A program made the position numbers and the translations under genes. From the NCBI GenBank assembly GCA_026706025.1, contig JAPOZO010000077.1, positions 1 to 64,000 of the forward strand: a DNA stretch of 64,000 nucleotides, read 5' to 3'. Under the pieces are notes generated by a model that was not told where the DNA came from, ran no database searches, and was given only the letters and a program-made list of their open reading frames with translations. This DNA is from Candidatus Poribacteria bacterium. Lineage in GTDB: Bacteria; Poribacteria; WGA-4E; WGA-3G. Every line of letters starts with the position of its first letter. Position 1 is the stretch's first letter. Of this stretch, positions 1-64,000 are shown piece after piece.

Positions 1-267
1 GACCCTTCGTTGAAATGTCCAATTTTCTATAGACATAACACCCGTACGGGGTATAAAGAGAAAGTGTTCCTTGAAACGTCTATGTTTCAACATCCAATAT
101 CTATTAGGTAGCAACTTGGGTTATTTATAGACATAGCACTCCTACGGAGTGCGTTCGATTAAACACGCTGTTTCTATAGATATATCACCCCTACGGGGTG
201 ATGAAAATGCCTAAGCCCGTTCGTTGAAACGTTCAAAATTTATGAGTAGCAACTTGGGTTATAGATA
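1..267. repeat. Composite palindromic repeat region
   Basis: No gene is seen here. Three short palindromes lie at 39-52, 136-152 (GCACTCCTACGGAGTGC) and 185-201 (TCACCCCTACGGGGTGA), each preceded by a tagacata-like stretch. Two direct copies of GTAGCAACTTGGGTTAT lie at 108-124 and 246-262. The order palindrome, AT-rich spacer, palindrome, GTAGCAACTTGGG recurs at 49685-49938, so this is one copy of a dispersed non-coding element rather than chance sequence. Confidence 0.7.
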
Positions 268-576
268 CTACCAGAATGACTTGATCAGCGATATAATGGC
301 CGCAACAGCTGATCCGAGTGCTATCCATATAGCAGATTTTACATCTTTGTTTGATATTGATTGCTGCTGCCCCTCTAATTTCCCTTTAATCCATGCAACA
401 TCTGTTTCTACGTTTCGGAGCCCATTGTCTATACGCTTAGCGTCGTGTTTAATATCTTCTATGGATCGTTTGACCTCTGCAACGGATTGTTTGACCTCTG
501 CGATGGCTTGCTCGTTACTACGCTTGATATCCGCCATTGCACTCAAAATCTGATCTTTGAAATCTTGATCTGACAT
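268..576 (-). CDS. Coiled-coil protein with C-terminal membrane anchor
   Basis: Predicted 102-residue protein of unknown function. Residues about 10-75 are rich in heptad-like KRS/EVKQS repeats that suggest a coiled coil. The last 20 residues (roughly IWIALGSAVAAIISLIKSFW) form one membrane segment with almost no tail, the layout of a tail-anchored protein. I chose the ATG at 576 because the reverse strand has a strong GGAGGGAG ribosome site just before it; an in-frame ATG 18 bases upstream would overlap that site. It stands alone, followed by the composite repeat. No enzymatic motif is visible. Confidence 0.65.
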   Translation of the reverse strand: MSDQDFKDQILSAMADIKRSNEQAIAEVKQSVAEVKRSIEDIKHDAKRIDNGLRNVETDVAWIKGKLEGQQQSISNKDVKSAIWIALGSAVAAIISLIKSFW

Positions 577-636
577 TTTTTCTCCCTCCTCCACCTACAA
601 GTTTAACATTAAAGCAGTAAAAAGTCAAACCCAATT

Positions 637-1785
637 TCATGATGCTGCGGATGAAACGGGTGCCAGAAACCGATCACATTCCTGAAGCACAGTCGCAACC
701 TCGATGGTATGCATACACGGCGAAGTTCCATCAGATAACGCCTGACACCCATATTCAAATCCTAAATTCAGGCACGGACTACACGGCAGTGCCGCACAGA
801 CAATACCGGCATCACGGCTCCAAGGTCCCCACTGTGCAGCGTTTGTTGGACCGTGCAGCCCGATAACCGGTGTACCCGTCGCAGCGGCAAGATGCATCGG
901 CCCACAGTTCCCGCTCACCACTAACACCGCATCCGAAAAAAGCGCGGCAAGTTGATTAACGTCTGTCCGTCCGGCAAGGACGACTGCCCGCTGCTGCGTC
1001 CGCGCCGCAATCGCTTCAGAGACGTGGACCTCATTCGGCGCGCCTGTCAAAACAATCTGTACGCCGTAGCGTGCAATAAGTGCATCTGCTAATGCGACAT
1101 AGTATTCTTGGCGCCACCTTCTACGCGGTTCACCCCGTCTCCCCGCTTCTGGATGTAGTACCACAAACGGTACATCCAGCGAAATCTGTTCTTGAACCAA
1201 GACTTCGCGCACCCACGTCCGTGCCGCCGCGCCGCACCAGGTTTCAAGCGTAAATTCCTGTGTTGAGCATCCCAATCGCGTCGCAAGGTCCAAAAAATTT
1301 CGCACTTCGTGCCGACCTTGGACGTGTTGCACTGTCTCTGTAAAGAGAAAATGGCGATACTGCCCTTTTGTCTGAAACCCAATGCGCACTGGTGCCCCGC
1401 TAATATATGCAAGGAGCGCGCTCAACCGGGGCCAGTGCTCCAGATCGATTGCCCAATCAAACTGTTCGCGCCGCAACAACGCAAACAACCGATACATCGG
1501 CATCCGAAAAGAGAACTGTTTATCAATGTAGGGGCAGTTTGCCAAATAGTTAAGATTCGTCGCGGAAGCCAACATTGTGAGCTCCGCATCCGGGAAAGCC
1601 TGCCGTATCGCACGGATCGTCGGAACAGCCAAAATGGTATCACCCAATGCAGAGAGTTGGATGAAGAGGATTTTTTTCGGTGTATAAGACGCCGCATCGC
1701 GCCTACAAAATAGACTGAGCATACCACAAAGCGGTATGCCCAAATAACGGTCTAAGTACTGTTGAAAACGGTTGGATTGCGTCAT
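637..1785 (-). CDS. Glycosyltransferase family 9 (heptosyltransferase-like)
   Basis: A 382-residue GT9-fold enzyme, the family that transfers ADP-heptose to the lipopolysaccharide inner core. The N-terminal Rossmann domain opens with KKILFIQLSALGDTILAVPT around residue 37, a family hallmark. The C-terminal domain carries VVLHPEAG, an LTGAPNE motif, and the nucleotide-sugar binding stretch SGNCGPMHLAAATGTPVIGLHGPT. A Cys-rich tail (CSPCLNLGFEYGC) is also typical of the family. It is the last gene of a minus-strand run and is separated from the upstream lipoprotein by a 68-base palindromic repeat. The exact acceptor sugar cannot be read from the sequence. Confidence 0.88.
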   Translation of the reverse strand: MTQSNRFQQYLDRYLGIPLCGMLSLFCRRDAASYTPKKILFIQLSALGDTILAVPTIRAIRQAFPDAELTMLASATNLNYLANCPYIDKQFSFRMPMYRLFALLRREQFDWAIDLEHWPRLSALLAYISGAPVRIGFQTKGQYRHFLFTETVQHVQGRHEVRNFLDLATRLGCSTQEFTLETWCGAAARTWVREVLVQEQISLDVPFVVLHPEAGRRGEPRRRWRQEYYVALADALIARYGVQIVLTGAPNEVHVSEAIAARTQQRAVVLAGRTDVNQLAALFSDAVLVVSGNCGPMHLAAATGTPVIGLHGPTNAAQWGPWSRDAGIVCAALPCSPCLNLGFEYGCQALSDGTSPCMHTIEVATVLQECDRFLAPVSSAAS

Positions 1786-1796
1786 GGTTTTCAGTT

Positions 1797-1853
1797 CTCA
1801 GCCGTCAGCAATCGGCTGTCAGCCGTCGGCTGACAACTGACGGCTGATGGCTA
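1797..1853. repeat. AGCCGTCAGC-type intergenic repeat
   Basis: The short gap between two minus-strand genes is filled by overlapping copies and inverted copies of a CAGCCGTCAGC / CTGACGGCTGA unit. The same unit appears in many gaps of this window (for example 5101-5160, 8107-8290, 10441-10570, 13919-14056 and 26660-26715). It can fold into hairpins. Confidence 0.6.
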
Positions 1854-2456
1854 CTAATTCGCATACCCATACAACTCAATCTCCGCGATCTTGGCTAACG
1901 CTGTCGTCGGACCTGTGAGATGGTACAGATACCGCCCGCGCCGTCTATTACCGTCAGGCGTCTCTACATTCTCACGCTTGAGTTTCAGGTTCTCACGCCG
2001 TTGTGCTGCATCATCTGTCGTCCGTCGCACCAATAGTTTAATACCCGTCGTCGTGACAACCTTGTTCAGACGGATGTCAATCACTCGTTCCTTATTTGTC
2101 CGTCGGTCATAGATCTTTTTCCATTCTCCGAGGGAGTCGAACGCTTGCACCTCAAAATCCTCCAGATTCGTGGAGTGGATGACGATACGATAAATTGACC
2201 GCTTCTCTGGCAGATAGATAATCGCCTCTGAGGGGATATTGAGGTCGGTTAAGGCACTGCCGGAACTCTTCTTGCGTTGAGACTGCCCAATTGTTTCAGG
2301 ATTATCGTCAATAAGTGCTGGGTCACTGGCTGTTACACCCGATTGAAGTGCGTAATTCTCACTCCAACTCTGCCCGAGACTACAACCGACACATAAACCC
2401 ATCAGACCCAACAGCGGCAACATGTAAATATAACGGACCTTGAATTGCGTACGCAT
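1854..2456 (-). CDS. Lipoprotein with discoidin-like beta-sandwich
   Basis: A 200-residue exported lipoprotein of unknown role. The N-terminus has a positively charged start, a hydrophobic stretch and a lipobox LCVGC at about residues 21-25, predicting lipid attachment at Cys25. The remainder contains segments that resemble a coagulation-factor 5/8 C (discoidin) domain: YALQSGVTASDPALIDDNPET near the start, IYRIVIHSTNLEDFEVQAF in the middle, and KIAEIELYGY at the end. Such domains bind glycans or surfaces, so a carbohydrate-binding role is possible. The start codon shares one base with the stop of the upstream peptidase gene (TAATG), so the two are translationally coupled. Confidence 0.7.
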   Translation of the reverse strand: MRTQFKVRYIYMLPLLGLMGLCVGCSLGQSWSENYALQSGVTASDPALIDDNPETIGQSQRKKSSGSALTDLNIPSEAIIYLPEKRSIYRIVIHSTNLEDFEVQAFDSLGEWKKIYDRRTNKERVIDIRLNKVVTTTGIKLLVRRTTDDAAQRRENLKLKRENVETPDGNRRRGRYLYHLTGPTTALAKIAEIELYGYAN

Positions 2457-3493
2457 TATTCCCTTCTCCTTCGGATTTGACTATTCATTGTCTCAATCTG
2501 CTTAACAATATCCTCTTTCGTCAACGGACGGACATTAAAATGTAATTGTCTAAAGAACGGCACGAGATCTTCACCGGCTGCTTTGCTAAAATAGTAGACC
2601 AGCACACTTGTCGGCATCAGGGACTCTAATTGTTGGTGAAGCCCATCCGCCTCCATCAATTCAAAGACCTTAATATAAAAATCGTTGCCGTATCGTTCCC
2701 ATAATTCTGCCACCAGTGTGTACGCGTAGCGATATCTCCACTGTGTCAAGGGGCTGCTTTCCGTATGCCCGACCCAATTCTCCAGTTCGTTCTCACCGTT
2801 GAGATCAATGCGGATATCCGCCTTAAGGCTATCAAGTTTAGCGTGCAATCCGCCTTTGGCATACTCCGACTGAATCAGCACGGCGATGCCTTCGGAAAAC
2901 CAGACGGGGATATAATAGATATTCGTGAACGCGTGTGTCAATTCATGTACCCGCACCCCGTGTTTTTCATACATCTGCATCGGAAAGTCCATCTGTATGC
3001 CGCTAATAAACTTCACATACCGTCCGTTTGAAATGCCGGAGCGATACTGGGTACTCGTAAACGCTGCGAGTCTACTGCCTCTATAGGCATCATGCAGGGT
3101 CACATGGATCTGATGCTCCGGATGAAACCCGAAGTGTTCGCTCATGGCATCGTAAAGGCTCTCCATATACCCGAGTGCGCTGAGGATGAATTCTTTCCGC
3201 TCCAGGACCTCGTCGAATTCGGGGTGGTTATGCAAATCTTCAGCGAATTTGAGCGTATAGTGGACGCTTTCACCGAAGAGTGCATCATCTGTGATGTCAT
3301 CGTCATCAATCTTTGCTTTCGAGGGTTTGAGCATCAGGGAACTCGCGTTCCGCTGTTCAAGTAGCCGTTTCTCACGGCGCTGCTGTGCCTCGTTCAGCGC
3401 AGTACAGCTGTTGAAAACCAGTGCTGCGAGAAGTAGTGTCGGTATCACATACAGAAAGGTAGCAACACGGCGTAATGGACTTCTATGTTTCAT
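2456..3493 (-). CDS. MA-clan metallopeptidase lipoprotein (gluzincin-like)
   Basis: A 345-residue exported zinc-peptidase-like protein. The start MKHRSPLRR follows a GAGGGG ribosome site; a longer in-frame start would overlap the neighbouring sulfatase. A signal peptide ends in the lipobox LVFNSC. The catalytic core is visible as HELTH followed by WFSEGIAVLIQSEY: the two His and the downstream Glu are the three zinc ligands of gluzincins, and the Glu of HExxH is the general base. The C-terminal half is helical without recognised domains. It lies 13 bases after the sulfatase gene and overlaps the next lipoprotein by one base, which argues for one operon. The substrate is unknown. Confidence 0.78.
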   Translation of the reverse strand: MKHRSPLRRVATFLYVIPTLLLAALVFNSCTALNEAQQRREKRLLEQRNASSLMLKPSKAKIDDDDITDDALFGESVHYTLKFAEDLHNHPEFDEVLERKEFILSALGYMESLYDAMSEHFGFHPEHQIHVTLHDAYRGSRLAAFTSTQYRSGISNGRYVKFISGIQMDFPMQMYEKHGVRVHELTHAFTNIYYIPVWFSEGIAVLIQSEYAKGGLHAKLDSLKADIRIDLNGENELENWVGHTESSPLTQWRYRYAYTLVAELWERYGNDFYIKVFELMEADGLHQQLESLMPTSVLVYYFSKAAGEDLVPFFRQLHFNVRPLTKEDIVKQIETMNSQIRRRRE

Positions 3494-3506
3494 GATACAC
3501 CCCTCA

Positions 3507-4874
3507 TTAGAGCGGCGCCGCCCTCGATTTATCGCCGATGCGGCGCATGGTAATATCTTGCTCAACCGTCGGGTCGGGCAGTCCTGTCTCAGCGAGCCTG
3601 CGTTCCAAAAAAGCCGACATCTCCGCTTTCAAACGCGCGACGACATCGTCGGCTTCCTCAGCGAGGTTATAGACTTCATCGGGATCCTCTTCAAGATCGT
3701 AAAGTTCCAAATCTGGCGTGTTGTAAACAGCAGGCGTACCACCGGTTTCAACAATCAATTTCCATTTTTCGGTCTGCCATCCGCGCTTTTTCATCCAGCC
3801 ACACTCAGTCAGATAGACCGCCCCTGTCGTGCCATCGTGCGCGCCGCTTTCGATCGGCGTACGTAGACTTATCCCTTCCATCTTTTCACGTTCCGCCAGT
3901 GCTGTCAATCCCGCATAATCAAGAATCGTCGGCGCGATATCAGTGAGACGGACAAGGCCGCCAAGTCGCTGCGCTGCTGGGATAAGTGCCGGGCAATGAA
4001 CGATCAACGGCACATGGCAGTTGGTTTCGTAAAGTCCGTGATGATCATACCAGAGTTCGTGTTCATCAAGCTCTTCACCGTGATCCGCCGTAATGATCAG
4101 CAGCGTCTCCTCAAACTGTCCAGAATCTTGTAGATACCGAAAAAGCTGCGCGAGGCATGCGTCCATATAGGCGATCGAGGCATCGTATTGTGAATTCACA
4201 TACCGTCTATCTCGCCAGAGTCGTTTCTTCGCAATGTCCTCGGGATCCGCAGGGTCTGGTGTGCACATCCACTGTCGGAAATAGTCCGTGAAGGGTTCAC
4301 AGGCATAAACGGCATCCATACTTCGATTGTTCGGATCGCATTCGTCGCCGGAATAAAACATCCGTTCAAAGGGAAGCGGCGGGTGATACGGTGTGTGCGG
4401 ATCCCAGTAGTGGAGAAAAGCGAACCAGGGTTTATCTTGAGACTGTGCGAGGTCTAAAAGTGCCATTGCTGTCTCATTCACCGCCTCCGCTTTTCGCGCT
4501 TTCCGGTAACCGCTTTCCCATTGATAGCCTCGGTACTGACCTTCAGGAAAACCGCGCTGGAACCAACGCCCCAAATTGTCCGCGGCGACAGTGAAATAGC
4601 CCGCTGCGTTCAGCAATTCCGGCACCGTCTTAACGTCTTCTGCCAAGTTTAGTGTCCCACCTTGTGTGATGATTTGGTGAGACAAAACATCTTTGCCGGT
4701 GAACATCGTGGTATGCGCAGGGTGCGTCGGGATATGTGGACTGATACACTTCTCAAAAAGCGTTGATTTTTCTACCAGTGCATCGAGGTGTGGTGTTGTT
4801 AGATTGTAATGTCCGTAACAACTCATACTCGATGCTCGGAGTGTATCTAATGAGATAAGGATAATATTGCGCAA
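3507..4874 (-). CDS. Sulfatase/alkaline-phosphatase-fold hydrolase, Thr at the formylglycine site
   Basis: A 455-residue member of the sulfatase branch of the alkaline phosphatase superfamily. Family features include the N-terminal metal-binding NIILISLDTLRAS, the C-terminal ITADHGEELDEHELWYDHHG metal site, and a late strand with KWKLI. The sulfatase signature C/S-x-P-x-R...TG reads THPAHTTMFTG, so the residue normally turned into formylglycine is Thr (about residue 50) and the Arg is His. A Thr nucleophile is known from nucleotide pyrophosphatase/phosphodiesterase relatives, so phosphodiester or phosphonate hydrolysis is as likely as desulfation. I prefer the TTG at 4874, which sits 8 bases after AAAGGAG; the ATG at 4898 lies upstream of that site. 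Confidence 0.8.
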   Translation of the reverse strand: MRNIILISLDTLRASSMSCYGHYNLTTPHLDALVEKSTLFEKCISPHIPTHPAHTTMFTGKDVLSHQIITQGGTLNLAEDVKTVPELLNAAGYFTVAADNLGRWFQRGFPEGQYRGYQWESGYRKARKAEAVNETAMALLDLAQSQDKPWFAFLHYWDPHTPYHPPLPFERMFYSGDECDPNNRSMDAVYACEPFTDYFRQWMCTPDPADPEDIAKKRLWRDRRYVNSQYDASIAYMDACLAQLFRYLQDSGQFEETLLIITADHGEELDEHELWYDHHGLYETNCHVPLIVHCPALIPAAQRLGGLVRLTDIAPTILDYAGLTALAEREKMEGISLRTPIESGAHDGTTGAVYLTECGWMKKRGWQTEKWKLIVETGGTPAVYNTPDLELYDLEEDPDEVYNLAEEADDVVARLKAEMSAFLERRLAETGLPDPTVEQDITMRRIGDKSRAAPL

Positions 4875-4898
4875 ACTTTCTGCTCCTTTATTAGCCAT

Positions 4899-5161
4899 TA
4901 GCCATTAGCAGTCAGCCGTCAGTACGATTTTCTCTCACTGCGAGGCATGAAAAATCTTTCAGTTATCGGTTAAGAGATGATTTGTGGCAAGGCTTTTCTC
5001 GGAGCTGCCACAGAAATCGGACTGAGTCCTGACAACTCTTTCAACGCTTTTATCAGACGGATGGATGACATGGGATTTAAAAAGGTCCGATAATCCGTAT
5101 GATACTGACAGCTGATGGAAACCGATTGCTGACGGCTAATCCACTGACAACTGATGAAACA
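4899..5161. other. Intergenic gap with AGTCAGC-type repeats
   Basis: This 263-base gap begins and ends with the dispersed CAGCCGTCAG / CTGACGGCTAA repeat (4894-4922 and 5101-5160). In the middle a plus-strand 38-codon open frame (4977-5093) has no ribosome site. It may be a fragment of an older gene, but nothing supports calling it. Confidence 0.5.
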
Positions 5162-6307
5162 CTAATCCCCCGCTGCAACATCCGCCGCCGAACTCTGCGC
5201 CGCACGGATCGCTTCACATAGGTACGTAATTCCTTCAGGAATATCATCGACATGGCAGTATGCATACGCCAGCCGGATCGACTTCACTGGGGCGTTCGCA
5301 TAGTGGAAAGCACTCCCATTGCTGTAACCGACCCCTTTTTCAGATGCCAACTGTTGCAACTTCTGCATATCCGTCGTTTCGGGCAAATCTATCCAGAGGA
5401 ACAATCCACCGCGTGGTCGCGTCCACGTACAGAGGTCACTCACATGCGCGTCAAGCGTATCTACCACCGCCCGACATTTCGCGCCGACAGCAGCGTTCGT
5501 CTTTACAAGATGTGCTTCAAGATGCTCTGTGAAGAATTCAGCAACAATCGCACTCGCCAACGCGCTCGTCCCGCCGTCCCAGCGGTTCTGGTGGATTTGC
5601 CCATAATACGGTTGTCTCGCCACAAAATACCCCTGCCGCACCCCTGCCCCTAAAATCTTTGAGAAAGTCGCAATGAAGATCACTCGATTTGAAGTGTCTA
5701 ACTTAAACAGCGAATCCGGGGTCGGTGTTGATGTAAAGTCGATGTCGCCATAACAATCGTCTTCAACAATCAGTGTATCATATTCTTCTGCGAGTGCCAG
5801 CATCCGCTTTCGGCGTTCAAGCGAGAGGATTGCACCCGTCGGATTCTGATGGTTGGATGTCGTATAAATTAACGCGGGACGGATGTTTTTTTGCTTGAGT
5901 TCTTTCAGTTTCGATGCCAGCGCGTCCATATCCATACCGTCGGTATAGTCCATTGCCACGCCTTCGATATTTGCCTCGAAATGTCGCATGATCCCCAAAG
6001 TGCCGCTGTAAGTATATTCCTCTGTTAGCACGGTATCACCGGGGTTGATAAATGTGCCAAGTACCAATTCCAGTGCCTGCATAGAACCGGAGGTAATTGA
6101 GATATTATCTATCGGTAGCGGGATACCTTCACGCCGTTCAAAGCGCATGGATGCAAGTTCACGCAAACCGCTATAGCCCGATTCGCCTGGATAATTCACT
6201 AAATCGCCGCCCAGTTTTCGGAGTGCCTTCTCACTCGCTGCAATGAGTCCTTCTGTCGGGAACGTATACGGATCCGGACGCCCCCCTGTAAAAGCAAAAT
6301 CCTTCAT
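5162..6307 (-). CDS. PLP-dependent class I/II aminotransferase
   Basis: A 381-residue fold-type I aminotransferase, close in layout to the 2-aminoadipate/MocR C-terminal family (LysN-like). Visible landmarks are the N-terminal PDPYTFP, NYPGESGYSGLRELAS, ITSGSMQALEL, the YTTSNHQNPTG substrate/PLP loop, VEDDCYGDIDF with the Asp that bonds the pyridine nitrogen, and FSKILGAGVRQGY containing the Schiff-base Lys. The C-terminal PRGGLFLWIDLP and SIRLAYAY complete the small domain with the carboxylate-binding Arg. There is no GntR DNA-binding domain, so it is the free-standing enzyme type. The amino donor cannot be deduced. Confidence 0.88.
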   Translation of the reverse strand: MKDFAFTGGRPDPYTFPTEGLIAASEKALRKLGGDLVNYPGESGYSGLRELASMRFERREGIPLPIDNISITSGSMQALELVLGTFINPGDTVLTEEYTYSGTLGIMRHFEANIEGVAMDYTDGMDMDALASKLKELKQKNIRPALIYTTSNHQNPTGAILSLERRKRMLALAEEYDTLIVEDDCYGDIDFTSTPTPDSLFKLDTSNRVIFIATFSKILGAGVRQGYFVARQPYYGQIHQNRWDGGTSALASAIVAEFFTEHLEAHLVKTNAAVGAKCRAVVDTLDAHVSDLCTWTRPRGGLFLWIDLPETTDMQKLQQLASEKGVGYSNGSAFHYANAPVKSIRLAYAYCHVDDIPEGITYLCEAIRAAQSSAADVAAGD

Positions 6308-6401
6308 AATATACTCCTTCTTGTAGATAGATACCCCTTAGCATCTAATTATAACAAACTTTGGGAAAAAAATCAATGTGTTGTCAGCGGTCAGCCAGGA
6401 T

Positions 6402-6757
6402 GATTTAGTTTTCGGTTTTTGAGTCCAATTTTGGACACCCACCAGGCCCGGTAGGTTCGGTTAGGAATGCAGGTCGCATTTGGTCGAGTACGCCGCAAAA
6501 CTGCACCATAGGTGTCAATTTAGTGATTTTTCGTTCGATTCTCGTCCTATTAATTCTGAACTGTGATTTTTGTGATAAGGTCTGTGATGGGAAATAAGCT
6601 GCTGATTGTGGTGTTTAAGTTTCTACAGAGATGCCGTTCCTACGGAACTGAAGAGGTTTTTGAAGTCATCAATGTTTCCGCGCAGGAGCCGGTTCGGTTA
6701 GGAAACCGAACCTACTGGGCCTAGGGCTAAAATTGGACCAAAAACCGGAAACTGAAT
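6402..6757. repeat. MITE-like element with long inverted ends
   Basis: The ends mirror each other over about 60 bases: the left begins GATTTAGTTTTCGGTTTTTG and continues into GTCCAATTTTGG and GGCCCGGTAGGTTCGG. The right end carries the reverse complements (CCGAACCTACTGGGCC, AAAATTGGACC, CAAAAACCGGAAACTGAAT). The right part holds the GGTTCGGTTAGGAAACCGAACC hairpin family found also at 10350, 17527, 31781 and 49739. No transposase is encoded, so it would have to be moved in trans. Confidence 0.6.
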
Positions 6758-6783
6758 GGTGTTGACTGACAATCGACAACCAA

Positions 6784-6812
6784 TTGACACCAATTCCCCA
6801 ATATGTTATACT
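6784..6812 (+). promoter_or_regulatory. Sigma-70-type promoter for rimI
   Basis: TTGACA at 6784-6789, a 17-base spacer and TATACT at 6807-6812 form a near-consensus promoter about 44 bases before the rimI start. Confidence 0.6.
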
Positions 6813-6855
6813 TTCGCTATCTTTATAGAATAGAACTCTACACGCATTTATTGAA

Positions 6856-7335
6856 ATGACAGCCCAAAACCCGCGCCAATATCTCACATTTGAACCGATG
6901 CATCTCGATGATCTGAAACAGGTCTTAGCAATCGAAAACCAATGCTTTGAGCATCCGTGGAGCAAGACCTATTTCACACTGTCCCTGAAACGACCTCGTT
7001 CGTTTGAGTATTTATACGTCGCACGGCGCGAGGATACCGTCGTCGGCTACATCGTGTTTAACATCCTTCATGAAGAAGCACATATTTTGAACATCGCGGT
7101 ACCACCTGCCAATCAGCGGCAAGGCATCGGCAAATATCTACTCGCTTCAGCCTTAGAAATGGCACAGTCAGATGATGGGCGCGAGGTGTTCTTGGAAGTC
7201 GCCGTCAGCAATTTACCGGCGCAGTATCTTTACCGTCAATTCGGGTTCCGCATCTGTGGCATCCGAAAAAACTACTACGGACGCTATAAAGACGCTTACG
7301 TCTTTCGCAAAGGAGCCGAAACCGATGCTACTTAA
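6856..7335 (+). CDS. rimI: Ribosomal-protein-alanine N-acetyltransferase RimI
   Basis: A 159-residue GNAT acetyltransferase of the RimI family, which acetylates the N-terminal alanine of ribosomal protein S18. Landmarks are LAIENQCFEHPWSKTYF near the start, the beta-4 segment HILNIAVPPANQRQGIGKYLL that contains the acetyl-CoA pyrophosphate loop (QRQGIG), and EVAVSNLPAQYLYRQFGF followed by IRKNYYGRYKDAYVF, both strongly RimI-like. The ribosome site is weak; the promoter just upstream suggests a short leader. The next gene starts 11 bases before this one ends. The usual partners tsaB and tsaD are not adjacent. Confidence 0.9.
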   Translation: MTAQNPRQYLTFEPMHLDDLKQVLAIENQCFEHPWSKTYFTLSLKRPRSFEYLYVARREDTVVGYIVFNILHEEAHILNIAVPPANQRQGIGKYLLASALEMAQSDDGREVFLEVAVSNLPAQYLYRQFGFRICGIRKNYYGRYKDAYVFRKGAETDAT

Positions 7336-8104
7336 CCTCTTAAGCCATACTATTGCAGCGACCCCAACTCTATCGCTCTCAACCCGCCGACAAGAAGCAC
7401 GAACCGTCGGCAGAAACGGTTGGCGCGTCATTGAAGAAGAGGCACAGTGGAACCCCGCTGAAACCGCTATCATTGTTGTTGATATGTGGAACGAACACTG
7501 GTCCTGGGGTGCAACAGAACGTGTAAACGTAATGGCACCCCGGATGAACATCGTGCTTGGACGTGCAAGAGAAAACGGCGTGCAGATTATCCACGCCCCC
7601 TCTGATACCATGGATTTCTACGAGGCACACCCGGCGCGCCGTTCGGTGTTGGAATTTCCACACGCCGACCCACCCCCTGAACGCGAGATGCCCGATCCGC
7701 CACAACCCGTTGATGCCTCCGATGGCGGTTCAGATACCGGCGAAGCCGAAAGTTACAAAGCCTGGCACCGTCAGCATCCAGTCATTGAAATTGACGATAC
7801 GGATGCTATCAGTGACGACGGGCAGGAGGTTTACAACCTGCTCCATCACCAAGGTGTCAAGAACCTCATCTTCATGGGCGTTCACACGAATATGTGTGTC
7901 CTTGGACGCTCTTTTGCGATTAAACAGATGGTACGCTGGGGCTTCAACGCCGTGCTTGCTCGCGATCTCACCGATGCGATGTACAACCCATTCAAACCGC
8001 CGTACGTCAGTCACGAAGAAGGGACACAGTTAATCATTGAATATATTGAGAAATTCTGGTGCCCCACAATCCTCAGCGGTGATTTAACAACTCCGAAGGT
8101 GTAG
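7325..8104 (+). CDS. Isochorismatase-like cysteine hydrolase
   Basis: A 259-residue member of the isochorismatase/nicotinamidase superfamily, which hydrolyses amides or vinyl ethers with an Asp-Lys-Cys triad. The Asp is in IIVVDMWNEH (around residue 49) and the nucleophilic Cys in GVHTNMCVLGRSFAIKQM. The ATG at 7325 overlaps the rimI stop region by 11 bases and follows AAAGGAG, so this start is preferred to longer in-frame ones. A proline- and acid-rich insertion (PPPEREMPDPPQPVDASDG) in the middle is longer than in nicotinamidases. The substrate is unknown. Confidence 0.82.
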   Translation: MLLNLLSHTIAATPTLSLSTRRQEARTVGRNGWRVIEEEAQWNPAETAIIVVDMWNEHWSWGATERVNVMAPRMNIVLGRARENGVQIIHAPSDTMDFYEAHPARRSVLEFPHADPPPEREMPDPPQPVDASDGGSDTGEAESYKAWHRQHPVIEIDDTDAISDDGQEVYNLLHHQGVKNLIFMGVHTNMCVLGRSFAIKQMVRWGFNAVLARDLTDAMYNPFKPPYVSHEEGTQLIIEYIEKFWCPTILSGDLTTPKV

Positions 8105-8287
8105 ATAGCCATCAGCAGTCAGCAGTCAGCAGTCAGCAAGAATAGCCATCAGCCATCAGCAGTCAGTTAAGAGGCGTTGGATTCACCAAACACCCTCTTT
8201 ACTGACGGCTGAGAGGTTTTTTCGCAGAAAAACCGCCCTGACGGCTGATAGCCATTCTCGCAGAAAAACCACCCTGACAACTGATTG
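8105..8287. repeat. Dense AGCAGTCAGC repeat cluster
   Basis: The gap between convergent genes consists of tandem and inverted copies of AGCCATCAGC / CAGTCAGC units. It also holds two copies of a TCGCAGAAAAACC motif, one forming the hairpin GGTTTTTTCGCAGAAAAACC. It may act as a bidirectional transcription end, but this is inference. Spacing is irregular, so it is not a CRISPR array. Confidence 0.6.
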
Positions 8288-9889
8288 CTATTCCTCAACC
8301 ACAACAAGCCGCTGATTTGCTGCTATATCCGTCAAGGTCTGTACAATACCGCTCGGCCACTGGATAACAATCCGATCCACCCGCTGATGGTGTGCGAGTC
8401 CGAATTCGACATCAAGGCTGCTCTGTGAGAGGTAACTGTCTCCCGCCGTCACCTGCTGGAGCTGATGAAGATCCCCCGTACTCACTGTGACGATCGCACC
8501 GACACCGTCACGGTTGCTGATTGTGCCGACCGTGCGAATCTGGAGCCAGTGGTGTTGATGACCGCCGTCATTTCGGAGCAAAGTCGGTTTTGCATTGCTG
8601 TTGACAATGAGCAGATCCAAATCGCCATCGGCATCATAATCCGCGACGGCTACACCTCTGCCGACACCATAAGCATCGGATTCTCGGAGACCGACAGCCT
8701 GAGAAATATCCGTGAAAGTGCCGTCGCCATTGTTCTGGAGAAAGACATCCGGTTGCCCGTGTGCTTCCCATGCAGCCGGATCGATGTGTCCCGCGGCAAA
8801 AAATAGGTCCAGATCGCCGTCGTTGTCGGCATCAAAAAATGCCGTCCCCCAACACGTCTTACCCAGTCCAGATTCAAAAACGCCGCTCCGCGCGGAGACA
8901 TCGGTAAAGGTGCCATCTCCGTCGTTTCTATAGAGAATGTTGTTCTCATCAAGCCAATTCGTAACGAAGAGATCTAAGTCGCCGTCGATGTCATAATCCC
9001 CCCAAGTGACCCCCATCCCGCTTCGGATGTCGCCGGTACCGCTTCTCGCCTCTGGACGGTTGGTATTCGTGAAAGTTAACTCACCGTCGTTGCGATAGAG
9101 GATATTTTGATCGGTATCATTTGCGAGATAGATATCCAGATCGCCATCAGTATCGTAATCCGCCGCAGCGACTCCGAGTGTCAGGTGAAACCCGCCGTTC
9201 ACCTTCGCAGCCTCCGTAATATTGATGAAACCGCCGTCCCCTTTGTTTAAATAGAGGATGTTCGTCTGCCCGAAAAAATCGTAAGGAAAAAAGACTTCAT
9301 CGCCTTGTGGCACTTTCGTATATTCAATATAATTGCCGATATAGAGGTCTAAGTACCCGTCAACATCGTAATCTCCCCATGCGATGCCAGCCCCGAAACC
9401 GTTGTGCCCAATTCCACCTGCGCCAGATGAGAAGCGTTTGAAAGTGCCGTCCCCGTTGTTGCGATAGAATATATTCGCCTTGTAATTCGTAACGTATAGG
9501 TCGGCATCAGCATCGTTATCATAATCTGCGAAGGCGCATCCCATACCCCAACCGGTGTCCCCGACCCCAGCGGCATCGGTTACATCGGTGAAAGTGCCAT
9601 CCCCGTTGTTGCGATAGAGTGCGTTTTTCGGTTGCACCGCGTCCGGGTCAGGCCTCACTAATGCGGCGTTGGCGATATAAAGATCCAGCCAGCCATCATT
9701 GTCATAATCCCGCCATGCCGCACCGGAACCAACAAGTGCTGGCACCACGCGCAGATCAATACCGCCAGCATGCACAAAATGGATACCGGCTTGTTCAGTG
9801 ACATCCACGAATTGGATGTCGGATGCATAACCGTTAAATATAAATGCCCAACTCAAAATTACAATAACAGTTCGTAGCCGCTGCTGCAT
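8288..9889 (-). CDS. Secreted FG-GAP/VCBS beta-propeller with ASPIC/UnbV domain
   Basis: A 533-residue exported protein. An N-terminal signal peptide (VIVILSWAFIFNGYAS) is followed by about seven FG-GAP/VCBS repeats, each marked by a Ca-binding DYDNDGWLDLYI-type loop and NALYRNNGDGTFTDV, which build an integrin-like beta-propeller. The final 80 residues are an ASPIC/UnbV domain (GVGAIVTVSTG ... IQWPSGIVQTL). The architecture matches CRTAC1-type proteins, which are usually extracellular and of unclear biochemical role. It stands alone between two repeat regions. Confidence 0.88.
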   Translation of the reverse strand: MQQRLRTVIVILSWAFIFNGYASDIQFVDVTEQAGIHFVHAGGIDLRVVPALVGSGAAWRDYDNDGWLDLYIANAALVRPDPDAVQPKNALYRNNGDGTFTDVTDAAGVGDTGWGMGCAFADYDNDADADLYVTNYKANIFYRNNGDGTFKRFSSGAGGIGHNGFGAGIAWGDYDVDGYLDLYIGNYIEYTKVPQGDEVFFPYDFFGQTNILYLNKGDGGFINITEAAKVNGGFHLTLGVAAADYDTDGDLDIYLANDTDQNILYRNDGELTFTNTNRPEARSGTGDIRSGMGVTWGDYDIDGDLDLFVTNWLDENNILYRNDGDGTFTDVSARSGVFESGLGKTCWGTAFFDADNDGDLDLFFAAGHIDPAAWEAHGQPDVFLQNNGDGTFTDISQAVGLRESDAYGVGRGVAVADYDADGDLDLLIVNSNAKPTLLRNDGGHQHHWLQIRTVGTISNRDGVGAIVTVSTGDLHQLQQVTAGDSYLSQSSLDVEFGLAHHQRVDRIVIQWPSGIVQTLTDIAANQRLVVVEE

Positions 9890-9933
9890 TCGGAACCTTC
9901 TCGGTGTGTCTAAGTGTGCTTTTAATCACATAT

Positions 9934-10081
9934 TATAGTAAATCCCATAATTATTTGCACACACGGTAACTCGTAGGGGCTGGGGGATTTAGTCTGGGAA
10001 TAGACTAAATCCATTCCTTGTATTACATTCCCAGCCCCTACGAACGGGAAAAGTGTAAACATATTTTCCGATTTTACTATA
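9934..10081. repeat. MITE-like element, full copy with ~50-base inverted ends
   Basis: The left end (TATAGTAAATCCCATAATTA onwards) and the right end (reading TATAGTAAAATCGG on the reverse strand) are imperfect inverted repeats. They close on a perfect 13-base pair CGTAGGGGCTGGG / CCCAGCCCCTACG at 9972-10043. Inside is a second hairpin, GATTTAGTCT-GGGAAT-AGACTAAATC. The first 50 bases recur at 11551-11600 with only two differences. Confidence 0.65.
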
Positions 10082-10269
10082 TAACTCAAGTTGCTACTCA
10101 TTTCATTGAAAGTGATTGATTCACCGCAGGATTTTGTAGCGTGATGCACGTCGCGTCTGGGGTTTTTGCTTGGGTGTTTCTTCGCGTACGCCGCGAAACT
10201 TTTAGTTTGCGTCTCCGCACGCACAATCTAAAAGATTATGCTACAAAGCTGGCAACTTGCGTTATTATA
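10081..10269. repeat. Segment bounded by inverted AACTTGGGTTAT-type ends
   Basis: ATAACTCAAGTTGCTAC at 10081-10097 and GGCAACTTGCGTTATTATA at 10251-10269 are inverted copies of the GTAGCAACTTGGGTTAT repeat seen at 108, 246, 42334, 42474, 49584, 49639 and 49923. The 150 bases between them encode nothing recognisable. Confidence 0.5.
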
Positions 10270-10300
10270 CACAAAACCACAAGTTCGTTGTATCTTAATT

Positions 10301-10432
10301 ACAGAGCCATTCAGTTTTAAGAAATTATAGAGTTTCTCGTCCTTTTCTCAGGATCCGGTGCGGTTCCAAACCGCACCTACCGGGCCTGGGGGCCAAAATT
10401 GGACAAAGAAACCGAAAACTGAATGACTCTGT
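10301..10432. mobile_element. Non-autonomous MITE with 7-bp target duplication
   Basis: Inverted ends ACAGAGCCATTCAGTTTT (left) and GAAAACTGAATGACTCTGT (right) frame a central GGTGCGGTT...AACCGCACC hairpin. The seven bases CTTAATT directly precede the element (10294-10300) and directly follow it (10433-10439), as expected for a transposition target duplication. There is no coding capacity. Confidence 0.75.
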
Positions 10433-10570
10433 CTTAATTATGGGTTGTCAGCAAGAATAGCCGTCAGCCATCGGTTTCCATCAGCGGTCAGTAAAGCGGG
10501 GTTTAGAAAAACCTGCGGGAAACCCCCAAGCAAAAACACATCTCTTTGCTGACACCTGACAACCCATAAT
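10433..10570. repeat. AGCCGTCAGC-type repeat before the HNH gene
   Basis: Inverted and direct copies of GGTTGTCAGC, AGCCGTCAGCC and CAGCGGTCAG fill this stretch, ending in TGACACCTGACAACCC, a mirror of its start. It lies just upstream of the HNH-rnpA promoter. Confidence 0.5.
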
Positions 10571-10574
10571 TTAG

Positions 10575-10603
10575 TTGCAATTCACCGAAAAGTATGTTAA
10601 AAT
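10575..10603 (+). promoter_or_regulatory. Promoter for the HNH-rnpA-yidD run
   Basis: TTGCAA at 10575-10580, a 17-base spacer and TAAAAT at 10598-10603 give a good sigma-70 match about 50 bases before the HNH gene. Confidence 0.5.
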
Positions 10604-10654
10604 ACATAGGAGATATTGTTGTAGAGCCAATCGTTCAAGTTAGAGGAACTGCAA

Positions 10655-11167
10655 GTGGAAATGTCTGTCTTAGTACTCAATGCAAGTTACGAAGCGATCA
10701 ACGTTTGCAACCTCCGGCGTGCTATGAAAATGGTTTTCAAAGGCACTGCACAGACGGAAGAAGTCTCAGATATCGAGATTAATTCGCCAAGTGCTGCAAT
10801 AAAAGTACCGCATGTCATTCGTTTGGTAAGATATGTTCACGTTCCGCGGAGTGTCGTCAAATTTTCACGAAGGAACGTCCTCGTCCGCGACCAGTATACA
10901 TGTCAATACTGCTACAAAGAGTTGCCGACTCTGCAGCTGACACTTGACCATGTCGTTCCGATCTCTCGCGGGGGTGAAACGACGTGGGAAAACGTTGTGA
11001 CAGCCTGCAAAAAGTGTAATAACAAAAAAGGGAATAAGATGCTCTACGAAACGCGCCTGAAACTTGCACGCCAACCCAAAACACCATCAATTTTGACATA
11101 TCTGCAGCTCAACCGTCATTTTCGCGGGTGTCACCCGTCGTGGAGAAAATATCTGTATATCAACTAA
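10655..11167 (+). CDS. HNH endonuclease family protein
   Basis: A 170-residue protein with a C-terminal HNH nuclease module at about residues 78-130. It shows CQYCYKEL, LTLDHVVPISRGG (the catalytic DH pair), TTWENVVTACKKCNNKKGN, and two CxxC pairs that hold a structural zinc. The N-terminal half (SVLVLNASYEAINVCNLRRA) is the helper domain common to small bacterial HNH proteins of unknown duty. The GTG at 10655 lies 7 bases after GAGGA; an ATG two codons later is possible. It ends 3 bases before rnpA and so probably shares its transcript, in the place where rpmH usually sits. There is no sign of an intron or intein host. Confidence 0.85.
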   Translation: MEMSVLVLNASYEAINVCNLRRAMKMVFKGTAQTEEVSDIEINSPSAAIKVPHVIRLVRYVHVPRSVVKFSRRNVLVRDQYTCQYCYKELPTLQLTLDHVVPISRGGETTWENVVTACKKCNNKKGNKMLYETRLKLARQPKTPSILTYLQLNRHFRGCHPSWRKYLYIN

Positions 11168-11170
11168 ACC

Positions 11171-11530
11171 ATGCAAGATCCCGAAAAACTGAAAAAGTCT
11201 TGGGAGTTCCAGCGCGCTTATCAGAAGGGCAGTAAGTATTGGAACCGGTATTTCGTGATATACGTGCTACATAACCACTTCAATCATCTCCGACTCGGGA
11301 TAACTGTCAGCAAGAAAGTCGGGAAGAGCGTACAAAGGAATCGGGTTAAGCGATTAATTCGCGAATCATTTCGGCAATTACGCCCGCAAGTAAAGGTAGG
11401 GTACGATATTGTTGTCGTCGGCAGGACATCGGCGTGTCGGCTCACATGTCAAGAGACACAGCATGCGTTAGCCCAGCTATTCCACAAGGCACTAATCTTG
11501 AACCGCCGTAGCAGAAACCGGAATCATTGA
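11171..11530 (+). CDS. rnpA: Ribonuclease P protein component
   Basis: A 119-residue RnpA, the protein cofactor that helps the RNase P RNA bind precursor tRNAs. The family signature is present as LGITVSKKVGKSVQRNRVKR (RNR motif, around residues 43-62) followed by RLIRESFRQL, and the YDIVVVGR strand follows. Length is normal. It follows the HNH gene by 3 bases and precedes yidD, part of the widely conserved rnpA-yidD-yidC-jag-mnmE block. Confidence 0.95.
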   Translation: MQDPEKLKKSWEFQRAYQKGSKYWNRYFVIYVLHNHFNHLRLGITVSKKVGKSVQRNRVKRLIRESFRQLRPQVKVGYDIVVVGRTSACRLTCQETQHALAQLFHKALILNRRSRNRNH

Positions 11531-11550
11531 GGGCATGTTTTGCCTACGGG

Positions 11551-11619
11551 TATTATGGTAAATCCCATAATTATTTGCACACACGATAACTCGTAGGGGC
11601 GAGGTTACCTCGCCCCTAC
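11551..11619. repeat. Half copy of the TATTATRGTAAATCCC element plus hairpin
   Basis: Bases 11551-11600 match 9931-9980 at 48 of 50 positions. Here the following sequence is different and forms a near-perfect hairpin, GTAGGGGCGAGG-TTA-CCTCGCCCCTAC. It lies in the 114-base gap between rnpA and yidD and has no T-tract, so it is not a classic terminator. Confidence 0.6.
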
Positions 11620-11644
11620 TGAATGCTTGTAGAGGAAAATAGGC

Positions 11645-11926
11645 GTGGCGTGTTGTAAACCGCATCAAAAAGACGTGAAACAGCCCGAAAAGCAAGGGGT
11701 AGACCACCCATCGCGTAGAAGAGTGATACTCACAGCGCCGATCCGTTTTTATAGACGCTTTGTTTCACCGATCCTGCCACCCTCGTGCCGTTTTTATCCG
11801 ACATGCTCGCAATACGCACTTGAAGCTTTAGAACGCTATGGAATCTTCAAAGGGTGCTGGCTAACACTAAAACGACTCTCAAAATGCCACCCATATCATC
11901 CGGGTGGCTTTGATCCGCTAAAATAA
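11645..11926 (+). CDS. yidD: Membrane protein insertion efficiency factor YidD
   Basis: A 93-residue YidD, a small membrane-associated protein that supports YidC-dependent insertion. The conserved core is clear: [33 protein letters not shown], then [18 protein letters not shown]. The GTG at 11645 is 8 bases after AGAGGA. It has about 25 more N-terminal residues than the shortest family members, with a basic stretch. It sits between rnpA and yidC as in most bacteria. Confidence 0.93.
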
Positions 11927-11963
11927 TGGATGCGGACTTTGGAAATTAATTTCTAAAATATAT

Positions 11964-12065
11964 AGGACTTACCCTGTTAGAAACCGCTAAGTCCGTCTGA
12001 TGAAACGGATTTAAGGGCTAAACAAAGAAAATTTCGCGCCGCGTACTTAAATTTGCGTAAGTCCT
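11964..12065. repeat. MITE-like element with AGGACTTAC inverted ends
   Basis: AGGACTTAC (11964-11972) and GTAAGTCCT (12057-12065) are perfect inverted ends of a 102-base non-coding segment between yidD and yidC. The same ends bound a 75-base segment at 27651-27725. Confidence 0.55.
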
Positions 12066-12095
12066 GACACATAAAATGAGGAGCACCTAATCTCA

Positions 12096-13907
12096 ATGGG
12101 CGCACGTTACATTCTTGCACTGGTTCTAATGATTGGAGTCATGGTCCTATGGAGCCTGTTTCTTGCACCGAAACCAGATGAAAATCCGTCTACCGAGAAG
12201 GCACCCGTAGCATCAGACACCGGTGAAACGCCAGTCGATCCTGCAACACAGGCAACATCCGAGGCAACCGATGCACCCAGCAGTCCCGAGCTCTGGACAC
12301 AAGTTGCGGAAAGCCCGGACGATGCAATGATCAACGTCCAAACCGATAACTATAGTATCGTCTTTAACGAAAAACTCGCGATCGCTAAGGAGTGGCGGCT
12401 CAACCATTTTCCAGACCGATCAGATGGGACGAGTGAACCTTTGAATCTGATTCCGAAAAATGCCCCGAACTGCCTTGAACTTCGATTGGGAAATCAACTC
12501 TTGCAGAACGACCTTAACCTCCGCTTAGCGACATGGCGGGCGGATAAATCCGAAATTGACATTACAAATGGACAAGATGCTGAAACACTCACATTTACAA
12601 CAACCATCGGAGAGAAACTACAGGTAACGAAGCAGTTCACCTTCATCCCAAATACCTATTTCGTTGACATGGAGATAACCTTCCATAATACATCCGGTGA
12701 ACAGTTACCTATAAATGGATACAAACTTCGATGGGGGCCAGGTATCAATTCCGATTTGCTACCGCACGAAAAAAGGAGCGGCAAACGCGGGCGGCGCGGC
12801 ACAGAAGGCGCGAAAGCCTATATCGGTGAGGGAAAACCGCAACGCCAATTCAAGCCTGAACAAGCCTTAGCCCCTGTCCTCTGGGCAGGTATGGATAGCC
12901 AGTACTTCAGCGCATTGATAATTCCGGACCCTGTACTCAACGCTACATACAATTTGGATGGATCTCAGGCAAACACCGCGACAGATATTACTGTCACCGC
13001 CGCAAACGAAATAGCCGAACTCGTCCTATCAAAACCTTATCTCGAACGCGCGCAAGAAACGACGGAAACCTTTCGACTCTATGTCGGACCGAAAGACGAT
13101 ACGATTTTAAAGAGTATCGAAGCACCGAATGCCCCAGAAAATCCGGTCCGCCTCTCCAAAATTATTGATTTCGGATTTTTCTGGTTCATCGCATGGGGCA
13201 TGCTCTGGATATTCAAAGGGTTGCACTCGGTCTTCGGGAACTACGGCGTCTCGATTATTCTCCTCACCGCTTTGGTCAAGTTAATCTCTTATCCCTTTAC
13301 ACGCAAAGCGCATAATTCTATGAAGAAGATGCAGAAACTTCAACCGCAGTTGCTCGAATTAAAGGAGAAATATAGGGACGATCCCCAGAAGCTCAATCGC
13401 GCAACGATGCGCCTCTATAAGGAAAACGGGGTCAATCCGTTAGGCGGTTGTATCCCCTGGCTCCCACAAATCCCCATTTTCTGGGCACTTTTCGCACTCC
13501 TTGGCAGTGCTGTCGAGTTACGGGGCGCACCCTTTTTCCTCTGGATTAATGACCTTTCTGCCCCCGATACTTTAATCGAACTGCCGTTCACGATCCCGTT
13601 GATCGTCACGCAGATTGATGCTATACGTTTATTGCCCATCATAAACGGGTTGACAACTTGGCTCCAACAGAAATTCGTCGGTAATATGACCCCCACGACC
13701 GACAACATGCAAGCGAAATTGATGCAGTTTATGCCGCTCATCTTTATCTTTATCTTCTACAACTGGGCATCAGGGTTTGTGTTATATTGGCTGTGCAACA
13801 ATGTGTTCACGATCGCGCAACAATACATACAGAACCGAAGCGCGGCGGATGAAGAGCAAATCGCAGTGGTAGATAACAGGAGGCGGAACAACGCGAAACA
13901 AAAGTAG
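12096..13907 (+). CDS. yidC: Membrane protein insertase YidC
   Basis: A 603-residue YidC/Oxa1 insertase of the Gram-negative type. Residues 5-25 form the first membrane helix. A long Pro/Thr-rich linker and a beta-rich periplasmic domain (about 75-340) follow. The conserved insertase core starts near 365 with FGNYGVSIILLTALVKLISYPFT, a cytoplasmic hairpin KAHNSMKKMQKLQPQLLELKEKY, and the remaining helices ending in FVLYWLCNNVFTIAQQYI. The presence of the large periplasmic domain supports a diderm envelope. The ribosome site is GAGGAG. Confidence 0.96.
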   Translation: MGARYILALVLMIGVMVLWSLFLAPKPDENPSTEKAPVASDTGETPVDPATQATSEATDAPSSPELWTQVAESPDDAMINVQTDNYSIVFNEKLAIAKEWRLNHFPDRSDGTSEPLNLIPKNAPNCLELRLGNQLLQNDLNLRLATWRADKSEIDITNGQDAETLTFTTTIGEKLQVTKQFTFIPNTYFVDMEITFHNTSGEQLPINGYKLRWGPGINSDLLPHEKRSGKRGRRGTEGAKAYIGEGKPQRQFKPEQALAPVLWAGMDSQYFSALIIPDPVLNATYNLDGSQANTATDITVTAANEIAELVLSKPYLERAQETTETFRLYVGPKDDTILKSIEAPNAPENPVRLSKIIDFGFFWFIAWGMLWIFKGLHSVFGNYGVSIILLTALVKLISYPFTRKAHNSMKKMQKLQPQLLELKEKYRDDPQKLNRATMRLYKENGVNPLGGCIPWLPQIPIFWALFALLGSAVELRGAPFFLWINDLSAPDTLIELPFTIPLIVTQIDAIRLLPIINGLTTWLQQKFVGNMTPTTDNMQAKLMQFMPLIFIFIFYNWASGFVLYWLCNNVFTIAQQYIQNRSAADEEQIAVVDNRRRNNAKQK

Positions 13908-13918
13908 TTATCAGGGGA

Positions 13919-14056
13919 ATAGTTGTCAGTTATCAGTGCGATTTTTTCTGCGAAAAAATCTTTCAGTTTTCAGAAAGAGACTTTGGGATACCCGAAAACC
14001 TCTTAACTGACGGCTGATGGCTGACGGCTGATTGCTATTCTTGCTGATAACTATTA
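13919..14056. repeat. Repeat block between yidC and jag
   Basis: The gap contains AGTTATCAG and CTGACGGCTGATGGCTGACGG units plus the hairpin GATTTTTT-CTGCG-AAAAAATC. It belongs to the same family as 8105-8287. Confidence 0.5.
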
Positions 14057-14075
14057 AATAGGAGGACATGAACCT

Positions 14076-14699
14076 GTGCAACATTATATCGAAGCCGAAG
14101 GCGACACGGTGGAGGAAGCAATTGAACAGGCACTCAACGAACTTGAGGCGACTCGGGAGCAAGTTACAATCGACATTGTCACTGAACCGACGAAGGGAAT
14201 TTTGAACTTCGGCGCGAAACTGGCAAAAATCCGAGCAACCCTCAAACAAGATGTCTCTACTGCACCAGACGCAATCCTCAGCGAAATTCTCAACCGGATG
14301 AGGATTGACGCAGAAATTGAATCGAACTTCATCGATGGGAGCACGCATCTCAACATCCTCACGGACAGCCCCGCCTTATTGATCGGGAAACACGGACAGA
14401 CCCTTGACGCAATTGAACGCTTACTTAATTGTATCATCAATAAAGCCTCGCTCGTCAAAAGACGCGTTTTTGTTGATACCGAAGGTTACCGAGAACGTCG
14501 AGAAGAACGACTCGTTGAAATGGCGCATCAAGTTGCAGAAAAAGTCAGATATACGAACCGGGAAGTTGTCCTCGCACCGATGTCCGCACGCGACCGACGG
14601 ATCATTCATGTTACCTTAAAAGGGGACGCTGTTATCTCTACCTACAGCCAAGGCGAAGGGGAAATGCGACGCGTCATCGTTACCACACAACAGCCTTAA
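14076..14699 (+). CDS. jag: Jag/KhpB RNA-binding protein
   Basis: A 207-residue Jag (SpoIIIJ-associated, KhpB) protein. The Jag-N domain is seen as YIEAEGDTVEEAIEQALNEL. A KH domain follows with GKHGQTLDAIERLLN around residue 110, and a C-terminal R3H domain with EERLVEMAHQVAEKV and SARDRRIIH. Such proteins bind RNA and affect cell elongation and division in some bacteria. The GTG at 14076 follows GGAGG by 10 bases. An ATG at 14068 is in a different frame. Confidence 0.92.
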   Translation: MQHYIEAEGDTVEEAIEQALNELEATREQVTIDIVTEPTKGILNFGAKLAKIRATLKQDVSTAPDAILSEILNRMRIDAEIESNFIDGSTHLNILTDSPALLIGKHGQTLDAIERLLNCIINKASLVKRRVFVDTEGYRERREERLVEMAHQVAEKVRYTNREVVLAPMSARDRRIIHVTLKGDAVISTYSQGEGEMRRVIVTTQQP

Positions 14700-14748
14700 T
14701 TATTGAAAACTCAATGCTCTATCTGTCTTATGCGTTGGGGCTATTAAA

Positions 14749-16137
14749 ATGAAATTTCACGATACGATTGCAGCCATCGCAACAGCGCAGGGTGAAGCCG
14801 GTATCGGTATTGTCCGAGTCAGCGGGACACTCGCACTGAGCATCGCCGCTGAAGTCTTCCGATCGGCGCGCGGGGTGGTGCCAACAGAATTGCCAACGCA
14901 TACGCTTAATTATGGACATGTCGTAGATACAACGGCAGCTGATGAGGTTATTGATGAAGTCCTACTCGGTATCATGCACGCACCGAGAACTTATACTGGT
15001 GAAGACATCGTTGAGTTTAACTGCCACGGCGGGACAATCCCGCTCACGGGGGTATTAGATTTGGTGGTGAGGCACGGCGCACGCATCGCGGCGCCGGGCG
15101 AATTTACAAAACGCGCGTTCCTAAACGGGAGACTTGACCTTGCACAAGCCGAAGCCGTCGCGGAACTCATCGCTTCAAAAACAGACTTAAGCCGAAAAAT
15201 CGCTGTAGCAGCACTCGCTGGAAAACTCTCTGATACCGTCAACGGATTGAACGATCAGCTCGCAGCCCTACTTGCAGAAATCGAGGCTTCTATCGACTTC
15301 CCTGAGGAAGACTTGGATTTCATGAAGGTGGAGACGCAACTTGAAACTGCCCGCGCAGTTCAGACCGATCTGACGGCACTCCTTGAAACTGCCGCCGAAG
15401 GTAGGCTTATTACGGAAGGGGCTAACGTCGCGATACTCGGTAAGCCAAACGTCGGAAAATCGAGTCTGCTCAATGCCCTGCTCGGAACGCCCCGAGCAAT
15501 TGTCACCGATATACCCGGCACAACGCGCGATACGATTGAGGAGATGATTAACATCGGCGGTATCCCTTTGAAACTCATTGATACTGCCGGGATCCGACAC
15601 ACAGATGACGTTGTAGAACAACAAGGCGTTGAACGCAGCAAGGCGGTGCAGGATAGGGCAGAATTATGGCTCCTCATGTTCGATGCATCGCAACCGCTCA
15701 ATGATGCCGATCTTGAACTCTTAAAGACTGCGCAATCATCCAGTGCAATTCTTATTCTCAACAAAACGGATCTACCCGTTGTAACGTCGCCAACAGCGCT
15801 GCTTGCACACTGTCCGAAAAAACGGGTCGTCGAAACAGTGATTCCTGAAGGTAAGGGACTTGACAAACTAAAAGCCATGGTCTCTGAGGAACTGCTTGGC
15901 GGTGAATTGGTCATCGGTGAATCGCCGATCGTGACAAACGCTCGTCACCAAGAGGCACTCCGGCGCGCGAATGAAGGGCTTAATTATGCGATAGAGAGTC
16001 TCGAAAACCGGATGCCGCCTGACCTCATCGCTGTGGATCTACGAATTAGTCTTGATGGCCTTGGGGACATCGTCGGTAAAACAACGACGGAGGATATTCT
16101 TGATAGAATTTTCTCACAGTTCTGTGTCGGAAAGTGA
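14749..16137 (+). CDS. mnmE: tRNA modification GTPase MnmE
   Basis: A 462-residue MnmE, which with MnmG installs the cmnm5 group on wobble uridine of tRNAs. The N-terminal folate-binding domain starts DTIAAIATAQGEAGIGIVRVSG. The inserted G domain has GKPNVGKSSLLNALLG (around residue 231), TTRDTIEE, DTAGIR and NKTD. The C-terminus is FCVGK, keeping the catalytic Cys (usual form FCIGK). Length is normal. It closes the rnpA-yidD-yidC-jag-mnmE block. Confidence 0.96.
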   Translation: MKFHDTIAAIATAQGEAGIGIVRVSGTLALSIAAEVFRSARGVVPTELPTHTLNYGHVVDTTAADEVIDEVLLGIMHAPRTYTGEDIVEFNCHGGTIPLTGVLDLVVRHGARIAAPGEFTKRAFLNGRLDLAQAEAVAELIASKTDLSRKIAVAALAGKLSDTVNGLNDQLAALLAEIEASIDFPEEDLDFMKVETQLETARAVQTDLTALLETAAEGRLITEGANVAILGKPNVGKSSLLNALLGTPRAIVTDIPGTTRDTIEEMINIGGIPLKLIDTAGIRHTDDVVEQQGVERSKAVQDRAELWLLMFDASQPLNDADLELLKTAQSSSAILILNKTDLPVVTSPTALLAHCPKKRVVETVIPEGKGLDKLKAMVSEELLGGELVIGESPIVTNARHQEALRRANEGLNYAIESLENRMPPDLIAVDLRISLDGLGDIVGKTTTEDILDRIFSQFCVGK

Positions 16138-16223
16138 TGTTTACGAAAAGGGAACTTTTATCGGGGTGAGGTGTGTCTATTTCTACGTGTAAGCGGGAGG
16201 CACATTCTCACAAAGGAGTGATT

Positions 16224-16421
16224 ATGTTAGCCGCAAAACAACAGTGGTGCCCGCGCTGCAAAAGGCACGTCCAAACAGAACAGAAGCGGTCCAGTATTGG
16301 CAGACAGAAAGAACTCGTCAGAATTATCATTACCTGTTTCAAGTGTCGTACAACGCTATCGAGCAAAACAACCAGCGCAGCTGCGCTTGAGCAGAACGAA
16401 GAAATTTCACCGGAAGAATAA
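16224..16421 (+). CDS. Small zinc-ribbon protein
   Basis: A 65-residue protein. Two CxxC pairs, CPRC near residue 9 and CFKC near residue 38, should bind one zinc ion in a rubredoxin-like ribbon; the stretch between them is basic (KRHVQTEQKRSSIGRQKE). The C-terminus is acidic and disordered. I chose the ATG at 16224, just after AAAGGAGTG; an earlier in-frame start lacks a ribosome site. It sits between mnmE and the candidate selenoprotein. Nucleic-acid binding is plausible but not shown. Confidence 0.65.
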   Translation: MLAAKQQWCPRCKRHVQTEQKRSSIGRQKELVRIIITCFKCRTTLSSKTTSAAALEQNEEISPEE

Positions 16422-16551
16422 CACGCGTCCCAATACGGGTAGGCGCAGTTTTGCGGCGCACTCGCTTATAAGCGATCTGCATTCCTAAACCTGCCTACTG
16501 ACAACTGCGTACTGATAACTGAAAACTAATAACCAATAAAGGAGAAAACTC

Positions 16552-17466
16552 ATGTTTAATTCCGTTGTTCGCCGTATCTCACTCGGCGTTTTATTGCTGA
16601 TGATAGGTACAATGCCAGCACTCCTCGCGAGCGGAGAGATCAGTTGGGAAAAATCGCTTGAGGACGGTATAAAAGAAGCCGAGAAGACCGGCAAACCCAT
16701 TATGCTCGATTTCTATACTGATACATGAGGGTTCTGTGATCGGCTGGATGCCGAAACATTTACGGATGATCGCATCATTGCGTTGTCCAAAAAGTTCATC
16801 CCGATTAAGGTAAACCCTGAAAATCAAGAATACCCTGAGAATGTAGAAGCCGTGAGGCGGTATCAGGTTACCGGATTCCCAACAATCGTCTTCGCAAGTT
16901 CAGATGGCGGTATGATTGCGAAACAGGTAGGATTCATCTACCCGAATGACTTCGCACCCGTGATAGAAGCTGCATTGGAAAAAGAGCAAGCCTTCATGGA
17001 AAAACTTGCTAAACTCGATAAGACACCGGATGATGTCAAACTTAATTCTCAAGTTGCACTCACCTATCTGGAACGGATGCAGCTTGAAAAAGCGCTCCCG
17101 TTCAGTAAGAAAGCGTTTCAACACGACCCGAAAAATCGCACAGGTCTTATGCCAGACTTGCATAACCAACTCGGACTCGCTTATGCCGGAAAGGTTGAAG
17201 CGGCTATGGTTGGCGCACCTGAAGAAGCCGGGATGTACTTTGAAAAGGCGGTTTCGCACTTCAGAACTGTGATAGACGAGTACCCGAAGAGCGATGTCAA
17301 GGATCCCGCCCAGTATTATCTCGGTATAACGTACGCGATCAAAGGCGAGTTTGATGAGGCAATCTCGGTGCTTGAAAAGTTAGTCCATCATACCAGCGAT
17401 GCGAATATCAAGCAGAACGCTGAAGCGATGTTGGAACGGGTGAAAGATTTGGCGGGTTCTAACTAA
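16552..17466 (+). CDS. Thioredoxin-fold TPR protein, candidate selenoprotein (in-frame TGA at CxxC)
   Basis: Read through one TGA, this is a 304-residue exported protein. ATG 16552 follows AAGGAG, and a signal peptide covers residues 1-27. The thioredoxin domain reads MLDFYTDT-[TGA]-GFCDRLDAETF: the stop (16726-16728, codon 59) stands exactly where the first Cys of CxxC belongs, with Cys62 as partner. The cis-proline motif TGFPTIVF (Pro110) follows. Residues about 150-300 form TPR-like helices. The frame stays open for 246 codons after the TGA. A small stem-loop with G in its loop starts 16 bases beyond. Selenocysteine insertion is the simplest reading; a nonsense mutation or sequencing error is the alternative. 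An internal ATG at 16783 would lose the active site. Confidence 0.75.
16729..16760 (+). promoter_or_regulatory. Candidate bacterial SECIS hairpin
   Basis: Just after the in-frame TGA the mRNA can fold TCGGC (16740-16744), loop TGGAT (16745-16749), GCCGA (16750-16754). A lower TGT/ACA stem lies across a small internal loop. The apical loop begins 16 bases after the TGA and has G as its second base, within the published spacing and loop rules for bacterial SECIS elements. The energy was not computed. Confidence 0.5.
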
Positions 17467-17477
17467 CGATCTCCGAT

Positions 17478-17617
17478 AGGTGCGGTTTTATGAAGATTAA
17501 AGTATTAATTCGGTAATTTTTGGATGGAGCCCGGTGCGGTTAGGAAACCGCACCTACCGGGCCTGGGGAAAGATAGAATTACCGAAATATTTTCTTAAAC
17601 TTCATTCAACCGCACCT
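17478..17617. repeat. MITE-like element with ATGAAGATTAA inverted ends
   Basis: Inverted ends AGGTGCGGTTTTATGAAG and CTTCATTCAACCGCACCT, continued by TTCGGTAATT / AATTACCGAA, surround the CCCGGTGCGGTTAGG / AACCGCACCTACCGGG hairpin. A close relative lies at 49693-49808. The right end reaches the last codon of rluB. Confidence 0.65.
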
Positions 17618-18329
17618 ACAATTCCATTAACGCCGTAATCTCCCCCGGGGTCAGAAGTCGATACTGCCCCTGTGGGAGGTTACCCAATCGTAAATTACCG
17701 ATCCGGACCCGCTGCAAACGGATTACCGGAAACCCCACGGCTTTAAACATCAGGCGCACCTGCCGTTTCTTCCCCTCGTGAATGACTACCTCAAACTTCG
17801 TTGACGCGCCATCTCTGCTTGTCTTCAAACGTTCAACTTTCGCTGGTGCCGTGGTCCCGCTCGGAATCGTGACACCTTCACGCAACCGTTGAACAGCGTT
17901 GTCGTTTGGCACGCCCTTCACCCATGCCAGATAGGTTTTCTCGATCTCGTGGCTCGGATGCAGCAACCGATAGGCAAAGTTCCCATCATTCGTGAAGAGG
18001 AGCAGCCCCTCGGTTTCCAAATCTAAACGCCCGACAGGGTAGATGCTATCAGGCAGGTCGGCGACGAGATTCATGACGGTAGGACGACCACGCTCATCGC
18101 TGCGTGTCGTTAAGTAGCCCGCAGGTTTGTTCAGCATCAGATAGATGTGTTCTGTCAGTGGTTCAACCCGTTTCCCTTCAAATTCAACCGTATCGGTCTC
18201 TACGTTAATCGGGTGTCCCGGGACCAAAACGGGGTCGCCGTTCACAGTGACCCGTCCGGCTTGGATACGCTTTTTCACCGCCCGTCGAGAGGCGATGCCT
18301 GAGGTAGCAATATACTTTTCAAGTCGCAT
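17616..18329 (-). CDS. rluB: 23S rRNA pseudouridine synthase (RluB/RsuA family)
   Basis: A 237-residue pseudouridine synthase. An N-terminal S4 RNA-binding domain (RLEKYIATSGIASRRAVKKRIQAGRVTVNG) is followed by the catalytic domain with YPVGRLDLETEGLLLFTND, whose Asp is the nucleophile, and HEGKKRQVRLMF near the end. RluB modifies U2605 of 23S rRNA; the closely related RluE and RsuA cannot be fully excluded. It is separated by 12 bases from the HAD gene upstream, and its stop codon touches a MITE-like repeat. Confidence 0.9.
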   Translation of the reverse strand: MRLEKYIATSGIASRRAVKKRIQAGRVTVNGDPVLVPGHPINVETDTVEFEGKRVEPLTEHIYLMLNKPAGYLTTRSDERGRPTVMNLVADLPDSIYPVGRLDLETEGLLLFTNDGNFAYRLLHPSHEIEKTYLAWVKGVPNDNAVQRLREGVTIPSGTTAPAKVERLKTSRDGASTKFEVVIHEGKKRQVRLMFKAVGFPVIRLQRVRIGNLRLGNLPQGQYRLLTPGEITALMEL

Positions 18330-18341
18330 GTTGGTTGATGG

Positions 18342-18983
18342 CTATTCCTCTATCTGCCATCCTTTTTCTGTAGCAATTCGCCGCAACTTTTGGTCCGGGT
18401 TAACGGCAACCGGATGTCCAAACAATTCTAACTTGTACGCGTCTGTGTGGTGATTCCCATACGCGTAAGAGTTACTGAGGTCGAGCCCATGTTCAGTTGC
18501 GAGTTGCTGGGCAAGTTTCGCTTTGTTTTCCGCAAAAGGGTGCAACCCGACACGCTGACCCGTAAGTTTCCCATCGACTACCTCTAATTCATGGGCAACC
18601 ATTAAATCGGTTTGGAAGTGTTCGTGGAACGGTTGAACGAGGAACGACAACGATCCTGACATCAAAATAACCGTCCGCCCATCGGCTTGATGTGCGTGTA
18701 TCAAGTTGGAAATATGGGACGCGATGCTCGGACGGAGTGTATCAACAAAGCAGCGTCGCGCAATCTCATTGAGGCGTTGCTGCGCCAAACCGCGAAGGTA
18801 AACTTTGTTGGATTTCGCCACCGGCACGGACTTAACCTTCAGAAGATTGGAGGTCCACTCAAGCAAATTTGGTATTGGGATCTCACCGTGGCTCAGGAGA
18901 TAGGACAAAAAAACTTGTTCTGAGGAGACGCGGATAATCGTGCCATCTAAGTCGAAGATAGCGCATGTTTTAGATGTTGTCAT
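18342..18983 (-). CDS. HAD-IB family hydrolase
   Basis: A 213-residue haloacid dehalogenase-type phosphatase of subfamily IB (SerB-like). Motif I is AIFDLDGTII (nucleophile and acid/base Asp), motif II is ILMSGSLSF, and a conserved Lys lies around KAKLAQQL. Motif IV, normally GDSxxD, reads AYGNHHTDAYKLELFG, so the first metal-binding Asp is Asn. The end HPVAVNPDQKLRRIA is typical of IB enzymes. Its start overlaps the pdxJ stop as ATGA, so the two are coupled. The substrate is unknown. Confidence 0.82.
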   Translation of the reverse strand: MTTSKTCAIFDLDGTIIRVSSEQVFLSYLLSHGEIPIPNLLEWTSNLLKVKSVPVAKSNKVYLRGLAQQRLNEIARRCFVDTLRPSIASHISNLIHAHQADGRTVILMSGSLSFLVQPFHEHFQTDLMVAHELEVVDGKLTGQRVGLHPFAENKAKLAQQLATEHGLDLSNSYAYGNHHTDAYKLELFGHPVAVNPDQKLRRIATEKGWQIEE

Positions 18984-19732
18984 GTTACCTGCTGCCCCAA
19001 TGCGCGTCGATACGCTTTGACGGCAGCTTCCATGCCGATATAAAGCGCGTCTGCCATGAGATGGTGCCCGATAGAGACTTCAAGAAGCCCTGCTAATTTC
19101 TGCATCAGCGGTAGGTTATCAAGGTTCAGGTCGTGTCCGGCGTTGACACCAAGTCCCAAATCTACCGCCTTCGCCGCTGCGGTTTCTAACAGCGCGAATT
19201 CACGTTCAATTTCCGCTTCCGTTTCTGCCATTGCGTAAGGGGCGGTATAGAGTTCGATTCTATCCGCCCCGGTGTCGCGTGTCCTCGCTATCTGTTCAAC
19301 ATCTGTTCCGCTAAATAGGCTGACACGAATATCTGCATCTTTCAAGGCTGCGATAATCGGTTTCAACGTGTCCCCGTCTTTACGAATATCCCAGACGGTA
19401 TGGCTTGTTACCTCCCCTGCGACAACGGGAACGAGGGTGCATTGTGTCGGTTTTGTGTGGTGTACCATTTCAATAAGGTCAGGTCTCGGGTCGCCTTCAA
19501 TGTTATATTCAATAGTGGGTCTTTTTTTTGTATTGATTTCTTTTAGCCGTTCGGCGATGTCCGTAACATCTTTAGGTGTGATATGGCGTTGATCTTCACG
19601 CGGATGCACAGTGATACCTTGTGCGCCTGCAGCGACACAGGTATCAACAGCGGTGAGTACATCCGGAATATCACCACCCCGTGAGTTTCGTAATGTTGCG
19701 ACTTTATTTACGTTTACACTTAAGGCTGTCAT
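18980..19732 (-). CDS. pdxJ: Pyridoxine 5'-phosphate synthase PdxJ
   Basis: A 250-residue PdxJ, the TIM-barrel enzyme that condenses 3-amino-2-oxopropyl phosphate with 1-deoxyxylulose 5-phosphate to pyridoxine phosphate. Signatures are LSVNVNKVATLRNSRGGDIPD, GITVHPREDQRHI (phosphate and catalytic residues), EYNIEGDP, and the late GLGVNAGHDLNLDNL and EVSIGHHLMADAL. It precedes a HAD phosphatase with an ATGA overlap. It implies the DXP-dependent B6 route. Confidence 0.95.
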   Translation of the reverse strand: MTALSVNVNKVATLRNSRGGDIPDVLTAVDTCVAAGAQGITVHPREDQRHITPKDVTDIAERLKEINTKKRPTIEYNIEGDPRPDLIEMVHHTKPTQCTLVPVVAGEVTSHTVWDIRKDGDTLKPIIAALKDADIRVSLFSGTDVEQIARTRDTGADRIELYTAPYAMAETEAEIEREFALLETAAAKAVDLGLGVNAGHDLNLDNLPLMQKLAGLLEVSIGHHLMADALYIGMEAAVKAYRRALGQQVT

Positions 19733-19762
19733 CTTTTTCTCCGTAGAGGTTGCGTGAGCGTC

Positions 19763-20368
19763 TCACGCTTTTTGAGTTACCATGTTCGCAAGGATACCGA
19801 GAATTTTGTTGCAAAGCGCGATCGGGTAGATTGTCAAATCAATGTGCAAGCATTTTGCCTCCAATTTGAGAAACAGCCAGTCTGTCCCTGAAGTAACGGT
19901 CCCGTAAATGCAAGAGACATTATTTTCTTTTTCCGCATTAAAGCGTTGGGCTGCAAGCATCTCAGCGACACATTGTCCGAGCCCGCTGATCAAGTCTTCT
20001 TTCTTTGCCTCAACGAGCATGATGACGGGGGCATCTAAAACAGTTTGCAGTGGTGACAGGCTGACCAAGAAATCGCATACCCCTGTCAAACCGTTTTCGA
20101 CATCAACGCTGAAGTCAATACCAGAAAAGAGGCTGATGCGCTCCTCAAAATGTTCCCGGAGTTCAAAGAGAACGTCGGCGACAATGAGTTCCGATCGGGC
20201 TTTCTCGGTTCCGATCGTAGCCGCTAACGGGACTTTTTTCGCCAGTTCCGCTGTGAAATGCGGGCGCGGTGTCACAGGCTCGCTTTCAGAAAAGAGACCG
20301 ACAGATTCAACTGTTTCTAATTGAAACGTTGACAACACCGCTGCTAACGTAAAGTTACTATAAGCCAT
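19763..20368 (-). CDS. PD-(D/E)XK nuclease-fold protein
   Basis: A 201-residue protein not assigned to a named family. The segment GVCDFLVSLSPLQ ... VIMLVEAKKEDLISGLGQCVAEML fits the PD-(D/E)XK core: an Asp on one strand, then Glu-Ala-Lys on the next, followed by a Q-containing helix. Such folds occur in restriction-like nucleases but also in inactive scaffolds. No DNA-binding domain or partner methylase is nearby. It lies between pdxJ and the glutamate dehydrogenase gene, separated by 30 bases on each side, with a GGAGG ribosome site. Confidence 0.6.
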   Translation of the reverse strand: MAYSNFTLAAVLSTFQLETVESVGLFSESEPVTPRPHFTAELAKKVPLAATIGTEKARSELIVADVLFELREHFEERISLFSGIDFSVDVENGLTGVCDFLVSLSPLQTVLDAPVIMLVEAKKEDLISGLGQCVAEMLAAQRFNAEKENNVSCIYGTVTSGTDWLFLKLEAKCLHIDLTIYPIALCNKILGILANMVTQKA

Positions 20369-20398
20369 TTGTATCCTCCTTTCATCTGTCCGCTCCTT

Positions 20399-21820
20399 TT
20401 ACGGGAAAATACCCAGCTGCATATAGGATTGCGCGATTCTATGGATGGCATTGATGAATGCCGCTGTTCGGCAATTCACGTCATCGTTTTTGCTGCTGTG
20501 CTGCATGCGGGTCTCACGTAACTCCTGATAGGCTCTTATCATCGTATCCTGAAGCCCGGAGTTCACCAAATCCTCCTCATCGGCACCGTGTATTGACTGA
20601 CGCTCATCATCCGAGAATTGATAGCCGGTCGCTTTTTCAACGGCGTGAAGCATGGCGTGCTGCGTGCTGTCTTCAAACCGTTTTCCGAGTCGTCCGAGTT
20701 GCACATGTGAGAGATTCCGAAGCCACTCGAAATAGGAGACGGTGACACCACCCGCATTGAGATAGGTATCCGGTATAATCATGATCCCGCGTTTTTGAAA
20801 AATTTCATCGGCGGCTGGGGTTGTGGGACCGTTCGCGGCTTCAGCGACGATCGCAGCTTTAATCCGGGGCGCGTTCTCCGCTGTGAGTTGATTCTCAAGC
20901 GCAGCCGGTACAAGGATATCGCATGCTAACTCTAAGCCGTCATTCGGGTGCTCAATAAGTTGGGTTCCCGGATACCCACGAAGTGACCCCGTTTCTGCCC
21001 GATACATGGCGACTTTTTCGACATCAAGTCCTTTCGGATTATAGATACCACCATTGCGCTCAATGAGCCCGATAACGCGTGCATCCATCTCCATTAAAAA
21101 TTTCGCTGCATGATATCCGACATTTCCAAAGCCTTGGACGACGACGCTTTTTCCGTGTAGACCGGGAGTCAATCCAAGTGGTTTCATATCCTCTTCGATA
21201 CTACATACCTCTTCCAGTCCATAGACAACCCCGCGCCCGGTAGCTCCTCTCCGCCCGTGAATCCCGTTTTGTTCAATCGGTTTGCCTGTGACGCACGCAA
21301 TCGCATTCAGCTTATCGGGTGCCATTGTGATATAGGTGTCGAAGATCCACGCCATTTCTGTTTCGCTGGTCCCGAAATCGGGTGCTGGCACGTCTACCCC
21401 GGGGCCGATGTAATTTTTCTGGATGAGCTCGTAGGTATAGCGACGGGTAATGCGTTCGAGTTCGCTTTCCGAATACTGGTTCCGATCCAACTGGATACCG
21501 CCCTTTGCACCACCGAATGGAACATCAACAATCGCACACTTGTAGGTCATTAACGCCGCAAGCGCGATGATCTCATCTTCGTTGACGAGGGTGCTGTAAC
21601 GGATGCCACCTTTCGTTGGGAGTTTATGGTGGCTATGCTCGGCGCGCCAACCGTGGATCGTTTGGATAGTCCCGTCGTCGCGTTTTATCGGGAACGTGAA
21701 ATGACAAGAACTATTACAGATTTTTATCTGTTCCAATAACCCAGGCGGATAGTCGGTGAACTGCGCGGCTTTGTCAAAGTCCGTGTTCACTTTCTGGAAA
21801 AACGAGGAATTTTCTGCCAT
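20399..21820 (-). CDS. gdhA: Glu/Leu/Phe/Val dehydrogenase (glutamate dehydrogenase)
   Basis: A 473-residue amino-acid dehydrogenase, most likely glutamate dehydrogenase, which interconverts glutamate with 2-oxoglutarate and ammonium. The substrate domain shows KGGIRYS, AALMTYKCAIVDVPFGGAKGGI (catalytic Lys) and GPGVDVPAPDFGTSETEMAW. The Rossmann domain has VVQGFGNVGYHAAKFL and PAALENQLTAENAPRIKA. ILVP and AEAANGPTTPAAD support this group. Together with glnE about 2 kb away it points to control of ammonia assimilation, although the two are not in one operon. Confidence 0.9.
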   Translation of the reverse strand: MAENSSFFQKVNTDFDKAAQFTDYPPGLLEQIKICNSSCHFTFPIKRDDGTIQTIHGWRAEHSHHKLPTKGGIRYSTLVNEDEIIALAALMTYKCAIVDVPFGGAKGGIQLDRNQYSESELERITRRYTYELIQKNYIGPGVDVPAPDFGTSETEMAWIFDTYITMAPDKLNAIACVTGKPIEQNGIHGRRGATGRGVVYGLEEVCSIEEDMKPLGLTPGLHGKSVVVQGFGNVGYHAAKFLMEMDARVIGLIERNGGIYNPKGLDVEKVAMYRAETGSLRGYPGTQLIEHPNDGLELACDILVPAALENQLTAENAPRIKAAIVAEAANGPTTPAADEIFQKRGIMIIPDTYLNAGGVTVSYFEWLRNLSHVQLGRLGKRFEDSTQHAMLHAVEKATGYQFSDDERQSIHGADEEDLVNSGLQDTMIRAYQELRETRMQHSSKNDDVNCRTAAFINAIHRIAQSYMQLGIFP

Positions 21821-22030
21821 AGTGTTCGACCTTAATGAAGTGATGGGCGAGGCATGAGGACCTCGCCCTACAATATAGAACTACCATCGTGAGACATAAG
21901 AACTTCGTCTCATAAAACCTGTTAGACCGTCCACATTAAAAATTATAGGACGATTCATCGCCCGTCGCATTGTGAAAGAAACCACACGCTCCCAAACAGA
22001 CCTCAATTTTAGACGGGATAGACTCCCATT

Positions 22031-22891
22031 CTATCGTTGCCGGATAAATTTTTGAAGTCGTGCGTCCGCTTGAACTTCGCCAACGTATATATCGCCGTGC
22101 GAATCCAACCAGATGCCGTGTGGGCATGCCATAAATTCACCGGGAACGGTACTGCCGCGTTCACTGCCCCATTGCGAAATAACCTCACCGTCCAATGTCA
22201 TGATGCTGATACGCTGACCCAATTCAGCGATATAGACAAGATCATCTTCGTCGATATAGATCGTGTCGGGTTGCAATAAGTCTCCCCACTCTTCAATGTA
22301 TTCCCCATCAAGCGTGAAGAACTGGATACGGTTGTTTTCGCGGTCAGCAACCATGAGTCTATTGCGCGGATCGACTCGGACACAATGCGGTAGGTCAAAC
22401 TCACCGGGACCTGTACCGGGCTGTCCCCACGATTTAATCAACTCGCCATCGGGTGAGTATTTATGAACGCGAGCGTTCCCATATCCATCGCTGATATACA
22501 TTTCGCCATCGGGCCCAAGTGCTAAATCTGTCGGTTGGTTGAAAGGCTCTCCCTCTGCCCCGGGTTCGTCCGGTGTGCCGAGCGTCATCAGCAGTTCACC
22601 ATTCGTAGTGAACTTGCGCATAACGTGTGTATCACGTTCCGTACAGTAGATATTATCATCGGCATCAATGAAAATCCCGTGTGCATCCTTGAGGATGTCG
22701 TCGCCCCAAGCGTCGATAAAGTTGCCGTCCCGATCAAAGACAACCATTGGGTGCTCACTCCGACTATAAACATAGACTCGGTCTTGTGAGTCAACAGCGA
22801 CAGCCGGAATCCATCCGAATTCCCAACCCTCTGGCAGTGACCACCAATCTTCTTGCACAGTATATTGATGTGTTCCTTGTCCAAAAACCAT
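22031..22891 (-). CDS. NHL-repeat six-bladed beta-propeller protein
   Basis: A 286-residue NHL-repeat protein. Six or so blades are visible, each with a VAVDSQDRVYVYSR or LALGPDGEMYISDGYGNARVHKY type core and the G/SQWG turn. The arrangement resembles the lyase half of peptidyl-amidating enzymes, but the zinc and catalytic residues could not be confirmed by eye, so the activity is open. There is no signal peptide with the ATG at 22891, which I chose because AGGGAG precedes it; an ATG 33 bases earlier has no ribosome site. The gene is monocistronic. Confidence 0.75.
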   Translation of the reverse strand: MVFGQGTHQYTVQEDWWSLPEGWEFGWIPAVAVDSQDRVYVYSRSEHPMVVFDRDGNFIDAWGDDILKDAHGIFIDADDNIYCTERDTHVMRKFTTNGELLMTLGTPDEPGAEGEPFNQPTDLALGPDGEMYISDGYGNARVHKYSPDGELIKSWGQPGTGPGEFDLPHCVRVDPRNRLMVADRENNRIQFFTLDGEYIEEWGDLLQPDTIYIDEDDLVYIAELGQRISIMTLDGEVISQWGSERGSTVPGEFMACPHGIWLDSHGDIYVGEVQADARLQKFIRQR

Positions 22892-22974
22892 AAATTTTCT
22901 CCCTACGCCAAAAAGAATTGCCATCTATTCTAACAAGTTTATCGCGATTTCTCAAGGGAAATTTTCAGTCTTTT

Positions 22975-23003
22975 TTGACATTTTTTCGGACTAATATTAC
23001 AAT
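22975..23003 (+). promoter_or_regulatory. Promoter for the small membrane protein
   Basis: TTGACA at 22975-22980, a 17-base spacer and TACAAT at 22998-23003 lie 35 bases before the start of the next plus-strand gene. Confidence 0.55.
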
Positions 23004-23037
23004 GTCGTAAAAACCTTCCAACAAGGAACATGTCAAT

Positions 23038-23430
23038 ATGGAAAACGAACACGGCAAAGAAAGAAAACAGGTGTTGAGAAATTTTATGTGGGCAACGATG
23101 TTTCTACTCGTCTTGGGCTTCGCTGCTCTGGGAATCCTGTTTTATATCCTGATTCCTAACCTGCAAATCTCACCTATTTCACCTGGGACAGAGAAACTCC
23201 TTTTGTTAGCTGTATCAATACTCCTGCTCATAGCACTTTTCGCTTGGATATTTTGGTATAGACCTGCTGTAAAGCAATATAAGAGAGAATATAAGGAAGA
23301 ACTGGAAATGTTTGAAAAGTCAAAGATATCGAGATTCCTTAGCGGTCGAGCGTTTAAAGTGCTGCTGTTTCTTATGATTCTCTTAGCGGCTGGAATCGGT
23401 TGGTTTTTCGGAGACAGAATTTTCGGTTAA
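23038..23430 (+). CDS. Small three-helix membrane protein
   Basis: A 130-residue protein of unknown function with three predicted membrane helices, at about residues 15-37, 55-75 and 107-127. A charged cytoplasmic-looking loop (KQYKREYKEELEMFEKSK) lies between helices two and three. No conserved motif is recognised. It has its own promoter and an ACAAGGA ribosome region, and it converges with glnE, leaving 24 bases between the two stop codons. Confidence 0.7.
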   Translation: MENEHGKERKQVLRNFMWATMFLLVLGFAALGILFYILIPNLQISPISPGTEKLLLLAVSILLLIALFAWIFWYRPAVKQYKREYKEELEMFEKSKISRFLSGRAFKVLLFLMILLAAGIGWFFGDRIFG

Positions 23431-23454
23431 ATAGTGATGGGTATGTTTATAGCT

Positions 23455-26400
23455 TCAATCAACAAGAATCTGATTAAATAGGGAGCGGGTCGTCTCTGTC
23501 CACTTCCCGTAATCTTGCAAGAATGCATCTACGGTAGATGCCCCTTCCGTTTCCTCGTATCCGAGTCGGCGTGCCAACTGCGCCAGTTCTGTTCGGTTTT
23601 TCGGGAGTGCATCCAACGCGCGGTCGTGGACAATCCGCAACGCATTCTCGACGCGGCGAAGGAACAGGTACGCCTCCGATAATCCGTCACACTGTACTTC
23701 TGTCAGCACGCCGATATTCTGCAGTCTCTCAATCGCAAGCGGTGTATTTTGGACACGAACAGAGGGTGCTTCTCCACCGTGTACGAGTTGAAGCGTTTGC
23801 ACGGCGAATTCGATATCGACGAGTCCGCCGTATCCAGATTTGACATTGGCAATCGGTGTCTGTGTTTTACTGCGTCCTCTGCGTCGCGTGGTAGGTCTGC
23901 GCGTGGCTTGCGCCTCCTTCCGTTTCCGTGTATGTACAATCTGCGCGATGTCTTCGGATGTCAGTGAACTGCCATAACAGAAGGTGTGCCCAATGTCCAG
24001 AAATCGGTTTCCAACCCCTTGTATGTCTCCAGCGACAACACGCGCCCGCGTTAACGCTTGACGTTCCCAGACCTCCGCGGTGGTATCGTAATAATGCTGA
24101 TACCCCGCCAAGGGTAATGCAATCGCACCTCCTGCTCCATGTGGACGGAGCCGTAGGTCAATTTCATAGATACCCATCCCGTTTCCAGCAAGCCGATTTA
24201 CTAACGCCAAACCGACAGCCGAGAAATACTCTACATTCGGCATACCTTTGGTCGTCTCGCCGTCTGCCGAATAGACGTACATCACATCTAAGTCTGAGCT
24301 GAAGTTCAGTTCGCGTCCACCAAACTTACCCATCGCAATGATCGCGAATGTCACGGGGGTGCCATCGGGGTCAAGTGGTGTGCCGTGTGCCTCACGCATT
24401 TCGGCTTCAATTTCTGGATAAATCGCTTGCAGGACAGCCTCTGCTAAATCGGAGAGTTCTTCAGTCGTCGTCGGGAGTGTCGCATTACCGAGGATATTCC
24501 GCAAGGCGATACGCCAAATCTCGTCGTTCTTATAGCGCCGCAACATGGACAACATCCGCGCTTCTGATGCCTCCGCGACAATTTGTAACGCCTCCGCCTG
24601 TTTCTCAGCAAGCGTCTTGGAACGTTCTATCAACGTCGGCACCGTCAACAGGTCAAAGAGTTCAGGACTTGCGATAAGCATATCCGAGAGGTAGAGACTT
24701 GTACCGCAGACCCGCGTAAGTGCCTCAAGCGTTGAAGGTTTCTCGGCGAACATCGTGTAGTAGCTGCTGCGTGCCCCCACTTTATCTGTAAATGCTGAAA
24801 GATAGCGGAGTGCCATGTCCGGGTTCGGAGAATCCCGTAAAACATTTAAAAGCGTCGGCGCAAGTTTGAAGAAGGTACGCCTAACACTCGGTGAGAATTG
24901 GATACCATCGCCACCGTTCGCGAGTTGTCTGAGGAGACGCTGTGCCTCCCGCACGTTTTCAAAATGGAACTCGGTTAAGAAGGTCTCTAACTGTTTCGGA
25001 TCCTCTTCGGAAAGCAGAAGGCTAATATCGAGTCCCTTTTCGGACGCAATCGCCGTTGCGGTAATCTTCTGGAAAATAGCGCGCACACGCTCAGTATGCG
25101 TGCGGTAGTCCTTCCGAAATGCTACCAACGCATCCGTCTCCAGTGTGTGTGGGTAACCCACGCGTCGGGCAAGTTCACGTTCTTCAGATGTTTTTTCAGG
25201 AATTGAATATCGCTGCTGATCCGCCTCAACTTGGATACCGTTCTCAACCGAGCGTAGGAACCGATAGGCAGCCGCGAGCGCGTCCGCATCCTCTGCCGTA
25301 AGCAATGCGTTCTCCTTGAGTGCTGCGATCGTTTCGAGTGTGTTGTGTGAACACAACGATTTCCGCTTAGCACCGTGAATCATCTGCAGACACTGCACTG
25401 TGAACTCAATATCACGGATACCCCCCGGACCGAGTTTGACATGTTTTTCGAGATTCGCACCTTCGCCGACGAGCCGCTCCTCTATCCGTACCTTAGTGCG
25501 TCCGATGTCCGCCTTAATCTCACCGAGCGTGACACCGTCTAAATAGCGTTGATACACAAACGGTTGGATCATACGGATGAACTCGTCACCAAACGCCATA
25601 TCGCCTGCAACGGAACGTGCCTTGATTAACGCCTGACGCTCCCACAGGTCCCCCCAACCTTCATAGTAACTTTCATAACTCTCCATCGAACGGATAATCA
25701 CCCCCGCACTACTTTCAGGACGTAAGCGGATATCGACCCGAAAGACGTAACCCTCTGGCGTAATCTCACTCATGGCTTTGATGATGAATTCGCAGAGACG
25801 TGAGAAGTACTCGCTATTGTCGGTGCCGGTATCCGTTTTAGCGTCGTCCGAGTAGACGAAAATAAGGTCGATATCGGAGCTGAAGTTCAATTCATAGCCC
25901 CCTAATTTCCCCATACCGATAATAGCGAAACGGCACGGTGCGTCGCCATCTTCATTGAGTGGTGTGCCGAATTTCGGTTGCATGATCTGATCGCGTCCGA
26001 TCTCGTAGCAGTGTTGCAGTGCTGCCTCCGCCAGATTGCTCAACTCCCAAGTCGTCGTCTTGACATCTACCGTCTTAAGCAGATCGCACAATCCGATACG
26101 GAGCGTCTCGCGCCGTTTATAGCGTCGAAGGACACGGAGTTTCTGATCCACCGAATCGAAATGCGAAAGCGATCGCGCCAGTTCTTCGTACATCGTCTCG
26201 GAAGTTTTCGCGGTATCCATCACATTCGCATCAATGATGTCATAGAAATATTCCGGGTTGCGGATGAGCGTTTCCGACAGATACGTGGACGCACCGAAAC
26301 CGAAGATGATCGTGCGCATAAGGAACGGCGCATCGCGCAGAAGTTGATAGAGCCATCGACGATTGAACGCGACTTGCGCGAAGCGAGAAAAGCGATTTAA

Positions 26401-26622
26401 GGCGGATTCAGGGTTCGGTGAATTGAGGGCGGCTTCTAACACGGGGATGATGATTTCTGAAAAGTGGGATTGGGTATCCGCATCATCCGTAGCGAGTTCT
26501 TGGAGACTTCGCACTATAGCGTCGTTATTCACGGCACCGGCACTCCCCGCAGCGTCTGATAAAATCCGATGTATTTCTTCTTTCTGATCTTGTGGCAGTG
26601 ACAATTCTGTGTAATTCACCAT
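23455..26622 (-). CDS. glnE: Glutamine synthetase adenylyltransferase/deadenylyltransferase
   Basis: A 1055-residue GlnE, which switches glutamine synthetase off and on by adding or removing AMP at a Tyr. Two nucleotidyltransferase domains are visible, each with a metal-binding Asp pair: ELNFSSDIDLIFVYSDD near residue 250 and ELNFSSDLDVMYVYSADG near residue 776. The linked helical domains contain GPGGIRDIEFTVQ and GYGGLVDIEFAVQ. The length is about 100 residues above the E. coli enzyme, partly from a basic insertion (RKRKEAQATRRPTTRRRGR) in the second half. Its presence implies GlnB-type nitrogen signalling. Confidence 0.95.
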   Translation of the reverse strand: MVNYTELSLPQDQKEEIHRILSDAAGSAGAVNNDAIVRSLQELATDDADTQSHFSEIIIPVLEAALNSPNPESALNRFSRFAQVAFNRRWLYQLLRDAPFLMRTIIFGFGASTYLSETLIRNPEYFYDIIDANVMDTAKTSETMYEELARSLSHFDSVDQKLRVLRRYKRRETLRIGLCDLLKTVDVKTTTWELSNLAEAALQHCYEIGRDQIMQPKFGTPLNEDGDAPCRFAIIGMGKLGGYELNFSSDIDLIFVYSDDAKTDTGTDNSEYFSRLCEFIIKAMSEITPEGYVFRVDIRLRPESSAGVIIRSMESYESYYEGWGDLWERQALIKARSVAGDMAFGDEFIRMIQPFVYQRYLDGVTLGEIKADIGRTKVRIEERLVGEGANLEKHVKLGPGGIRDIEFTVQCLQMIHGAKRKSLCSHNTLETIAALKENALLTAEDADALAAAYRFLRSVENGIQVEADQQRYSIPEKTSEERELARRVGYPHTLETDALVAFRKDYRTHTERVRAIFQKITATAIASEKGLDISLLLSEEDPKQLETFLTEFHFENVREAQRLLRQLANGGDGIQFSPSVRRTFFKLAPTLLNVLRDSPNPDMALRYLSAFTDKVGARSSYYTMFAEKPSTLEALTRVCGTSLYLSDMLIASPELFDLLTVPTLIERSKTLAEKQAEALQIVAEASEARMLSMLRRYKNDEIWRIALRNILGNATLPTTTEELSDLAEAVLQAIYPEIEAEMREAHGTPLDPDGTPVTFAIIAMGKFGGRELNFSSDLDVMYVYSADGETTKGMPNVEYFSAVGLALVNRLAGNGMGIYEIDLRLRPHGAGGAIALPLAGYQHYYDTTAEVWERQALTRARVVAGDIQGVGNRFLDIGHTFCYGSSLTSEDIAQIVHTRKRKEAQATRRPTTRRRGRSKTQTPIANVKSGYGGLVDIEFAVQTLQLVHGGEAPSVRVQNTPLAIERLQNIGVLTEVQCDGLSEAYLFLRRVENALRIVHDRALDALPKNRTELAQLARRLGYEETEGASTVDAFLQDYGKWTETTRSLFNQILVD

Positions 26623-26812
26623 TTTCCGCCTCCATAATCGACGCTACAATTACAGAAACCGTCAGCCATCAGCAGTCCGCGAGATGGCTATCGGTTTCCA
26701 CTAACAGTCCAGTGCGTATTGCAACCAAGATGTCGCCCTACAGTAAGAGCAATTTTAGCACATCTTCTGCCTTCATTGCAAACCAATTCGTTATGGATTC
26801 AGAACAATAATC

Positions 26813-26841
26813 TTGACGCTCCACCCCAAACCTGCTATACT
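26813..26841 (+). promoter_or_regulatory. Promoter-like sequence before a decayed gene
   Basis: TTGACG, a 17-base spacer and TATACT form a good promoter, but the sequence downstream is a frameshifted gene remnant. It may now be idle or drive an antisense or hicBA transcript. Confidence 0.4.
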
Positions 26842-27120
26842 TTTCAGATCTTGAAGCTTCCGCACTTCAAGCAGAAGACACTGACTATTTCCCTATACAA
26901 CTCAATTTCCAGGACTATGCGAACTTAGCCCCGGATGCCTTTTACACTATTCTTGCTGAGGAGCTACCGCAAGCAATCAACCGAACGCTTCAGAGGCGAG
27001 GGGAGCTGCAGCCCCACAGTTTGAAAACTTCTTAGAAAACCCAGGTATCACTGACAATATAGCGATGCGGCGTTTCTTTGAAAAACTTCCGACACTGCCC
27101 GCGTCATCACCGTCAGCCTA
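26842..27120 (+). pseudogene. Frameshifted remnant of an unidentified gene
   Basis: One frame reads SDLEASALQAEDTDYFPIQL and runs on through AEELPQAINRTLQRRG, stopping at about 27034. The downstream part in the next frame reads GAAAPQFENFLENPG and then IAMRRFFEKLPTLPA until 27120. Together they look like a single acid-rich protein broken by a frameshift near 27000, and no start codon is visible. The family is not recognised. Confidence 0.45.
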
Positions 27121-27198
27121 AAAACGGTGGAGGTTGTGGGCAAGTTGCCCGACTTGTAGTGGTTCTTTCCTTATCGCCTAATTTTTTCAAAATAAATC

Positions 27199-27227
27199 TT
27201 GATTTCTGATAATTTGAGTGGTATAAT
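27199..27227 (+). promoter_or_regulatory. Promoter for hicBA
   Basis: TTGATT at 27199-27204, a 17-base spacer and TATAAT at 27222-27227 lie about 57 bases before hicB. The sequence between it and hicB is a natural site for autorepression by the antitoxin, though no operator is evident. Confidence 0.5.
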
Positions 27228-27283
27228 TATCAATATGCGGGAATAATGTCTGGGGATTGCTCCCTATTTGGTAGGTGCTATGT

Positions 27284-27475
27284 ATGGAAACGCAGAAGTA
27301 CATTTACTGGCAGGATGAAAACATGTTCCTGGGTTACCTTGAGGCATACCCCGATTATTGGACGCAAGGGGAAACATTAGCAGTGCTTGAGGAAAACCTT
27401 CTTGACCTCTATACTGAACTCACGAGCGGCGCTATTCCATGTGTCCGAAAGGTTGCAGAGTTACAGATTGCATGA
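27284..27475 (+). CDS. hicB: HicB-family antitoxin
   Basis: A 63-residue HicB-like protein with the partial RNase H fold of this family: KYIYWQDENMFLGYLEAYPDYWTQGETLAVLEENLLDLYTEL is the characteristic strand-helix pattern with a Y(F)P.YWTQGET core. The family neutralises the HicA mRNA interferase. The usual C-terminal DNA-binding helix-turn-helix is absent, so this is the short type. ATG 27284 follows GGTAGG. Its stop overlaps the hicA start (ATGA). Confidence 0.75.
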   Translation: METQKYIYWQDENMFLGYLEAYPDYWTQGETLAVLEENLLDLYTELTSGAIPCVRKVAELQIA

Positions 27476-27648
27476 AAAGACGAGACCTAATTCGTGAGTT
27501 GAAGAAGATGGGATGTGTACTCATTCGTCATGGCGCGAAACATGATTGGTATCAGAATCCAGATACGCGCGTTTCTCAGCCAGTTCCGCGCCATAGAGAA
27601 ATTAAAGATTCTTTGGCGAAGCATATCCTCAAGATGCTTAAGAATTAA
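27472..27648 (+). CDS. hicA: HicA-family mRNA interferase toxin
   Basis: A 58-residue HicA. The double-stranded RNA-binding-like fold is indicated by KRRDLIRELKKMGCVLIRHGAKHDWY, whose His residue (RHGAKHD) is the catalytic one, followed by VPRHREIKDSLAKHILK. The start overlaps the hicB stop by four bases, giving tight coupling. The antitoxin-first order is the reverse of the commonest hicAB order. A MITE-like repeat starts two bases after the gene. Confidence 0.8.
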   Translation: MKRRDLIRELKKMGCVLIRHGAKHDWYQNPDTRVSQPVPRHREIKDSLAKHILKMLKN

Positions 27649-27650
27649 AT

Positions 27651-27725
27651 AGGACTTACACAAAATCGCAAAATTATGCCTATTGCGATGTGGTATAGCA
27701 CATACCAAGGCGTTACGTAAGTCCT
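27651..27725. repeat. Short MITE-like element with AGGACTTAC ends
   Basis: AGGACTTAC (27651-27659) and GTAAGTCCT (27717-27725) are perfect inverted ends around 57 non-coding bases, in the convergent gap between hicA and an enolase-family gene. The ends match those at 11964-12065. Confidence 0.55.
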
Positions 27726-27732
27726 AAACTAT

Positions 27733-28746
27733 CTAACGAATGCGATACCGCTCAACGGCATCCATATCAAGACTGATACCCAATCCCGGCGCGTCTGTCA
27801 GGTTGATTGCGCCGTTAGATAAATCCATGCTACCGCCAGAGAGATCGTCAATACGGATGTGCGGGAGTTCGTCAATCGGCATCGTGCAGTTCGGTATTGT
27901 GCATGCCATGTGTGCGGCGAAGGTCGAGGCGACGCATGAACCGAAAGCAAAAATCTGCACCCAAATCGGCAAATCCGCGGCTTCAGCAACGGCAGCACTC
28001 TTCCGCAGTCCAGCGACGTTCCCCGCGGTATTGATAGCGTCCACTGCATCCGCACGGATGTTCTTTAAAATCTCTTGCCCACCCCCGATATGCCTTGCAA
28101 CTGGCACTTCCACTTTTTCCCGCATCTGGCGATACCAAGATAAATCCTCAAACCGAATCGGGTCTTCATAGACTTCGATGTTGTACGGGAGCAATTCCTC
28201 AGCGAGCCGGAGTCCGGTCTCCAAGTCTCCGAATTCTGTATTCGGATCGACGCGAATCTGGAAATCCGGTCCGCACGCTTCTTTCGTTAAGCGCGCCGTT
28301 TCGACGATAGTCGCCTTACGTGCTTTGAGCTTGTGTACCCGAAACCCAAGGTCTGCAGCACGTTCTGCCTCCGCTGCTGTCGCTTCCGGCGGCATCGGGG
28401 GCGACCAGTAGGCGAGTTCAACGCTATCCCGATGTTTTTCACCGATGAGTTTATGTGCTGGCACACCCAATGCCTGTCCAGCCAAGTCATAAAAGGCTGA
28501 CTGGAAGGTGAATGATTCGGATGAAAGGTCAATATCCCAAAGGTTTTTGCCGACGTACCTTTCAGCGATACTGTCAGCTTGATCTGTAATATCGCTGTGC
28601 AGAGAATTACTTTCACCCAACCCTGTCAGACCTTCATCTGTATGTACCCAGACCAAGGTCGTTGGATATTCCATGCCCGAGTGTTCTTGTATTGCTGGAA
28701 GGAAAGGGATGGAGACGGTCCGATATTCAAAGCCTGTGATTTTCAT
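27733..28746 (-). CDS. Enolase-superfamily enzyme (mandelate racemase/muconate lactonizing-like)
   Basis: A 337-residue enolase-superfamily protein. The capping domain starts MKITGFEYRTVSIPFLP. The barrel has HKLKARKAT (KxK base motif), IRVDPNTE (first metal ligand) and YEDPIRFE (second ligand). The third ligand position reads PVARHIGGGQE, without the usual acidic residue immediately after the strand. The start ATG at 28746 follows GGAGGAG. It stands divergent to the isomerase gene at 28983, with which it likely forms a sugar-acid utilisation locus. The substrate cannot be deduced. Confidence 0.83.
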   Translation of the reverse strand: MKITGFEYRTVSIPFLPAIQEHSGMEYPTTLVWVHTDEGLTGLGESNSLHSDITDQADSIAERYVGKNLWDIDLSSESFTFQSAFYDLAGQALGVPAHKLIGEKHRDSVELAYWSPPMPPEATAAEAERAADLGFRVHKLKARKATIVETARLTKEACGPDFQIRVDPNTEFGDLETGLRLAEELLPYNIEVYEDPIRFEDLSWYRQMREKVEVPVARHIGGGQEILKNIRADAVDAINTAGNVAGLRKSAAVAEAADLPIWVQIFAFGSCVASTFAAHMACTIPNCTMPIDELPHIRIDDLSGGSMDLSNGAINLTDAPGLGISLDMDAVERYRIR

Positions 28747-28922
28747 GGGTGCTCCTCCTTGAAATTCGGTCATAAAATCTACCGTATACCTTTCGGTGTT
28801 AACTGACTATTATATCACAAAATTCTCTAACGCTTCGCTGAAAACTGAATGTTCCGCTCATGCCCGTTTCACTGTATCAATATGATAACATATTGGCCGA
28901 AATGCTCAACAGAAAATCCTGC

Positions 28923-28951
28923 TTGCTATTAACATTGTGCTGTGTTAACAT
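28923..28951 (+). promoter_or_regulatory. Possible promoter for the isomerase-enolase operon
   Basis: TTGCTA at 28923-28928, a 17-base spacer and TAACAT at 28946-28951 form a moderate promoter 32 bases before the isomerase start. Confidence 0.4.
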
Positions 28952-28982
28952 GTCGTAAAAGTTTCAAAGGAGAAACACAGCT

Positions 28983-29855
28983 ATGTTTAAACTTGGCGTT
29001 ATCGGCGACGAAGTTTCACAGGACTTCGCCACCGTTGTCAATTTTGTGAAAGATTTCAACTTACACTCGATCGAAATTCGTTCCGTCTGGGATAAGCTTC
29101 CACACGAACTTACTGAAGCCGACATCGAGAAAATGAAACGCCTACTTGATGACACCGACATTGAGATTATCGGCGTTGCCTCCCCTTTTTTTAAATGCGA
29201 TATGGACAACGCTGAAGAGCGGAAAGAGCACCTTGATATACTGAAAGGATGCATCCGCACAGCAAAGGCGTTTGATACCAACCTCATCCGTACCTTCGTC
29301 TTCTGGGATACCGGTGAGACCGAGGAACGTTGGGACGACATTATCGCTGCCTACGATGAACCGCGCCGGATGATAGATGGCGAAGGCATCGTACTCGGCA
29401 TGGAAAACGAATCCACCACCTCGCTCAGTACTGCCAAGCTCACAGCGGAATTTATTGAGCAGATTGATTCTCCGAATATCCGTGGTATCTGGGATCCTGC
29501 CAACGAAGCGCATGCCAAGGGCGGTGAGACGCCATACCCCGATGCGTACAATCAGATGAAACCGACAATGATCCATGCGCATCTCAAGGACGCGGCACCA
29601 AACCCCGATACCGGCGAAATGGAATCCGTTCCTGTCGGCGACGGTGTAATCGACTGGCAAGGGCAGCTGCAAGCCTTTATTGATGACGGATATGAAGGAC
29701 ACCTCTGCCTTGAAACGCACTGGCGACCCTCGCTCAAAATCGACGATGCTATTCTCAATAAACCGGGCGGACAGGCGTTTTCTGAAGCCGGTGAAGAAGC
29801 CTCGCGTATCTGTATCGAAAAATTGCTGCCGATGATCGAAAACCTAAAGCAGTAG
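28983..29855 (+). CDS. Sugar phosphate isomerase/epimerase (xylose isomerase-like barrel)
   Basis: A 290-residue AP-endonuclease-2/xylose-isomerase-like TIM barrel. Metal-site motifs are visible as IEIRSVWDKL, LGMENESTTS (Glu), IRGIWDPANEAH (Asp/His), MIHAHLKDAA (His, Lys, Asp), PVGDGVIDWQ and LCLETHWRP (Glu). Members isomerise or epimerise keto sugars and inositols. The GGAGAAA ribosome site precedes the ATG. The next gene starts nine bases after the stop, so the two are in one operon. Confidence 0.86.
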   Translation: MFKLGVIGDEVSQDFATVVNFVKDFNLHSIEIRSVWDKLPHELTEADIEKMKRLLDDTDIEIIGVASPFFKCDMDNAEERKEHLDILKGCIRTAKAFDTNLIRTFVFWDTGETEERWDDIIAAYDEPRRMIDGEGIVLGMENESTTSLSTAKLTAEFIEQIDSPNIRGIWDPANEAHAKGGETPYPDAYNQMKPTMIHAHLKDAAPNPDTGEMESVPVGDGVIDWQGQLQAFIDDGYEGHLCLETHWRPSLKIDDAILNKPGGQAFSEAGEEASRICIEKLLPMIENLKQ

Positions 29856-29864
29856 GAAGATTGA

Positions 29865-30950
29865 ATGAAAATTAAATCAGTTCGTACAGCTTTATACGAC
29901 ATCCCGCCTCAAGTTGAACGCGTTGATGCTATTCAAACCTTTGTCTCTATGGAGTTCCCTTTCATTGAAATTGAAGATGCAGATGGTGTTGTTGGCACCG
30001 GGTTCTCTTACACGATCGGTAAAGGTGGCGAGGCAATCAAACAGACTATGGATGCCTATCTCACGCCTATTCTCCTTGAAGAGGATGCCGCCAACATTGA
30101 CCGGATTTGGAATCGGATGTGGATGGAGACACACTGGGTCGGCAGAGGCGGTATCGTCGGTTTAGGCATGGCAGCGGTAGACATCGCGCTCTGGGACCTC
30201 ATGGCAAAGCGCGCCGAGTTGCCGCTTTACCAACTCCTTGGTGGCGCGAGAGCTGCTGTTCCCGTCTACAACACAGACGGCGGTTGGCTCCATCTCTCCG
30301 AAGACGAACTCGTCAGGCAGTCCGTGGCATTTGTGGCGCAAGGCTTCAAAGGTATCAAGATTAAAGTCGGGCGCGACAGTCTCCACGAAGACGTGGCACG
30401 CATCTTCGCTGTCAGGAAAGCGATTGGGCAAGAACCCTATCTTATGATTGATGCCAACATGAAGTGGAACGCGCGTGAAGCCATTCAACTGGCGTGTCGC
30501 GTCGAAGGGGCAGACCTTTTCTGGTTTGAGGAACCCATTGAGGCAGATGACGTAGATAGCCATGTGACGTTGCGCGAGAAAACTACGATTCCGATCGCTA
30601 TCGGCGAGACGATTTACAATAAATATGTCTTTAAGGAGTATATCGCACAAGGCGCAGCGGACATTCTACAACCCGATGCTGTGCGCGTCGGTGGTATCTC
30701 TGAATGGATGAAGGTCGCACACACCGCGGAATGTTTTGGACTCTCTGTTTCCCCACATTTCCTAATGGATTTGCATGTGCATCTCTCTGCCGCAGTACCA
30801 CACTCGCTTTTTGTGGAATATATTCCTTCGCTTGATCCGGTACTTGACGATACTTTGACGCTTAAGGATGGTCACTTTTCACCGCCTGAACGTCCAGGGC
30901 ACGGCATTCTGTTCAATAAGCAAAAACTCGCGGCATATCAAATTCAGTAG
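29865..30950 (+). CDS. Enolase-superfamily sugar-acid dehydratase-like enzyme
   Basis: A 361-residue mandelate-racemase-subgroup protein with a complete active site. It has GIKIKVGRD (KxK), LMIDANMKW (Asp), WFEEPIEADD (Glu), IAIGETIYNKY (Glu) and SPHFLMDLHVHL with the barrel His. This His plus KxK layout is common in acid-sugar dehydratases. It is the second gene of the operon after the isomerase and probably acts on the same type of carbohydrate. It differs clearly from the divergent paralogue at 27733. Confidence 0.87.
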   Translation: MKIKSVRTALYDIPPQVERVDAIQTFVSMEFPFIEIEDADGVVGTGFSYTIGKGGEAIKQTMDAYLTPILLEEDAANIDRIWNRMWMETHWVGRGGIVGLGMAAVDIALWDLMAKRAELPLYQLLGGARAAVPVYNTDGGWLHLSEDELVRQSVAFVAQGFKGIKIKVGRDSLHEDVARIFAVRKAIGQEPYLMIDANMKWNAREAIQLACRVEGADLFWFEEPIEADDVDSHVTLREKTTIPIAIGETIYNKYVFKEYIAQGAADILQPDAVRVGGISEWMKVAHTAECFGLSVSPHFLMDLHVHLSAAVPHSLFVEYIPSLDPVLDDTLTLKDGHFSPPERPGHGILFNKQKLAAYQIQ

Positions 30951-31039
30951 TACTCTGTGGGAGCGAGTGTTTTTGCTTGGGGATTTCTGCGGATTTCTTG
31001 TCGCTCGCGACACTTAACTTACTACTTTAAGGAGGACTC

Positions 31040-31750
31040 GTGAAACTTGAAAACCGTATCGCGATTATCACAGGTGGCGGACGCGGCATTGGTCGCTCAA
31101 CTGCTCTCGCATTTGCCAGAGAAGGCGCAGACATCGTTCTTGCCGCACGGACTGACACGGAGATATCTGCTGTCGCCGAAGAGGTGACACAACTCGGCAG
31201 ACGCGCACTCGCCATCACAACCGACATTCAGTTGAAAGCCGATGTTGATGCCATGGTTGCACAAACGCTTGACACCTTCGGCAAGGTGGACATCCTCGTT
31301 AATAACGCGGGTGTAGCAATCCACAACCCGATTCCGAAGATTCGAGAAGAGGATTGGGATTTGACAATGGCTGTCAACCTCAAAGGCGTATTTCTCGGCA
31401 CACAAGCCGTCTTCAGCCACATGTGCGAGCGGAAGTATGGACATATCGTTAATGTCTCCTCGGTTTCCGGTAAATTTGGACACGTCAACGGCGGGGCGTA
31501 TTGCGCCTCCAAATTCGCCGTTATCGGTTTCACCGAGACAACAAACAACGAGGGAAGAGCGCACGGCGTGAAAGCCTCGGTTGTCTGTCCGGGACCAGTC
31601 GATACCAAGATGCGTCGCGATAACCATCCTGACGATGTGATTGCGCATCTGACGCTTCCAGAAGATGTCGCGGATCTGATTCTGTTCCTTGTAACGCAGC
31701 CACCCCGCGCACATACACTTGAAACCATTATCCGAACACCTTTGATGTGA
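31040..31750 (+). CDS. SDR-family oxidoreductase
   Basis: A 236-residue short-chain dehydrogenase. It has the NAD(P) motif IITGGGRGIGRSTAL, the NNAG motif (ILVNNAGVAIHNP), and the catalytic Ser in NVSSVSGKF with YCASK (Tyr and Lys of YxxxK). It starts with GTG at 31040 after GGAGG. It lies 89 bases after the enolase gene and is plausibly the dehydrogenase of the same sugar-acid pathway. The C-terminus is short, ending TLETIIRTPLM. Confidence 0.87.
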   Translation: MKLENRIAIITGGGRGIGRSTALAFAREGADIVLAARTDTEISAVAEEVTQLGRRALAITTDIQLKADVDAMVAQTLDTFGKVDILVNNAGVAIHNPIPKIREEDWDLTMAVNLKGVFLGTQAVFSHMCERKYGHIVNVSSVSGKFGHVNGGAYCASKFAVIGFTETTNNEGRAHGVKASVVCPGPVDTKMRRDNHPDDVIAHLTLPEDVADLILFLVTQPPRAHTLETIIRTPLM

Positions 31751-31780
31751 TTTTTTGTTAGCCTCCCTTTCAAATCCGTG

Positions 31781-31816
31781 CGGTTCCAAACCGCACCTAC
31801 CGGAATTAGGGACCGA
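31781..31816. repeat. Palindromic repeat forming the tatD leader
   Basis: A solo copy of the GTGCGGTT-CCA-AACCGCAC hairpin with its CTACCGG tail lies 30 bases after the SDR stop. The tail AGGGA appears to serve as the ribosome site for tatD. Confidence 0.55.
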
Positions 31817-31817
31817 A

Positions 31818-32579
31818 ATGTTTATTGACTCACACGCACATATTCAGCTCTCCCAATTCAATCGCGATCGAGACGCGGTGCTGAAACGCTCCCAAGAAGC
31901 CGCGGTTTCCAATATCTTGGTTATCGGTTTTGATATGGAGACCAGTCTCGGCGCAGTGGCATTAGCGGAGAAACATCCACACATTTATGCCACTGTCGGG
32001 ATGCATCCGCACGATGCAAAGGATCTGACCCCGGATGTGCTAAAAACCTTTCGTGAACTCGCTGCACACCCGAAGGTGATTGCGCTTGGCGAAATGGGAT
32101 TGGATTATTACCGCAACCTTTCACCGCGCCCGGTACAAAAAGCGGCGTTTGAGGAACAATTGGACCTCGCTGAAGAGTTGCAGATGCCTATTGTTATCCA
32201 CAACCGCGATGCTTACATGGATATCCTACCTATCTTAGAGGCGCGGCAAGGGAAAATCCGAGGCGTGCTGCACTGCTTTACTGGTGATGTGGCGTTGATG
32301 CATAGAAGTCTTGCGATCGGATTCCATATCGGTATCGGTGGAATTGTGACCTATCCAAATGCCAAAGATATCCAAGCCGTCGCGCAGGAAGTACCTGAAG
32401 ATCGATTGTTGATAGAAACCGATTGTCCATGGCTCGCGCCACAGTTCCGACGCGGCAAGCGAAATGAACCGGCTTATGTCCGCGCTGTAGCGGAAAAAAT
32501 CGCGAATCTTCGTAATACTTCCATAGAAGCAATCGGCGAGATAACGACGAAAAATTTTCAGAATCTCCTTGCATGTTAG
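31818..32579 (+). CDS. tatD: TatD-family deoxyribonuclease/hydrolase
   Basis: A 253-residue TatD-type metal-dependent nuclease with an amidohydrolase-like barrel. Metal-ligand motifs are FIDSHAHIQL, LGEMGLDYYRN (Glu), IVIHNRDA (His), LHCFTGD (His) and IETDCPWLAP (Asp). TatD enzymes act as 3'-5' DNA exonucleases in DNA repair. The ATG at 31818 directly follows the repeat-derived AGGGA; earlier in-frame starts would run through the repeat. There is no metG or other usual neighbour. Confidence 0.92.
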   Translation: MFIDSHAHIQLSQFNRDRDAVLKRSQEAAVSNILVIGFDMETSLGAVALAEKHPHIYATVGMHPHDAKDLTPDVLKTFRELAAHPKVIALGEMGLDYYRNLSPRPVQKAAFEEQLDLAEELQMPIVIHNRDAYMDILPILEARQGKIRGVLHCFTGDVALMHRSLAIGFHIGIGGIVTYPNAKDIQAVAQEVPEDRLLIETDCPWLAPQFRRGKRNEPAYVRAVAEKIANLRNTSIEAIGEITTKNFQNLLAC

Positions 32580-32615
32580 CGCAAAACTATAACTTCCGCT
32601 TCTGGAGAGGTTATC

Positions 32616-33434
32616 ATGAAACGAAATAATCGGTTATGGATAGCAGAACACAAATTACGCAAGAGGGTTCCTATCCTTTGCTTACTCCTTTGTTGTCTTT
32701 CATTGACCACATTTTTCGGTTGTGGTGCCGTAAGTGCTATAAAAGCTCCCTTTGAAATAGCAGGATTCATGAAGGGTATGGGGGCACACCTCGAGGAGCG
32801 AGAAACGTTCTTGATAGAATCTGGAGAAGAACCTTTAACCGAAAGCCAAGAAAAACTCTTAACGCAAGTTCTTGAAGAAGAAGGAACTCTGGATGTAGTT
32901 TTGTCAAGTCAGTTGTATTTGACTTATCTGGAAGAGCAAGTCGGCGCAGCTTATAAAGATTATCCGACTTATCTTGCCGCAGTTCCCACCATCGAACAGA
33001 AATCAGCTACCCTATTCACGTTTAAAGAAATTCTGCCGCCAGAGGTAACGGATGAGGAAGTTCAAATCTCTATAGATTTCTATTTCAAATTCCGTGAGCT
33101 AATCGCGAACGAACCAGACATCACCTCCGAGTCAGAAAAAATGGAGGCATTCGTGGAGATGCACCTGATTGATCCATTAATGGATACGTATTCATCAGAA
33201 ATGTCCACTTCCGATACGATAAAATTAATGAAGGTAGCTGCGGTGCCGAGTGGTATGGCTCCACTGGATACAGAAGTATTACGTAAAATCTGGCTTGGGC
33301 AGCTGGAAGTTTATGGTTCTCGGGAGGGGCTGTTACGTTGTGCGATCTTAACCGCCGACGAATTTGCGCTCATCCGTTCATTTTTTGAGAATGCTGCCGC
33401 CCTTGAAAGATGGATTCGGCTCCCATCCAAATAG
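32616..33434 (+). CDS. Lipoprotein of unknown function
   Basis: A 272-residue exported lipoprotein. A basic N-terminus and hydrophobic run end in FFGCGAVS, with Cys about residue 36 as the lipid site. The rest is helical and acidic, without a recognised domain. ATG 32616 follows GGAGAGG. The ABC permease starts 16 bases after its stop, so they may be co-transcribed, but the protein does not look like a sugar-binding protein (no periplasmic-binding motifs). Confidence 0.65.
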   Translation: MKRNNRLWIAEHKLRKRVPILCLLLCCLSLTTFFGCGAVSAIKAPFEIAGFMKGMGAHLEERETFLIESGEEPLTESQEKLLTQVLEEEGTLDVVLSSQLYLTYLEEQVGAAYKDYPTYLAAVPTIEQKSATLFTFKEILPPEVTDEEVQISIDFYFKFRELIANEPDITSESEKMEAFVEMHLIDPLMDTYSSEMSTSDTIKLMKVAAVPSGMAPLDTEVLRKIWLGQLEVYGSREGLLRCAILTADEFALIRSFFENAAALERWIRLPSK

Positions 33435-33450
33435 GAGTGATTCCTGACAT

Positions 33451-34569
33451 ATGAAGCGTCTTAATCTCCGTATGTATGCGATGGTGCTTGCGCTCTTCTG
33501 TGTCTGGGTGATTTTCACACTGCTGACCAGTGGCACCTTCCTTAGCACTCGGAACCTGTCGAATCTCTCCCGCCAAGCCGCTGTCACTGCCATCCTCGCT
33601 GTCGGCATGACCTTGGTTATCGTTTCTGCCAACATCGACCTGTCAGTCGGCTACGGTGCCGGTTTACTCGGTGCGATCGCAGCGATTGTACACGTCTGGT
33701 GGGGGCAACCGATTCTCGTCACGCTCTTCATCGTTATCTGCATCGGTATCCTAATGGGATTGATGCAGGGTTACCTCGTCGCATATCAGCGTATCCCGGC
33801 GTTTATCGTCACACTGGGCGGCTTTTTGGCGTATCGCGGCTTGATGCTGGCTTTTACCAAAGGCGAGACCATCCTGCTCCCAGACAATTGGCTCAAAGCG
33901 ATTGGCAATGCCTACCTCTCGCCGATGCTCGGATGGGCACTTATGGTAGTCGGGTTAAGCATTAGTGGTTACCGATTTTACCGACAACGCGTTGGGCGGC
34001 TGCAATACGGAAACCCAGAACAAGCGTCTCTGCTCATGTTTCTATTGAAGGTCGTCGGGATGTCGGCACTGATTATCGCGTTCATCACCGTGATGAATGC
34101 GCATAAAGGCGTTCCGTTTCCAGTATGCATTCTTTTCGGATTGGCGTTCGTGTTCCATTTCATCGCGAGCCACACCCGTTTCGGACGTTACGTCTATGCG
34201 GTCGGCGGCAATGCGGAAGCAGCGTACCTCTCCGGGGTGAATGTCCGCGGTATCACGTTGCGGGTATTTGCGACGATGGGTGCCTTGATGGCAATCGCGG
34301 GGGTCGTCATGACGGCGCGTGTCGGGAGCGCGAGTCCAGAGGCAGGACGGTTGCTGGAGTTAGACGCTATCGCTGCGTGTGTTATCGGCGGTGCCAGTCT
34401 AATGGGCGGGCGCGGGAGCATCTTTGGTGCGGTTTTAGGTGCGTTCGTCATGGAAAGCCTCAACAACGGTATGAGCATGGCAAATATGGATGCTTCATGG
34501 CAGGATATTATTAAAGGCGTGGTGCTTGTTGCAGCAGTCGGTTTTGACATGGCATCACGAAGGCGATAG
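33451..34569 (+). CDS. Sugar ABC transporter permease (XylH/RbsC family)
   Basis: A 372-residue permease of the ribose/xylose/galactose branch, with about ten membrane helices. Family motifs are NLSRQAAVTAILAVGMTLVIVSANIDLSVG, PAFIVTLGGFLAYRG, YAVGGNAEAAYLSGVNV (the cytoplasmic coupling loop) and ACVIGGASLMGGRGSIFGAVLGA. It is longer than RbsC, as in XylH. No ATP-binding or substrate-binding gene is adjacent, so the other subunits must be elsewhere. Confidence 0.88.
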   Translation: MKRLNLRMYAMVLALFCVWVIFTLLTSGTFLSTRNLSNLSRQAAVTAILAVGMTLVIVSANIDLSVGYGAGLLGAIAAIVHVWWGQPILVTLFIVICIGILMGLMQGYLVAYQRIPAFIVTLGGFLAYRGLMLAFTKGETILLPDNWLKAIGNAYLSPMLGWALMVVGLSISGYRFYRQRVGRLQYGNPEQASLLMFLLKVVGMSALIIAFITVMNAHKGVPFPVCILFGLAFVFHFIASHTRFGRYVYAVGGNAEAAYLSGVNVRGITLRVFATMGALMAIAGVVMTARVGSASPEAGRLLELDAIAACVIGGASLMGGRGSIFGAVLGAFVMESLNNGMSMANMDASWQDIIKGVVLVAAVGFDMASRRR

Positions 34570-34670
34570 CGAAAAAAATCGACTGTTTACATTTTTTTAA
34601 ACCCTTTCCGCATAAATTCTCCTCTTTATAACTACAGTCTAATTGACGAAATCTAATTGGAAATTTGTCT

Positions 34671-37600
34671 ATGCGATATGATTCATCAACGTACACAGAT
34701 TTGACAGACGAAGAGCTCATTCAGCGCGTGCAAGACGGTGATGAGGCGGCATTTGCGCAGCTCGCAGCCCGCCACAGTTCCAGAATTTGGCAACTGGTTG
34801 TTTTTAACTCCCGTCAGATCCGCGATGCTGAAGAGATCTTTCAAGACGTTTGGGTTGCAGTCTGGGAAAACATCGGCGGTTTACGCGAAATCAGCAGTTT
34901 CGGTGCTTGGCTCCGAAAGATAGCCTGGACGACTTGCAGAAGGTACTACGCCGCCAAGTCGCACACCAGAAGCGAAATTCTTCAGAGTGCAGAGCAACTC
35001 GCTGAGACGATTGATCGGGATGTGCTTGCCCGTTTCCGGGAGACGGAACTTCGCGCGGCTGTAACAGAAGCCGTACACCACCTCCCAGAGCGTGTCCGCG
35101 CGATTGCGGTGTTATACTACTTAGAGTTGTGGACTGTCAACGAGATTGCAGAGGAACTTGGTTTGGCGGCGGGTACCGTCAAAACAAGACTCAGCCAAAT
35201 TCGGACGCTCCTGCGTGAGGAATTTGGCGTTGAGGAAGTTAAGAGGGGAACAACTATGACGTATGAAAAAGAAGTCGCAAAGCCGTCAGGGTACAAAATT
35301 AAGATTTTCGGTGTCGGCGACGCGGGTGGGAACATCATCAAACGGATGATGGCAGCTGATTGGAAAGAAGTGGAATTTTATGCTGTGAATACAGACTTGG
35401 AAGCACTTCGCACGTGTGAAGGTGCGATGCAGATACAGATCGGGACTGACACGACGCAAGGGTTTAGCGCAGATGCGAATCCAGAGATAGGTAGAAGTGC
35501 AGCTGAGGAAAATCTGGGGACACTTGACGCTGTGCTTGCAGGCGCGCGTCTACTTTTCGTTGTAGCAGGCATGGGTGGCGGAACGGGGACAGGTGCCGCG
35601 CCTATGATCGCATCCCTTGCACGAGAGCATGGTGCCTTAACAATAGGTGTTGTAACGCGTCCGTTTGATTTTGAAGGACAACGCCGCGCCGAACAAGCAG
35701 AATACGGTCTTCAGGAACTACGAGAGAGCACCGATGCCGTTATTGTGGTGCCCAACCAGAGACTCATGGATACTGTAGAGGCAGATCTCCCAACGAGCGA
35801 AGCGTTCCGCATGAGTAATGAGACTGTGCTACGCGGTGTTAAAAGTGTCGCCGATATTATTGTGGAGTCAGGCGAAATTAACGTTGACTTCGCCGATGTA
35901 GAGAGCGTCATGCAGAATGCTGGTACGGTGTTGATGGGTATAGGAAAAGCAAACGGTGAAAATCGGGCGCGGATCGCTGCGGAAAACGCCGTTGCTTCTC
36001 CTCTCTTGGATGGTGGAAAATTGGGAGATGCCCCTGGGATGATTGTCAACATCAGCGCGCCACAAGATTTCATGATGCATGAATTGGATGCAGCGATGAC
36101 GGTAATCAAAGATACTGCACCCGAAGCACAGATTATCTTTGGATTGGTCTACAGGGACGATGAGCCTGAGACTGAGACTGAAGATACAGTTGATGTCACT
36201 GTCCTGGCAACAGGAATTGAGACGCAAAGCGAACCTACCACGCCGTTCTCCACTCGGCAGGATGGCACCTCTCCTGAAGGGGGTACTTATATTCCTTCCA
36301 AAACCGGTTCCGAATTTGTTCATCTCCATAACCATAGCGAATATAGTATGCTTGATGGCGCGTGCCGTATTCCAGATATGGTGGATTGGGCAGTTGAAAA
36401 TAGTGTCCCTGCCGTTGCACTTACAGACCACGGGAACATGTTCGGCGCATGGGAACTCTACAACAAGGCAACAGAAGCAGGGGTCAAACCGATCATCGGT
36501 TGTGAAGTGTATGTCGCGCAAGGGAGTCGAAAGACACGTGTGCAAGAACCGGGCGGTCCCTACCATCTCACGCTGCTTGCCGAGGATGCAACCGGCTACC
36601 AAAACCTCTTAGAACTGGTATCGCTTGGATACACGGAGGGATTCAATCGTAAGCCGCGTATTGACATGGAAATCTTGCGTGAACACCGGGATGGCATCAT
36701 CGCACTGACCGGGTGTATCCAAGGACAGGTGCCACAACTCCTCTGTTCAAATCGACGCGACGAAGCGATTCAAAGTTTCAAAATGCTGATGGAGATAATG
36801 GGTGAACGAAACCTCTACGTTGAGATACAGAATCACTACATCGACAAGGAACTGGAGGCATATCCGGTGATGGTGCAGCTGGCGAAAGAGTTCAATCTGC
36901 CGCTCGTCGGTACGAATGATTGCCACTATCTCCGCAAGTCCGACCACGAAATGCACGACGTGCTTCTTTGTATCCAGATGCGGAAGACTGTCAACGACCA
37001 AGAGCGTCCGCGGTTTGACAACCACTTCTACTTTAAAAGTGTTGACGAAATGCGGGAAGCACTTAAGGATTATCCACCGGAGGCTATCAGTAATACACTT
37101 GAAATTGCGAATCGGTGCAATCTTCAACTTGACTACCGACAAGACGCAATGCCGAAATATGAGATCCCCGAAGGGCAGACACACGACAGTTATCTGAGAG
37201 AACTATGTTACCAAGGCTTAGGAAAAAAATATGGTGAACTCTCCGAACCGATCCGACAACGGATTGATTATGAATTGGATATCATCAAACAGTCAGGGTA
37301 CGCCAACTATTTTCTTATTGTGGCGGATTACGTCAACTATGCCCACAAACAAGGGTACCCACTTTCTGCACGCGGTTCCGCCGCCAGTAGTCTCGTGCTG
37401 TATGCCCTTGATGTGATCGGTTTCAATCCGATGGATTACGGTTGTCTGTTTGAACGGTTTTTAAACCTTGAACGTCTCAATCCTCCGGATATTGATATTG
37501 ATTTCGCTGACCGCGCTCGTGAACCTGTGATTGAATACTTGGCGAAAAAATACGGAGCGGATTCTGTCGGCAAAGTTGCGACCTTTGCGACCTTAGGTGC

Positions 37601-38729
37601 GAAAGCTTCTATTAAGGATGTCGGGCGGGCACTTGAGGTGCCTCTCGAAAAAGTCGAACAGTTGACGCGGCTAATTCCGCCTTTTCCCGGAATCACGCTT
37701 GATGAGGTCTTGGAACGGGTGCCCGAATTTCAGACACTCGCCGAACTCCCGGAAAATAAGGAGTTGATTGAGATTAGCAAGGCGGTGGAGGGTATGAAAC
37801 GGCACGTTTCGTGTCATGCCTCCGCGATTGTCGTCACAGAGGGACCGTTGACAAACTACGTCCCATTGTTCAAGGATATACACGACCAGGTCGCATCGCA
37901 GTTTGAAGGTAAAATTGTTGAAGATGTCGGGATCATCAAATTTGATTCCCTCGGCTTACGGAGTCTTACTGAGACACACGACTGCCTTCAAATGATTAAG
38001 GCAAACCACGGCATTGAGATCAAGTTAGCGGAAATTCCATTTGACGATGAACAAACGTATTCGCTAATCGGCAACGGACTCATCGCTGGTTTGTTCCAGT
38101 TGGAAGGGTCCTCTGGTATGTATCGGGTTGTTACCGAACTCAAACCGGATAACTTTGAGGAGTTCTCCGCGATTCCCGCCCTTTATCGTCCGGGTCCGAT
38201 AGAAAACGGGGACATGCAACGGTACATAGATCGAAAAAATGGAGTGCAGCCCGTGGCGTATATGCACCCCTCGTTTGAAGGCGCACTCGAAAGCACGTAC
38301 GGTGTATGCATCTATCAGGAGCAGGTGATGCAAATCGCACACGATATAGCAGGCTTTACGCTCGCTGAAGCGGATATACTTCGCGCCGCGATGGGTAAGC
38401 AGAACGAGACGTTGCTTACGACACAACGTGAGAAGTTCGTTGAAGGGGCAGTCAAAAAAGGGTTCGCTAAAGAGGAAGCAGCGGAGATATTTGAGATGCT
38501 TGAACCTATTGGTCGCTATGTCTTCAACAAATCGCACACTGTCGCGTATTCTATGTTGGCGTACCGTATGGCATACCTGAAAGCCCACTATCCACACGAA
38601 TTCATGGCAGCAAAGATGACCGGGGAGGCAGGCGATTCAACAAAAATTGCCCACTACCGTGAGGAATGTGAGAAACTCTCTGAATTCTTGGGTGTAACAA
38701 TTATCTTGCCAGATTCCGCGCCTCTTTGA
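34671..38729 (+). CDS. ECF sigma factor-FtsZ-DnaE triple fusion (DnaE part truncated)
   Basis: A single 1352-codon frame. Residues 10-85 are sigma region 2 (DAEEIFQDVWVAVWENIGGL) and 133-187 region 4 (LPERVRAIAVLYYLELWTVN), the ECF family. From Met196, which has its own AAGAGGGG ribosome site, comes a full FtsZ with GVGDAGGN, tubulin motif GGGTGTGAAP (302-311) and T7 loop INVDFADV, ending near 518. After a 28-residue Ser/Thr/Gly linker, DnaE begins at Ser547 (SEFVHLHNHSEYSMLDGA) with no start codon. Its PHP domain, palm Asp940, Asp942 and probably Asp1092, and FNKSHTVAY are present. It ends at the place of E. coli DnaE residue about 810, so the clamp-binding, HhH and OB parts are missing. The last 29 bases overlap the convergent gene. 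A genuine fusion, a rearranged remnant or an assembly chimera are all possible. Confidence 0.8.
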   Translation: MRYDSSTYTDLTDEELIQRVQDGDEAAFAQLAARHSSRIWQLVVFNSRQIRDAEEIFQDVWVAVWENIGGLREISSFGAWLRKIAWTTCRRYYAAKSHTRSEILQSAEQLAETIDRDVLARFRETELRAAVTEAVHHLPERVRAIAVLYYLELWTVNEIAEELGLAAGTVKTRLSQIRTLLREEFGVEEVKRGTTMTYEKEVAKPSGYKIKIFGVGDAGGNIIKRMMAADWKEVEFYAVNTDLEALRTCEGAMQIQIGTDTTQGFSADANPEIGRSAAEENLGTLDAVLAGARLLFVVAGMGGGTGTGAAPMIASLAREHGALTIGVVTRPFDFEGQRRAEQAEYGLQELRESTDAVIVVPNQRLMDTVEADLPTSEAFRMSNETVLRGVKSVADIIVESGEINVDFADVESVMQNAGTVLMGIGKANGENRARIAAENAVASPLLDGGKLGDAPGMIVNISAPQDFMMHELDAAMTVIKDTAPEAQIIFGLVYRDDEPETETEDTVDVTVLATGIETQSEPTTPFSTRQDGTSPEGGTYIPSKTGSEFVHLHNHSEYSMLDGACRIPDMVDWAVENSVPAVALTDHGNMFGAWELYNKATEAGVKPIIGCEVYVAQGSRKTRVQEPGGPYHLTLLAEDATGYQNLLELVSLGYTEGFNRKPRIDMEILREHRDGIIALTGCIQGQVPQLLCSNRRDEAIQSFKMLMEIMGERNLYVEIQNHYIDKELEAYPVMVQLAKEFNLPLVGTNDCHYLRKSDHEMHDVLLCIQMRKTVNDQERPRFDNHFYFKSVDEMREALKDYPPEAISNTLEIANRCNLQLDYRQDAMPKYEIPEGQTHDSYLRELCYQGLGKKYGELSEPIRQRIDYELDIIKQSGYANYFLIVADYVNYAHKQGYPLSARGSAASSLVLYALDVIGFNPMDYGCLFERFLNLERLNPPDIDIDFADRAREPVIEYLAKKYGADSVGKVATFATLGAKASIKDVGRALEVPLEKVEQLTRLIPPFPGITLDEVLERVPEFQTLAELPENKELIEISKAVEGMKRHVSCHASAIVVTEGPLTNYVPLFKDIHDQVASQFEGKIVEDVGIIKFDSLGLRSLTETHDCLQMIKANHGIEIKLAEIPFDDEQTYSLIGNGLIAGLFQLEGSSGMYRVVTELKPDNFEEFSAIPALYRPGPIENGDMQRYIDRKNGVQPVAYMHPSFEGALESTYGVCIYQEQVMQIAHDIAGFTLAEADILRAAMGKQNETLLTTQREKFVEGAVKKGFAKEEAAEIFEMLEPIGRYVFNKSHTVAYSMLAYRMAYLKAHYPHEFMAAKMTGEAGDSTKIAHYREECEKLSEFLGVTIILPDSAPL

Positions 38730-40107
38730 ACTTCTCTTTCGCGAACTGTCCCCATTCCTTGATTTTTTCGTTACGCACTGTCGGGTCTTTCCAAGCATCC
38801 TTTGCGAGTTCCATTGCCTCTGCTTCGGTTATCGGCATCTTCGTTAAAGCTGCAATCGCTGCTTCCCGTTTTGCAGGGTCTTTACACTTCTGAATCGCCT
38901 TCCACGCGTTGACGAGATCCTTATGCGAATCGATAATCAGGATGCCGAAGAGATCGTTAACAATATTCCACCGGGTGCCGCCCTTCTTAGAGTCATATTG
39001 AAAAGGTGTACCTTCCATAGCAAACGGGTTCGGGACAATACATCTTTCTCCCAATTTATCGTAGAGTGCTGGAAGTACGCTGGCACGGTTCAAGCCACCC
39101 TTCCATTCAGGACCCTCTGGGTCGGTGGTTTTATTAAGCACTGAGCGTTTCTCTGGGTTGTCCTCTGCTTTGTCAAGTTGGGCTTTGGTGGGTTTGTTGC
39201 GAAGCATCCAGAGTTTCTGTGCGTCTTCCGATAAGACAAATTCAAGGAATTTCTCCGCAACGGGTAAATTGGGAGCACCTTTGAGGATCGCAATCGGATC
39301 AGCCGTGACCACCGCGCCATCGGCGGGTACTACGTATTTAATCTTATCTGCCCCGACAACCGCAATTTGGCCGTACGCATAAAAATCAATTGCAAGTCCG
39401 TAAATGACTTGGCCAGCAACGACATCTGTCGGAATAGCGTTGGCACCCGCCGAGAAACCGCGCACATTACCGCCAAGCTTCGTCAAAAGTGCAAACCCAT
39501 CTTCCCATCCCAGGGTTTGAAGAATGATTTCATAGACCATGTGTGCGGAACCGCTCTCTCTCGGATCCGCTGCGCCAATTTTACCGAGCAATTCCAAATT
39601 CCCCAGATCTTCCCATGCCGTGGCTTTCGGGAGTTTCAACAGTTCACGAAGTTCTTCGTTGTACATGATACCGAAACTTGATAACGCTGCACCATACCAC
39701 TGATATTCAGTATCATAGAGTGGAATCCCTTGGAACGATTGCGTCATCTGTTCAAGTTGCGGTCCGGGCAGTTTGTAAGCATGCAGCCATCCCATATTTG
39801 ACAGGCGGAGGTAGTTGTCAGTGCCGCCGCCAAAAAAGATATCGATACCGATGCCATCGGGCACGCGCTTAAATTCCGATTCAATAAACCGATAGTTAGA
39901 AGAGGTGCCACCGACATCTCGCCAATCGGTTTTGACGGTCCTGCCTGTCTGTTCCTCATACCATTTCTCGAAATTTTTGCCAAATTCTGTTTCAATACCC
40001 TCTGGGTGCGGGGAGATAATGATGAGTTCGTCTTGCGCGAATGAGAGCACCGGTAGTGCTAAAAGACAGAATATTATCGTCAGGGCCAGGGGTTTAAAGT
40101 CGGACAT
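38701..40107 (-). CDS. ABC transporter substrate-binding protein (iron/thiamine type)
   Basis: A 468-residue periplasmic binding protein of the family 1/AfuA-like group. A signal peptide with a likely cleavage after SFAQ is followed by LIIISPHPEGIETEFGKNFEKWYEEQTG, IDIFFGGGTDNY and a late EKFLEFVLSEDAQKLWMLRN, all typical of ferric-ion binding proteins. The metal-binding tyrosines were not verified. It lacks neighbouring permease and ATPase genes. Its stop lies within the end of the convergent fusion gene, so the last ten codons are shared on opposite strands. Confidence 0.82.
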   Translation of the reverse strand: MSDFKPLALTIIFCLLALPVLSFAQDELIIISPHPEGIETEFGKNFEKWYEEQTGRTVKTDWRDVGGTSSNYRFIESEFKRVPDGIGIDIFFGGGTDNYLRLSNMGWLHAYKLPGPQLEQMTQSFQGIPLYDTEYQWYGAALSSFGIMYNEELRELLKLPKATAWEDLGNLELLGKIGAADPRESGSAHMVYEIILQTLGWEDGFALLTKLGGNVRGFSAGANAIPTDVVAGQVIYGLAIDFYAYGQIAVVGADKIKYVVPADGAVVTADPIAILKGAPNLPVAEKFLEFVLSEDAQKLWMLRNKPTKAQLDKAEDNPEKRSVLNKTTDPEGPEWKGGLNRASVLPALYDKLGERCIVPNPFAMEGTPFQYDSKKGGTRWNIVNDLFGILIIDSHKDLVNAWKAIQKCKDPAKREAAIAALTKMPITEAEAMELAKDAWKDPTVRNEKIKEWGQFAKEKFKEARNLAR

Positions 40108-40168
40108 TTTTTCATACTCCTTTTCCGATATGTTCAGTAATACGCAGTTAACCTTGATTCATAGGCAG

Positions 40169-41125
40169 TTACGGTGAGAGCGTTGGTTCTTGATTAAAGA
40201 TAAACAGGATTGGGTTCCGCCACCTTTCTTTTTCGATATCATAAATGCCGTAGTGGAGGTGAGCCCCCGTGCTGCGGCCAGTATTTCCGACGTAGCCAAT
40301 AATCTGACCACGTACCACTTCTTGATTAACTTTGAGACCCTCTGCATAGCCTTGCAAATGCGCGTACAAAGTTTTATACCCGGATGTTTCATGGATGATC
40401 TCAATTGTATTTCCCAAATAGCCCTTCTCGCCAACCTGTACAACTGTGCCATCGGCGGCAGCGATCACAGGAACGCCGGCGCGGGTTTTAATATCCAACC
40501 CTTGATGAAATTCACGGTTTTTCGTTAACGGGTGGTTCCGCCATCCGAAGTGGGAAGAATACCAAAAGGCGTGTTGCTCCCCGTTTTCTTGTTGGAATTT
40601 CACTGGGAGAATCAAAGGATATCCGAAAAGTTGTTTTTGATAGGCGTTGATATAGTTATAGAGAGCCTGCAACTCCTCTTTCAGAATACTGGGTGTCAGT
40701 TTCTGGGGCTCGTGGGTATCAGGTGTGGCATCAGTGAGCGCGGATATATCCATCTGTTGAGGCTCGGATTCTCCTGCGGACGAAGTCGCATTCATCTCGC
40801 CCCCTTGCCCAAGTATCCCTAAAACCTCTCGGATCTTTTCTGCCATCTGGCGAATCTCGTTCATTTCCTTGTTAACGGCAGCAAGTTCCGATTCAACTTC
40901 GTGTTTTGCCTGTGTTAATTGTTGAATTTCTTTATCCATGCGCGTCTGTAATTCGTTTGCAGCACTGACGCTCTGCCGTTTGTGGAAGAGGCCGTAGCTG
41001 AAGCCGCCAATTGCCGCAGAGAATAGACCAAGGATAACGCAGGATAGCAGCAATAGAAGCCCTCGACCGATCACGTGCTGGCGGACAGAATTTTTATGAG
41101 ATGACATGATAATAAGTGTATACAT
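40169..41125 (-). CDS. M23 (LytM) peptidase-family protein
   Basis: A 318-residue envelope protein. It has an N-terminal membrane helix (about 20-45), a coiled coil (about 55-100) and a C-terminal LytM domain from about residue 190. The zinc-site motifs are FGWRNHPLTKNREFHQGLDIK (H-x3-D) and GAHLHYGIYD (HxH). Such proteins cut peptidoglycan cross-links or, when inactive, activate amidases; here all ligands look intact. The ATG at 41125 follows GGAGG by nine bases. It follows the small membrane protein and the CorC-like gene on the same strand. Confidence 0.88.
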   Translation of the reverse strand: MYTLIIMSSHKNSVRQHVIGRGLLLLLSCVILGLFSAAIGGFSYGLFHKRQSVSAANELQTRMDKEIQQLTQAKHEVESELAAVNKEMNEIRQMAEKIREVLGILGQGGEMNATSSAGESEPQQMDISALTDATPDTHEPQKLTPSILKEELQALYNYINAYQKQLFGYPLILPVKFQQENGEQHAFWYSSHFGWRNHPLTKNREFHQGLDIKTRAGVPVIAAADGTVVQVGEKGYLGNTIEIIHETSGYKTLYAHLQGYAEGLKVNQEVVRGQIIGYVGNTGRSTGAHLHYGIYDIEKERWRNPILFIFNQEPTLSP

Positions 41126-41229
41126 TCAACAGATCCTCCTTTCCAATAAAACTGGTGCAAAACATCAACATTTGCTTACAAGAATTGGAGACTTATGGCT
41201 GCCTAATTCACCCAACAAGAACGCACCGT

Positions 41230-41367
41230 TTACAAGTGCGAAACGATCGCTGGCATTTTCCAGATGAGGATGATGATGGCACCAAGCAGGATGAGATACC
41301 ACACGATCAACATTCGGACGCGGGTTCTCTTGAAAATGTGACGACGCGGACGTTTCAATTGACTCAC
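41230..41367 (-). CDS. Small basic single-helix membrane protein
   Basis: A 45-residue frame read on the reverse strand from a GTG at 41367. The first 18 residues are very basic (SQLKRPRRHIFKRTRVR) and are followed by one membrane helix (MLIVWYLILLGAIIILIW). It starts 11 bases after the CBS-protein stop, with AAGG upstream, and fills the gap to the M23 gene. FtsL/DivIC-like shape is suggestive, but the identity is unknown. Confidence 0.5.
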   Translation of the reverse strand: MSQLKRPRRHIFKRTRVRMLIVWYLILLGAIIILIWKMPAIVSHL

Positions 41368-41377
41368 TTAACCTTTT

Positions 41378-42295
41378 TTAGGTTTTTCTCGTAGCCCGAA
41401 TTTGGGAGATCCCGTACTTGAAAGCTGCCTCTATATTAAATTCAACATCTTCATAGACAACCTTCTCACCTTTTTGTGGTAAGTGGCCGAGCAACATCAG
41501 GACAAAGCCACCAATCGTATCACACTGATCTGTGGGGATTCGGATGTCTAAGACTTTATTAACATCAGTAATTAACATGCGTGCATCGATCCGCCAGTCG
41601 CTTGCTCCAAGTTTTTCGATGTGAGGTGTCGTCCGTTTGCGATTAGCTGCGACCTTGCCTATAAGCCGCTCTAAAATATCTATCAATTCTACGATCCCGA
41701 CACAACTGCCGTGCTCGTTAACCACAATCGCGATCGGTATCTCAGATTGCCGCAGATCACTCAATAAATCCGTAGCAGACTTCAGGGCAGGGACATAATT
41801 CACATCGCGCACGAATGACGATAAATCGTTCTCGGGGTGCTCGCTTGCGAGTACCTCCATTGCATCAACGACTCCGAGTAATTGGTCGACGCGTGCATTA
41901 TAAACAGGGATGTAATGATAGTTGGAAGCGCGGCAGAGTGTGAGAACTTCAGAGGAGGATGACCCGACTATCAGCACGGCTGCTTCTGATAATGGCAACA
42001 TTACTTCTTGTGCTGTCAGCGTTTGCAACTCAAAAATTGTGCTGAGTAATTGAGCTTCGGAGTCCGAAAATGCCTCAATATTTTCCAGCAGTAACTGGAC
42101 GAGTTGTTCGCGAGATGGGGTCGCCTGCCGTCCGGATTTCCCAAACCCCCCCTTTTTGCGGGACTTTGCTGCCTGTCTATTATGTGCAACAAGCGGCTTA
42201 GGCGTAACTAACTCCATTTCCCCCATGTCCGGCTTTCTAACGACAGGCATGGGACCCTCTTTTTCTTCCGGAGGGTTTTTGGTAGTCTCGTTCAT
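41378..42295 (-). CDS. CorC/HlyC-type CBS-pair protein without membrane domain
   Basis: A 305-residue cytosolic protein. Residues about 100-220 form a CBS pair (EVMLPLSEAAVLIVG, YHYIPVYNARVDQLLGVVDA, AIVVNEHGSCVGIVELIDILE). The end (WRIDARMLITDVNKVLDI to HLPQKGEKVVYEDVEF) is the CorC_HlyC domain found in CNNM/CorC magnesium-efflux proteins. The DUF21 membrane domain is absent, so it resembles free CorC. The N-terminal 70 residues are Pro/Lys-rich and disordered. Two direct copies of the AACTTGGGTTA repeat lie just upstream. Confidence 0.82.
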   Translation of the reverse strand: MNETTKNPPEEKEGPMPVVRKPDMGEMELVTPKPLVAHNRQAAKSRKKGGFGKSGRQATPSREQLVQLLLENIEAFSDSEAQLLSTIFELQTLTAQEVMLPLSEAAVLIVGSSSSEVLTLCRASNYHYIPVYNARVDQLLGVVDAMEVLASEHPENDLSSFVRDVNYVPALKSATDLLSDLRQSEIPIAIVVNEHGSCVGIVELIDILERLIGKVAANRKRTTPHIEKLGASDWRIDARMLITDVNKVLDIRIPTDQCDTIGGFVLMLLGHLPQKGEKVVYEDVEFNIEAAFKYGISQIRATRKT

Positions 42296-42484
42296 AGTTC
42301 ATATCCCTAAAATCCAGAATGTTGTGAATACCTGAGTAACTTGGGTTATATCAGGACATAATTAACAAAATTTTTTTTTTTTGTTATGTCGTGGCGTAGC
42401 AAATTATACTCAAATTCAATTTTTAACGCAACTCAAATCTGATTTCAGTAGAAAATTCTATGGATTTACAAATGGCAACTTGGG
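42296..42484. repeat. Gap with two AACTTGGGTTA repeats
   Basis: GAGTAACTTGGGTTATA (42334-42350) and GGCAACTTGGGTTA (42474-42487) are direct copies of the dispersed repeat. The bases between are AT-rich with a T12 run and no gene. The second copy overlaps the last codon of the PhyH gene. Confidence 0.5.
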
Positions 42485-43315
42485 TTAAGATCTACCATCA
42501 GTCTGGGCAACGAGCGTCAGTTCCGTTTGACCACCGAGGCCCGCAACGACAGGAAACGTTTTTTCACCGGGTTTCCCGTCTCTCGGGACATACCTGACTT
42601 GCGGCGAGAAGTAGGCATACAAGGCTGTATTCCGAGAACGCGGTGTGGTATTAGGACCCGAACCGTGCACCATCAGGCTATGGAAAAACAGAGCACTCCC
42701 CGCCGAAAGCGGCACATCCATCTGTTGCTCTGCCACCTCTTTCCGATCAGTGAGTTCTGCACCCTGCTGACGGGCAATGTCTCCCCAGGATTGCATGCCC
42801 CACAGATGGCTTTTCGGAATCACCTTGAAGCAACCGTTCTCCGGCGTAGCGTCGTTGAGCGCGATGCTCACGGTAACAAGGTTCGGCGGCTCCATCGGCC
42901 AATATGCCGAGTCTTGATGTAAGCCATGTGAGGAACCGTGGAACGCAGGTTTGAACATCAGCGTGCTTCTAAAAAGCAATAGATCCTCGGATTCGGTGAG
43001 TTCTTGGACGACTGAGATGAGTTTCGGATGCTGTGCGAGGTTCCGAAATACTTCGGAATACTGCCGTGTATTTTCTGCTTTCCGTAACACCGGTAGGTTG
43101 CTTCCTTGGGTCTCGTCTTTTGCGAAGGGTTCGCGTTGTACGTGGCGGCGGGCAACCGCTGCTCGTTCTTTTTCTATATCGGATTCCTGCTCCGCTGCGA
43201 ACTGGTGCAACTTGTGGATCTCTACTTGGCATGCCTCAACCTCTTCTGCCGACAGTAGATTTTCAACGATAAGATAACCTTCCTTTTCAAAAAACGCCTT
43301 TTTCTCGAGTTTCAT
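42485..43315 (-). CDS. Phytanoyl-CoA dioxygenase (PhyH) family oxygenase
   Basis: A 276-residue Fe(II)/2-oxoglutarate-dependent oxygenase. The cupin core shows GLHQDSAYWPMEPPNLVTVSIALNDATPENGCFKVIPKSH, with the HxD iron ligands, and later FFHSLMVHGSGPNTTPRSR with the third His and the 2-oxoglutarate-binding Arg. The start MKLEKKAFFEKEGYLIVEN after GGAG is family-typical. Members hydroxylate many small substrates, so the true substrate is open. The upstream Nramp-like gene is 83 bases away on the same strand. Confidence 0.88.
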   Translation of the reverse strand: MKLEKKAFFEKEGYLIVENLLSAEEVEACQVEIHKLHQFAAEQESDIEKERAAVARRHVQREPFAKDETQGSNLPVLRKAENTRQYSEVFRNLAQHPKLISVVQELTESEDLLLFRSTLMFKPAFHGSSHGLHQDSAYWPMEPPNLVTVSIALNDATPENGCFKVIPKSHLWGMQSWGDIARQQGAELTDRKEVAEQQMDVPLSAGSALFFHSLMVHGSGPNTTPRSRNTALYAYFSPQVRYVPRDGKPGEKTFPVVAGLGGQTELTLVAQTDGRS

Positions 43316-43398
43316 TGTAAAAACTCCTATCAATTAACCAGAAATCCATTTTGCCATCGGCAAAAATGGGCGGAGGCTCCATAGTTAAAAAAACCGTG

Positions 43399-44829
43399 TT
43401 AGCCTCCAATCAATTGTTTAACTTCCCAGATGATGCTTGAAATCGCGAACCCGACGTAGACACATGAAGCGATCAGCATCATGACGGTAGAGAGCCGTTT
43501 CGGTTTGGCGAAATCAGGCAGAAAGCGGTAGTTCATGTAAAGTGTAAGCGGGACATAAATCGCCATAGCGAACCCGCCCATGTATGCCGCATTAAAGAGA
43601 AATCCTAATTCACTGACGTTTAATTGCTCCATTACAAAAGTGATTACACAGCCCCCGACGATCCAGATACCTGCGGTGAGAAGATACCACCAGCTCAAAT
43701 CCCGCTTTTGCGCGCCTCGGAAGTTGGTATAGATAATGTCGGAAATCGAGCGCGATACGCCGTCAACCAACGCGAGTTGCGTCCCGAAAAGCGTCGCTAC
43801 ACCGACCAATAAGAAAATCTTCTGTCCCGCCGCGCCCCAGATTTCCCCTAATATCTGTGCTTCATCGTAAATAAGTTTGCCTTGCTCAGGAACAATCCCT
43901 TGCGGGTGTAAAACCGCGAGTGCCCCAAAAATAAAGAGCAGAATCGTGAGTGTGTTGAGTGCCCAGAAGAAAAGTATCTGGTCCTTTTTCACATATTGCC
44001 ACCATGCCGTGAAGCGTTTTCGATTTTCCTCTGTCACTTCAAAAATGAACCCCGTTGCAGGCACTTTCTCGGTTCTGCCGCGCAGCGGGTTCTGTAGCCC
44101 CGGCAGCTGCGCTCCCATACCGATATTCTTGTCGCGTAGATAGAAGGTGTAGAAGAGGTTCGCCGTCCCGCCAGCCCCGGCGAAGACTAATGCACTGAAA
44201 AAGGTTTTCACCGGCATGCCGGGGTCTTTGTAACCAACGTTTATCAAGCCCGCGCCGACTTCCTTCCATGTATCCATAGAACCGACAGCGATAGCAACCA
44301 GGATTAATCCAGTCGTTACGATGGCAACAAGCAGTTCAACCGTCCGTTCTACAGAATTGTAAATCATCTTCGGTCCGAAGAGGATCAGCGCGACCCCTGC
44401 AAATGTCACTATGGTCCAGAAGGTATCAGAGCCCGCACCGCCGGGTCCAAGCACAAGTGCTTTGAGCGCGAGGCCTGATGTGCGTGCCCATCCGGGTGCT
44501 ATCCACCCGACTACAGTTAGCAGAATGAACAACGGGGCGAACCCTCGCCAGATACGACTGTAACCTGTATATACCGTCTCGCCTGTTGCGATTGTCCAGC
44601 GGCCTACCTCAAAGTTAATCCAAAGTTGGAGGAATACCCCGAGCACTGCCGCCCAAATCATGCTCCCACCGTACTCTGCGGCAATGAGGGGCCAAATCAC
44701 ACTCTCACCTGCACCAATAGATAAACCGACCAAGATTGCCCCAGGCCCCGCAATTTTCCAAAACGGTAGCTGCTTTTCGGGTAACTCAACGACCTTAAAA
44801 TCGTCAAGCGGTTGATAAAGTCTTGCCAT
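43399..44829 (-). CDS. Nramp-related membrane transporter, divergent
   Basis: A 476-residue protein with about 11 membrane helices and overall Nramp layout (N-terminal GPGAILVGLSIGAGESVIWPL, then repeated helices). The hallmark metal motifs are not seen: TM1 has GLSIGAGESVIW instead of DPGN, and TM6 has GAGGTANLFYTFYLRD instead of the MPHN Met/His site. Divalent-metal transport is therefore doubtful and another cation or organic substrate is possible. ATG 44829 follows GGAGGG. Confidence 0.78.
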   Translation of the reverse strand: MARLYQPLDDFKVVELPEKQLPFWKIAGPGAILVGLSIGAGESVIWPLIAAEYGGSMIWAAVLGVFLQLWINFEVGRWTIATGETVYTGYSRIWRGFAPLFILLTVVGWIAPGWARTSGLALKALVLGPGGAGSDTFWTIVTFAGVALILFGPKMIYNSVERTVELLVAIVTTGLILVAIAVGSMDTWKEVGAGLINVGYKDPGMPVKTFFSALVFAGAGGTANLFYTFYLRDKNIGMGAQLPGLQNPLRGRTEKVPATGFIFEVTEENRKRFTAWWQYVKKDQILFFWALNTLTILLFIFGALAVLHPQGIVPEQGKLIYDEAQILGEIWGAAGQKIFLLVGVATLFGTQLALVDGVSRSISDIIYTNFRGAQKRDLSWWYLLTAGIWIVGGCVITFVMEQLNVSELGFLFNAAYMGGFAMAIYVPLTLYMNYRFLPDFAKPKRLSTVMMLIASCVYVGFAISSIIWEVKQLIGG

Positions 44830-44854
44830 TAGGTTTCCCTCCGGTGCATGAGGT

Positions 44855-47818
44855 TTAATCTTTGATTACTGCTTCGTGTAACACTTCAACCGGGTGTCTC
44901 GGTTGCACACCCGTCCCGTGTTCAAGTTGGTGTCTGCAAGAGAACCCGGCGGCACTAAGCGCGAAACTACCCGGCGGCTTTTCACGGACGGCATCAAAAA
45001 GCCGTAATTCACCTATCTTCATAGAGAGATCATAATGTGCCTTCTCATATCCAAACGCGCCAGCCATACCACAACAGCTTGAGTCGATCACTGTGACGTT
45101 GTATTCTGCGGGTAGGTTTAGCATCTGGACAGTTGGTTGGATACCGACAAGTGCGCGCTGATGGCAATGTCCATGCAGTAATACGTCACGGGGTTCTGCC
45201 GAAAATTCCAACGGCAATTCGTCCTTTTCAGCCAGCTGCGCAAAAAATTCCTCAAACGAACAAGTTGCCTGAGCGACACGTTTTGCATCCTGTGTGCCGA
45301 TCAACTCAACGTAATCATCGGTAATGGCAGAAGTGCAACTCGGCTCGCATCCAATAATCGGGATTCCTTCGTCAGCATAACCTCGAAGCGCGTCAATATT
45401 GTAAGTCGCATTCTCAACTGCTCGGTCAAGCATCCCCTCTGAGATAAGTGGCCGACCGCAGCACCGTTTTTCAGGTAGCAGTACCTCAAATCCGCATGCT
45501 TCCAGCAACTCCGCCGCGGCCTTACCGATAGAAGGTTCGCTGTAATTCATAAAGGTGTCGGGAAAGAGTACAACTTTTTTATCCGATGTCTGTTTGGCAC
45601 CACGCTTTCGGAACCACTGTTCGTAGGTAGGACGCACAAAGGTAGGCATATCCCGTCGTCGGTCAACGCCAATTAATTTTTCGGCGATCCATTTTGAAAT
45701 CCCGTTGTTGACTGCCCAATTGGAGAACGGAGAAAACATCGAGCCGAGCGGCGCGAGCGCACCGATCTCACCAAACAGCCGCCGATGCAAGGGCAAACCG
45801 TTTGCTTTGTGGTAGTGTGCCATGACCTCGTATTTAATCTTCGCCATGTCTACATTAGACGGACACTCCGCTTTGCATGCTTTGCAGCCGAGACATAAAT
45901 CGAGTACCTCTTGTAGCCGTTCATTCGTGAATTCTGTGTGTGGCAACGCTCCCGAAATGATGGAGCGCAGCGCATTCGCACGCCCACGTGTCGAGTGCTC
46001 TTCTTCACGCGTCGCAATAAAAGAGGGACACATGGTGCCAGTCAGCGTTTTTCTGCATGCGCCGACACCGTTGCACATCTCAATTGCTCTGCCAAATCCG
46101 TCTTGACTGGAGAAATCGAAATAGGTATCAATTTTAATAGTGTTGTAATCTGCACCGAAACGCAGATTTTCTGTCATCGGCGGTGCATCGACAATTTTGC
46201 CCGGATTCATAATACCGTTCGGGTCGAACGCGCTTTTTACCTCAGTGAGTGCCTGATATATCTGTGGACCGAACATGCTTTCTATCCACTCACTCCGGAC
46301 GAGTCCATCGCCGTGTTCTCCACTCATAGCACCGTCCAATTCCATGAGTAGGTCTCGAACTTCACGAGCGATGTCGTGCATCTTCTGAATGTCAGTTTCG
46401 GATTTGAGGTTGACGATAGGGCGGTTGTGCAACAACCCAACGCTTGCATGGGCATAGTAGGCGGCGGTGGTGTCGTGTGCCGTGACAATTTCATCGAATC
46501 GGCGAACATATTCTGGCAAGTGCTCTATGGGCACGGCTGCATCTTCAACGAAACCTACCGGTTTGGCATCGCCTTTCATTCCCATTAGCAAACCGAGTCC
46601 AGCTTTCCGGGTCTCCCAAACGCGCGATTTTTCTTCGGCGGTAAAACAGCGTACGAACGCATAACCGAAACCAGCACTTTTTAACGTTTTTTCAAGTTTC
46701 TCTAACTGTGATTCTAATTCGACTTGGGTCTCACCGTAAAATTCGACAGCAAGGAGCGCTGTTGGTTCGCCTTGTATGAAAGTGGTAAGTCGTGAAAATT
46801 CTAATGAACCTCGCGCCATATCAAGGATCGTTTTGTCTATGAGTTCTACAGCGGTCGGGTTACATTCCAAGATGGGTTGCATTGCCTCCATGGAGGCAAT
46901 GAGAGATTCAAAATGGACGACACACAGCGCAGTCAGTTTGGGAATCGAAACGAGATTCACTGTCGCTTCAACGGTCGTCGCGAGTGTTCCCTCAGAACCC
47001 ACGAGAATTTTCGTCAGGCTAAATGGGTGGTTTTCATCGCATCCGTCGCGCCGATAGGGTGTTACCTCTTTTGAACCGGCATCTGTAACAAACTCATCCA
47101 GATTATAGCCGGCGACACGACGCAGGATACGCGGATAACGTTTACGGATTTCTGCTGCGTTGTCCTCACAGATACGGCATAACTCGCGATAGATGTTCCG
47201 TTCTAATGTGTTGCCCTGTTTTTTAGCTTCTAATTTCTCAAGTGAAATGGGAGATGCTGTGATTTCGTCAGCGTTGGAAAGCACCAAGTCAAGCGACATG
47301 ACGTGATCGATAGTTTTACCGTAGATGAGAGAGTGCGAACCTGCGGAGTTATTGCCGATAGTGCCACCAACGTTCGCGCGGCTGCTCGTGGCAACATCTG
47401 GCGCATACATCAAACCGTGCGGCTTTAACTTATGGTTCAACTCGTCTAAGACGATACCCGGCTGCACACGCGCCCAACGTTCAGCGATGTCTACCTCAAG
47501 CAGTTGATTCATGTACTTAGACATATCCAACACGATCGCCTCACCGACGCTCTGTCCAGCGAGGCTCGTACCACCACCACGAGGAAGGATGGGGACATTA
47601 TGTTCTGAGGCAATTTGCACCGTTTTGATAACGTCTTGGCGGTCTTTCGGAATTACAACACCTATCGGTTGTATTTGATAAAGGCTTGCATCTGTGCTGT
47701 AGAGTGCCTTAGAATATGGATCAAAACGCACCTCACCTGCAAGTGTATCCGATAGTTGTTGTTCAAGATTTTCCCATGTGGGGGTGTTCATGTTGCTATC
47801 CAAAGTGGTCGTGTACAT
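44855..47818 (-). CDS. FAD-linked oxidase fused to Fe-S/CCG domain protein
   Basis: A 987-residue fusion of a GlcD-like FAD domain with a GlcF-like iron-sulfur domain, as in large D-lactate/D-2-hydroxyacid dehydrogenases of the YdiJ type. Residues about 40-250 bind FAD (ILPRGGGTSLAGQSVG, GGTIGNNSAGSHS). The FAD-oxidase C domain follows to about 560. A ferredoxin-type cluster is DLCLGCKACKAECPSN near 650. Two CCG domains are KRCCGRPLISEG and SSCCGMAGAFGYE. It oxidises a hydroxy acid and passes electrons to the respiratory chain. Met10 is an alternative start; neither has a strong ribosome site. Confidence 0.88.
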   Translation of the reverse strand: MYTTTLDSNMNTPTWENLEQQLSDTLAGEVRFDPYSKALYSTDASLYQIQPIGVVIPKDRQDVIKTVQIASEHNVPILPRGGGTSLAGQSVGEAIVLDMSKYMNQLLEVDIAERWARVQPGIVLDELNHKLKPHGLMYAPDVATSSRANVGGTIGNNSAGSHSLIYGKTIDHVMSLDLVLSNADEITASPISLEKLEAKKQGNTLERNIYRELCRICEDNAAEIRKRYPRILRRVAGYNLDEFVTDAGSKEVTPYRRDGCDENHPFSLTKILVGSEGTLATTVEATVNLVSIPKLTALCVVHFESLIASMEAMQPILECNPTAVELIDKTILDMARGSLEFSRLTTFIQGEPTALLAVEFYGETQVELESQLEKLEKTLKSAGFGYAFVRCFTAEEKSRVWETRKAGLGLLMGMKGDAKPVGFVEDAAVPIEHLPEYVRRFDEIVTAHDTTAAYYAHASVGLLHNRPIVNLKSETDIQKMHDIAREVRDLLMELDGAMSGEHGDGLVRSEWIESMFGPQIYQALTEVKSAFDPNGIMNPGKIVDAPPMTENLRFGADYNTIKIDTYFDFSSQDGFGRAIEMCNGVGACRKTLTGTMCPSFIATREEEHSTRGRANALRSIISGALPHTEFTNERLQEVLDLCLGCKACKAECPSNVDMAKIKYEVMAHYHKANGLPLHRRLFGEIGALAPLGSMFSPFSNWAVNNGISKWIAEKLIGVDRRRDMPTFVRPTYEQWFRKRGAKQTSDKKVVLFPDTFMNYSEPSIGKAAAELLEACGFEVLLPEKRCCGRPLISEGMLDRAVENATYNIDALRGYADEGIPIIGCEPSCTSAITDDYVELIGTQDAKRVAQATCSFEEFFAQLAEKDELPLEFSAEPRDVLLHGHCHQRALVGIQPTVQMLNLPAEYNVTVIDSSCCGMAGAFGYEKAHYDLSMKIGELRLFDAVREKPPGSFALSAAGFSCRHQLEHGTGVQPRHPVEVLHEAVIKD

Positions 47819-47853
47819 GACTGCTGGAAATTTCTAAAAAAAGTCTAAAAAAT

Positions 47854-47882
47854 TTGACATTATTATCTGAATAAAGTATAAT
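47854..47882 (+). promoter_or_regulatory. Promoter for tRNA-Leu
   Basis: TTGACA at 47854-47859, a 17-base spacer and TATAAT at 47877-47882 form a consensus promoter 11 bases before the tRNA. Confidence 0.7.
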
Positions 47883-47892
47883 TAATCACAAT

Positions 47893-47976
47893 GCCCCTGT
47901 GATGGAATTTGGTATACATAGCAGGTTGAGGGCCTGTGCCTTAATTGGCATGCTGGTTCGAGTCCAGTCGGGGGCA
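47893..47976 (+). tRNA. tRNA-Leu (GAG)
   Basis: The acceptor stem GCCCCTG pairs with CGGGGGC, with discriminator A. The anticodon stem CAGG/CCTG frames loop TTGAGGG with anticodon GAG. A long variable arm (TGCC...GGCA) and T-arm CTGG-TTCGAGT-CCAG mark a type II leucine tRNA. CCA is not encoded. Confidence 0.93.
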
Positions 47977-47981
47977 TCTTT

Positions 47982-49136
47982 TTATTTTGTAGCCGCCCCA
48001 AGTAGTTCTTGATATACTTGATATGTCCGTTCCGCAATCGTCTCCCACGTGAAATTTTTGATACGATCAAGCCCGCGCGCAACCAGCTCGTTTCGGAGGT
48101 GTACATCGTGAGCGATTTGATATATCCTTTCCGCTAAAGCATCCGTATCCGCTTCAGGAAAAACGAGCCCTGCGTCATCAATGACGTGCGGAATTTCGCC
48201 AGAATCTGAGCCGATGACTGGGACTTTGCACGCCATTCCCTCGATAAGCACTCTACCAAAGAATTCTACCCATCCTGTTGTCGTCAGCGAAGGCAGGACA
48301 ATCGTGTCCATACAATTAATATAGGCAGCGACCTCTTCAGGGGGTACTGCATCGATCCACACAATCTGTTCAGAAATACCGAGGGTTTCTGCCTTTTTTA
48401 CGAACGCATCTTTATCTTCGCCTTGCCCAACGATTAAAAGTTTATAAGTGCGTGTGGTGTTATGGGTTACAAGGTGTGCTAAGGCTTGAAGAAGTGTATC
48501 TATACCCTTCATCTGGAGCAATCTACCGACATAACCGACCACAAAACAGCCGCTAAGTTCCAGTGAGTCACGTAATTGGGTGACATCCATCTTATAGAAA
48601 TGGCGTACATCAACGCCATTCGGAAATGGGGTCTGTTTTCCAGTGTAGCCCCGTTCGGTTAGAATTTTGCCAGCATTTTCACTAAGCGGAAAAGCTCTAT
48701 CCGTCTCTCGAAAGACGGCGCGCTCAATCCACACGGGTAATATGCCAAACCGCTGCTTCGTCGGTATGCTCAGGGACGTGCGAAAAATGAGACGGCTGTT
48801 CGGACAATACTTCCGTTTTAAACGAACCGTTTGTAGCGCGTTGAGGCTCCACGCTTCCTCCTCTAAGTGAATAATATCCGGTTGGAAGTCCCTGAAGTGA
48901 GGCTTAATGCCATGCCGGTAGTAAAAACGGCTACCATAACCGGAGAATCGGATCGGACACGGACACTCTTCACACGGCGTGTCAGGTTCCGGTTGAAAAA
49001 TAATGTCTTGGAAGCTTTCATACCAACGCATTGGTGTGACAACACGTAGTGTAACATCTGGGTGTTCCGCAATGAGCGCGAACTTGCGCCGGTACGGCTT
49101 CATAATGTAAGAATGAGAGAGAACTAAGACACGCAA
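47982..49136 (-). CDS. Glycosyltransferase family 4
   Basis: A 384-residue GT-B enzyme. The N-terminal domain starts MRVLVLSHSYIMKPYRRKFA and includes DIIHLEEEAWSLN. The C-terminal donor domain has VGYVGRLLQMKGIDTLL and VEFFGRVLIEGMACKVPVIGSDSGEIPHV with the EX7E motif of retaining GT4 enzymes. It likely transfers a sugar to an envelope glycan. The coiled-coil gene is 18 bases upstream on the same strand, so they may be co-transcribed. Confidence 0.87.
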   Translation of the reverse strand: MRVLVLSHSYIMKPYRRKFALIAEHPDVTLRVVTPMRWYESFQDIIFQPEPDTPCEECPCPIRFSGYGSRFYYRHGIKPHFRDFQPDIIHLEEEAWSLNALQTVRLKRKYCPNSRLIFRTSLSIPTKQRFGILPVWIERAVFRETDRAFPLSENAGKILTERGYTGKQTPFPNGVDVRHFYKMDVTQLRDSLELSGCFVVGYVGRLLQMKGIDTLLQALAHLVTHNTTRTYKLLIVGQGEDKDAFVKKAETLGISEQIVWIDAVPPEEVAAYINCMDTIVLPSLTTTGWVEFFGRVLIEGMACKVPVIGSDSGEIPHVIDDAGLVFPEADTDALAERIYQIAHDVHLRNELVARGLDRIKNFTWETIAERTYQVYQELLGAATK

Positions 49137-49154
49137 GGTGCTAATTATGTTGGT

Positions 49155-49547
49155 TTACTCAGCGTGTGCCGAGTCTGCTGAAGACGATGGTGATGTTTCG
49201 TCTGATTCATCATCCTGCGCCGTAAAAGCGATCTCATCACCTGTATCTGGTTCCTCTGTCTCATTTGAGGCAGCGAGGACATCCATTAAACCTTCAAGTC
49301 TCTCTTTGATTTCGGAACGTTCTTGAGAAGTGCCTAACCGTTCTAAGTCGAGTTCCTCCTCAAGTTCGCTATTACGGGTTTCGAGTTCTTGAATCTTTGT
49401 ATCGCGTTGTAACACATCGCTATTGAGACGCGCGATTTCAGCTTCAAGCTCCAGTTTCTCTGTTCTCAACTTCTGAACAGTCGAAATCGCAAGTTCAACA
49501 TGTTCTTCCAAATGCGATACTATACTTTGTTCAAATGTTTCAGACAT
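49155..49547 (-). CDS. Coiled-coil protein with acidic tail
   Basis: A 130-residue cytosolic protein. Residues about 5-90 are a continuous coiled coil (LRTEKLELEAEIARLNSDVL, ELETRNSELEEELDLERLG), and the last 35 are acidic and Ser-rich. The pattern recalls ZapB-like or structural coiled-coil proteins but no family is assigned. The ribosome site is GGAGGTGA on the reverse strand. Confidence 0.65.
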   Translation of the reverse strand: MSETFEQSIVSHLEEHVELAISTVQKLRTEKLELEAEIARLNSDVLQRDTKIQELETRNSELEEELDLERLGTSQERSEIKERLEGLMDVLAASNETEEPDTGDEIAFTAQDDESDETSPSSSADSAHAE

Positions 49548-49583
49548 ATTGTCGTCACCTCCAAGGTCGCTTTTTAGTGTCTT

Positions 49584-49656
49584 TAATCCAAGTTGCTGCC
49601 TAAATCAAAATGGCACATAATTATGTCAATGTATACTAATATAACCCAAGTTGCCA
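49584..49656. repeat. Two AACTTGGGTTA repeats, reverse orientation
   Basis: TAATCCAAGTTGCTGCC (49584-49600) and ATATAACCCAAGTTGCCACC (about 49639-49656) are reverse-orientation copies. The second is paired with a forward copy at 49923-49938, which bounds a 300-base block containing other repeats. Confidence 0.55.
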
Positions 49657-49684
49657 CCTATTTATTCTCACTGCGAAGCAATGG

Positions 49685-49938
49685 CACTCCTAATGAAGAT
49701 TAAAAATTTAATCGGGTAATTTTCAGTTTTCTTGTCGGACCCGGTGCGGTTAGGAAACCGCACCTACCGGGCCTGGAGTAAATTACCCAATTTATTTGTT
49801 AAACCTCATACGGAGTGCGGTCGCTTAAATATGCCGTTTCTATTCTCACTGCGAAGCAATACCACCCCTACGGGGTGAAGGAAGTATCGGAAAAACCGTG
49901 TTACAATGCTCAAAATCCATTGGTAGCAACTTGGGTTA
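49685..49938. repeat. Second copy of the composite palindromic repeat
   Basis: Apart from an insertion, this stretch repeats the order seen at 136-262: GCACTCCTA/CGGAGTGCG, a ttaaat...gccgtttctat spacer, ACCCCTACGGGGTGA, then GTAGCAACTTGGGTTA at 49923-49938. No gene is seen from 49548 to 50145. Confidence 0.65.
49693..49808. mobile_element. MITE nested in the composite palindrome
   Basis: Ends ATGAAGATTAAAAATTTAAT and the inverted TTAAACCTCA frame the CCCGGTGCGGTTAGG hairpin. The insertion splits the palindrome GCACTCC-TA-CGGAGTGC, with TA present on both sides (49691-49692, 49809-49810). The unsplit palindrome is found at 136-152. A sister copy lies at 17478-17617. Confidence 0.75.
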
Positions 49939-50145
49939 ATATAATATAATTACTTTTATGCGTCAACAAGACTGGATTATATTTTATTTTCGGTTACAAT
50001 GCAATAAAAATGTATAGTAAAGGCTACCGAATTTTTTGGCAAGATAGAACGGCATTAATTTCTCTACGAAAGGAGATCTTGCGATTTTCAAGCAAGACAG
50101 CCTCTTTACACCTGCAATGTTTAGATGGAAACTTGCTGATCTTTA

Positions 50146-51066
50146 TTACCTCGTGGTGGATTCACACTGTTCCTCCACAGCGGTAACAGTTGATTCAATA
50201 AGCGACAAATGCTCGGCATCTGCCCAATTTGAACACTCATGAACGTAGTGAAAGAGATACTGCTGTGCGTATCCTACACTGTCCCCGAAATAACTGTGAG
50301 CGAATTCGCGTATTTCGCGGTGCGTCGCGCGTCGGCGAAGATAAAGCGTCTCAAAAATCCGTTTTATCCAGACATCAATCGGTAATGCCGCGAGGTGCCC
50401 AAGCGAAAACAGACAGATACAGTCGGCGACCTTTTCGCCGATGCCGTTTCGACGCATTAATGCTTGCTTCGCTTCAAAATATGACATCTGTTTCATCGTT
50501 GTGAGCGGGAGTTCACCATTAACGACTGCTTCTGCAGTATCCCGAAGGTAATTGGCTCGATAGCCAGTGCCACAGGCAAGAAGTTCCTCGTTTGTTGCTA
50601 TTGCGAGTGCCTCCGGACTCGGAAAACTGTAATCCTCATATCCAGCAAGTGTTAAATGTTCACCGAAACGTTCGGACAGCCGACGGATGATGCCACGAAT
50701 CCGAGAGACATTATTGTTCTGCGATAAAATGAACGATGCCACTGTTTCCCAGAGTTCTTGGTTCAGAATCCGCATTCCCCAAAGTTTCTGAATCGCCCGA
50801 TGCATATAGGCATCGTTGTTAACTTCAGCAAGAATTTTGGGTACATCGCGCCCAATGTCAAGATAGTGGCGGAGATATGACACGAAACGGGTCTCATCTT
50901 CGTCGGTAGAACTTTGAACACACAAAGTTGTTCCTTTTTGGGTGATTTTGAGGATACGTCCTTCTACAACGCCGTAGTAGGCATTATCTATTCGGTTCCA
51001 TCGAAATGATTGTCCCGATTCTAAGGTGTATTTCAGACTGAAATCTGTTGCGTTCTGAATCTGCAT
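50146..51066 (-). CDS. 8-oxoguanine DNA glycosylase (OGG1 type)
   Basis: A 306-residue OGG1-family base-excision enzyme, which removes 8-oxoguanine and nicks the abasic site. The N-terminal domain has LESGQSFRWN. The helix-hairpin-helix region reads MRRNGIGEKVADCICLFSLG, with the catalytic Lys about residue 212. LPIDVWIKRIFE provides the catalytic Asp about 17 residues on. ILSQNNNVSRIRGIIRRL is the family helix contacting DNA. Such eukaryote-like OGG1 enzymes are known in scattered bacteria. Confidence 0.9.
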   Translation of the reverse strand: MQIQNATDFSLKYTLESGQSFRWNRIDNAYYGVVEGRILKITQKGTTLCVQSSTDEDETRFVSYLRHYLDIGRDVPKILAEVNNDAYMHRAIQKLWGMRILNQELWETVASFILSQNNNVSRIRGIIRRLSERFGEHLTLAGYEDYSFPSPEALAIATNEELLACGTGYRANYLRDTAEAVVNGELPLTTMKQMSYFEAKQALMRRNGIGEKVADCICLFSLGHLAALPIDVWIKRIFETLYLRRRATHREIREFAHSYFGDSVGYAQQYLFHYVHECSNWADAEHLSLIESTVTAVEEQCESTTR

Positions 51067-51207
51067 CGTGCGTTTTGTTGAATTTTAATGAAAGTTTGTA
51101 GGCAATACCCTTGATGTTACCTATTATAAGTATATAGTAAATTCCGAAAATTAGCAAATTTTTATTGTATGACGTAGGTTCTACTCTCCAAAGGTGGGTT
51201 CTATAAT

Positions 51208-51236
51208 TTGACATTCACCTCATTTGCGCGTATAAT
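51208..51236 (+). promoter_or_regulatory. Promoter for the PpiD-like gene
   Basis: TTGACA at 51208-51213, a 17-base spacer and TATAAT at 51231-51236 lie 70 bases before the start, followed by AACAGGAGATA as ribosome site. Confidence 0.7.
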
Positions 51237-51305
51237 ATATTAACACCTCTTGATAAATAATATGAGTATCTGTTAGCAGAGTCAAACAGGAGATACCTTT
51301 AAAAC

Positions 51306-53285
51306 ATGATTATCTTTCTACGCGAAAAATTTATTGCGCAACTCTTTATGTGGGTAATCGCCATTGTGTTTTTGGTTGGGACAGTTTTCCTCTATAGCAA
51401 CACGCGCGGCGGAGATGGAAACCCTGAGGGGGAAGTTGTTCTCAAAATCAATAATGCAGAGGTCAAACGTGGAGAATTTGAAAGTGCTGTTGCCAACGCC
51501 ATGGAATCTCAAAGGCGGAACCAGCGGTTCGGTGGCGCGCCCAACAGGGAGCAGATACAAAAAGACGTAATCGATCGTTGGGTTCAACAGACTATTCTCG
51601 GAAGCGTGGATATTGGCGACGCGGAAGTAAAAAACTATATTCGAAGTGACGCAGATCGGGTTAAGCAGTACAACCTCTACCAACAGTGGGGCGTAGCAGA
51701 CCTCTATACCGAAAATGTCCGTTTGGAACTCAGTACCGATGCGCTCCGAAATAGTGTTCAGGCTCTGGAATTAGTAACTGACGCTGAAGCAGAACGAGCC
51801 TACCAACTTGAAGCTGATAAAGCGAAAATCAAGTTTGTTGAATTTAAGTACAACGACTACACCTCAATAATCGAGGTTGACGACGCAGAAGCGGAAGCCT
51901 ATTTTGAGAAAAATCGGGATAACTATAAAACTGGAGAACAGGTAAATGTCAAGTTTATCAAGGTGAATCCTGCGGATCTCGTTACACCTGAAGAGGTTGA
52001 GGCGTATTACGCGGAAAATCAAAATGAATTTACAACACCAGAAGCCGTTAAAGCACGCCACATTTTAAAAAAGTTCCCTGACAACGCGACAGACGAACAA
52101 AAGGCGGAAACCAAAACTGCGGCAGAAGCGTTACTCAAAACCGTCAATGCAGAACTCGCTGCTGGCGCGGATTTCGCCGAACTTGCCAAAAAGCATTCGG
52201 AGGGGCCATCGGCAGCACAAGGTGGTGCCTTAAGAGGTAGTAATCCAAAACTCCCACCGGGCGACTATTTCGCACGCGGTGATATGGTAAAACCCTTTGA
52301 AGAAGCAGCTTTTGATACGCTAAAGCCCGGAGAAGTTAGTAGTTTGGTCGAAACCAGTTACGGATATCATATCATCAAATTGGAAGAAAAAAAGGCACCA
52401 GAAATTCAACCTTTCGCCAGTGCTCAATACGAAATCCAACAGAAACTTGTTCAAGTAAGCGGCGTTGACAAGGCGAAAAAGATTGCAGAAGACCTCTTGT
52501 TTGATATAGAAATCCGAGACTATGATGAAGCACTCGCACTCGAAGAATATAAGCAACTTTCCCTCACCGCACTGGAAACAGGACTCTTCAGCCGTGATGC
52601 CACGACTATCCCACAGATTGGCGCGACATGGGGCTATCAAGGTTTAGTGGATGAACTTTTCGATATGGAAGTCAACGTAATAAAGGTGATTGAAGCAAAG
52701 AGACGAACTGGGCAGGAGGTAGACGCCTATTTTGTCGCTACCGTCCTTGATAAGAAACCTGCGGCTATTCCACCCTTTGAGGAGATAAAGACAGAGGTGA
52801 TTGACGGAACAAGCAGGGTTGACGGGGTAAAAAAAGAAAAGGCGAAAGAACATGCTTTTGCGGATGCAGAAAGTTTGTTGAATCAACGCGGGGATGCTAC
52901 ATCTTTGGATGCTTTACTTGAAAAGTATAAAGCTCCGGAAGGTTTAGCGGCAGACCGGCTTGTCGTTCAAGAGAGCAATCCGTTCTCGCTCAGCCCAACA
53001 AGCGATTATATCGCCGGTGTAGGCAATTCCGCAGAAGTTATGTTTGCAGCGTTTCAAATGAAAGTCAATGACATCGCTGGTCCCTTCAGAGGTAGCAACG
53101 GCGTTTACATTATTCAACTCGTTGAGCGCGAAGAACCGGATGTTGAAGCGTTCAGAACGGACCCGGCGGAGAAAGCCCGGCATCGCCAAGCTCTCATCCA
53201 AGCCAAAAAGCGGGAAGTATATTTGAACTGGTTCGCCGCACGCAAAGAGGCGAGTGAACTCTGGATACATCAAGATTATCGTTAA
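51306..53285 (+). CDS. PpiD/SurA-like peptidyl-prolyl isomerase
   Basis: A 659-residue inner-membrane-anchored periplasmic chaperone. One N-terminal helix (about 11-31) is followed by a SurA_N-like helical domain (NRRQ-rich, about 45-200). A parvulin domain covers about 250-360: ARHILKKFPDNATDEQ, GADFAELAKKHSEGPSAAQGG, VKPFEEAAFDTLKPGEVS, TSYGYHIIKLEEK. A second degenerate parvulin-like stretch lies near 560-610 (NPFSLSPTSDYI, GSNGVYIIQLVE). This architecture matches PpiD, which assists outer-membrane protein folding. Confidence 0.87.
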   Translation: MIIFLREKFIAQLFMWVIAIVFLVGTVFLYSNTRGGDGNPEGEVVLKINNAEVKRGEFESAVANAMESQRRNQRFGGAPNREQIQKDVIDRWVQQTILGSVDIGDAEVKNYIRSDADRVKQYNLYQQWGVADLYTENVRLELSTDALRNSVQALELVTDAEAERAYQLEADKAKIKFVEFKYNDYTSIIEVDDAEAEAYFEKNRDNYKTGEQVNVKFIKVNPADLVTPEEVEAYYAENQNEFTTPEAVKARHILKKFPDNATDEQKAETKTAAEALLKTVNAELAAGADFAELAKKHSEGPSAAQGGALRGSNPKLPPGDYFARGDMVKPFEEAAFDTLKPGEVSSLVETSYGYHIIKLEEKKAPEIQPFASAQYEIQQKLVQVSGVDKAKKIAEDLLFDIEIRDYDEALALEEYKQLSLTALETGLFSRDATTIPQIGATWGYQGLVDELFDMEVNVIKVIEAKRRTGQEVDAYFVATVLDKKPAAIPPFEEIKTEVIDGTSRVDGVKKEKAKEHAFADAESLLNQRGDATSLDALLEKYKAPEGLAADRLVVQESNPFSLSPTSDYIAGVGNSAEVMFAAFQMKVNDIAGPFRGSNGVYIIQLVEREEPDVEAFRTDPAEKARHRQALIQAKKREVYLNWFAARKEASELWIHQDYR

Positions 53286-53359
53286 ATATTAAGTGGATGG
53301 CCTTCAAAACATTCCGCTGTCTTGCAGGCGGGGTTTGTGACCCTGCCATTCCCCGGACA

Positions 53360-54805
53360 TCACAAATACGGATAGGTGGCATCCGGTTGATAGTACGGAA
53401 GCAGAGCCTCATGGCGTTGTCCGACGATAAGTTTTGTACCGTCGGTGAAACCTTCAGGGCGGTCTTTGAGAAACGCAATTAGGCGATTCCGCCACGGCGT
53501 TAGAAGGCGTTCAGCCTCGCTCGACCTTGCCAGATCACGTGTTTCGTGTGGATCCTCCTGAAGATTAAAGAGATGTTCCTGTCCGGTCTGAGAATACCAG
53601 ATGTACTTATGGTCTCCATCCGTTAGATAGTGGTTCCCATGTTTATATTCGTAACACCCGGAGTGTTCACCGTGTAGGCAGTCCCGTACACGATCTGTCT
53701 CACCGCGCATGACAGGCAGCAAACTTTTGCCGGTACAAGTATCAGGAATTTCGATCCCCGCTGCATCCAGAATAGTTGGCATGATGTCTTGTAGACCGAC
53801 AGGACTTTGACAAACGGTCTCTTTCGGGTAGCCCCATCTCGCCGGTGCTCGCATGAGGAAAGGCACTCGGGCGGAGGCTTCGTAGGGCCAGGTTTTACGG
53901 TACAGGTTGTGATCACCTAACATCTCGCCGTGGTCGGAGGTAAAGATGACCAAGCAGTCCCTGAATCCACCAGCAGACTGAATCAGACGACCGATTTGAT
54001 CGTCAATAAAATTGATCATCCCGTAATAAGCAGCACGGGCGCATTTCATGTCGTAATCGTCAAGACAAATTTCCCAAGCGTTTGGATCCAACCCTTTTTC
54101 TGCCCCTTCAAATTCCGGTGCCCAGTCGCCTACTATAGGTGTAGGCAGCTCCCGTTGGATATAGCGTTGGTAATAGTGAAGCGGCGGCGTCAGTGGTGGA
54201 TGCGGATCTATGAAAGAGATATTGAGAAAAAACGGCGCAGCCGGGTCACGTTTTCGCAGAAAATCGAGGGCGCGGTCAACACACCAGAAAGTGTGCATCT
54301 GCTCTTCGGGTAGATGATGTGGGCGACCGACCCATCCGTTGGCGGAAACACCGTGAGCCATACCCGGATCAACGTCGTTGCGGCGGTGATACTGTTGCAA
54401 CCAGTCAACATAGTCGTTATTGGTCCCGCGGGTGGCATCTGCCAGTTGGAGATGATCGAAACCATATCGCTTGCGCGGCGGGTTCAGATGCAGTTTGCCG
54501 ATCATCTCGGTTTGGTAACCGGCAGCCGACAATTCACCTGCTAACGTATGCGGTGGGTTCCACTGCGCGCCTCTAAAACCTACACCACCGTTAGCCGCTG
54601 GCGCGGTGCCAGTCATCAAACTGCGTCGCGCTGGAATACAACTCGGACATTCGGCATACCCACGGCGAAAATGCGTGCCAGTACGACCGATCCAATCTAA
54701 GTTTGGGGTCTGCAAGCAATCAGGACCGTCTGAATCCAAACCCAGACAGTCGCCACGCTGTTGGTCGGTAGTAATTAACAGAATATTTGGATGGTTATTA
54801 GGCAT
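53360..54805 (-). CDS. Sulfatase with canonical CxPxR site
   Basis: A 481-residue type I sulfatase. The signature is YAECPSCIPARRSLMTG, whose first Cys of CIPAR should be converted to formylglycine. The metal sites are ILLITTDQQRGD near the start and IIFTSDHGEMLGDHNLYRK-type residues (VIFTSDHGEMLGDH) in the middle. The substrate motif HKYIWY lies near the C-terminus. There is no signal peptide, so it is probably cytosolic or exported by another means. Its substrate is a sulfate ester, likely of a polysaccharide. A formylglycine-generating enzyme is not in the window. Confidence 0.92.
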   Translation of the reverse strand: MPNNHPNILLITTDQQRGDCLGLDSDGPDCLQTPNLDWIGRTGTHFRRGYAECPSCIPARRSLMTGTAPAANGGVGFRGAQWNPPHTLAGELSAAGYQTEMIGKLHLNPPRKRYGFDHLQLADATRGTNNDYVDWLQQYHRRNDVDPGMAHGVSANGWVGRPHHLPEEQMHTFWCVDRALDFLRKRDPAAPFFLNISFIDPHPPLTPPLHYYQRYIQRELPTPIVGDWAPEFEGAEKGLDPNAWEICLDDYDMKCARAAYYGMINFIDDQIGRLIQSAGGFRDCLVIFTSDHGEMLGDHNLYRKTWPYEASARVPFLMRAPARWGYPKETVCQSPVGLQDIMPTILDAAGIEIPDTCTGKSLLPVMRGETDRVRDCLHGEHSGCYEYKHGNHYLTDGDHKYIWYSQTGQEHLFNLQEDPHETRDLARSSEAERLLTPWRNRLIAFLKDRPEGFTDGTKLIVGQRHEALLPYYQPDATYPYL

Positions 54806-54945
54806 CTCAAGTTCCTTGTTGGGAATGTCAACTGGTCTTTTAACACTTTAGTTAGACCAACGAAAAACTCTAAAAAGTTATCTTAGCTATCAAGGAATGA
54901 AAAATGTTGAAAACCACTAACTGAAGGGTCTCAGTGCAATCCATC

Positions 54946-57192
54946 TTATTTTCTGATAAGCATTTTGCCAGTAGCGATAAAGTCACCGGCGGTCAGCGTG
55001 TAGAAATATACGCCACTCGCTACAGACTCTCCTAACGCATTCCGACCATCCCAATATGCCGATCTCGATTTGCTATGATATATACCTGCAGGCAAATGTC
55101 CAAACGCCAACTCCCGAATAAGCTGCCCATCTGAAGAATGGATAGAAATGTTTACCTCTGCCGACTTCTCTAACTGATACGGTATCCACGTTTCTGGATT
55201 GAATGGGTTTGGATAGTTCGATAGCAGTGCCGTCTCTGGCGGTAGAATTTCTCCCCGATTGAGAACTCCTAAAAGCTGCTCTAAGACAGCAATCCCTTTT
55301 TGAGTCCGAGGATTTTGTGGATCAAGCTCCTTGGCAAGGGCGATCCATCGCTTGAGATTTTCCGGCGTCAGACCATATAACTCAGGTGGGTTTTTCCAGA
55401 GTGTAGGTGCATCTGCAGAAGTATCTATTTCCGCTGCAATCGTAACGAGATCTCTCACATCCACAACCCCATCTCCATTGACATCCGGATAAACGCCAGA
55501 ACTGGCGAGCATCGAAAAGTCTGGCGTGTGAAAATGGGTACTAACTAAAATGAGATCTATAATATTCACAACACCGTCGCGGTTGACATCCGCTGTGTTG
55601 ATAGGGGATACCGTTTGGTTGCTGTTATTATATTCTAACAAATTCGCTATTATTCCCGTAATGGGCGAAAAATCTGATATACCGTTATCACCCAGATCTA
55701 ACACCCTTAGATTTACCAAACCGCTAAGGGCAGACACATCTGATATCTGATTGTCCCGAAGATCTAACACCGTCAAGTTTATCAAACCCGTAAGAGGGGT
55801 CACATCTGATACCTGATTGCCATTAAGATCTAATTCCGTCAAATGTATCAAACCTTTGAGTGCGGATATATCTGCTATCTCGTTGTCATCAAGATCTAAC
55901 ACTGTCAGCTTCATCAAACTACTGAGTACGGACACATCTGATATTTGGTTATTATGAAGGTCAAGAAGCGTTAGGTTTCTCAGGACACTGAGCGGTGTCA
56001 CATCCGATACTTGATTGCCATCAAGATCCAATTCCGTCAACTTTGTCAAAGTTGAAAGCGGAGATATATCCGATATTTTATTATCGTCAAGATCCAGAAA
56101 TGTCAATCCTGTCAAGTCTTTGAGGGGCGACACATCTGATATTTCATTGTCGTGAAGATCAAGCAATTTGAGATTTCTCAAGGTACTGAGCGGTGTCACA
56201 TCCGATACTTGATTGTCATCAAGATCCAATTCCCCCAACGCTGTCAAAGTTCTAAGAGGTGTTACATCTGATATCTGATTACCATCAAGATCCAAAAATA
56301 TTAGATTCGTTAAAACGCTGAGTGTAGATATATCGGAAAGCTCATTGTCGTCAAAATCCAGGTAAATCAAACTTATTAAATGGTTGAGCGGTGAAACATC
56401 CGATATTTTATTATCGTGACAATCTAAATACAATAGCCTTGTCATATCTGCAACAGAGGAAATTTCTGTTATCTGATTGCTGTCAATATCTAATTCTATC
56501 AGATATATCAGATTTTTGAGGGGCGACACATCCAATATCCTATTGTCGGAAATGTCTAATAATGTGAGATTTACCAAATCTTTTAGGGGCGATACATCCG
56601 ATATTTTATTACTATCAAGATCCAGGTATGTTAGATTCGTCAAATCTTTTAGGGGCGATACATCAACTATTCTGTTGGCTTCAAGGTCCAATTGTTTCAG
56701 ATTTATCATATCCTTTAGAGACGACACATCCGACAACCGATTGGTTTCAAGATGCAGGAATGTCAGTTTCGTCAAATTTTTGAGGGGCGACACATCTGAT
56801 ATCGCATTACGGGCAAGATGTAGTTCTTTCAGATTGATAGCATATTCAAGACCTGTTAGGTCTTGAATGGCAGGTCCAAACATACCAACAGGAGGGCGAT
56901 AACATATAAGCCTGCTTATTGCGAGGAAGCGACATCTGCTGGCTTGAAGCGACTGCAAACTCGCCATATCCGCTTGAGTGATGTCAGTACCGGCATCTTT
57001 GCCTAACGCTGATTCAAGTGCAGCACGAAGTCCAGGATCTGGAACATGGACAATCTGGGCAGTTGCTATCCGATATGGTGCTCCAAAAAACAGGCACATT
57101 ATCCAAATAAGAATGCCAACGCGAATGAATCCTAAATTCCGGTGTGAGAAATGTGCGTTCGCTAATTTCTGATATGATGTAAAAAACTGCAA
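54946..57192 (-). CDS. Secreted internalin-like LRR protein with dockerin and FlgD-like tail
   Basis: A 748-residue exported protein. After an N-terminal signal region (GILIWIMCLFFGAPYRIATA) come about 18 tandem 22-residue leucine-rich repeats of the internalin type (LDLDDNQVSDVTPLSTL). A dockerin type I pair follows (DVNRDGVVNIIDLILVSTHF and DVNGDGVVDVRDLVTIAAEI), with Ca-binding loops. The last 80 residues form a FlgD-like/Por-type beta domain (NYPNPFNPETWIPYQLEKSA to SGVYFYTLTAGDF). Adhesion or assembly on a cohesin-like partner is likely. DNA-level 66-base periodicity is conspicuous. Confidence 0.9.
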   Translation of the reverse strand: MQFFTSYQKLANAHFSHRNLGFIRVGILIWIMCLFFGAPYRIATAQIVHVPDPGLRAALESALGKDAGTDITQADMASLQSLQASRCRFLAISRLICYRPPVGMFGPAIQDLTGLEYAINLKELHLARNAISDVSPLKNLTKLTFLHLETNRLSDVSSLKDMINLKQLDLEANRIVDVSPLKDLTNLTYLDLDSNKISDVSPLKDLVNLTLLDISDNRILDVSPLKNLIYLIELDIDSNQITEISSVADMTRLLYLDCHDNKISDVSPLNHLISLIYLDFDDNELSDISTLSVLTNLIFLDLDGNQISDVTPLRTLTALGELDLDDNQVSDVTPLSTLRNLKLLDLHDNEISDVSPLKDLTGLTFLDLDDNKISDISPLSTLTKLTELDLDGNQVSDVTPLSVLRNLTLLDLHNNQISDVSVLSSLMKLTVLDLDDNEIADISALKGLIHLTELDLNGNQVSDVTPLTGLINLTVLDLRDNQISDVSALSGLVNLRVLDLGDNGISDFSPITGIIANLLEYNNSNQTVSPINTADVNRDGVVNIIDLILVSTHFHTPDFSMLASSGVYPDVNGDGVVDVRDLVTIAAEIDTSADAPTLWKNPPELYGLTPENLKRWIALAKELDPQNPRTQKGIAVLEQLLGVLNRGEILPPETALLSNYPNPFNPETWIPYQLEKSAEVNISIHSSDGQLIRELAFGHLPAGIYHSKSRSAYWDGRNALGESVASGVYFYTLTAGDFIATGKMLIRK

Positions 57193-57297
57193 AAGATTTA
57201 TATCCGTTACCTGGGCTAACTAAAGCGGGATACCAGTAGCAAATCAACGGCACCTTGAGGTAGAAACCGTCCTCTGCCCGCTTGGTATTCGCGGTAA

Positions 57298-58365
57298 TTA
57301 ATTGAGGCGTTCGTAGAAGAAGTTACGACGTTTGGGGGTATATCCGAGTTCCGCTATAGTCCGCTCAATTTCCTCAATCGGCATGCAATAGACCGTCCCG
57401 GCTTTGCTGACGACATTCTCTTCTATCATCGTGCCACCCATATCATTTGCACCGAACTTCAATGATAGCTGCCCAATCTTCGGACCTTGGGTAACCCATG
57501 AGGATTGGAAGTTATCAAAATTGTCCAAGAATAATCGGGAGATCGCAAGTGTTTTGAGGTACTCAAAACTCCCCGCAGGCGGTATATGCTCCATACGGGT
57601 GTTCGCAGGTTGTAGAGACCAGCAGATAAAAGCCGTAAATCCGTCCGTCTCATCTTGCAAATCGCGTAGACGGACGAGGTGCTCAACGCGTTCGGCGTAA
57701 CTCTCTACATGTCCATACATCATCGTTGCACTTGACTTGAGTCCAACGAGATGTCCCTGGCGCATGACTTCCAGCCATTCGTCAGCAGTGCATTTTTTCG
57801 GACTAATCTCATTGCGGGCATGGTCAGTGAGGATTTCCGCGCCGCCGCCTGGGATCGAATCCAGTCCAGCATCTCGCAAGCGGATGAGCATTTCTCGCAA
57901 CGACATACGGTTTATCTTGGCGAACCAATCCAATTCCGGTGGCGAAAAACCGTGTATATGAATAGGATAATTCGCCTTAATCCAGCGGAGCAGGTCTTCA
58001 TACCAGTCAAGTTTGAGTTTCGGGTGTAGTCCGCCCTGCATCAGAATCAACTCACCACCGAGGTCGAGTGTTTCCTGTATTTTTTTTCCTAATTCGTCGC
58101 GTTCCATGACATAAGCATCGGGATCCCGACGGTGGCGGTAAAAAGCGCAGAAATCGCAATCGACATAGCACCAATTGGTATAGTTGATGTTCCGGTCAAC
58201 GATGTACGTAACGTAGCCTTCCGGGTGCTTCCGTTGCCGGATAACGTCCGCCGCGTGCCCCAAAGCAAGGAGATCATGGCTCTTGAAAAGCGTGAGACCG
58301 TCATCAAAGTCTAACCGTTCTCCCGCGAGTGATTTTTCGAGGATAGGCTGGATGTTTGTATACAT
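57298..58365 (-). CDS. mqnC: Cyclic dehypoxanthinyl futalosine synthase MqnC
   Basis: A 355-residue radical SAM enzyme. NWCYVDCDFCAFYRHRRDPD holds the CxxxCxxC iron-sulfur motif. LMQGGLHPKLKLDWYEDLLR, HIHGFSPPE and IPGGGAEILTD follow, the layout shared by MqnC, MqnE and CofH. The ADE end LKFGANDMGGTMIEENVVSKAG fits MqnC, which cyclises dehypoxanthine futalosine in the futalosine route to menaquinone; CofH is less likely because no coenzyme F420 genes are nearby. A 69-base interval without a strong terminator separates it from rpoZ's promoter region. Confidence 0.85.
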   Translation of the reverse strand: MYTNIQPILEKSLAGERLDFDDGLTLFKSHDLLALGHAADVIRQRKHPEGYVTYIVDRNINYTNWCYVDCDFCAFYRHRRDPDAYVMERDELGKKIQETLDLGGELILMQGGLHPKLKLDWYEDLLRWIKANYPIHIHGFSPPELDWFAKINRMSLREMLIRLRDAGLDSIPGGGAEILTDHARNEISPKKCTADEWLEVMRQGHLVGLKSSATMMYGHVESYAERVEHLVRLRDLQDETDGFTAFICWSLQPANTRMEHIPPAGSFEYLKTLAISRLFLDNFDNFQSSWVTQGPKIGQLSLKFGANDMGGTMIEENVVSKAGTVYCMPIEEIERTIAELGYTPKRRNFFYERLN

Positions 58366-58448
58366 GTAGGCGTTCCTTCAGTTTGAAAAGTTAATACTTC
58401 AATTTTAACATTTATGACTCAATTTGTCAACTTTTCTGTCGTTTTAAC

Positions 58449-58476
58449 TTGACTTTCGGAAGAAATTTGGTATAAT
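58449..58476 (+). promoter_or_regulatory. Promoter for the rpoZ-like gene
   Basis: TTGACT at 58449-58454, a 16-base spacer and TATAAT at 58471-58476 lie 48 bases before the ATG, which has GAGGAGG as ribosome site. Confidence 0.65.
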
Positions 58477-58523
58477 TATAATACACTTGGTGGAATCTGT
58501 ATTTATAATGAGGAGGCTAAAAA

Positions 58524-58868
58524 ATGAATGAGGTCGTTTACAATGAAGACTTGGTAAAAACAGTAAAAAATAAGTATCTTGCGGTGAATATTGCGGCGAA
58601 ACGAGCGAGAGATATAAATGCGAACGGCTTGCCGATCGCTCCCGCAAACACGGCAGACAAAAAAAAGAAACCGGTTGCTATCGCGACAGAAGAATTAGTC
58701 GCTGGGAGACTCAACTTTGAAAAGGGCGAAGCAAAAGCTCCTGATTCAAAGACGCCTTCGATTTTTACAGATGCCGAAGTGCCAGCGGATGGGAGCGGTA
58801 TATTCGATGAAGAGCTCCTGGAACAGGAAAGCGATGCGGTGGTAGAAGAACGCGAAGAGGGTCTATAG
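58524..58868 (+). CDS. rpoZ: RNA polymerase omega subunit-like protein
   Basis: A 114-residue protein. Residues about 8-65 match the omega fold: TVKNKYLAVNIAAKRARDIN, the Ala/Arg-rich helix that contacts beta', and KPVAIATEELVAGRLNFE. A 50-residue acidic tail (EELLEQESDAVVEEREEG) is not part of the standard fold. Omega aids RNA polymerase assembly. It directly precedes the tRNA-ribosomal-protein cluster. Confidence 0.78.
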   Translation: MNEVVYNEDLVKTVKNKYLAVNIAAKRARDINANGLPIAPANTADKKKKPVAIATEELVAGRLNFEKGEAKAPDSKTPSIFTDAEVPADGSGIFDEELLEQESDAVVEEREEGL

Positions 58869-58928
58869 CACAGATTCACTATGGCACGTGTTCCTACCGA
58901 AACACCTCGTGCGAAAAATGGAAATCAC

Positions 58929-58957
58929 TTGACAACCCTGAGTAAAGTGAGTATAAT
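58929..58957 (+). promoter_or_regulatory. Strong promoter for the tRNA cluster
   Basis: TTGACA at 58929-58934, a 17-base spacer and TATAAT at 58952-58957 form a consensus promoter. The first tRNA starts 11 bases after the -10 box. Confidence 0.75.
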
Positions 58958-58968
58958 TATAAAGTGTT

Positions 58969-59040
58969 GCTGACGTGGCTCAATGGTAGAGCAAGTGATT
59001 TGTAATCACTAGGTTGGAGGTTCGATTCCTCTCGTCAGCT
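58969..59040 (+). tRNA. tRNA-Thr (TGT)
   Basis: Acceptor GCTGACG/CGTCAGC with discriminator T. Anticodon loop TTTGTAA within GTGAT/ATCAC gives TGT. The T-arm is GGAGGTTCGATTCCTC. CCA is not encoded. Confidence 0.95.
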
Positions 59041-59049
59041 TTTCATCTT

Positions 59050-59131
59050 GGGGGTATGCTAGAGCGGTCAAATAGGGCAGACTGTAAATCTGTTGGCTAT
59101 GCCTACGGTGGTTCGAATCCATCTGCCCCCA
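59050..59131 (+). tRNA. tRNA-Tyr (GTA)
   Basis: Acceptor GGGGGTA/TGCCCCC with discriminator A. The anticodon loop CTGTAAA gives GTA. A long variable arm marks type II tyrosine tRNA of bacteria. Confidence 0.95.
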
Positions 59132-59241
59132 TTAGTTCTTATATTGAGTAGTATCGTAGGGAATCAACCAAGGGAGCAAGGCTCAGAAAAAAATCCTCGT
59201 GGAGGGGACGCATTAATACACCACGTTATCACTTATGTTGT

Positions 59242-59314
59242 GCGGGAGTAGCTCAGCTGGTAGAGCATTGGCTTTCCAAGCCATGTGTCGCGGGTTCGAT
59301 TCCCGTCTCCCGCT
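59242..59314 (+). tRNA. tRNA-Gly (TCC)
   Basis: Acceptor GCGGGAG/CTCCCGC with discriminator T. The anticodon loop TTTCCAA gives TCC. The D-arm is GCTCAGCTGGTAGAGC. Confidence 0.95.
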
Positions 59315-59335
59315 TGTTGATGTGTTTTAATTTTT

Positions 59336-59411
<76 letters not shown>

Positions 59412-59434
59412 TTCACCGAAAGTAGGGTTTTATT

Positions 59435-59587
59435 ATGCCAAGAGACATTGTAACATTAGCATGTGATGCATGCAATCAGCGGAATTATGTGACAACCCGG
59501 AACCGCCGAACGCAGCAAAATCGATATGAGCGAAAAAAATACTGCCGGTTCTGCCGAAAACATACACCCCATAAAGAAACGCGATAA
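59435..59587 (+). CDS. rpmG: Ribosomal protein L33
   Basis: A 50-residue L33 of the zinc-binding (C+) type: LACDACNQRNYVTTRNRR with one CxxC pair, then YCRFCRKHTPHKET with the second. It sits between tRNA-Thr and tRNA-Trp, its common place next to secE. The usual tuf gene before it is absent. Confidence 0.94.
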   Translation: MPRDIVTLACDACNQRNYVTTRNRRTQQNRYERKKYCRFCRKHTPHKETR

Positions 59588-59662
59588 CTTTTTAATCCGT
59601 GCAACGGGTATCACACTACCTTAATTGTTAAGTGAGTCTGTGGCACACTACAAAAATCTTGC

Positions 59663-59735
59663 AGGCCAGTAGCTCCAACGGTAGAGCGTCGGTCTCCAAA
59701 ACCGAGTGTTGGGGGTTCGAATCCCTCCTGGCCTG
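59663..59735 (+). tRNA. tRNA-Trp (CCA)
   Basis: Acceptor AGGCCAG/CTGGCCT with discriminator G. The anticodon loop CTCCAAA gives CCA. The T-arm is GGGGGTTCGAATCCCTC. Confidence 0.95.
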
Positions 59736-59752
59736 CCTTCTATAATTTTATT

Positions 59753-60172
59753 ATGATAACTCGCTTCAAAAAGTATCTGCAGGGAATCCATCTCGAATGG
59801 CAAAAGGTGACCAAACCGGACGCGAAAGAGGTACAGGGAAGTACCATTACCGTCATTGTCGCCTCTGCCTTATTGGGGCTTTATATCGGGATAATTGATG
59901 GCAATTCCGCCTTTCCGAAATGGGCAAGTCCTTTGTCTTGGATTTTTCTCGCAGCACTTCCAGTCGTTGTATTTCTTATCGTGAAAAGTTGGGAAAACCA
60001 ACCACAGAATGATAGAGATGCCGAGGCTGCCATTGACGGAAACCGAAAGATAATCGCAGCGGCGGTAGCCTGTATCCCTTTAGTCGCTGTACTTGTAAGC
60101 CAATATGCCTTGAATACCTCGCTTGAGGGTTTCGGTATGGCTTTCCTCAGAACGCTTTTCATTCGTAGTTAA
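59753..60172 (+). CDS. secE: Preprotein translocase subunit SecE, extended
   Basis: A 139-residue SecE-like protein. The conserved core is at the N-terminus: an amphipathic stretch HLEWQKVTKPDAKEVQGS (the usual xKVTWP motif reads KVTKP) and then one membrane helix (TITVIVASALLGLYIGII). Most bacterial SecE end there or carry extra helices before it; here two more helices follow (about 65-80 and 100-120). Position between tRNA-Trp and nusG supports the assignment. SecE clamps SecY in the translocon. Confidence 0.82.
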   Translation: MITRFKKYLQGIHLEWQKVTKPDAKEVQGSTITVIVASALLGLYIGIIDGNSAFPKWASPLSWIFLAALPVVVFLIVKSWENQPQNDRDAEAAIDGNRKIIAAAVACIPLVAVLVSQYALNTSLEGFGMAFLRTLFIRS

Positions 60173-60221
60173 TGCTTTTGTGTTTCGATAGCACATATAA
60201 CGTATATTGGTGAGTCAGAAT

Positions 60222-60788
60222 ATGGATGGATACTGGTACGTCGTTCAGATATACACCGGGCATGAAAAAAAGGTTAAACTCACCCTTGACAACATGATTG
60301 CAAGGGAAGAGTTGCAGGACGAGATCTTGCAGATTAATGTCCCGGAGACCGAAGTGGTAGAGGTTAAGGACAGCCAACGGAAAGTTAGCGTCCGGCCCTC
60401 CTATCCGGGGTATGTACTTGTTAATACCACCCATGCACTCGGTCCGCATGTCGAGAGCGAGATTGGACAAAAGAGTTGGGCACTCATCCAAGAAACACCA
60501 GGTGTCATGAATTTCTTGGGCCCGCCCTCACATCCATCGCCTTTGAGTCCCGCTGACGTTGAGGCAATGCTCCAGATGTCGACTGAGGAAGAGGAAGTTG
60601 TACCAGTCCCAGCAATGGAATACGAGATAGGTGATAAAGTTAAGGTGATCAACGGACCGTTTAGTGGATTCCCTGGCGAAATTGAAGAAATCGACATGGA
60701 ACACCAACGGTTACGCCTCAGTATTTCGCTTTTTGGTCGTTCAACCTCTGTTGACCTGGGCTTACTTGAAGTAGAAGAACTGAACTAA
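60222..60788 (+). CDS. nusG: Transcription termination/antitermination factor NusG
   Basis: A 188-residue NusG. The NGN domain begins YWYVVQIYTGHEKKVKLTLDN, contains VSVRPSYPGYVLV, and ends near the GVMNFLG strand. The KOW domain is KVKVINGPFSGFPGEIEEID. ATG 60222 follows GGTGAG by 7 bases; two earlier in-frame starts (TTG, GTG) lie within that site. NusG couples RNA polymerase with ribosomes and Rho. Confidence 0.95.
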   Translation: MDGYWYVVQIYTGHEKKVKLTLDNMIAREELQDEILQINVPETEVVEVKDSQRKVSVRPSYPGYVLVNTTHALGPHVESEIGQKSWALIQETPGVMNFLGPPSHPSPLSPADVEAMLQMSTEEEEVVPVPAMEYEIGDKVKVINGPFSGFPGEIEEIDMEHQRLRLSISLFGRSTSVDLGLLEVEELN

Positions 60789-60904
60789 ATTAAACGGCGT
60801 TGTCTAAATATGAAATCACGGTTATGAGTGCGTGCCTGATCCGATACGCCGCTTTATAGGAAAACGTACTTTAGAATTCTCACAATCCACAATAGGGAAA
60901 AACA

Positions 60905-61327
60905 ATGGCAAAAAAAGTAGCTGGTGAAGTTAAACTCCAATTGGTATCCGGACAGGCAACTCCACAACCGCCTGTTGGTCCAAGTCTCGCTCCTTATATG
61001 ATTAATCTACAGGAGTTTATCAAATCTTTTAACGCCCAGACACAGCATCAAACCGGTATGGTGGTGACAACTATCATTACCTGTTATAGCGACAGGTCGT
61101 TTACGTTTGCCGTAAAATCGCCACCCGCTGCAGTTTTGCTCAAATCTGCAGCGAAGATCGCGAAAGGCTCAGGTGAACCCAACCGAAACAAGGTTGCTTC
61201 TGTCACAATGGATCAAATCCGCGAAATTGCACAGACGAAATTACCTGATTTGAATACAACAGACTTGGATGCCGCAGTGCGGATGGTAGAAGGTACTGCT
61301 CGCAGTATGGGGCTTACGATTGGATAG
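60905..61327 (+). CDS. rplK: Ribosomal protein L11
   Basis: A 140-residue L11 with the N-terminal PPVGPSLAP loop (commonly PPVGPALG) and the rRNA-binding C-terminal domain ([33 protein letters not shown]). L11 forms the GTPase-associated stalk base. It is followed by rplA after 82 bases. Confidence 0.96.
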
Positions 61328-61409
61328 CGAGATCCGGTACCCCGTTACACATAAACTCGCTTTGGAATAAGGTTACGGAGATACCCTCCACTAACTATCG
61401 GAGAATAAC

Positions 61410-62108
61410 ATGGCGAAAAGAGGAAAGCGATATACCGAGATCAGAGAGCATGTGGATAGACTCGAACTCTACACAGTAGATGAAGCCGTCTCGCTTTTGA
61501 AAAAAACGAGCGGCGCGAAGTTTGATGAGACAGTTGATCTTGCATCACGTCTCGGCGTGAACGCACAACATGCCGAGCAGAATATCCGCGGCACCGTCAC
61601 ACTGCCACACGGTACAGGGAAATCAGTCCGTGTCGTCGTCTTCGCCGAAGGTGATCCGGCACGACAGGCTGAGGAAGCTGGGGCGGATTTCGTCGGCACA
61701 GATGATCTCGTTGATAAAATCGTTGATGGATGGCTCGATTTTGACGCAACAATCGCGACACCGGACCTGATGCGTAGTATTATGCCTAAACTTGGACGCG
61801 TCCTCGGACCGAGAGGTTTGATGCCTAACGCTAAGGCGGGCACCGTCACAATGGATGTCACTGATGCAATACAGAATATCAAAGCAGGCCAGATTGAATA
61901 TCGGGTAGAACGCTCATCTGGTGTTGTCCACGTCCCGATCGGCAAAACCTCGTTTGAGGAACATAGTATCAAAGAGAACCTCAATGCGGTAATGAGCGCA
62001 CTCGTCGCTGCTCGGCCCTCCTCTGTAAAAGGTAGATACATTCGGAGCGTGGCGATCTCAGCAACGATGGGAGTCGGTATCCGGATAGATCCACAACAGT
62101 TTGTATAA
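61410..62108 (+). CDS. rplA: Ribosomal protein L1
   Basis: A 232-residue L1 with KRYTEIREHVD, ETVDLASRLGVNAQHAEQNI, RGTVTLPHGTGKSVRVVVFA and the rRNA-binding LGPRGLMPNAKAGTVT. L1 binds the 23S L1 stalk and, in E. coli, represses its own operon. Confidence 0.97.
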   Translation: MAKRGKRYTEIREHVDRLELYTVDEAVSLLKKTSGAKFDETVDLASRLGVNAQHAEQNIRGTVTLPHGTGKSVRVVVFAEGDPARQAEEAGADFVGTDDLVDKIVDGWLDFDATIATPDLMRSIMPKLGRVLGPRGLMPNAKAGTVTMDVTDAIQNIKAGQIEYRVERSSGVVHVPIGKTSFEEHSIKENLNAVMSALVAARPSSVKGRYIRSVAISATMGVGIRIDPQQFV

Positions 62109-62397
62109 AACGCAGGCGATACGATATGGAAATAGTCTTTACAGCTGAATAGAGTCGTAGAACGTAGGTGCCATCGGCTTAATTGCCTACTGAGGCTTGA
62201 ATGGAATGGAGCAAAGGGCGTGCTTCTCAAAGCGCATATCTGATCTTATTGCCCACTGTTGCTTTCTCCGTTTATGTGAGCCTCCAGGCACCTGGAGGCT
62301 TTTTGCATGCAATCGTATACCCAATTAGCCCGTTTGTATGGAAACCGAAGCGACGTGATGCGGTTTTTATGCAACTCACGCAGAAAGGAACTGACAC
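62109..62397 (+). promoter_or_regulatory. rplJ leader with attenuator-like hairpin
   Basis: The 289 bases before rplJ hold a GTAGG...CCTAC pairing (around 62165-62190). A strong hairpin GCCTCCAG-GCAC-CTGGAGGC at 62280-62299 is followed by TTTTT (62300-62304). This position matches L10-leader regulation in many bacteria, in which L10(L12)4 binds the leader; a Rho-independent attenuator would set the rplJL level relative to rplKA. Confidence 0.6.
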
Positions 62398-62964
62398 ATG
62401 CCGAATCAGGCGAATGTTCAGCAAACAGAACAAATTCGTGAGATTTTTGACAGTGCCGACGTTGTTCTGCTAACAGACTTTCAAGGACTTACGGTCACAG
62501 AGATGAATGAGCTCCGGAATCAACTCCGGGCATCAGATATCCGGTATAAGGTCTGTAAGAACACTTTAGTAAATGTTGTCGCTGAAGAGAGAGGTATTGA
62601 AGGGTTGACCCCTTATCTCAAAGGGAATACAGCCCTCGCTACCGGCACAGATCCGGCGACATCTTCAAAAATCTTGCTCGCATTTGGCGAGGAACACGAA
62701 AATTTAAAAATCAAAGGCGGGATTCTCGGGACGCAGGTGATTGACGCAGCGGGTGTTGAAGCACTTAAGGATATGCCGTCACGAGAAGTCCTTGTCGCTA
62801 AAACCGTTGGACTTATCAGCGCCCCTCTCACTGGACTCGTACGAACCCTACATCAAGGGTCCCCCGCTAACGGGATAGTGAATGTACTTAGTGGAACAAT
62901 ACGTCAGGTGACCTCCGTACTGACCCAGGTTACCGAGCAGAAGAAAGAGGCAGAAAACGCCTAA
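62398..62964 (+). CDS. rplJ: Ribosomal protein L10
   Basis: A 188-residue L10, the stalk base for L7/L12 dimers. Landmarks are VVLLTDFQGLTVTEMNELRNQLR, YKVCKNTLV and the C-terminal helix carrying L12-binding sites. ATG 62398 follows AAAGGA. Confidence 0.96.
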   Translation: MPNQANVQQTEQIREIFDSADVVLLTDFQGLTVTEMNELRNQLRASDIRYKVCKNTLVNVVAEERGIEGLTPYLKGNTALATGTDPATSSKILLAFGEEHENLKIKGGILGTQVIDAAGVEALKDMPSREVLVAKTVGLISAPLTGLVRTLHQGSPANGIVNVLSGTIRQVTSVLTQVTEQKKEAENA

Positions 62965-63075
62965 CGTCTAAATATCATAGGAGAATTGAGGCACTGGGTC
63001 TCGCTTTTCCTACTCCACTTGATCGGAAAACTCTAATCAAGTCAATTGCGTACTACTTATAGAAAGGATACAAAC

Positions 63076-63483
63076 ATGGCCGCAGATATGGAAAAAATGA
63101 TTGAGGAAATTAGCAACATGACCGTTCTGGAACTTTCCGAATTGGTCAAGGCATTGGAAGATAAATTTGGTGTCAGTGCATCAGCTATGCCGGCAGTCGC
63201 TATGCCGGGCATGATGCCCGCTGCAGATGGTGCAGCCGCAGCTGGAGAAGCAGAAGCCGCAGCTGAAGAGAAAACCGAATTTGATGTGCAACTCAAGGAA
63301 TTCGGTGCCAATAAGATTCCAGTTATCAAAGAGGTTCGTTCACTCACCGGGCTCGGCTTGAAAGAAGCAAAAGAGAAAGTCGAATCCGCGCCAGTCGTCA
63401 TTCAAGAAGGTGTCTCGAAAGAAGATGCTGACAAGGCGAAAGAGCAGCTTGAAGAACTCGGCGCAGTCGTCGAAATTATCTAA
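63076..63483 (+). CDS. rplL: Ribosomal protein L7/L12
   Basis: A 135-residue L7/L12. The N-terminal dimerisation helix ([20 protein letters not shown]), Ala/Gly hinge and C-terminal domain ([31 protein letters not shown]) are all normal. ATG 63076 follows GAAAGGA; a start 30 bases earlier overlaps that site. Confidence 0.96.
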
Positions 63484-63774
63484 ATCGTTGCACATTGTCG
63501 CACATAATAGATAATGCGCGACCAAACAGCGCCCATAGGTAGACCCATTGTGGTTCTTAAGCATAGCGAGGCACGAATCGGTCGCGCTACGGCGAACTAT
63601 AATAGGTCTCCATTTTTTGTGGAAAATAATCCCACAATGGTAGGGGCAAGTCACGCCTATCGAAAATTACTACAACCTATCTCATAATATCGTAGGAGGG
63701 GTTTGTAACCCCGATTTACCACTCAGATGAGTTTGGACAAATCGTATTTATGAGACACACGCTAAGTGGCACCG
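63484..63774. other. Gap after rplL without rpoB
   Basis: No gene is seen in these 291 bases. GCGCGACC (around 63516) and GGTCGCGC (around 63579) form an 8-base inverted repeat. CGTAGGAGGGGTTTGTAACC near 63691 resembles other intergenic palindromes of the window. Confidence 0.5.
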
Positions 63775-64000
63775 ATGTTTAGTATTCTCGACATTTTTTA
63801 TCTCGTATTCAGCCAACTTGCAGTCGGCGGGTTTGTTCTTCTCTTTTTAGTCCCGAAAGGGTTAGTTGGGGCAAACTTCTATCGTTTGATGGGGAGCATC
63901 TACCTGCTTGTAAGCGTTTTATCTCGCTGTGCGGACTTAGCTCGTCATCGGCAGTCCGTCACGTTTCTCAATTTTTTTGGATTTTGGCAGAACCCCGAGT
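63775..64000 (+). CDS. Partial membrane protein, unidentified
   Basis: An open frame of 75 codons runs off the window end. ATG 63775 starts MFSILDIFYLVFSQLAVGG, followed by FVLLFLVPKGL and a second hydrophobic stretch LMGSIYLLVSVLSRC, so at least two helices are present. The ribosome site is unclear. It is not rpoB. Confidence 0.5.
   Translation, partial: MFSILDIFYLVFSQLAVGGFVLLFLVPKGLVGANFYRLMGSIYLLVSVLSRCADLARHRQSVTFLNFFGFWQNPE

Follow-up and report, generated by a model that had tools for sequence, protein, structure and literature searches.

A predicted selenocysteine form of a thioredoxin-TPR protein in Poribacteria

Closest described proteins and the gene

Thioredoxin-fold selenoproteins with a UxxC motif are well known. 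The 119 families of a 2026 inventory include a UxxC 'thiol:disulfide interchange protein' with the domain PF13098, represented by WP_011366075.1 (PMC13188914, Table 1). Compared by its inventory entry only, this family shares with the protein described here both the Pfam domain and the UxxC motif with selenocysteine (Sec) in first position, but the domain is listed without a TPR tail. The fusion of a thioredoxin with TPRs is known from the chaperedoxin CnoX/YbbN (PMC8129009), in which the thioredoxin domain likewise precedes the TPR domain. However, CnoX/YbbN has Cys or Ser in place of Sec, works with cytoplasmic GroEL/ES and differs in its inter-domain arrangement; the present protein possesses both domains and falls outside that arrangement (global TM 0.25-0.27). 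The C-terminal (gamma) domain of DsbD ranks with the nearest solved structures in both sequence and fold, but it belongs to a membrane protein and carries Cys, whereas the domain studied here lies in a separate, predicted exported protein with Sec and TPRs. Two NCBIfam selenoprotein families were also compared. The C-terminal domain of TsoB (NF045694), a rhodanese/DsbD fusion-like selenoprotein whose motif is given as UxxxxU in the 2026 table (PMC13188914), is the best NCBIfam match, but it covers that domain only (70.2 bits against 805 for membership), and the rhodanese and membrane parts are missing here. The Trx7/PDZ selenoprotein (NF041199; 28.9 bits against 300) combines CxxU with a PDZ domain, whereas the present protein has UxxC and no PDZ match in Pfam.

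The combination of Sec with TPRs appears neither in NCBIfam 20.0 nor among the 119 families of the 2026 inventory (PMC13188914). Neither TPR nor Poribacteria is mentioned in the 2026 inventory review (PMC13188914), the 2025 deep-Sep paper or the 2022 review, in a search that mostly did not extend to subscription papers and preprints. As far as these sources go, what is new is the Sec form of the thioredoxin-TPR protein, a selenoprotein (sub)family within the already known UxxC thioredoxin kind. An earlier note on this DNA had found the combination of thioredoxin, TPR and Sec unfamiliar, which holds for the Sec form but not for the architecture, shared by CnoX/YbbN and by Cys forms in Zixibacteria, Armatimonadota and Planctomycetota.

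The gene lies in the window, by which we mean the whole 64,000-nucleotide stretch of DNA that was analysed. Its frame runs from an ATG at 16552 to a TAA at 17464-17466 and, when TGA is read through, contains a single internal stop, the TGA of codon 59 at 16726-16728. Its features are as follows.

16538..16544, + strand: Shine-Dalgarno sequence AAAGGAG, 7 nt before the ATG
16552..17466, + strand: predicted selenoprotein gene, exported thioredoxin-TPR protein of 304 residues with Sec59; single frame, TGA read through
16552..16632, + strand: predicted signal peptide covering roughly residues 1-27, with a basic start, a hydrophobic core and ALLA/SG, from the translation
16678..16962, + strand: thioredoxin domain, PF13098 Thioredoxin_2, DsbD-gamma-like, from profile and structure matches
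16726..16728, + strand: UGA codon, putative selenocysteine 59, first position of UxxC; TGA in orthologues, Cys in homologues
16735..16737, + strand: resolving Cys62 of UxxC, invariant in 50 orthologues
16879..16881, + strand: cis-Pro 110 of the thioredoxin fold (CCA), invariant in 50 orthologues
17035..17463, + strand: TPR-type helical domain, about residues 162-304; Pfam TPR_1, TPR_2 and TPR_6, all-helical model with pLDDT mostly >90

The translation bears out the earlier claim that the frame is broken by the TGA alone, at the first Cys of a CxxC motif. The context LDFYTDT-U-GFCDRLDAETF is a thioredoxin active site with its first Cys replaced (motif TDT-U-GFC), and the domain belongs to Thioredoxin_2 (PF13098; 63 bits against a gathering score of 27), with the TPR matches following it in Pfam. 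The signal peptide and the cis-Pro described in that note are in place, the former as a prediction and the latter as the CCA of codon 110; the sense codons after the TGA number 245 rather than 246. Shine-Dalgarno-like sites are also found upstream of most orthologues, and the AAAGGAG site together with the hydrophobic N terminus probably marks a translated protein that is likely to be exported. Residues 1-26 have pLDDT <50 in the structure model. Ordinary gene calling would truncate such a selenoprotein at the UGA. The gene is flanked upstream by yidC-jag-mnmE and downstream, on the opposite strand, by an rsuA-like pseudouridine synthase gene, a HAD gene and pdxJ. This neighbourhood is kept in most relatives looked at, and no functional clue was found in yidC, jag, mnmE, the pseudouridine synthase or pdxJ.

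Decoding of the in-frame UGA

In the bacterial system, SelA makes Sec-tRNA-Sec using selenophosphate supplied by SelD, and SelB delivers the charged tRNA to UGA. The four genes that the earlier note had proposed to look for (selA, selB, selC and selD) all occur in the same genome: SelA (604 bits), full-length SelB (352.8 bits against a cut-off of 242.25), SelD (359.8 bits) and, adjoining selB, a tRNA-Sec with anticodon UCA (78.1 bits against 47). A lack of selenocysteine machinery, which would have spoken against the note's reading, is thus excluded. SelD carries an in-frame TGA of its own (CAG-U-ASKL), followed at almost the same spacing by a hairpin containing G. SelB scores above the cut-off in 46 of the 50 carrier genomes of the order; completeness is just 80-83% in each of the four genomes with no complete match, one of which has SelB spread over more than one contig.

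The conservation pattern described below requires a sense reading of codon 59, which a reassignment of UGA to Trp, Gly or Cys in this genome would also supply. This explanation is exceedingly improbable. The genes rnpA, mnmE, pdxJ and glnE in the window, like some orthologues of the thioredoxin-TPR gene, end in TGA, which indicates that the code is not reassigned; furthermore, the tRNA-Trp of the window has a CCA anticodon and the full Sec system is present.

A homologue was found at E <1e-10 in 51 of the 60 genomes searched. All 50 full-length orthologues, from 9 genera and with identity down to 30%, have TGA at the aligned codon 59 and none has Cys, a conservation far beyond chance. Counted from the match list, with the codon read individually for only part of the carriers, the TGA form occurs in 73 of 85 genomes of the phylum and a Cys form in none of these 73. 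The listed matches that lack TGA in this larger set are fragments at contig edges, downstream pieces of the same genes, and DsbD-like proteins of about 600 residues. Sequencing error at 16726-16728 is ruled out, as many independent assemblies share the TGA, several of them single-contig chromosomes; the TGC or TGG that the earlier note had offered as a refutation is excluded with it. That note had also remarked on Thr in place of the usual Trp before the putative Sec (16723-16725). This is correct for the window. Trp is the rule among orthologues, and Thr occurs in this species, its closest relatives and a few others; L007, L008, L012, L072 and L148 have Thr, and further exceptions are Arg in L110, Ser in L123 and Tyr in L070. 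Five genomes of one other genus in the same family (G065, G066, G069, G070 and G080) each encode two TGA-containing paralogues of the thioredoxin-TPR protein.

Outside Poribacteria the aligned codon is TGC or TGT in 30 homologues and TGA in one, from the FCB-group genome L148. Such pairing of Sec with Cys among homologues is a classic sign of selenocysteine, and it answers the homologue check that had been suggested for codon 59.

Selection on the two sides of the UGA bears on whether it is a true stop, in which case the gene would be a pseudogene or would yield just a peptide of 58 residues, possibly followed by a separately initiated protein. In favour of this, TGA serves as an ordinary stop codon in the genome, and translation of a 227-residue protein could begin at an in-frame TTG at 16783. 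However, median dN/dS is 0.185 before the TGA and 0.177 after it; equally low values on both sides, together with the synonymous constraint described in the next section, indicate that translation continues past the TGA and that the sequence beyond it is under an additional constraint. Cys62, which lies between the TGA and the TTG at the third codon past the TGA, is invariant. Ahead of the TGA, itself fixed in the orthologues, the start site, the signal peptide and the surroundings of the active site are all conserved. A pseudogene was rejected on the conserved TGA and the similar dN/dS before and after it, and a true stop in any form is hardly more credible than reassignment of the code.

The machinery, the conserved TGA, the Cys homologues, dN/dS and the hairpin described below thus agree with the earlier proposal that a TGA at a redox Cys specifies selenocysteine. 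Judged from these comparisons of sequence, the UGA of codon 59 is almost certainly decoded as Sec, and 16552-17466 very likely encodes a functional Sec-containing oxidoreductase of the thioredoxin fold; the predicted Sec form of the thioredoxin-TPR protein is fixed in Poribacteria. Poribacteria, a candidate phylum represented mostly by genomes from sponges, would thus keep Sec in a predicted exported redox protein. Our literature search on Poribacteria and selenoproteins found nothing. SelA and SelB have been reported to co-occur in most symbiont bins of one sponge metagenome (PMC5649159).

A candidate SECIS element

A stem-loop with a small G-containing loop lies just 3′ of the UGA and has the following parts.

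16733..16766, + strand: putative bacterial SECIS element; synonymous constraint and one compensatory pair
16742-16744 / 16750-16752, extended by 16741 / 16753, + strand: apical stem; compensatory pair
16745-16749, + strand: apical loop UGGAU; hairpin starts 16 nt after the UGA
16733-16739 / 16760-16766, + strand: weaker, weakly supported lower stem

Synonymous change is lowest in the gene at codons 61-69. When the gene was scanned in 300 five-codon windows, the five with the smallest synonymous variation, 0.095-0.219 against a gene median of 0.713, were those beginning at codons 61-65. Leu65 is CTG in 50 of 50 orthologues, a codon used for 261 of the 1485 Leu residues (about 18%) in these genes, and at the same position the Cys homologues use CTG, CTT, CTC, TTG, TTA or a Met codon. 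The replacement of Arg64 by Gln (CGG>CAG) is accompanied by a silent change in Ala67 (GCC>GCT) that keeps the pair (GC to AU) in 6 distinct sequences, which are partly related and so represent fewer than 6 independent events. The lower stem is paired in 74.5% of cells and broken in many orthologues; RNAalifold drops it and retains three pairs only. The folding energy calculated from one sequence alone does not stand out (z -1.43, with 16 of 200 shuffles as good), and the upper stem is weaker in L072, the most distant orthologue. The synonymous constraint and the one covarying pair suggest that the hairpin immediately after the UGA is a SECIS element. It provides a testable SECIS from Poribacteria, a phylum for which our literature search found none described.

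Function, origin of Sec and further UGA-containing thioredoxins

By sequence, the solved structures closest to the protein are those of a putative disulfide isomerase and of DsbD C-terminal domains. A structure model built from a 50-row alignment reached pLDDT 90.9 and pTM 0.85, and its thioredoxin part matches DsbD-gamma with target TM 0.70-0.78. The same genome encodes a full-length, Cys-type DsbD. These structure matches, the model and the presence of DsbD speak for a Sec-containing reductase or isomerase that is exported and would bind clients through its TPR tail, and the protein is probably a DsbD-gamma-like thiol reductase or isomerase. Taken part by part, there is good reason to regard it as an extracytoplasmic UxxC oxidoreductase; a net reductase or isomerase is somewhat more plausible than an oxidase; and for the TPRs as a client-binding tail the chances appear even.

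By E-value, the best structural match is YbbN/CnoX, a thioredoxin-TPR chaperedoxin (PMC8129009), and this match raises the alternative that the Sec protein is mainly an oxidase, a peroxide-detoxifying partner or a CnoX-like holdase, a rival for the function but not for Sec. YbbN/CnoX ranks first because thioredoxin and TPRs are joined there too; the match covers the domains and not their arrangement, as the same low TM and an rmsd of 22 indicate. E. coli CnoX, moreover, carries SxxC and is a partner of cytoplasmic GroEL, whereas the present protein combines a predicted signal peptide with a DsbD-gamma-like domain and an intact UxxC. We regard this alternative as a serious contender, though somewhat less probable than the reductase or isomerase.

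In the explanation that we favour, the hairpin after the UGA acts as the SECIS, SelB brings Sec-tRNA-Sec, and the UGA is read as Sec59. The signal peptide would export the 304-residue protein to work as a thiol-disulfide reductase or isomerase outside the cytoplasm, where Sec59 would attack a substrate disulfide and Cys62 would resolve the intermediate. The oxidised protein could then be re-reduced by DsbD, the membrane reductase of the genome, while the TPR tail may bind clients.

The Cys thioredoxin-TPR proteins of Zixibacteria, Armatimonadota and Planctomycetota (L129, L131, L132, L145 and L149) share the architecture and an FYTDWCxxC-type motif, with 24-32% identity over the aligned part. 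They differ in having Cys instead of Sec and an unconstrained Leu codon at the position of the SECIS loop. Several Cys homologues possess this architecture, so it does not depend on Sec, and they offer a natural pair for asking what Sec contributes to an exported reductase. The FCB-group bacterium carries a TGA form of the thioredoxin-TPR protein (L148:940-1965, FFTNT-U-SWC) in a genome with SelB. A tree built on the thioredoxin domain groups the Sec forms sampled from Poribacteria in one clade (99/97) and places the L148 Sec form among Cys proteins. This placement suggests that Sec may have arisen twice, in Poribacteria and in the FCB-group lineage; a single Sec/Cys change was found in 0 of 200 bootstrap trees, but two changes are not required by the starred branches on their own.

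Three further thioredoxins of the same genome have TGA at the first Cys of the motif. Two are predicted to be secreted and combine the thioredoxin with dockerin type I (PF00404, about 41 bits each): L188 (G000:C69:41679-41930, EFYAEW-U-PFC) and L190 (G000:C59:38347-38598, EFKSEF-U-IYC). No dockerin selenoprotein was found in our literature search. The third, L196 (G000:C65:30217-30456), is a 200-residue lipoprotein-like thioredoxin with ELGAEW-U-GFC. The apparent lock-in of Sec (73 carriers, no Cys form) and these three proteins, two of them with dockerin, would point to the use of selenium on secreted or surface-assembled proteins; a selenoprotein redox system of Poribacteria dedicated to the space outside the cytoplasm is a tentative proposal, with the odds slightly against it. 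About 9 kb away from L196 there is a paralogue with Cys, L187 (EFEADWCPFC).
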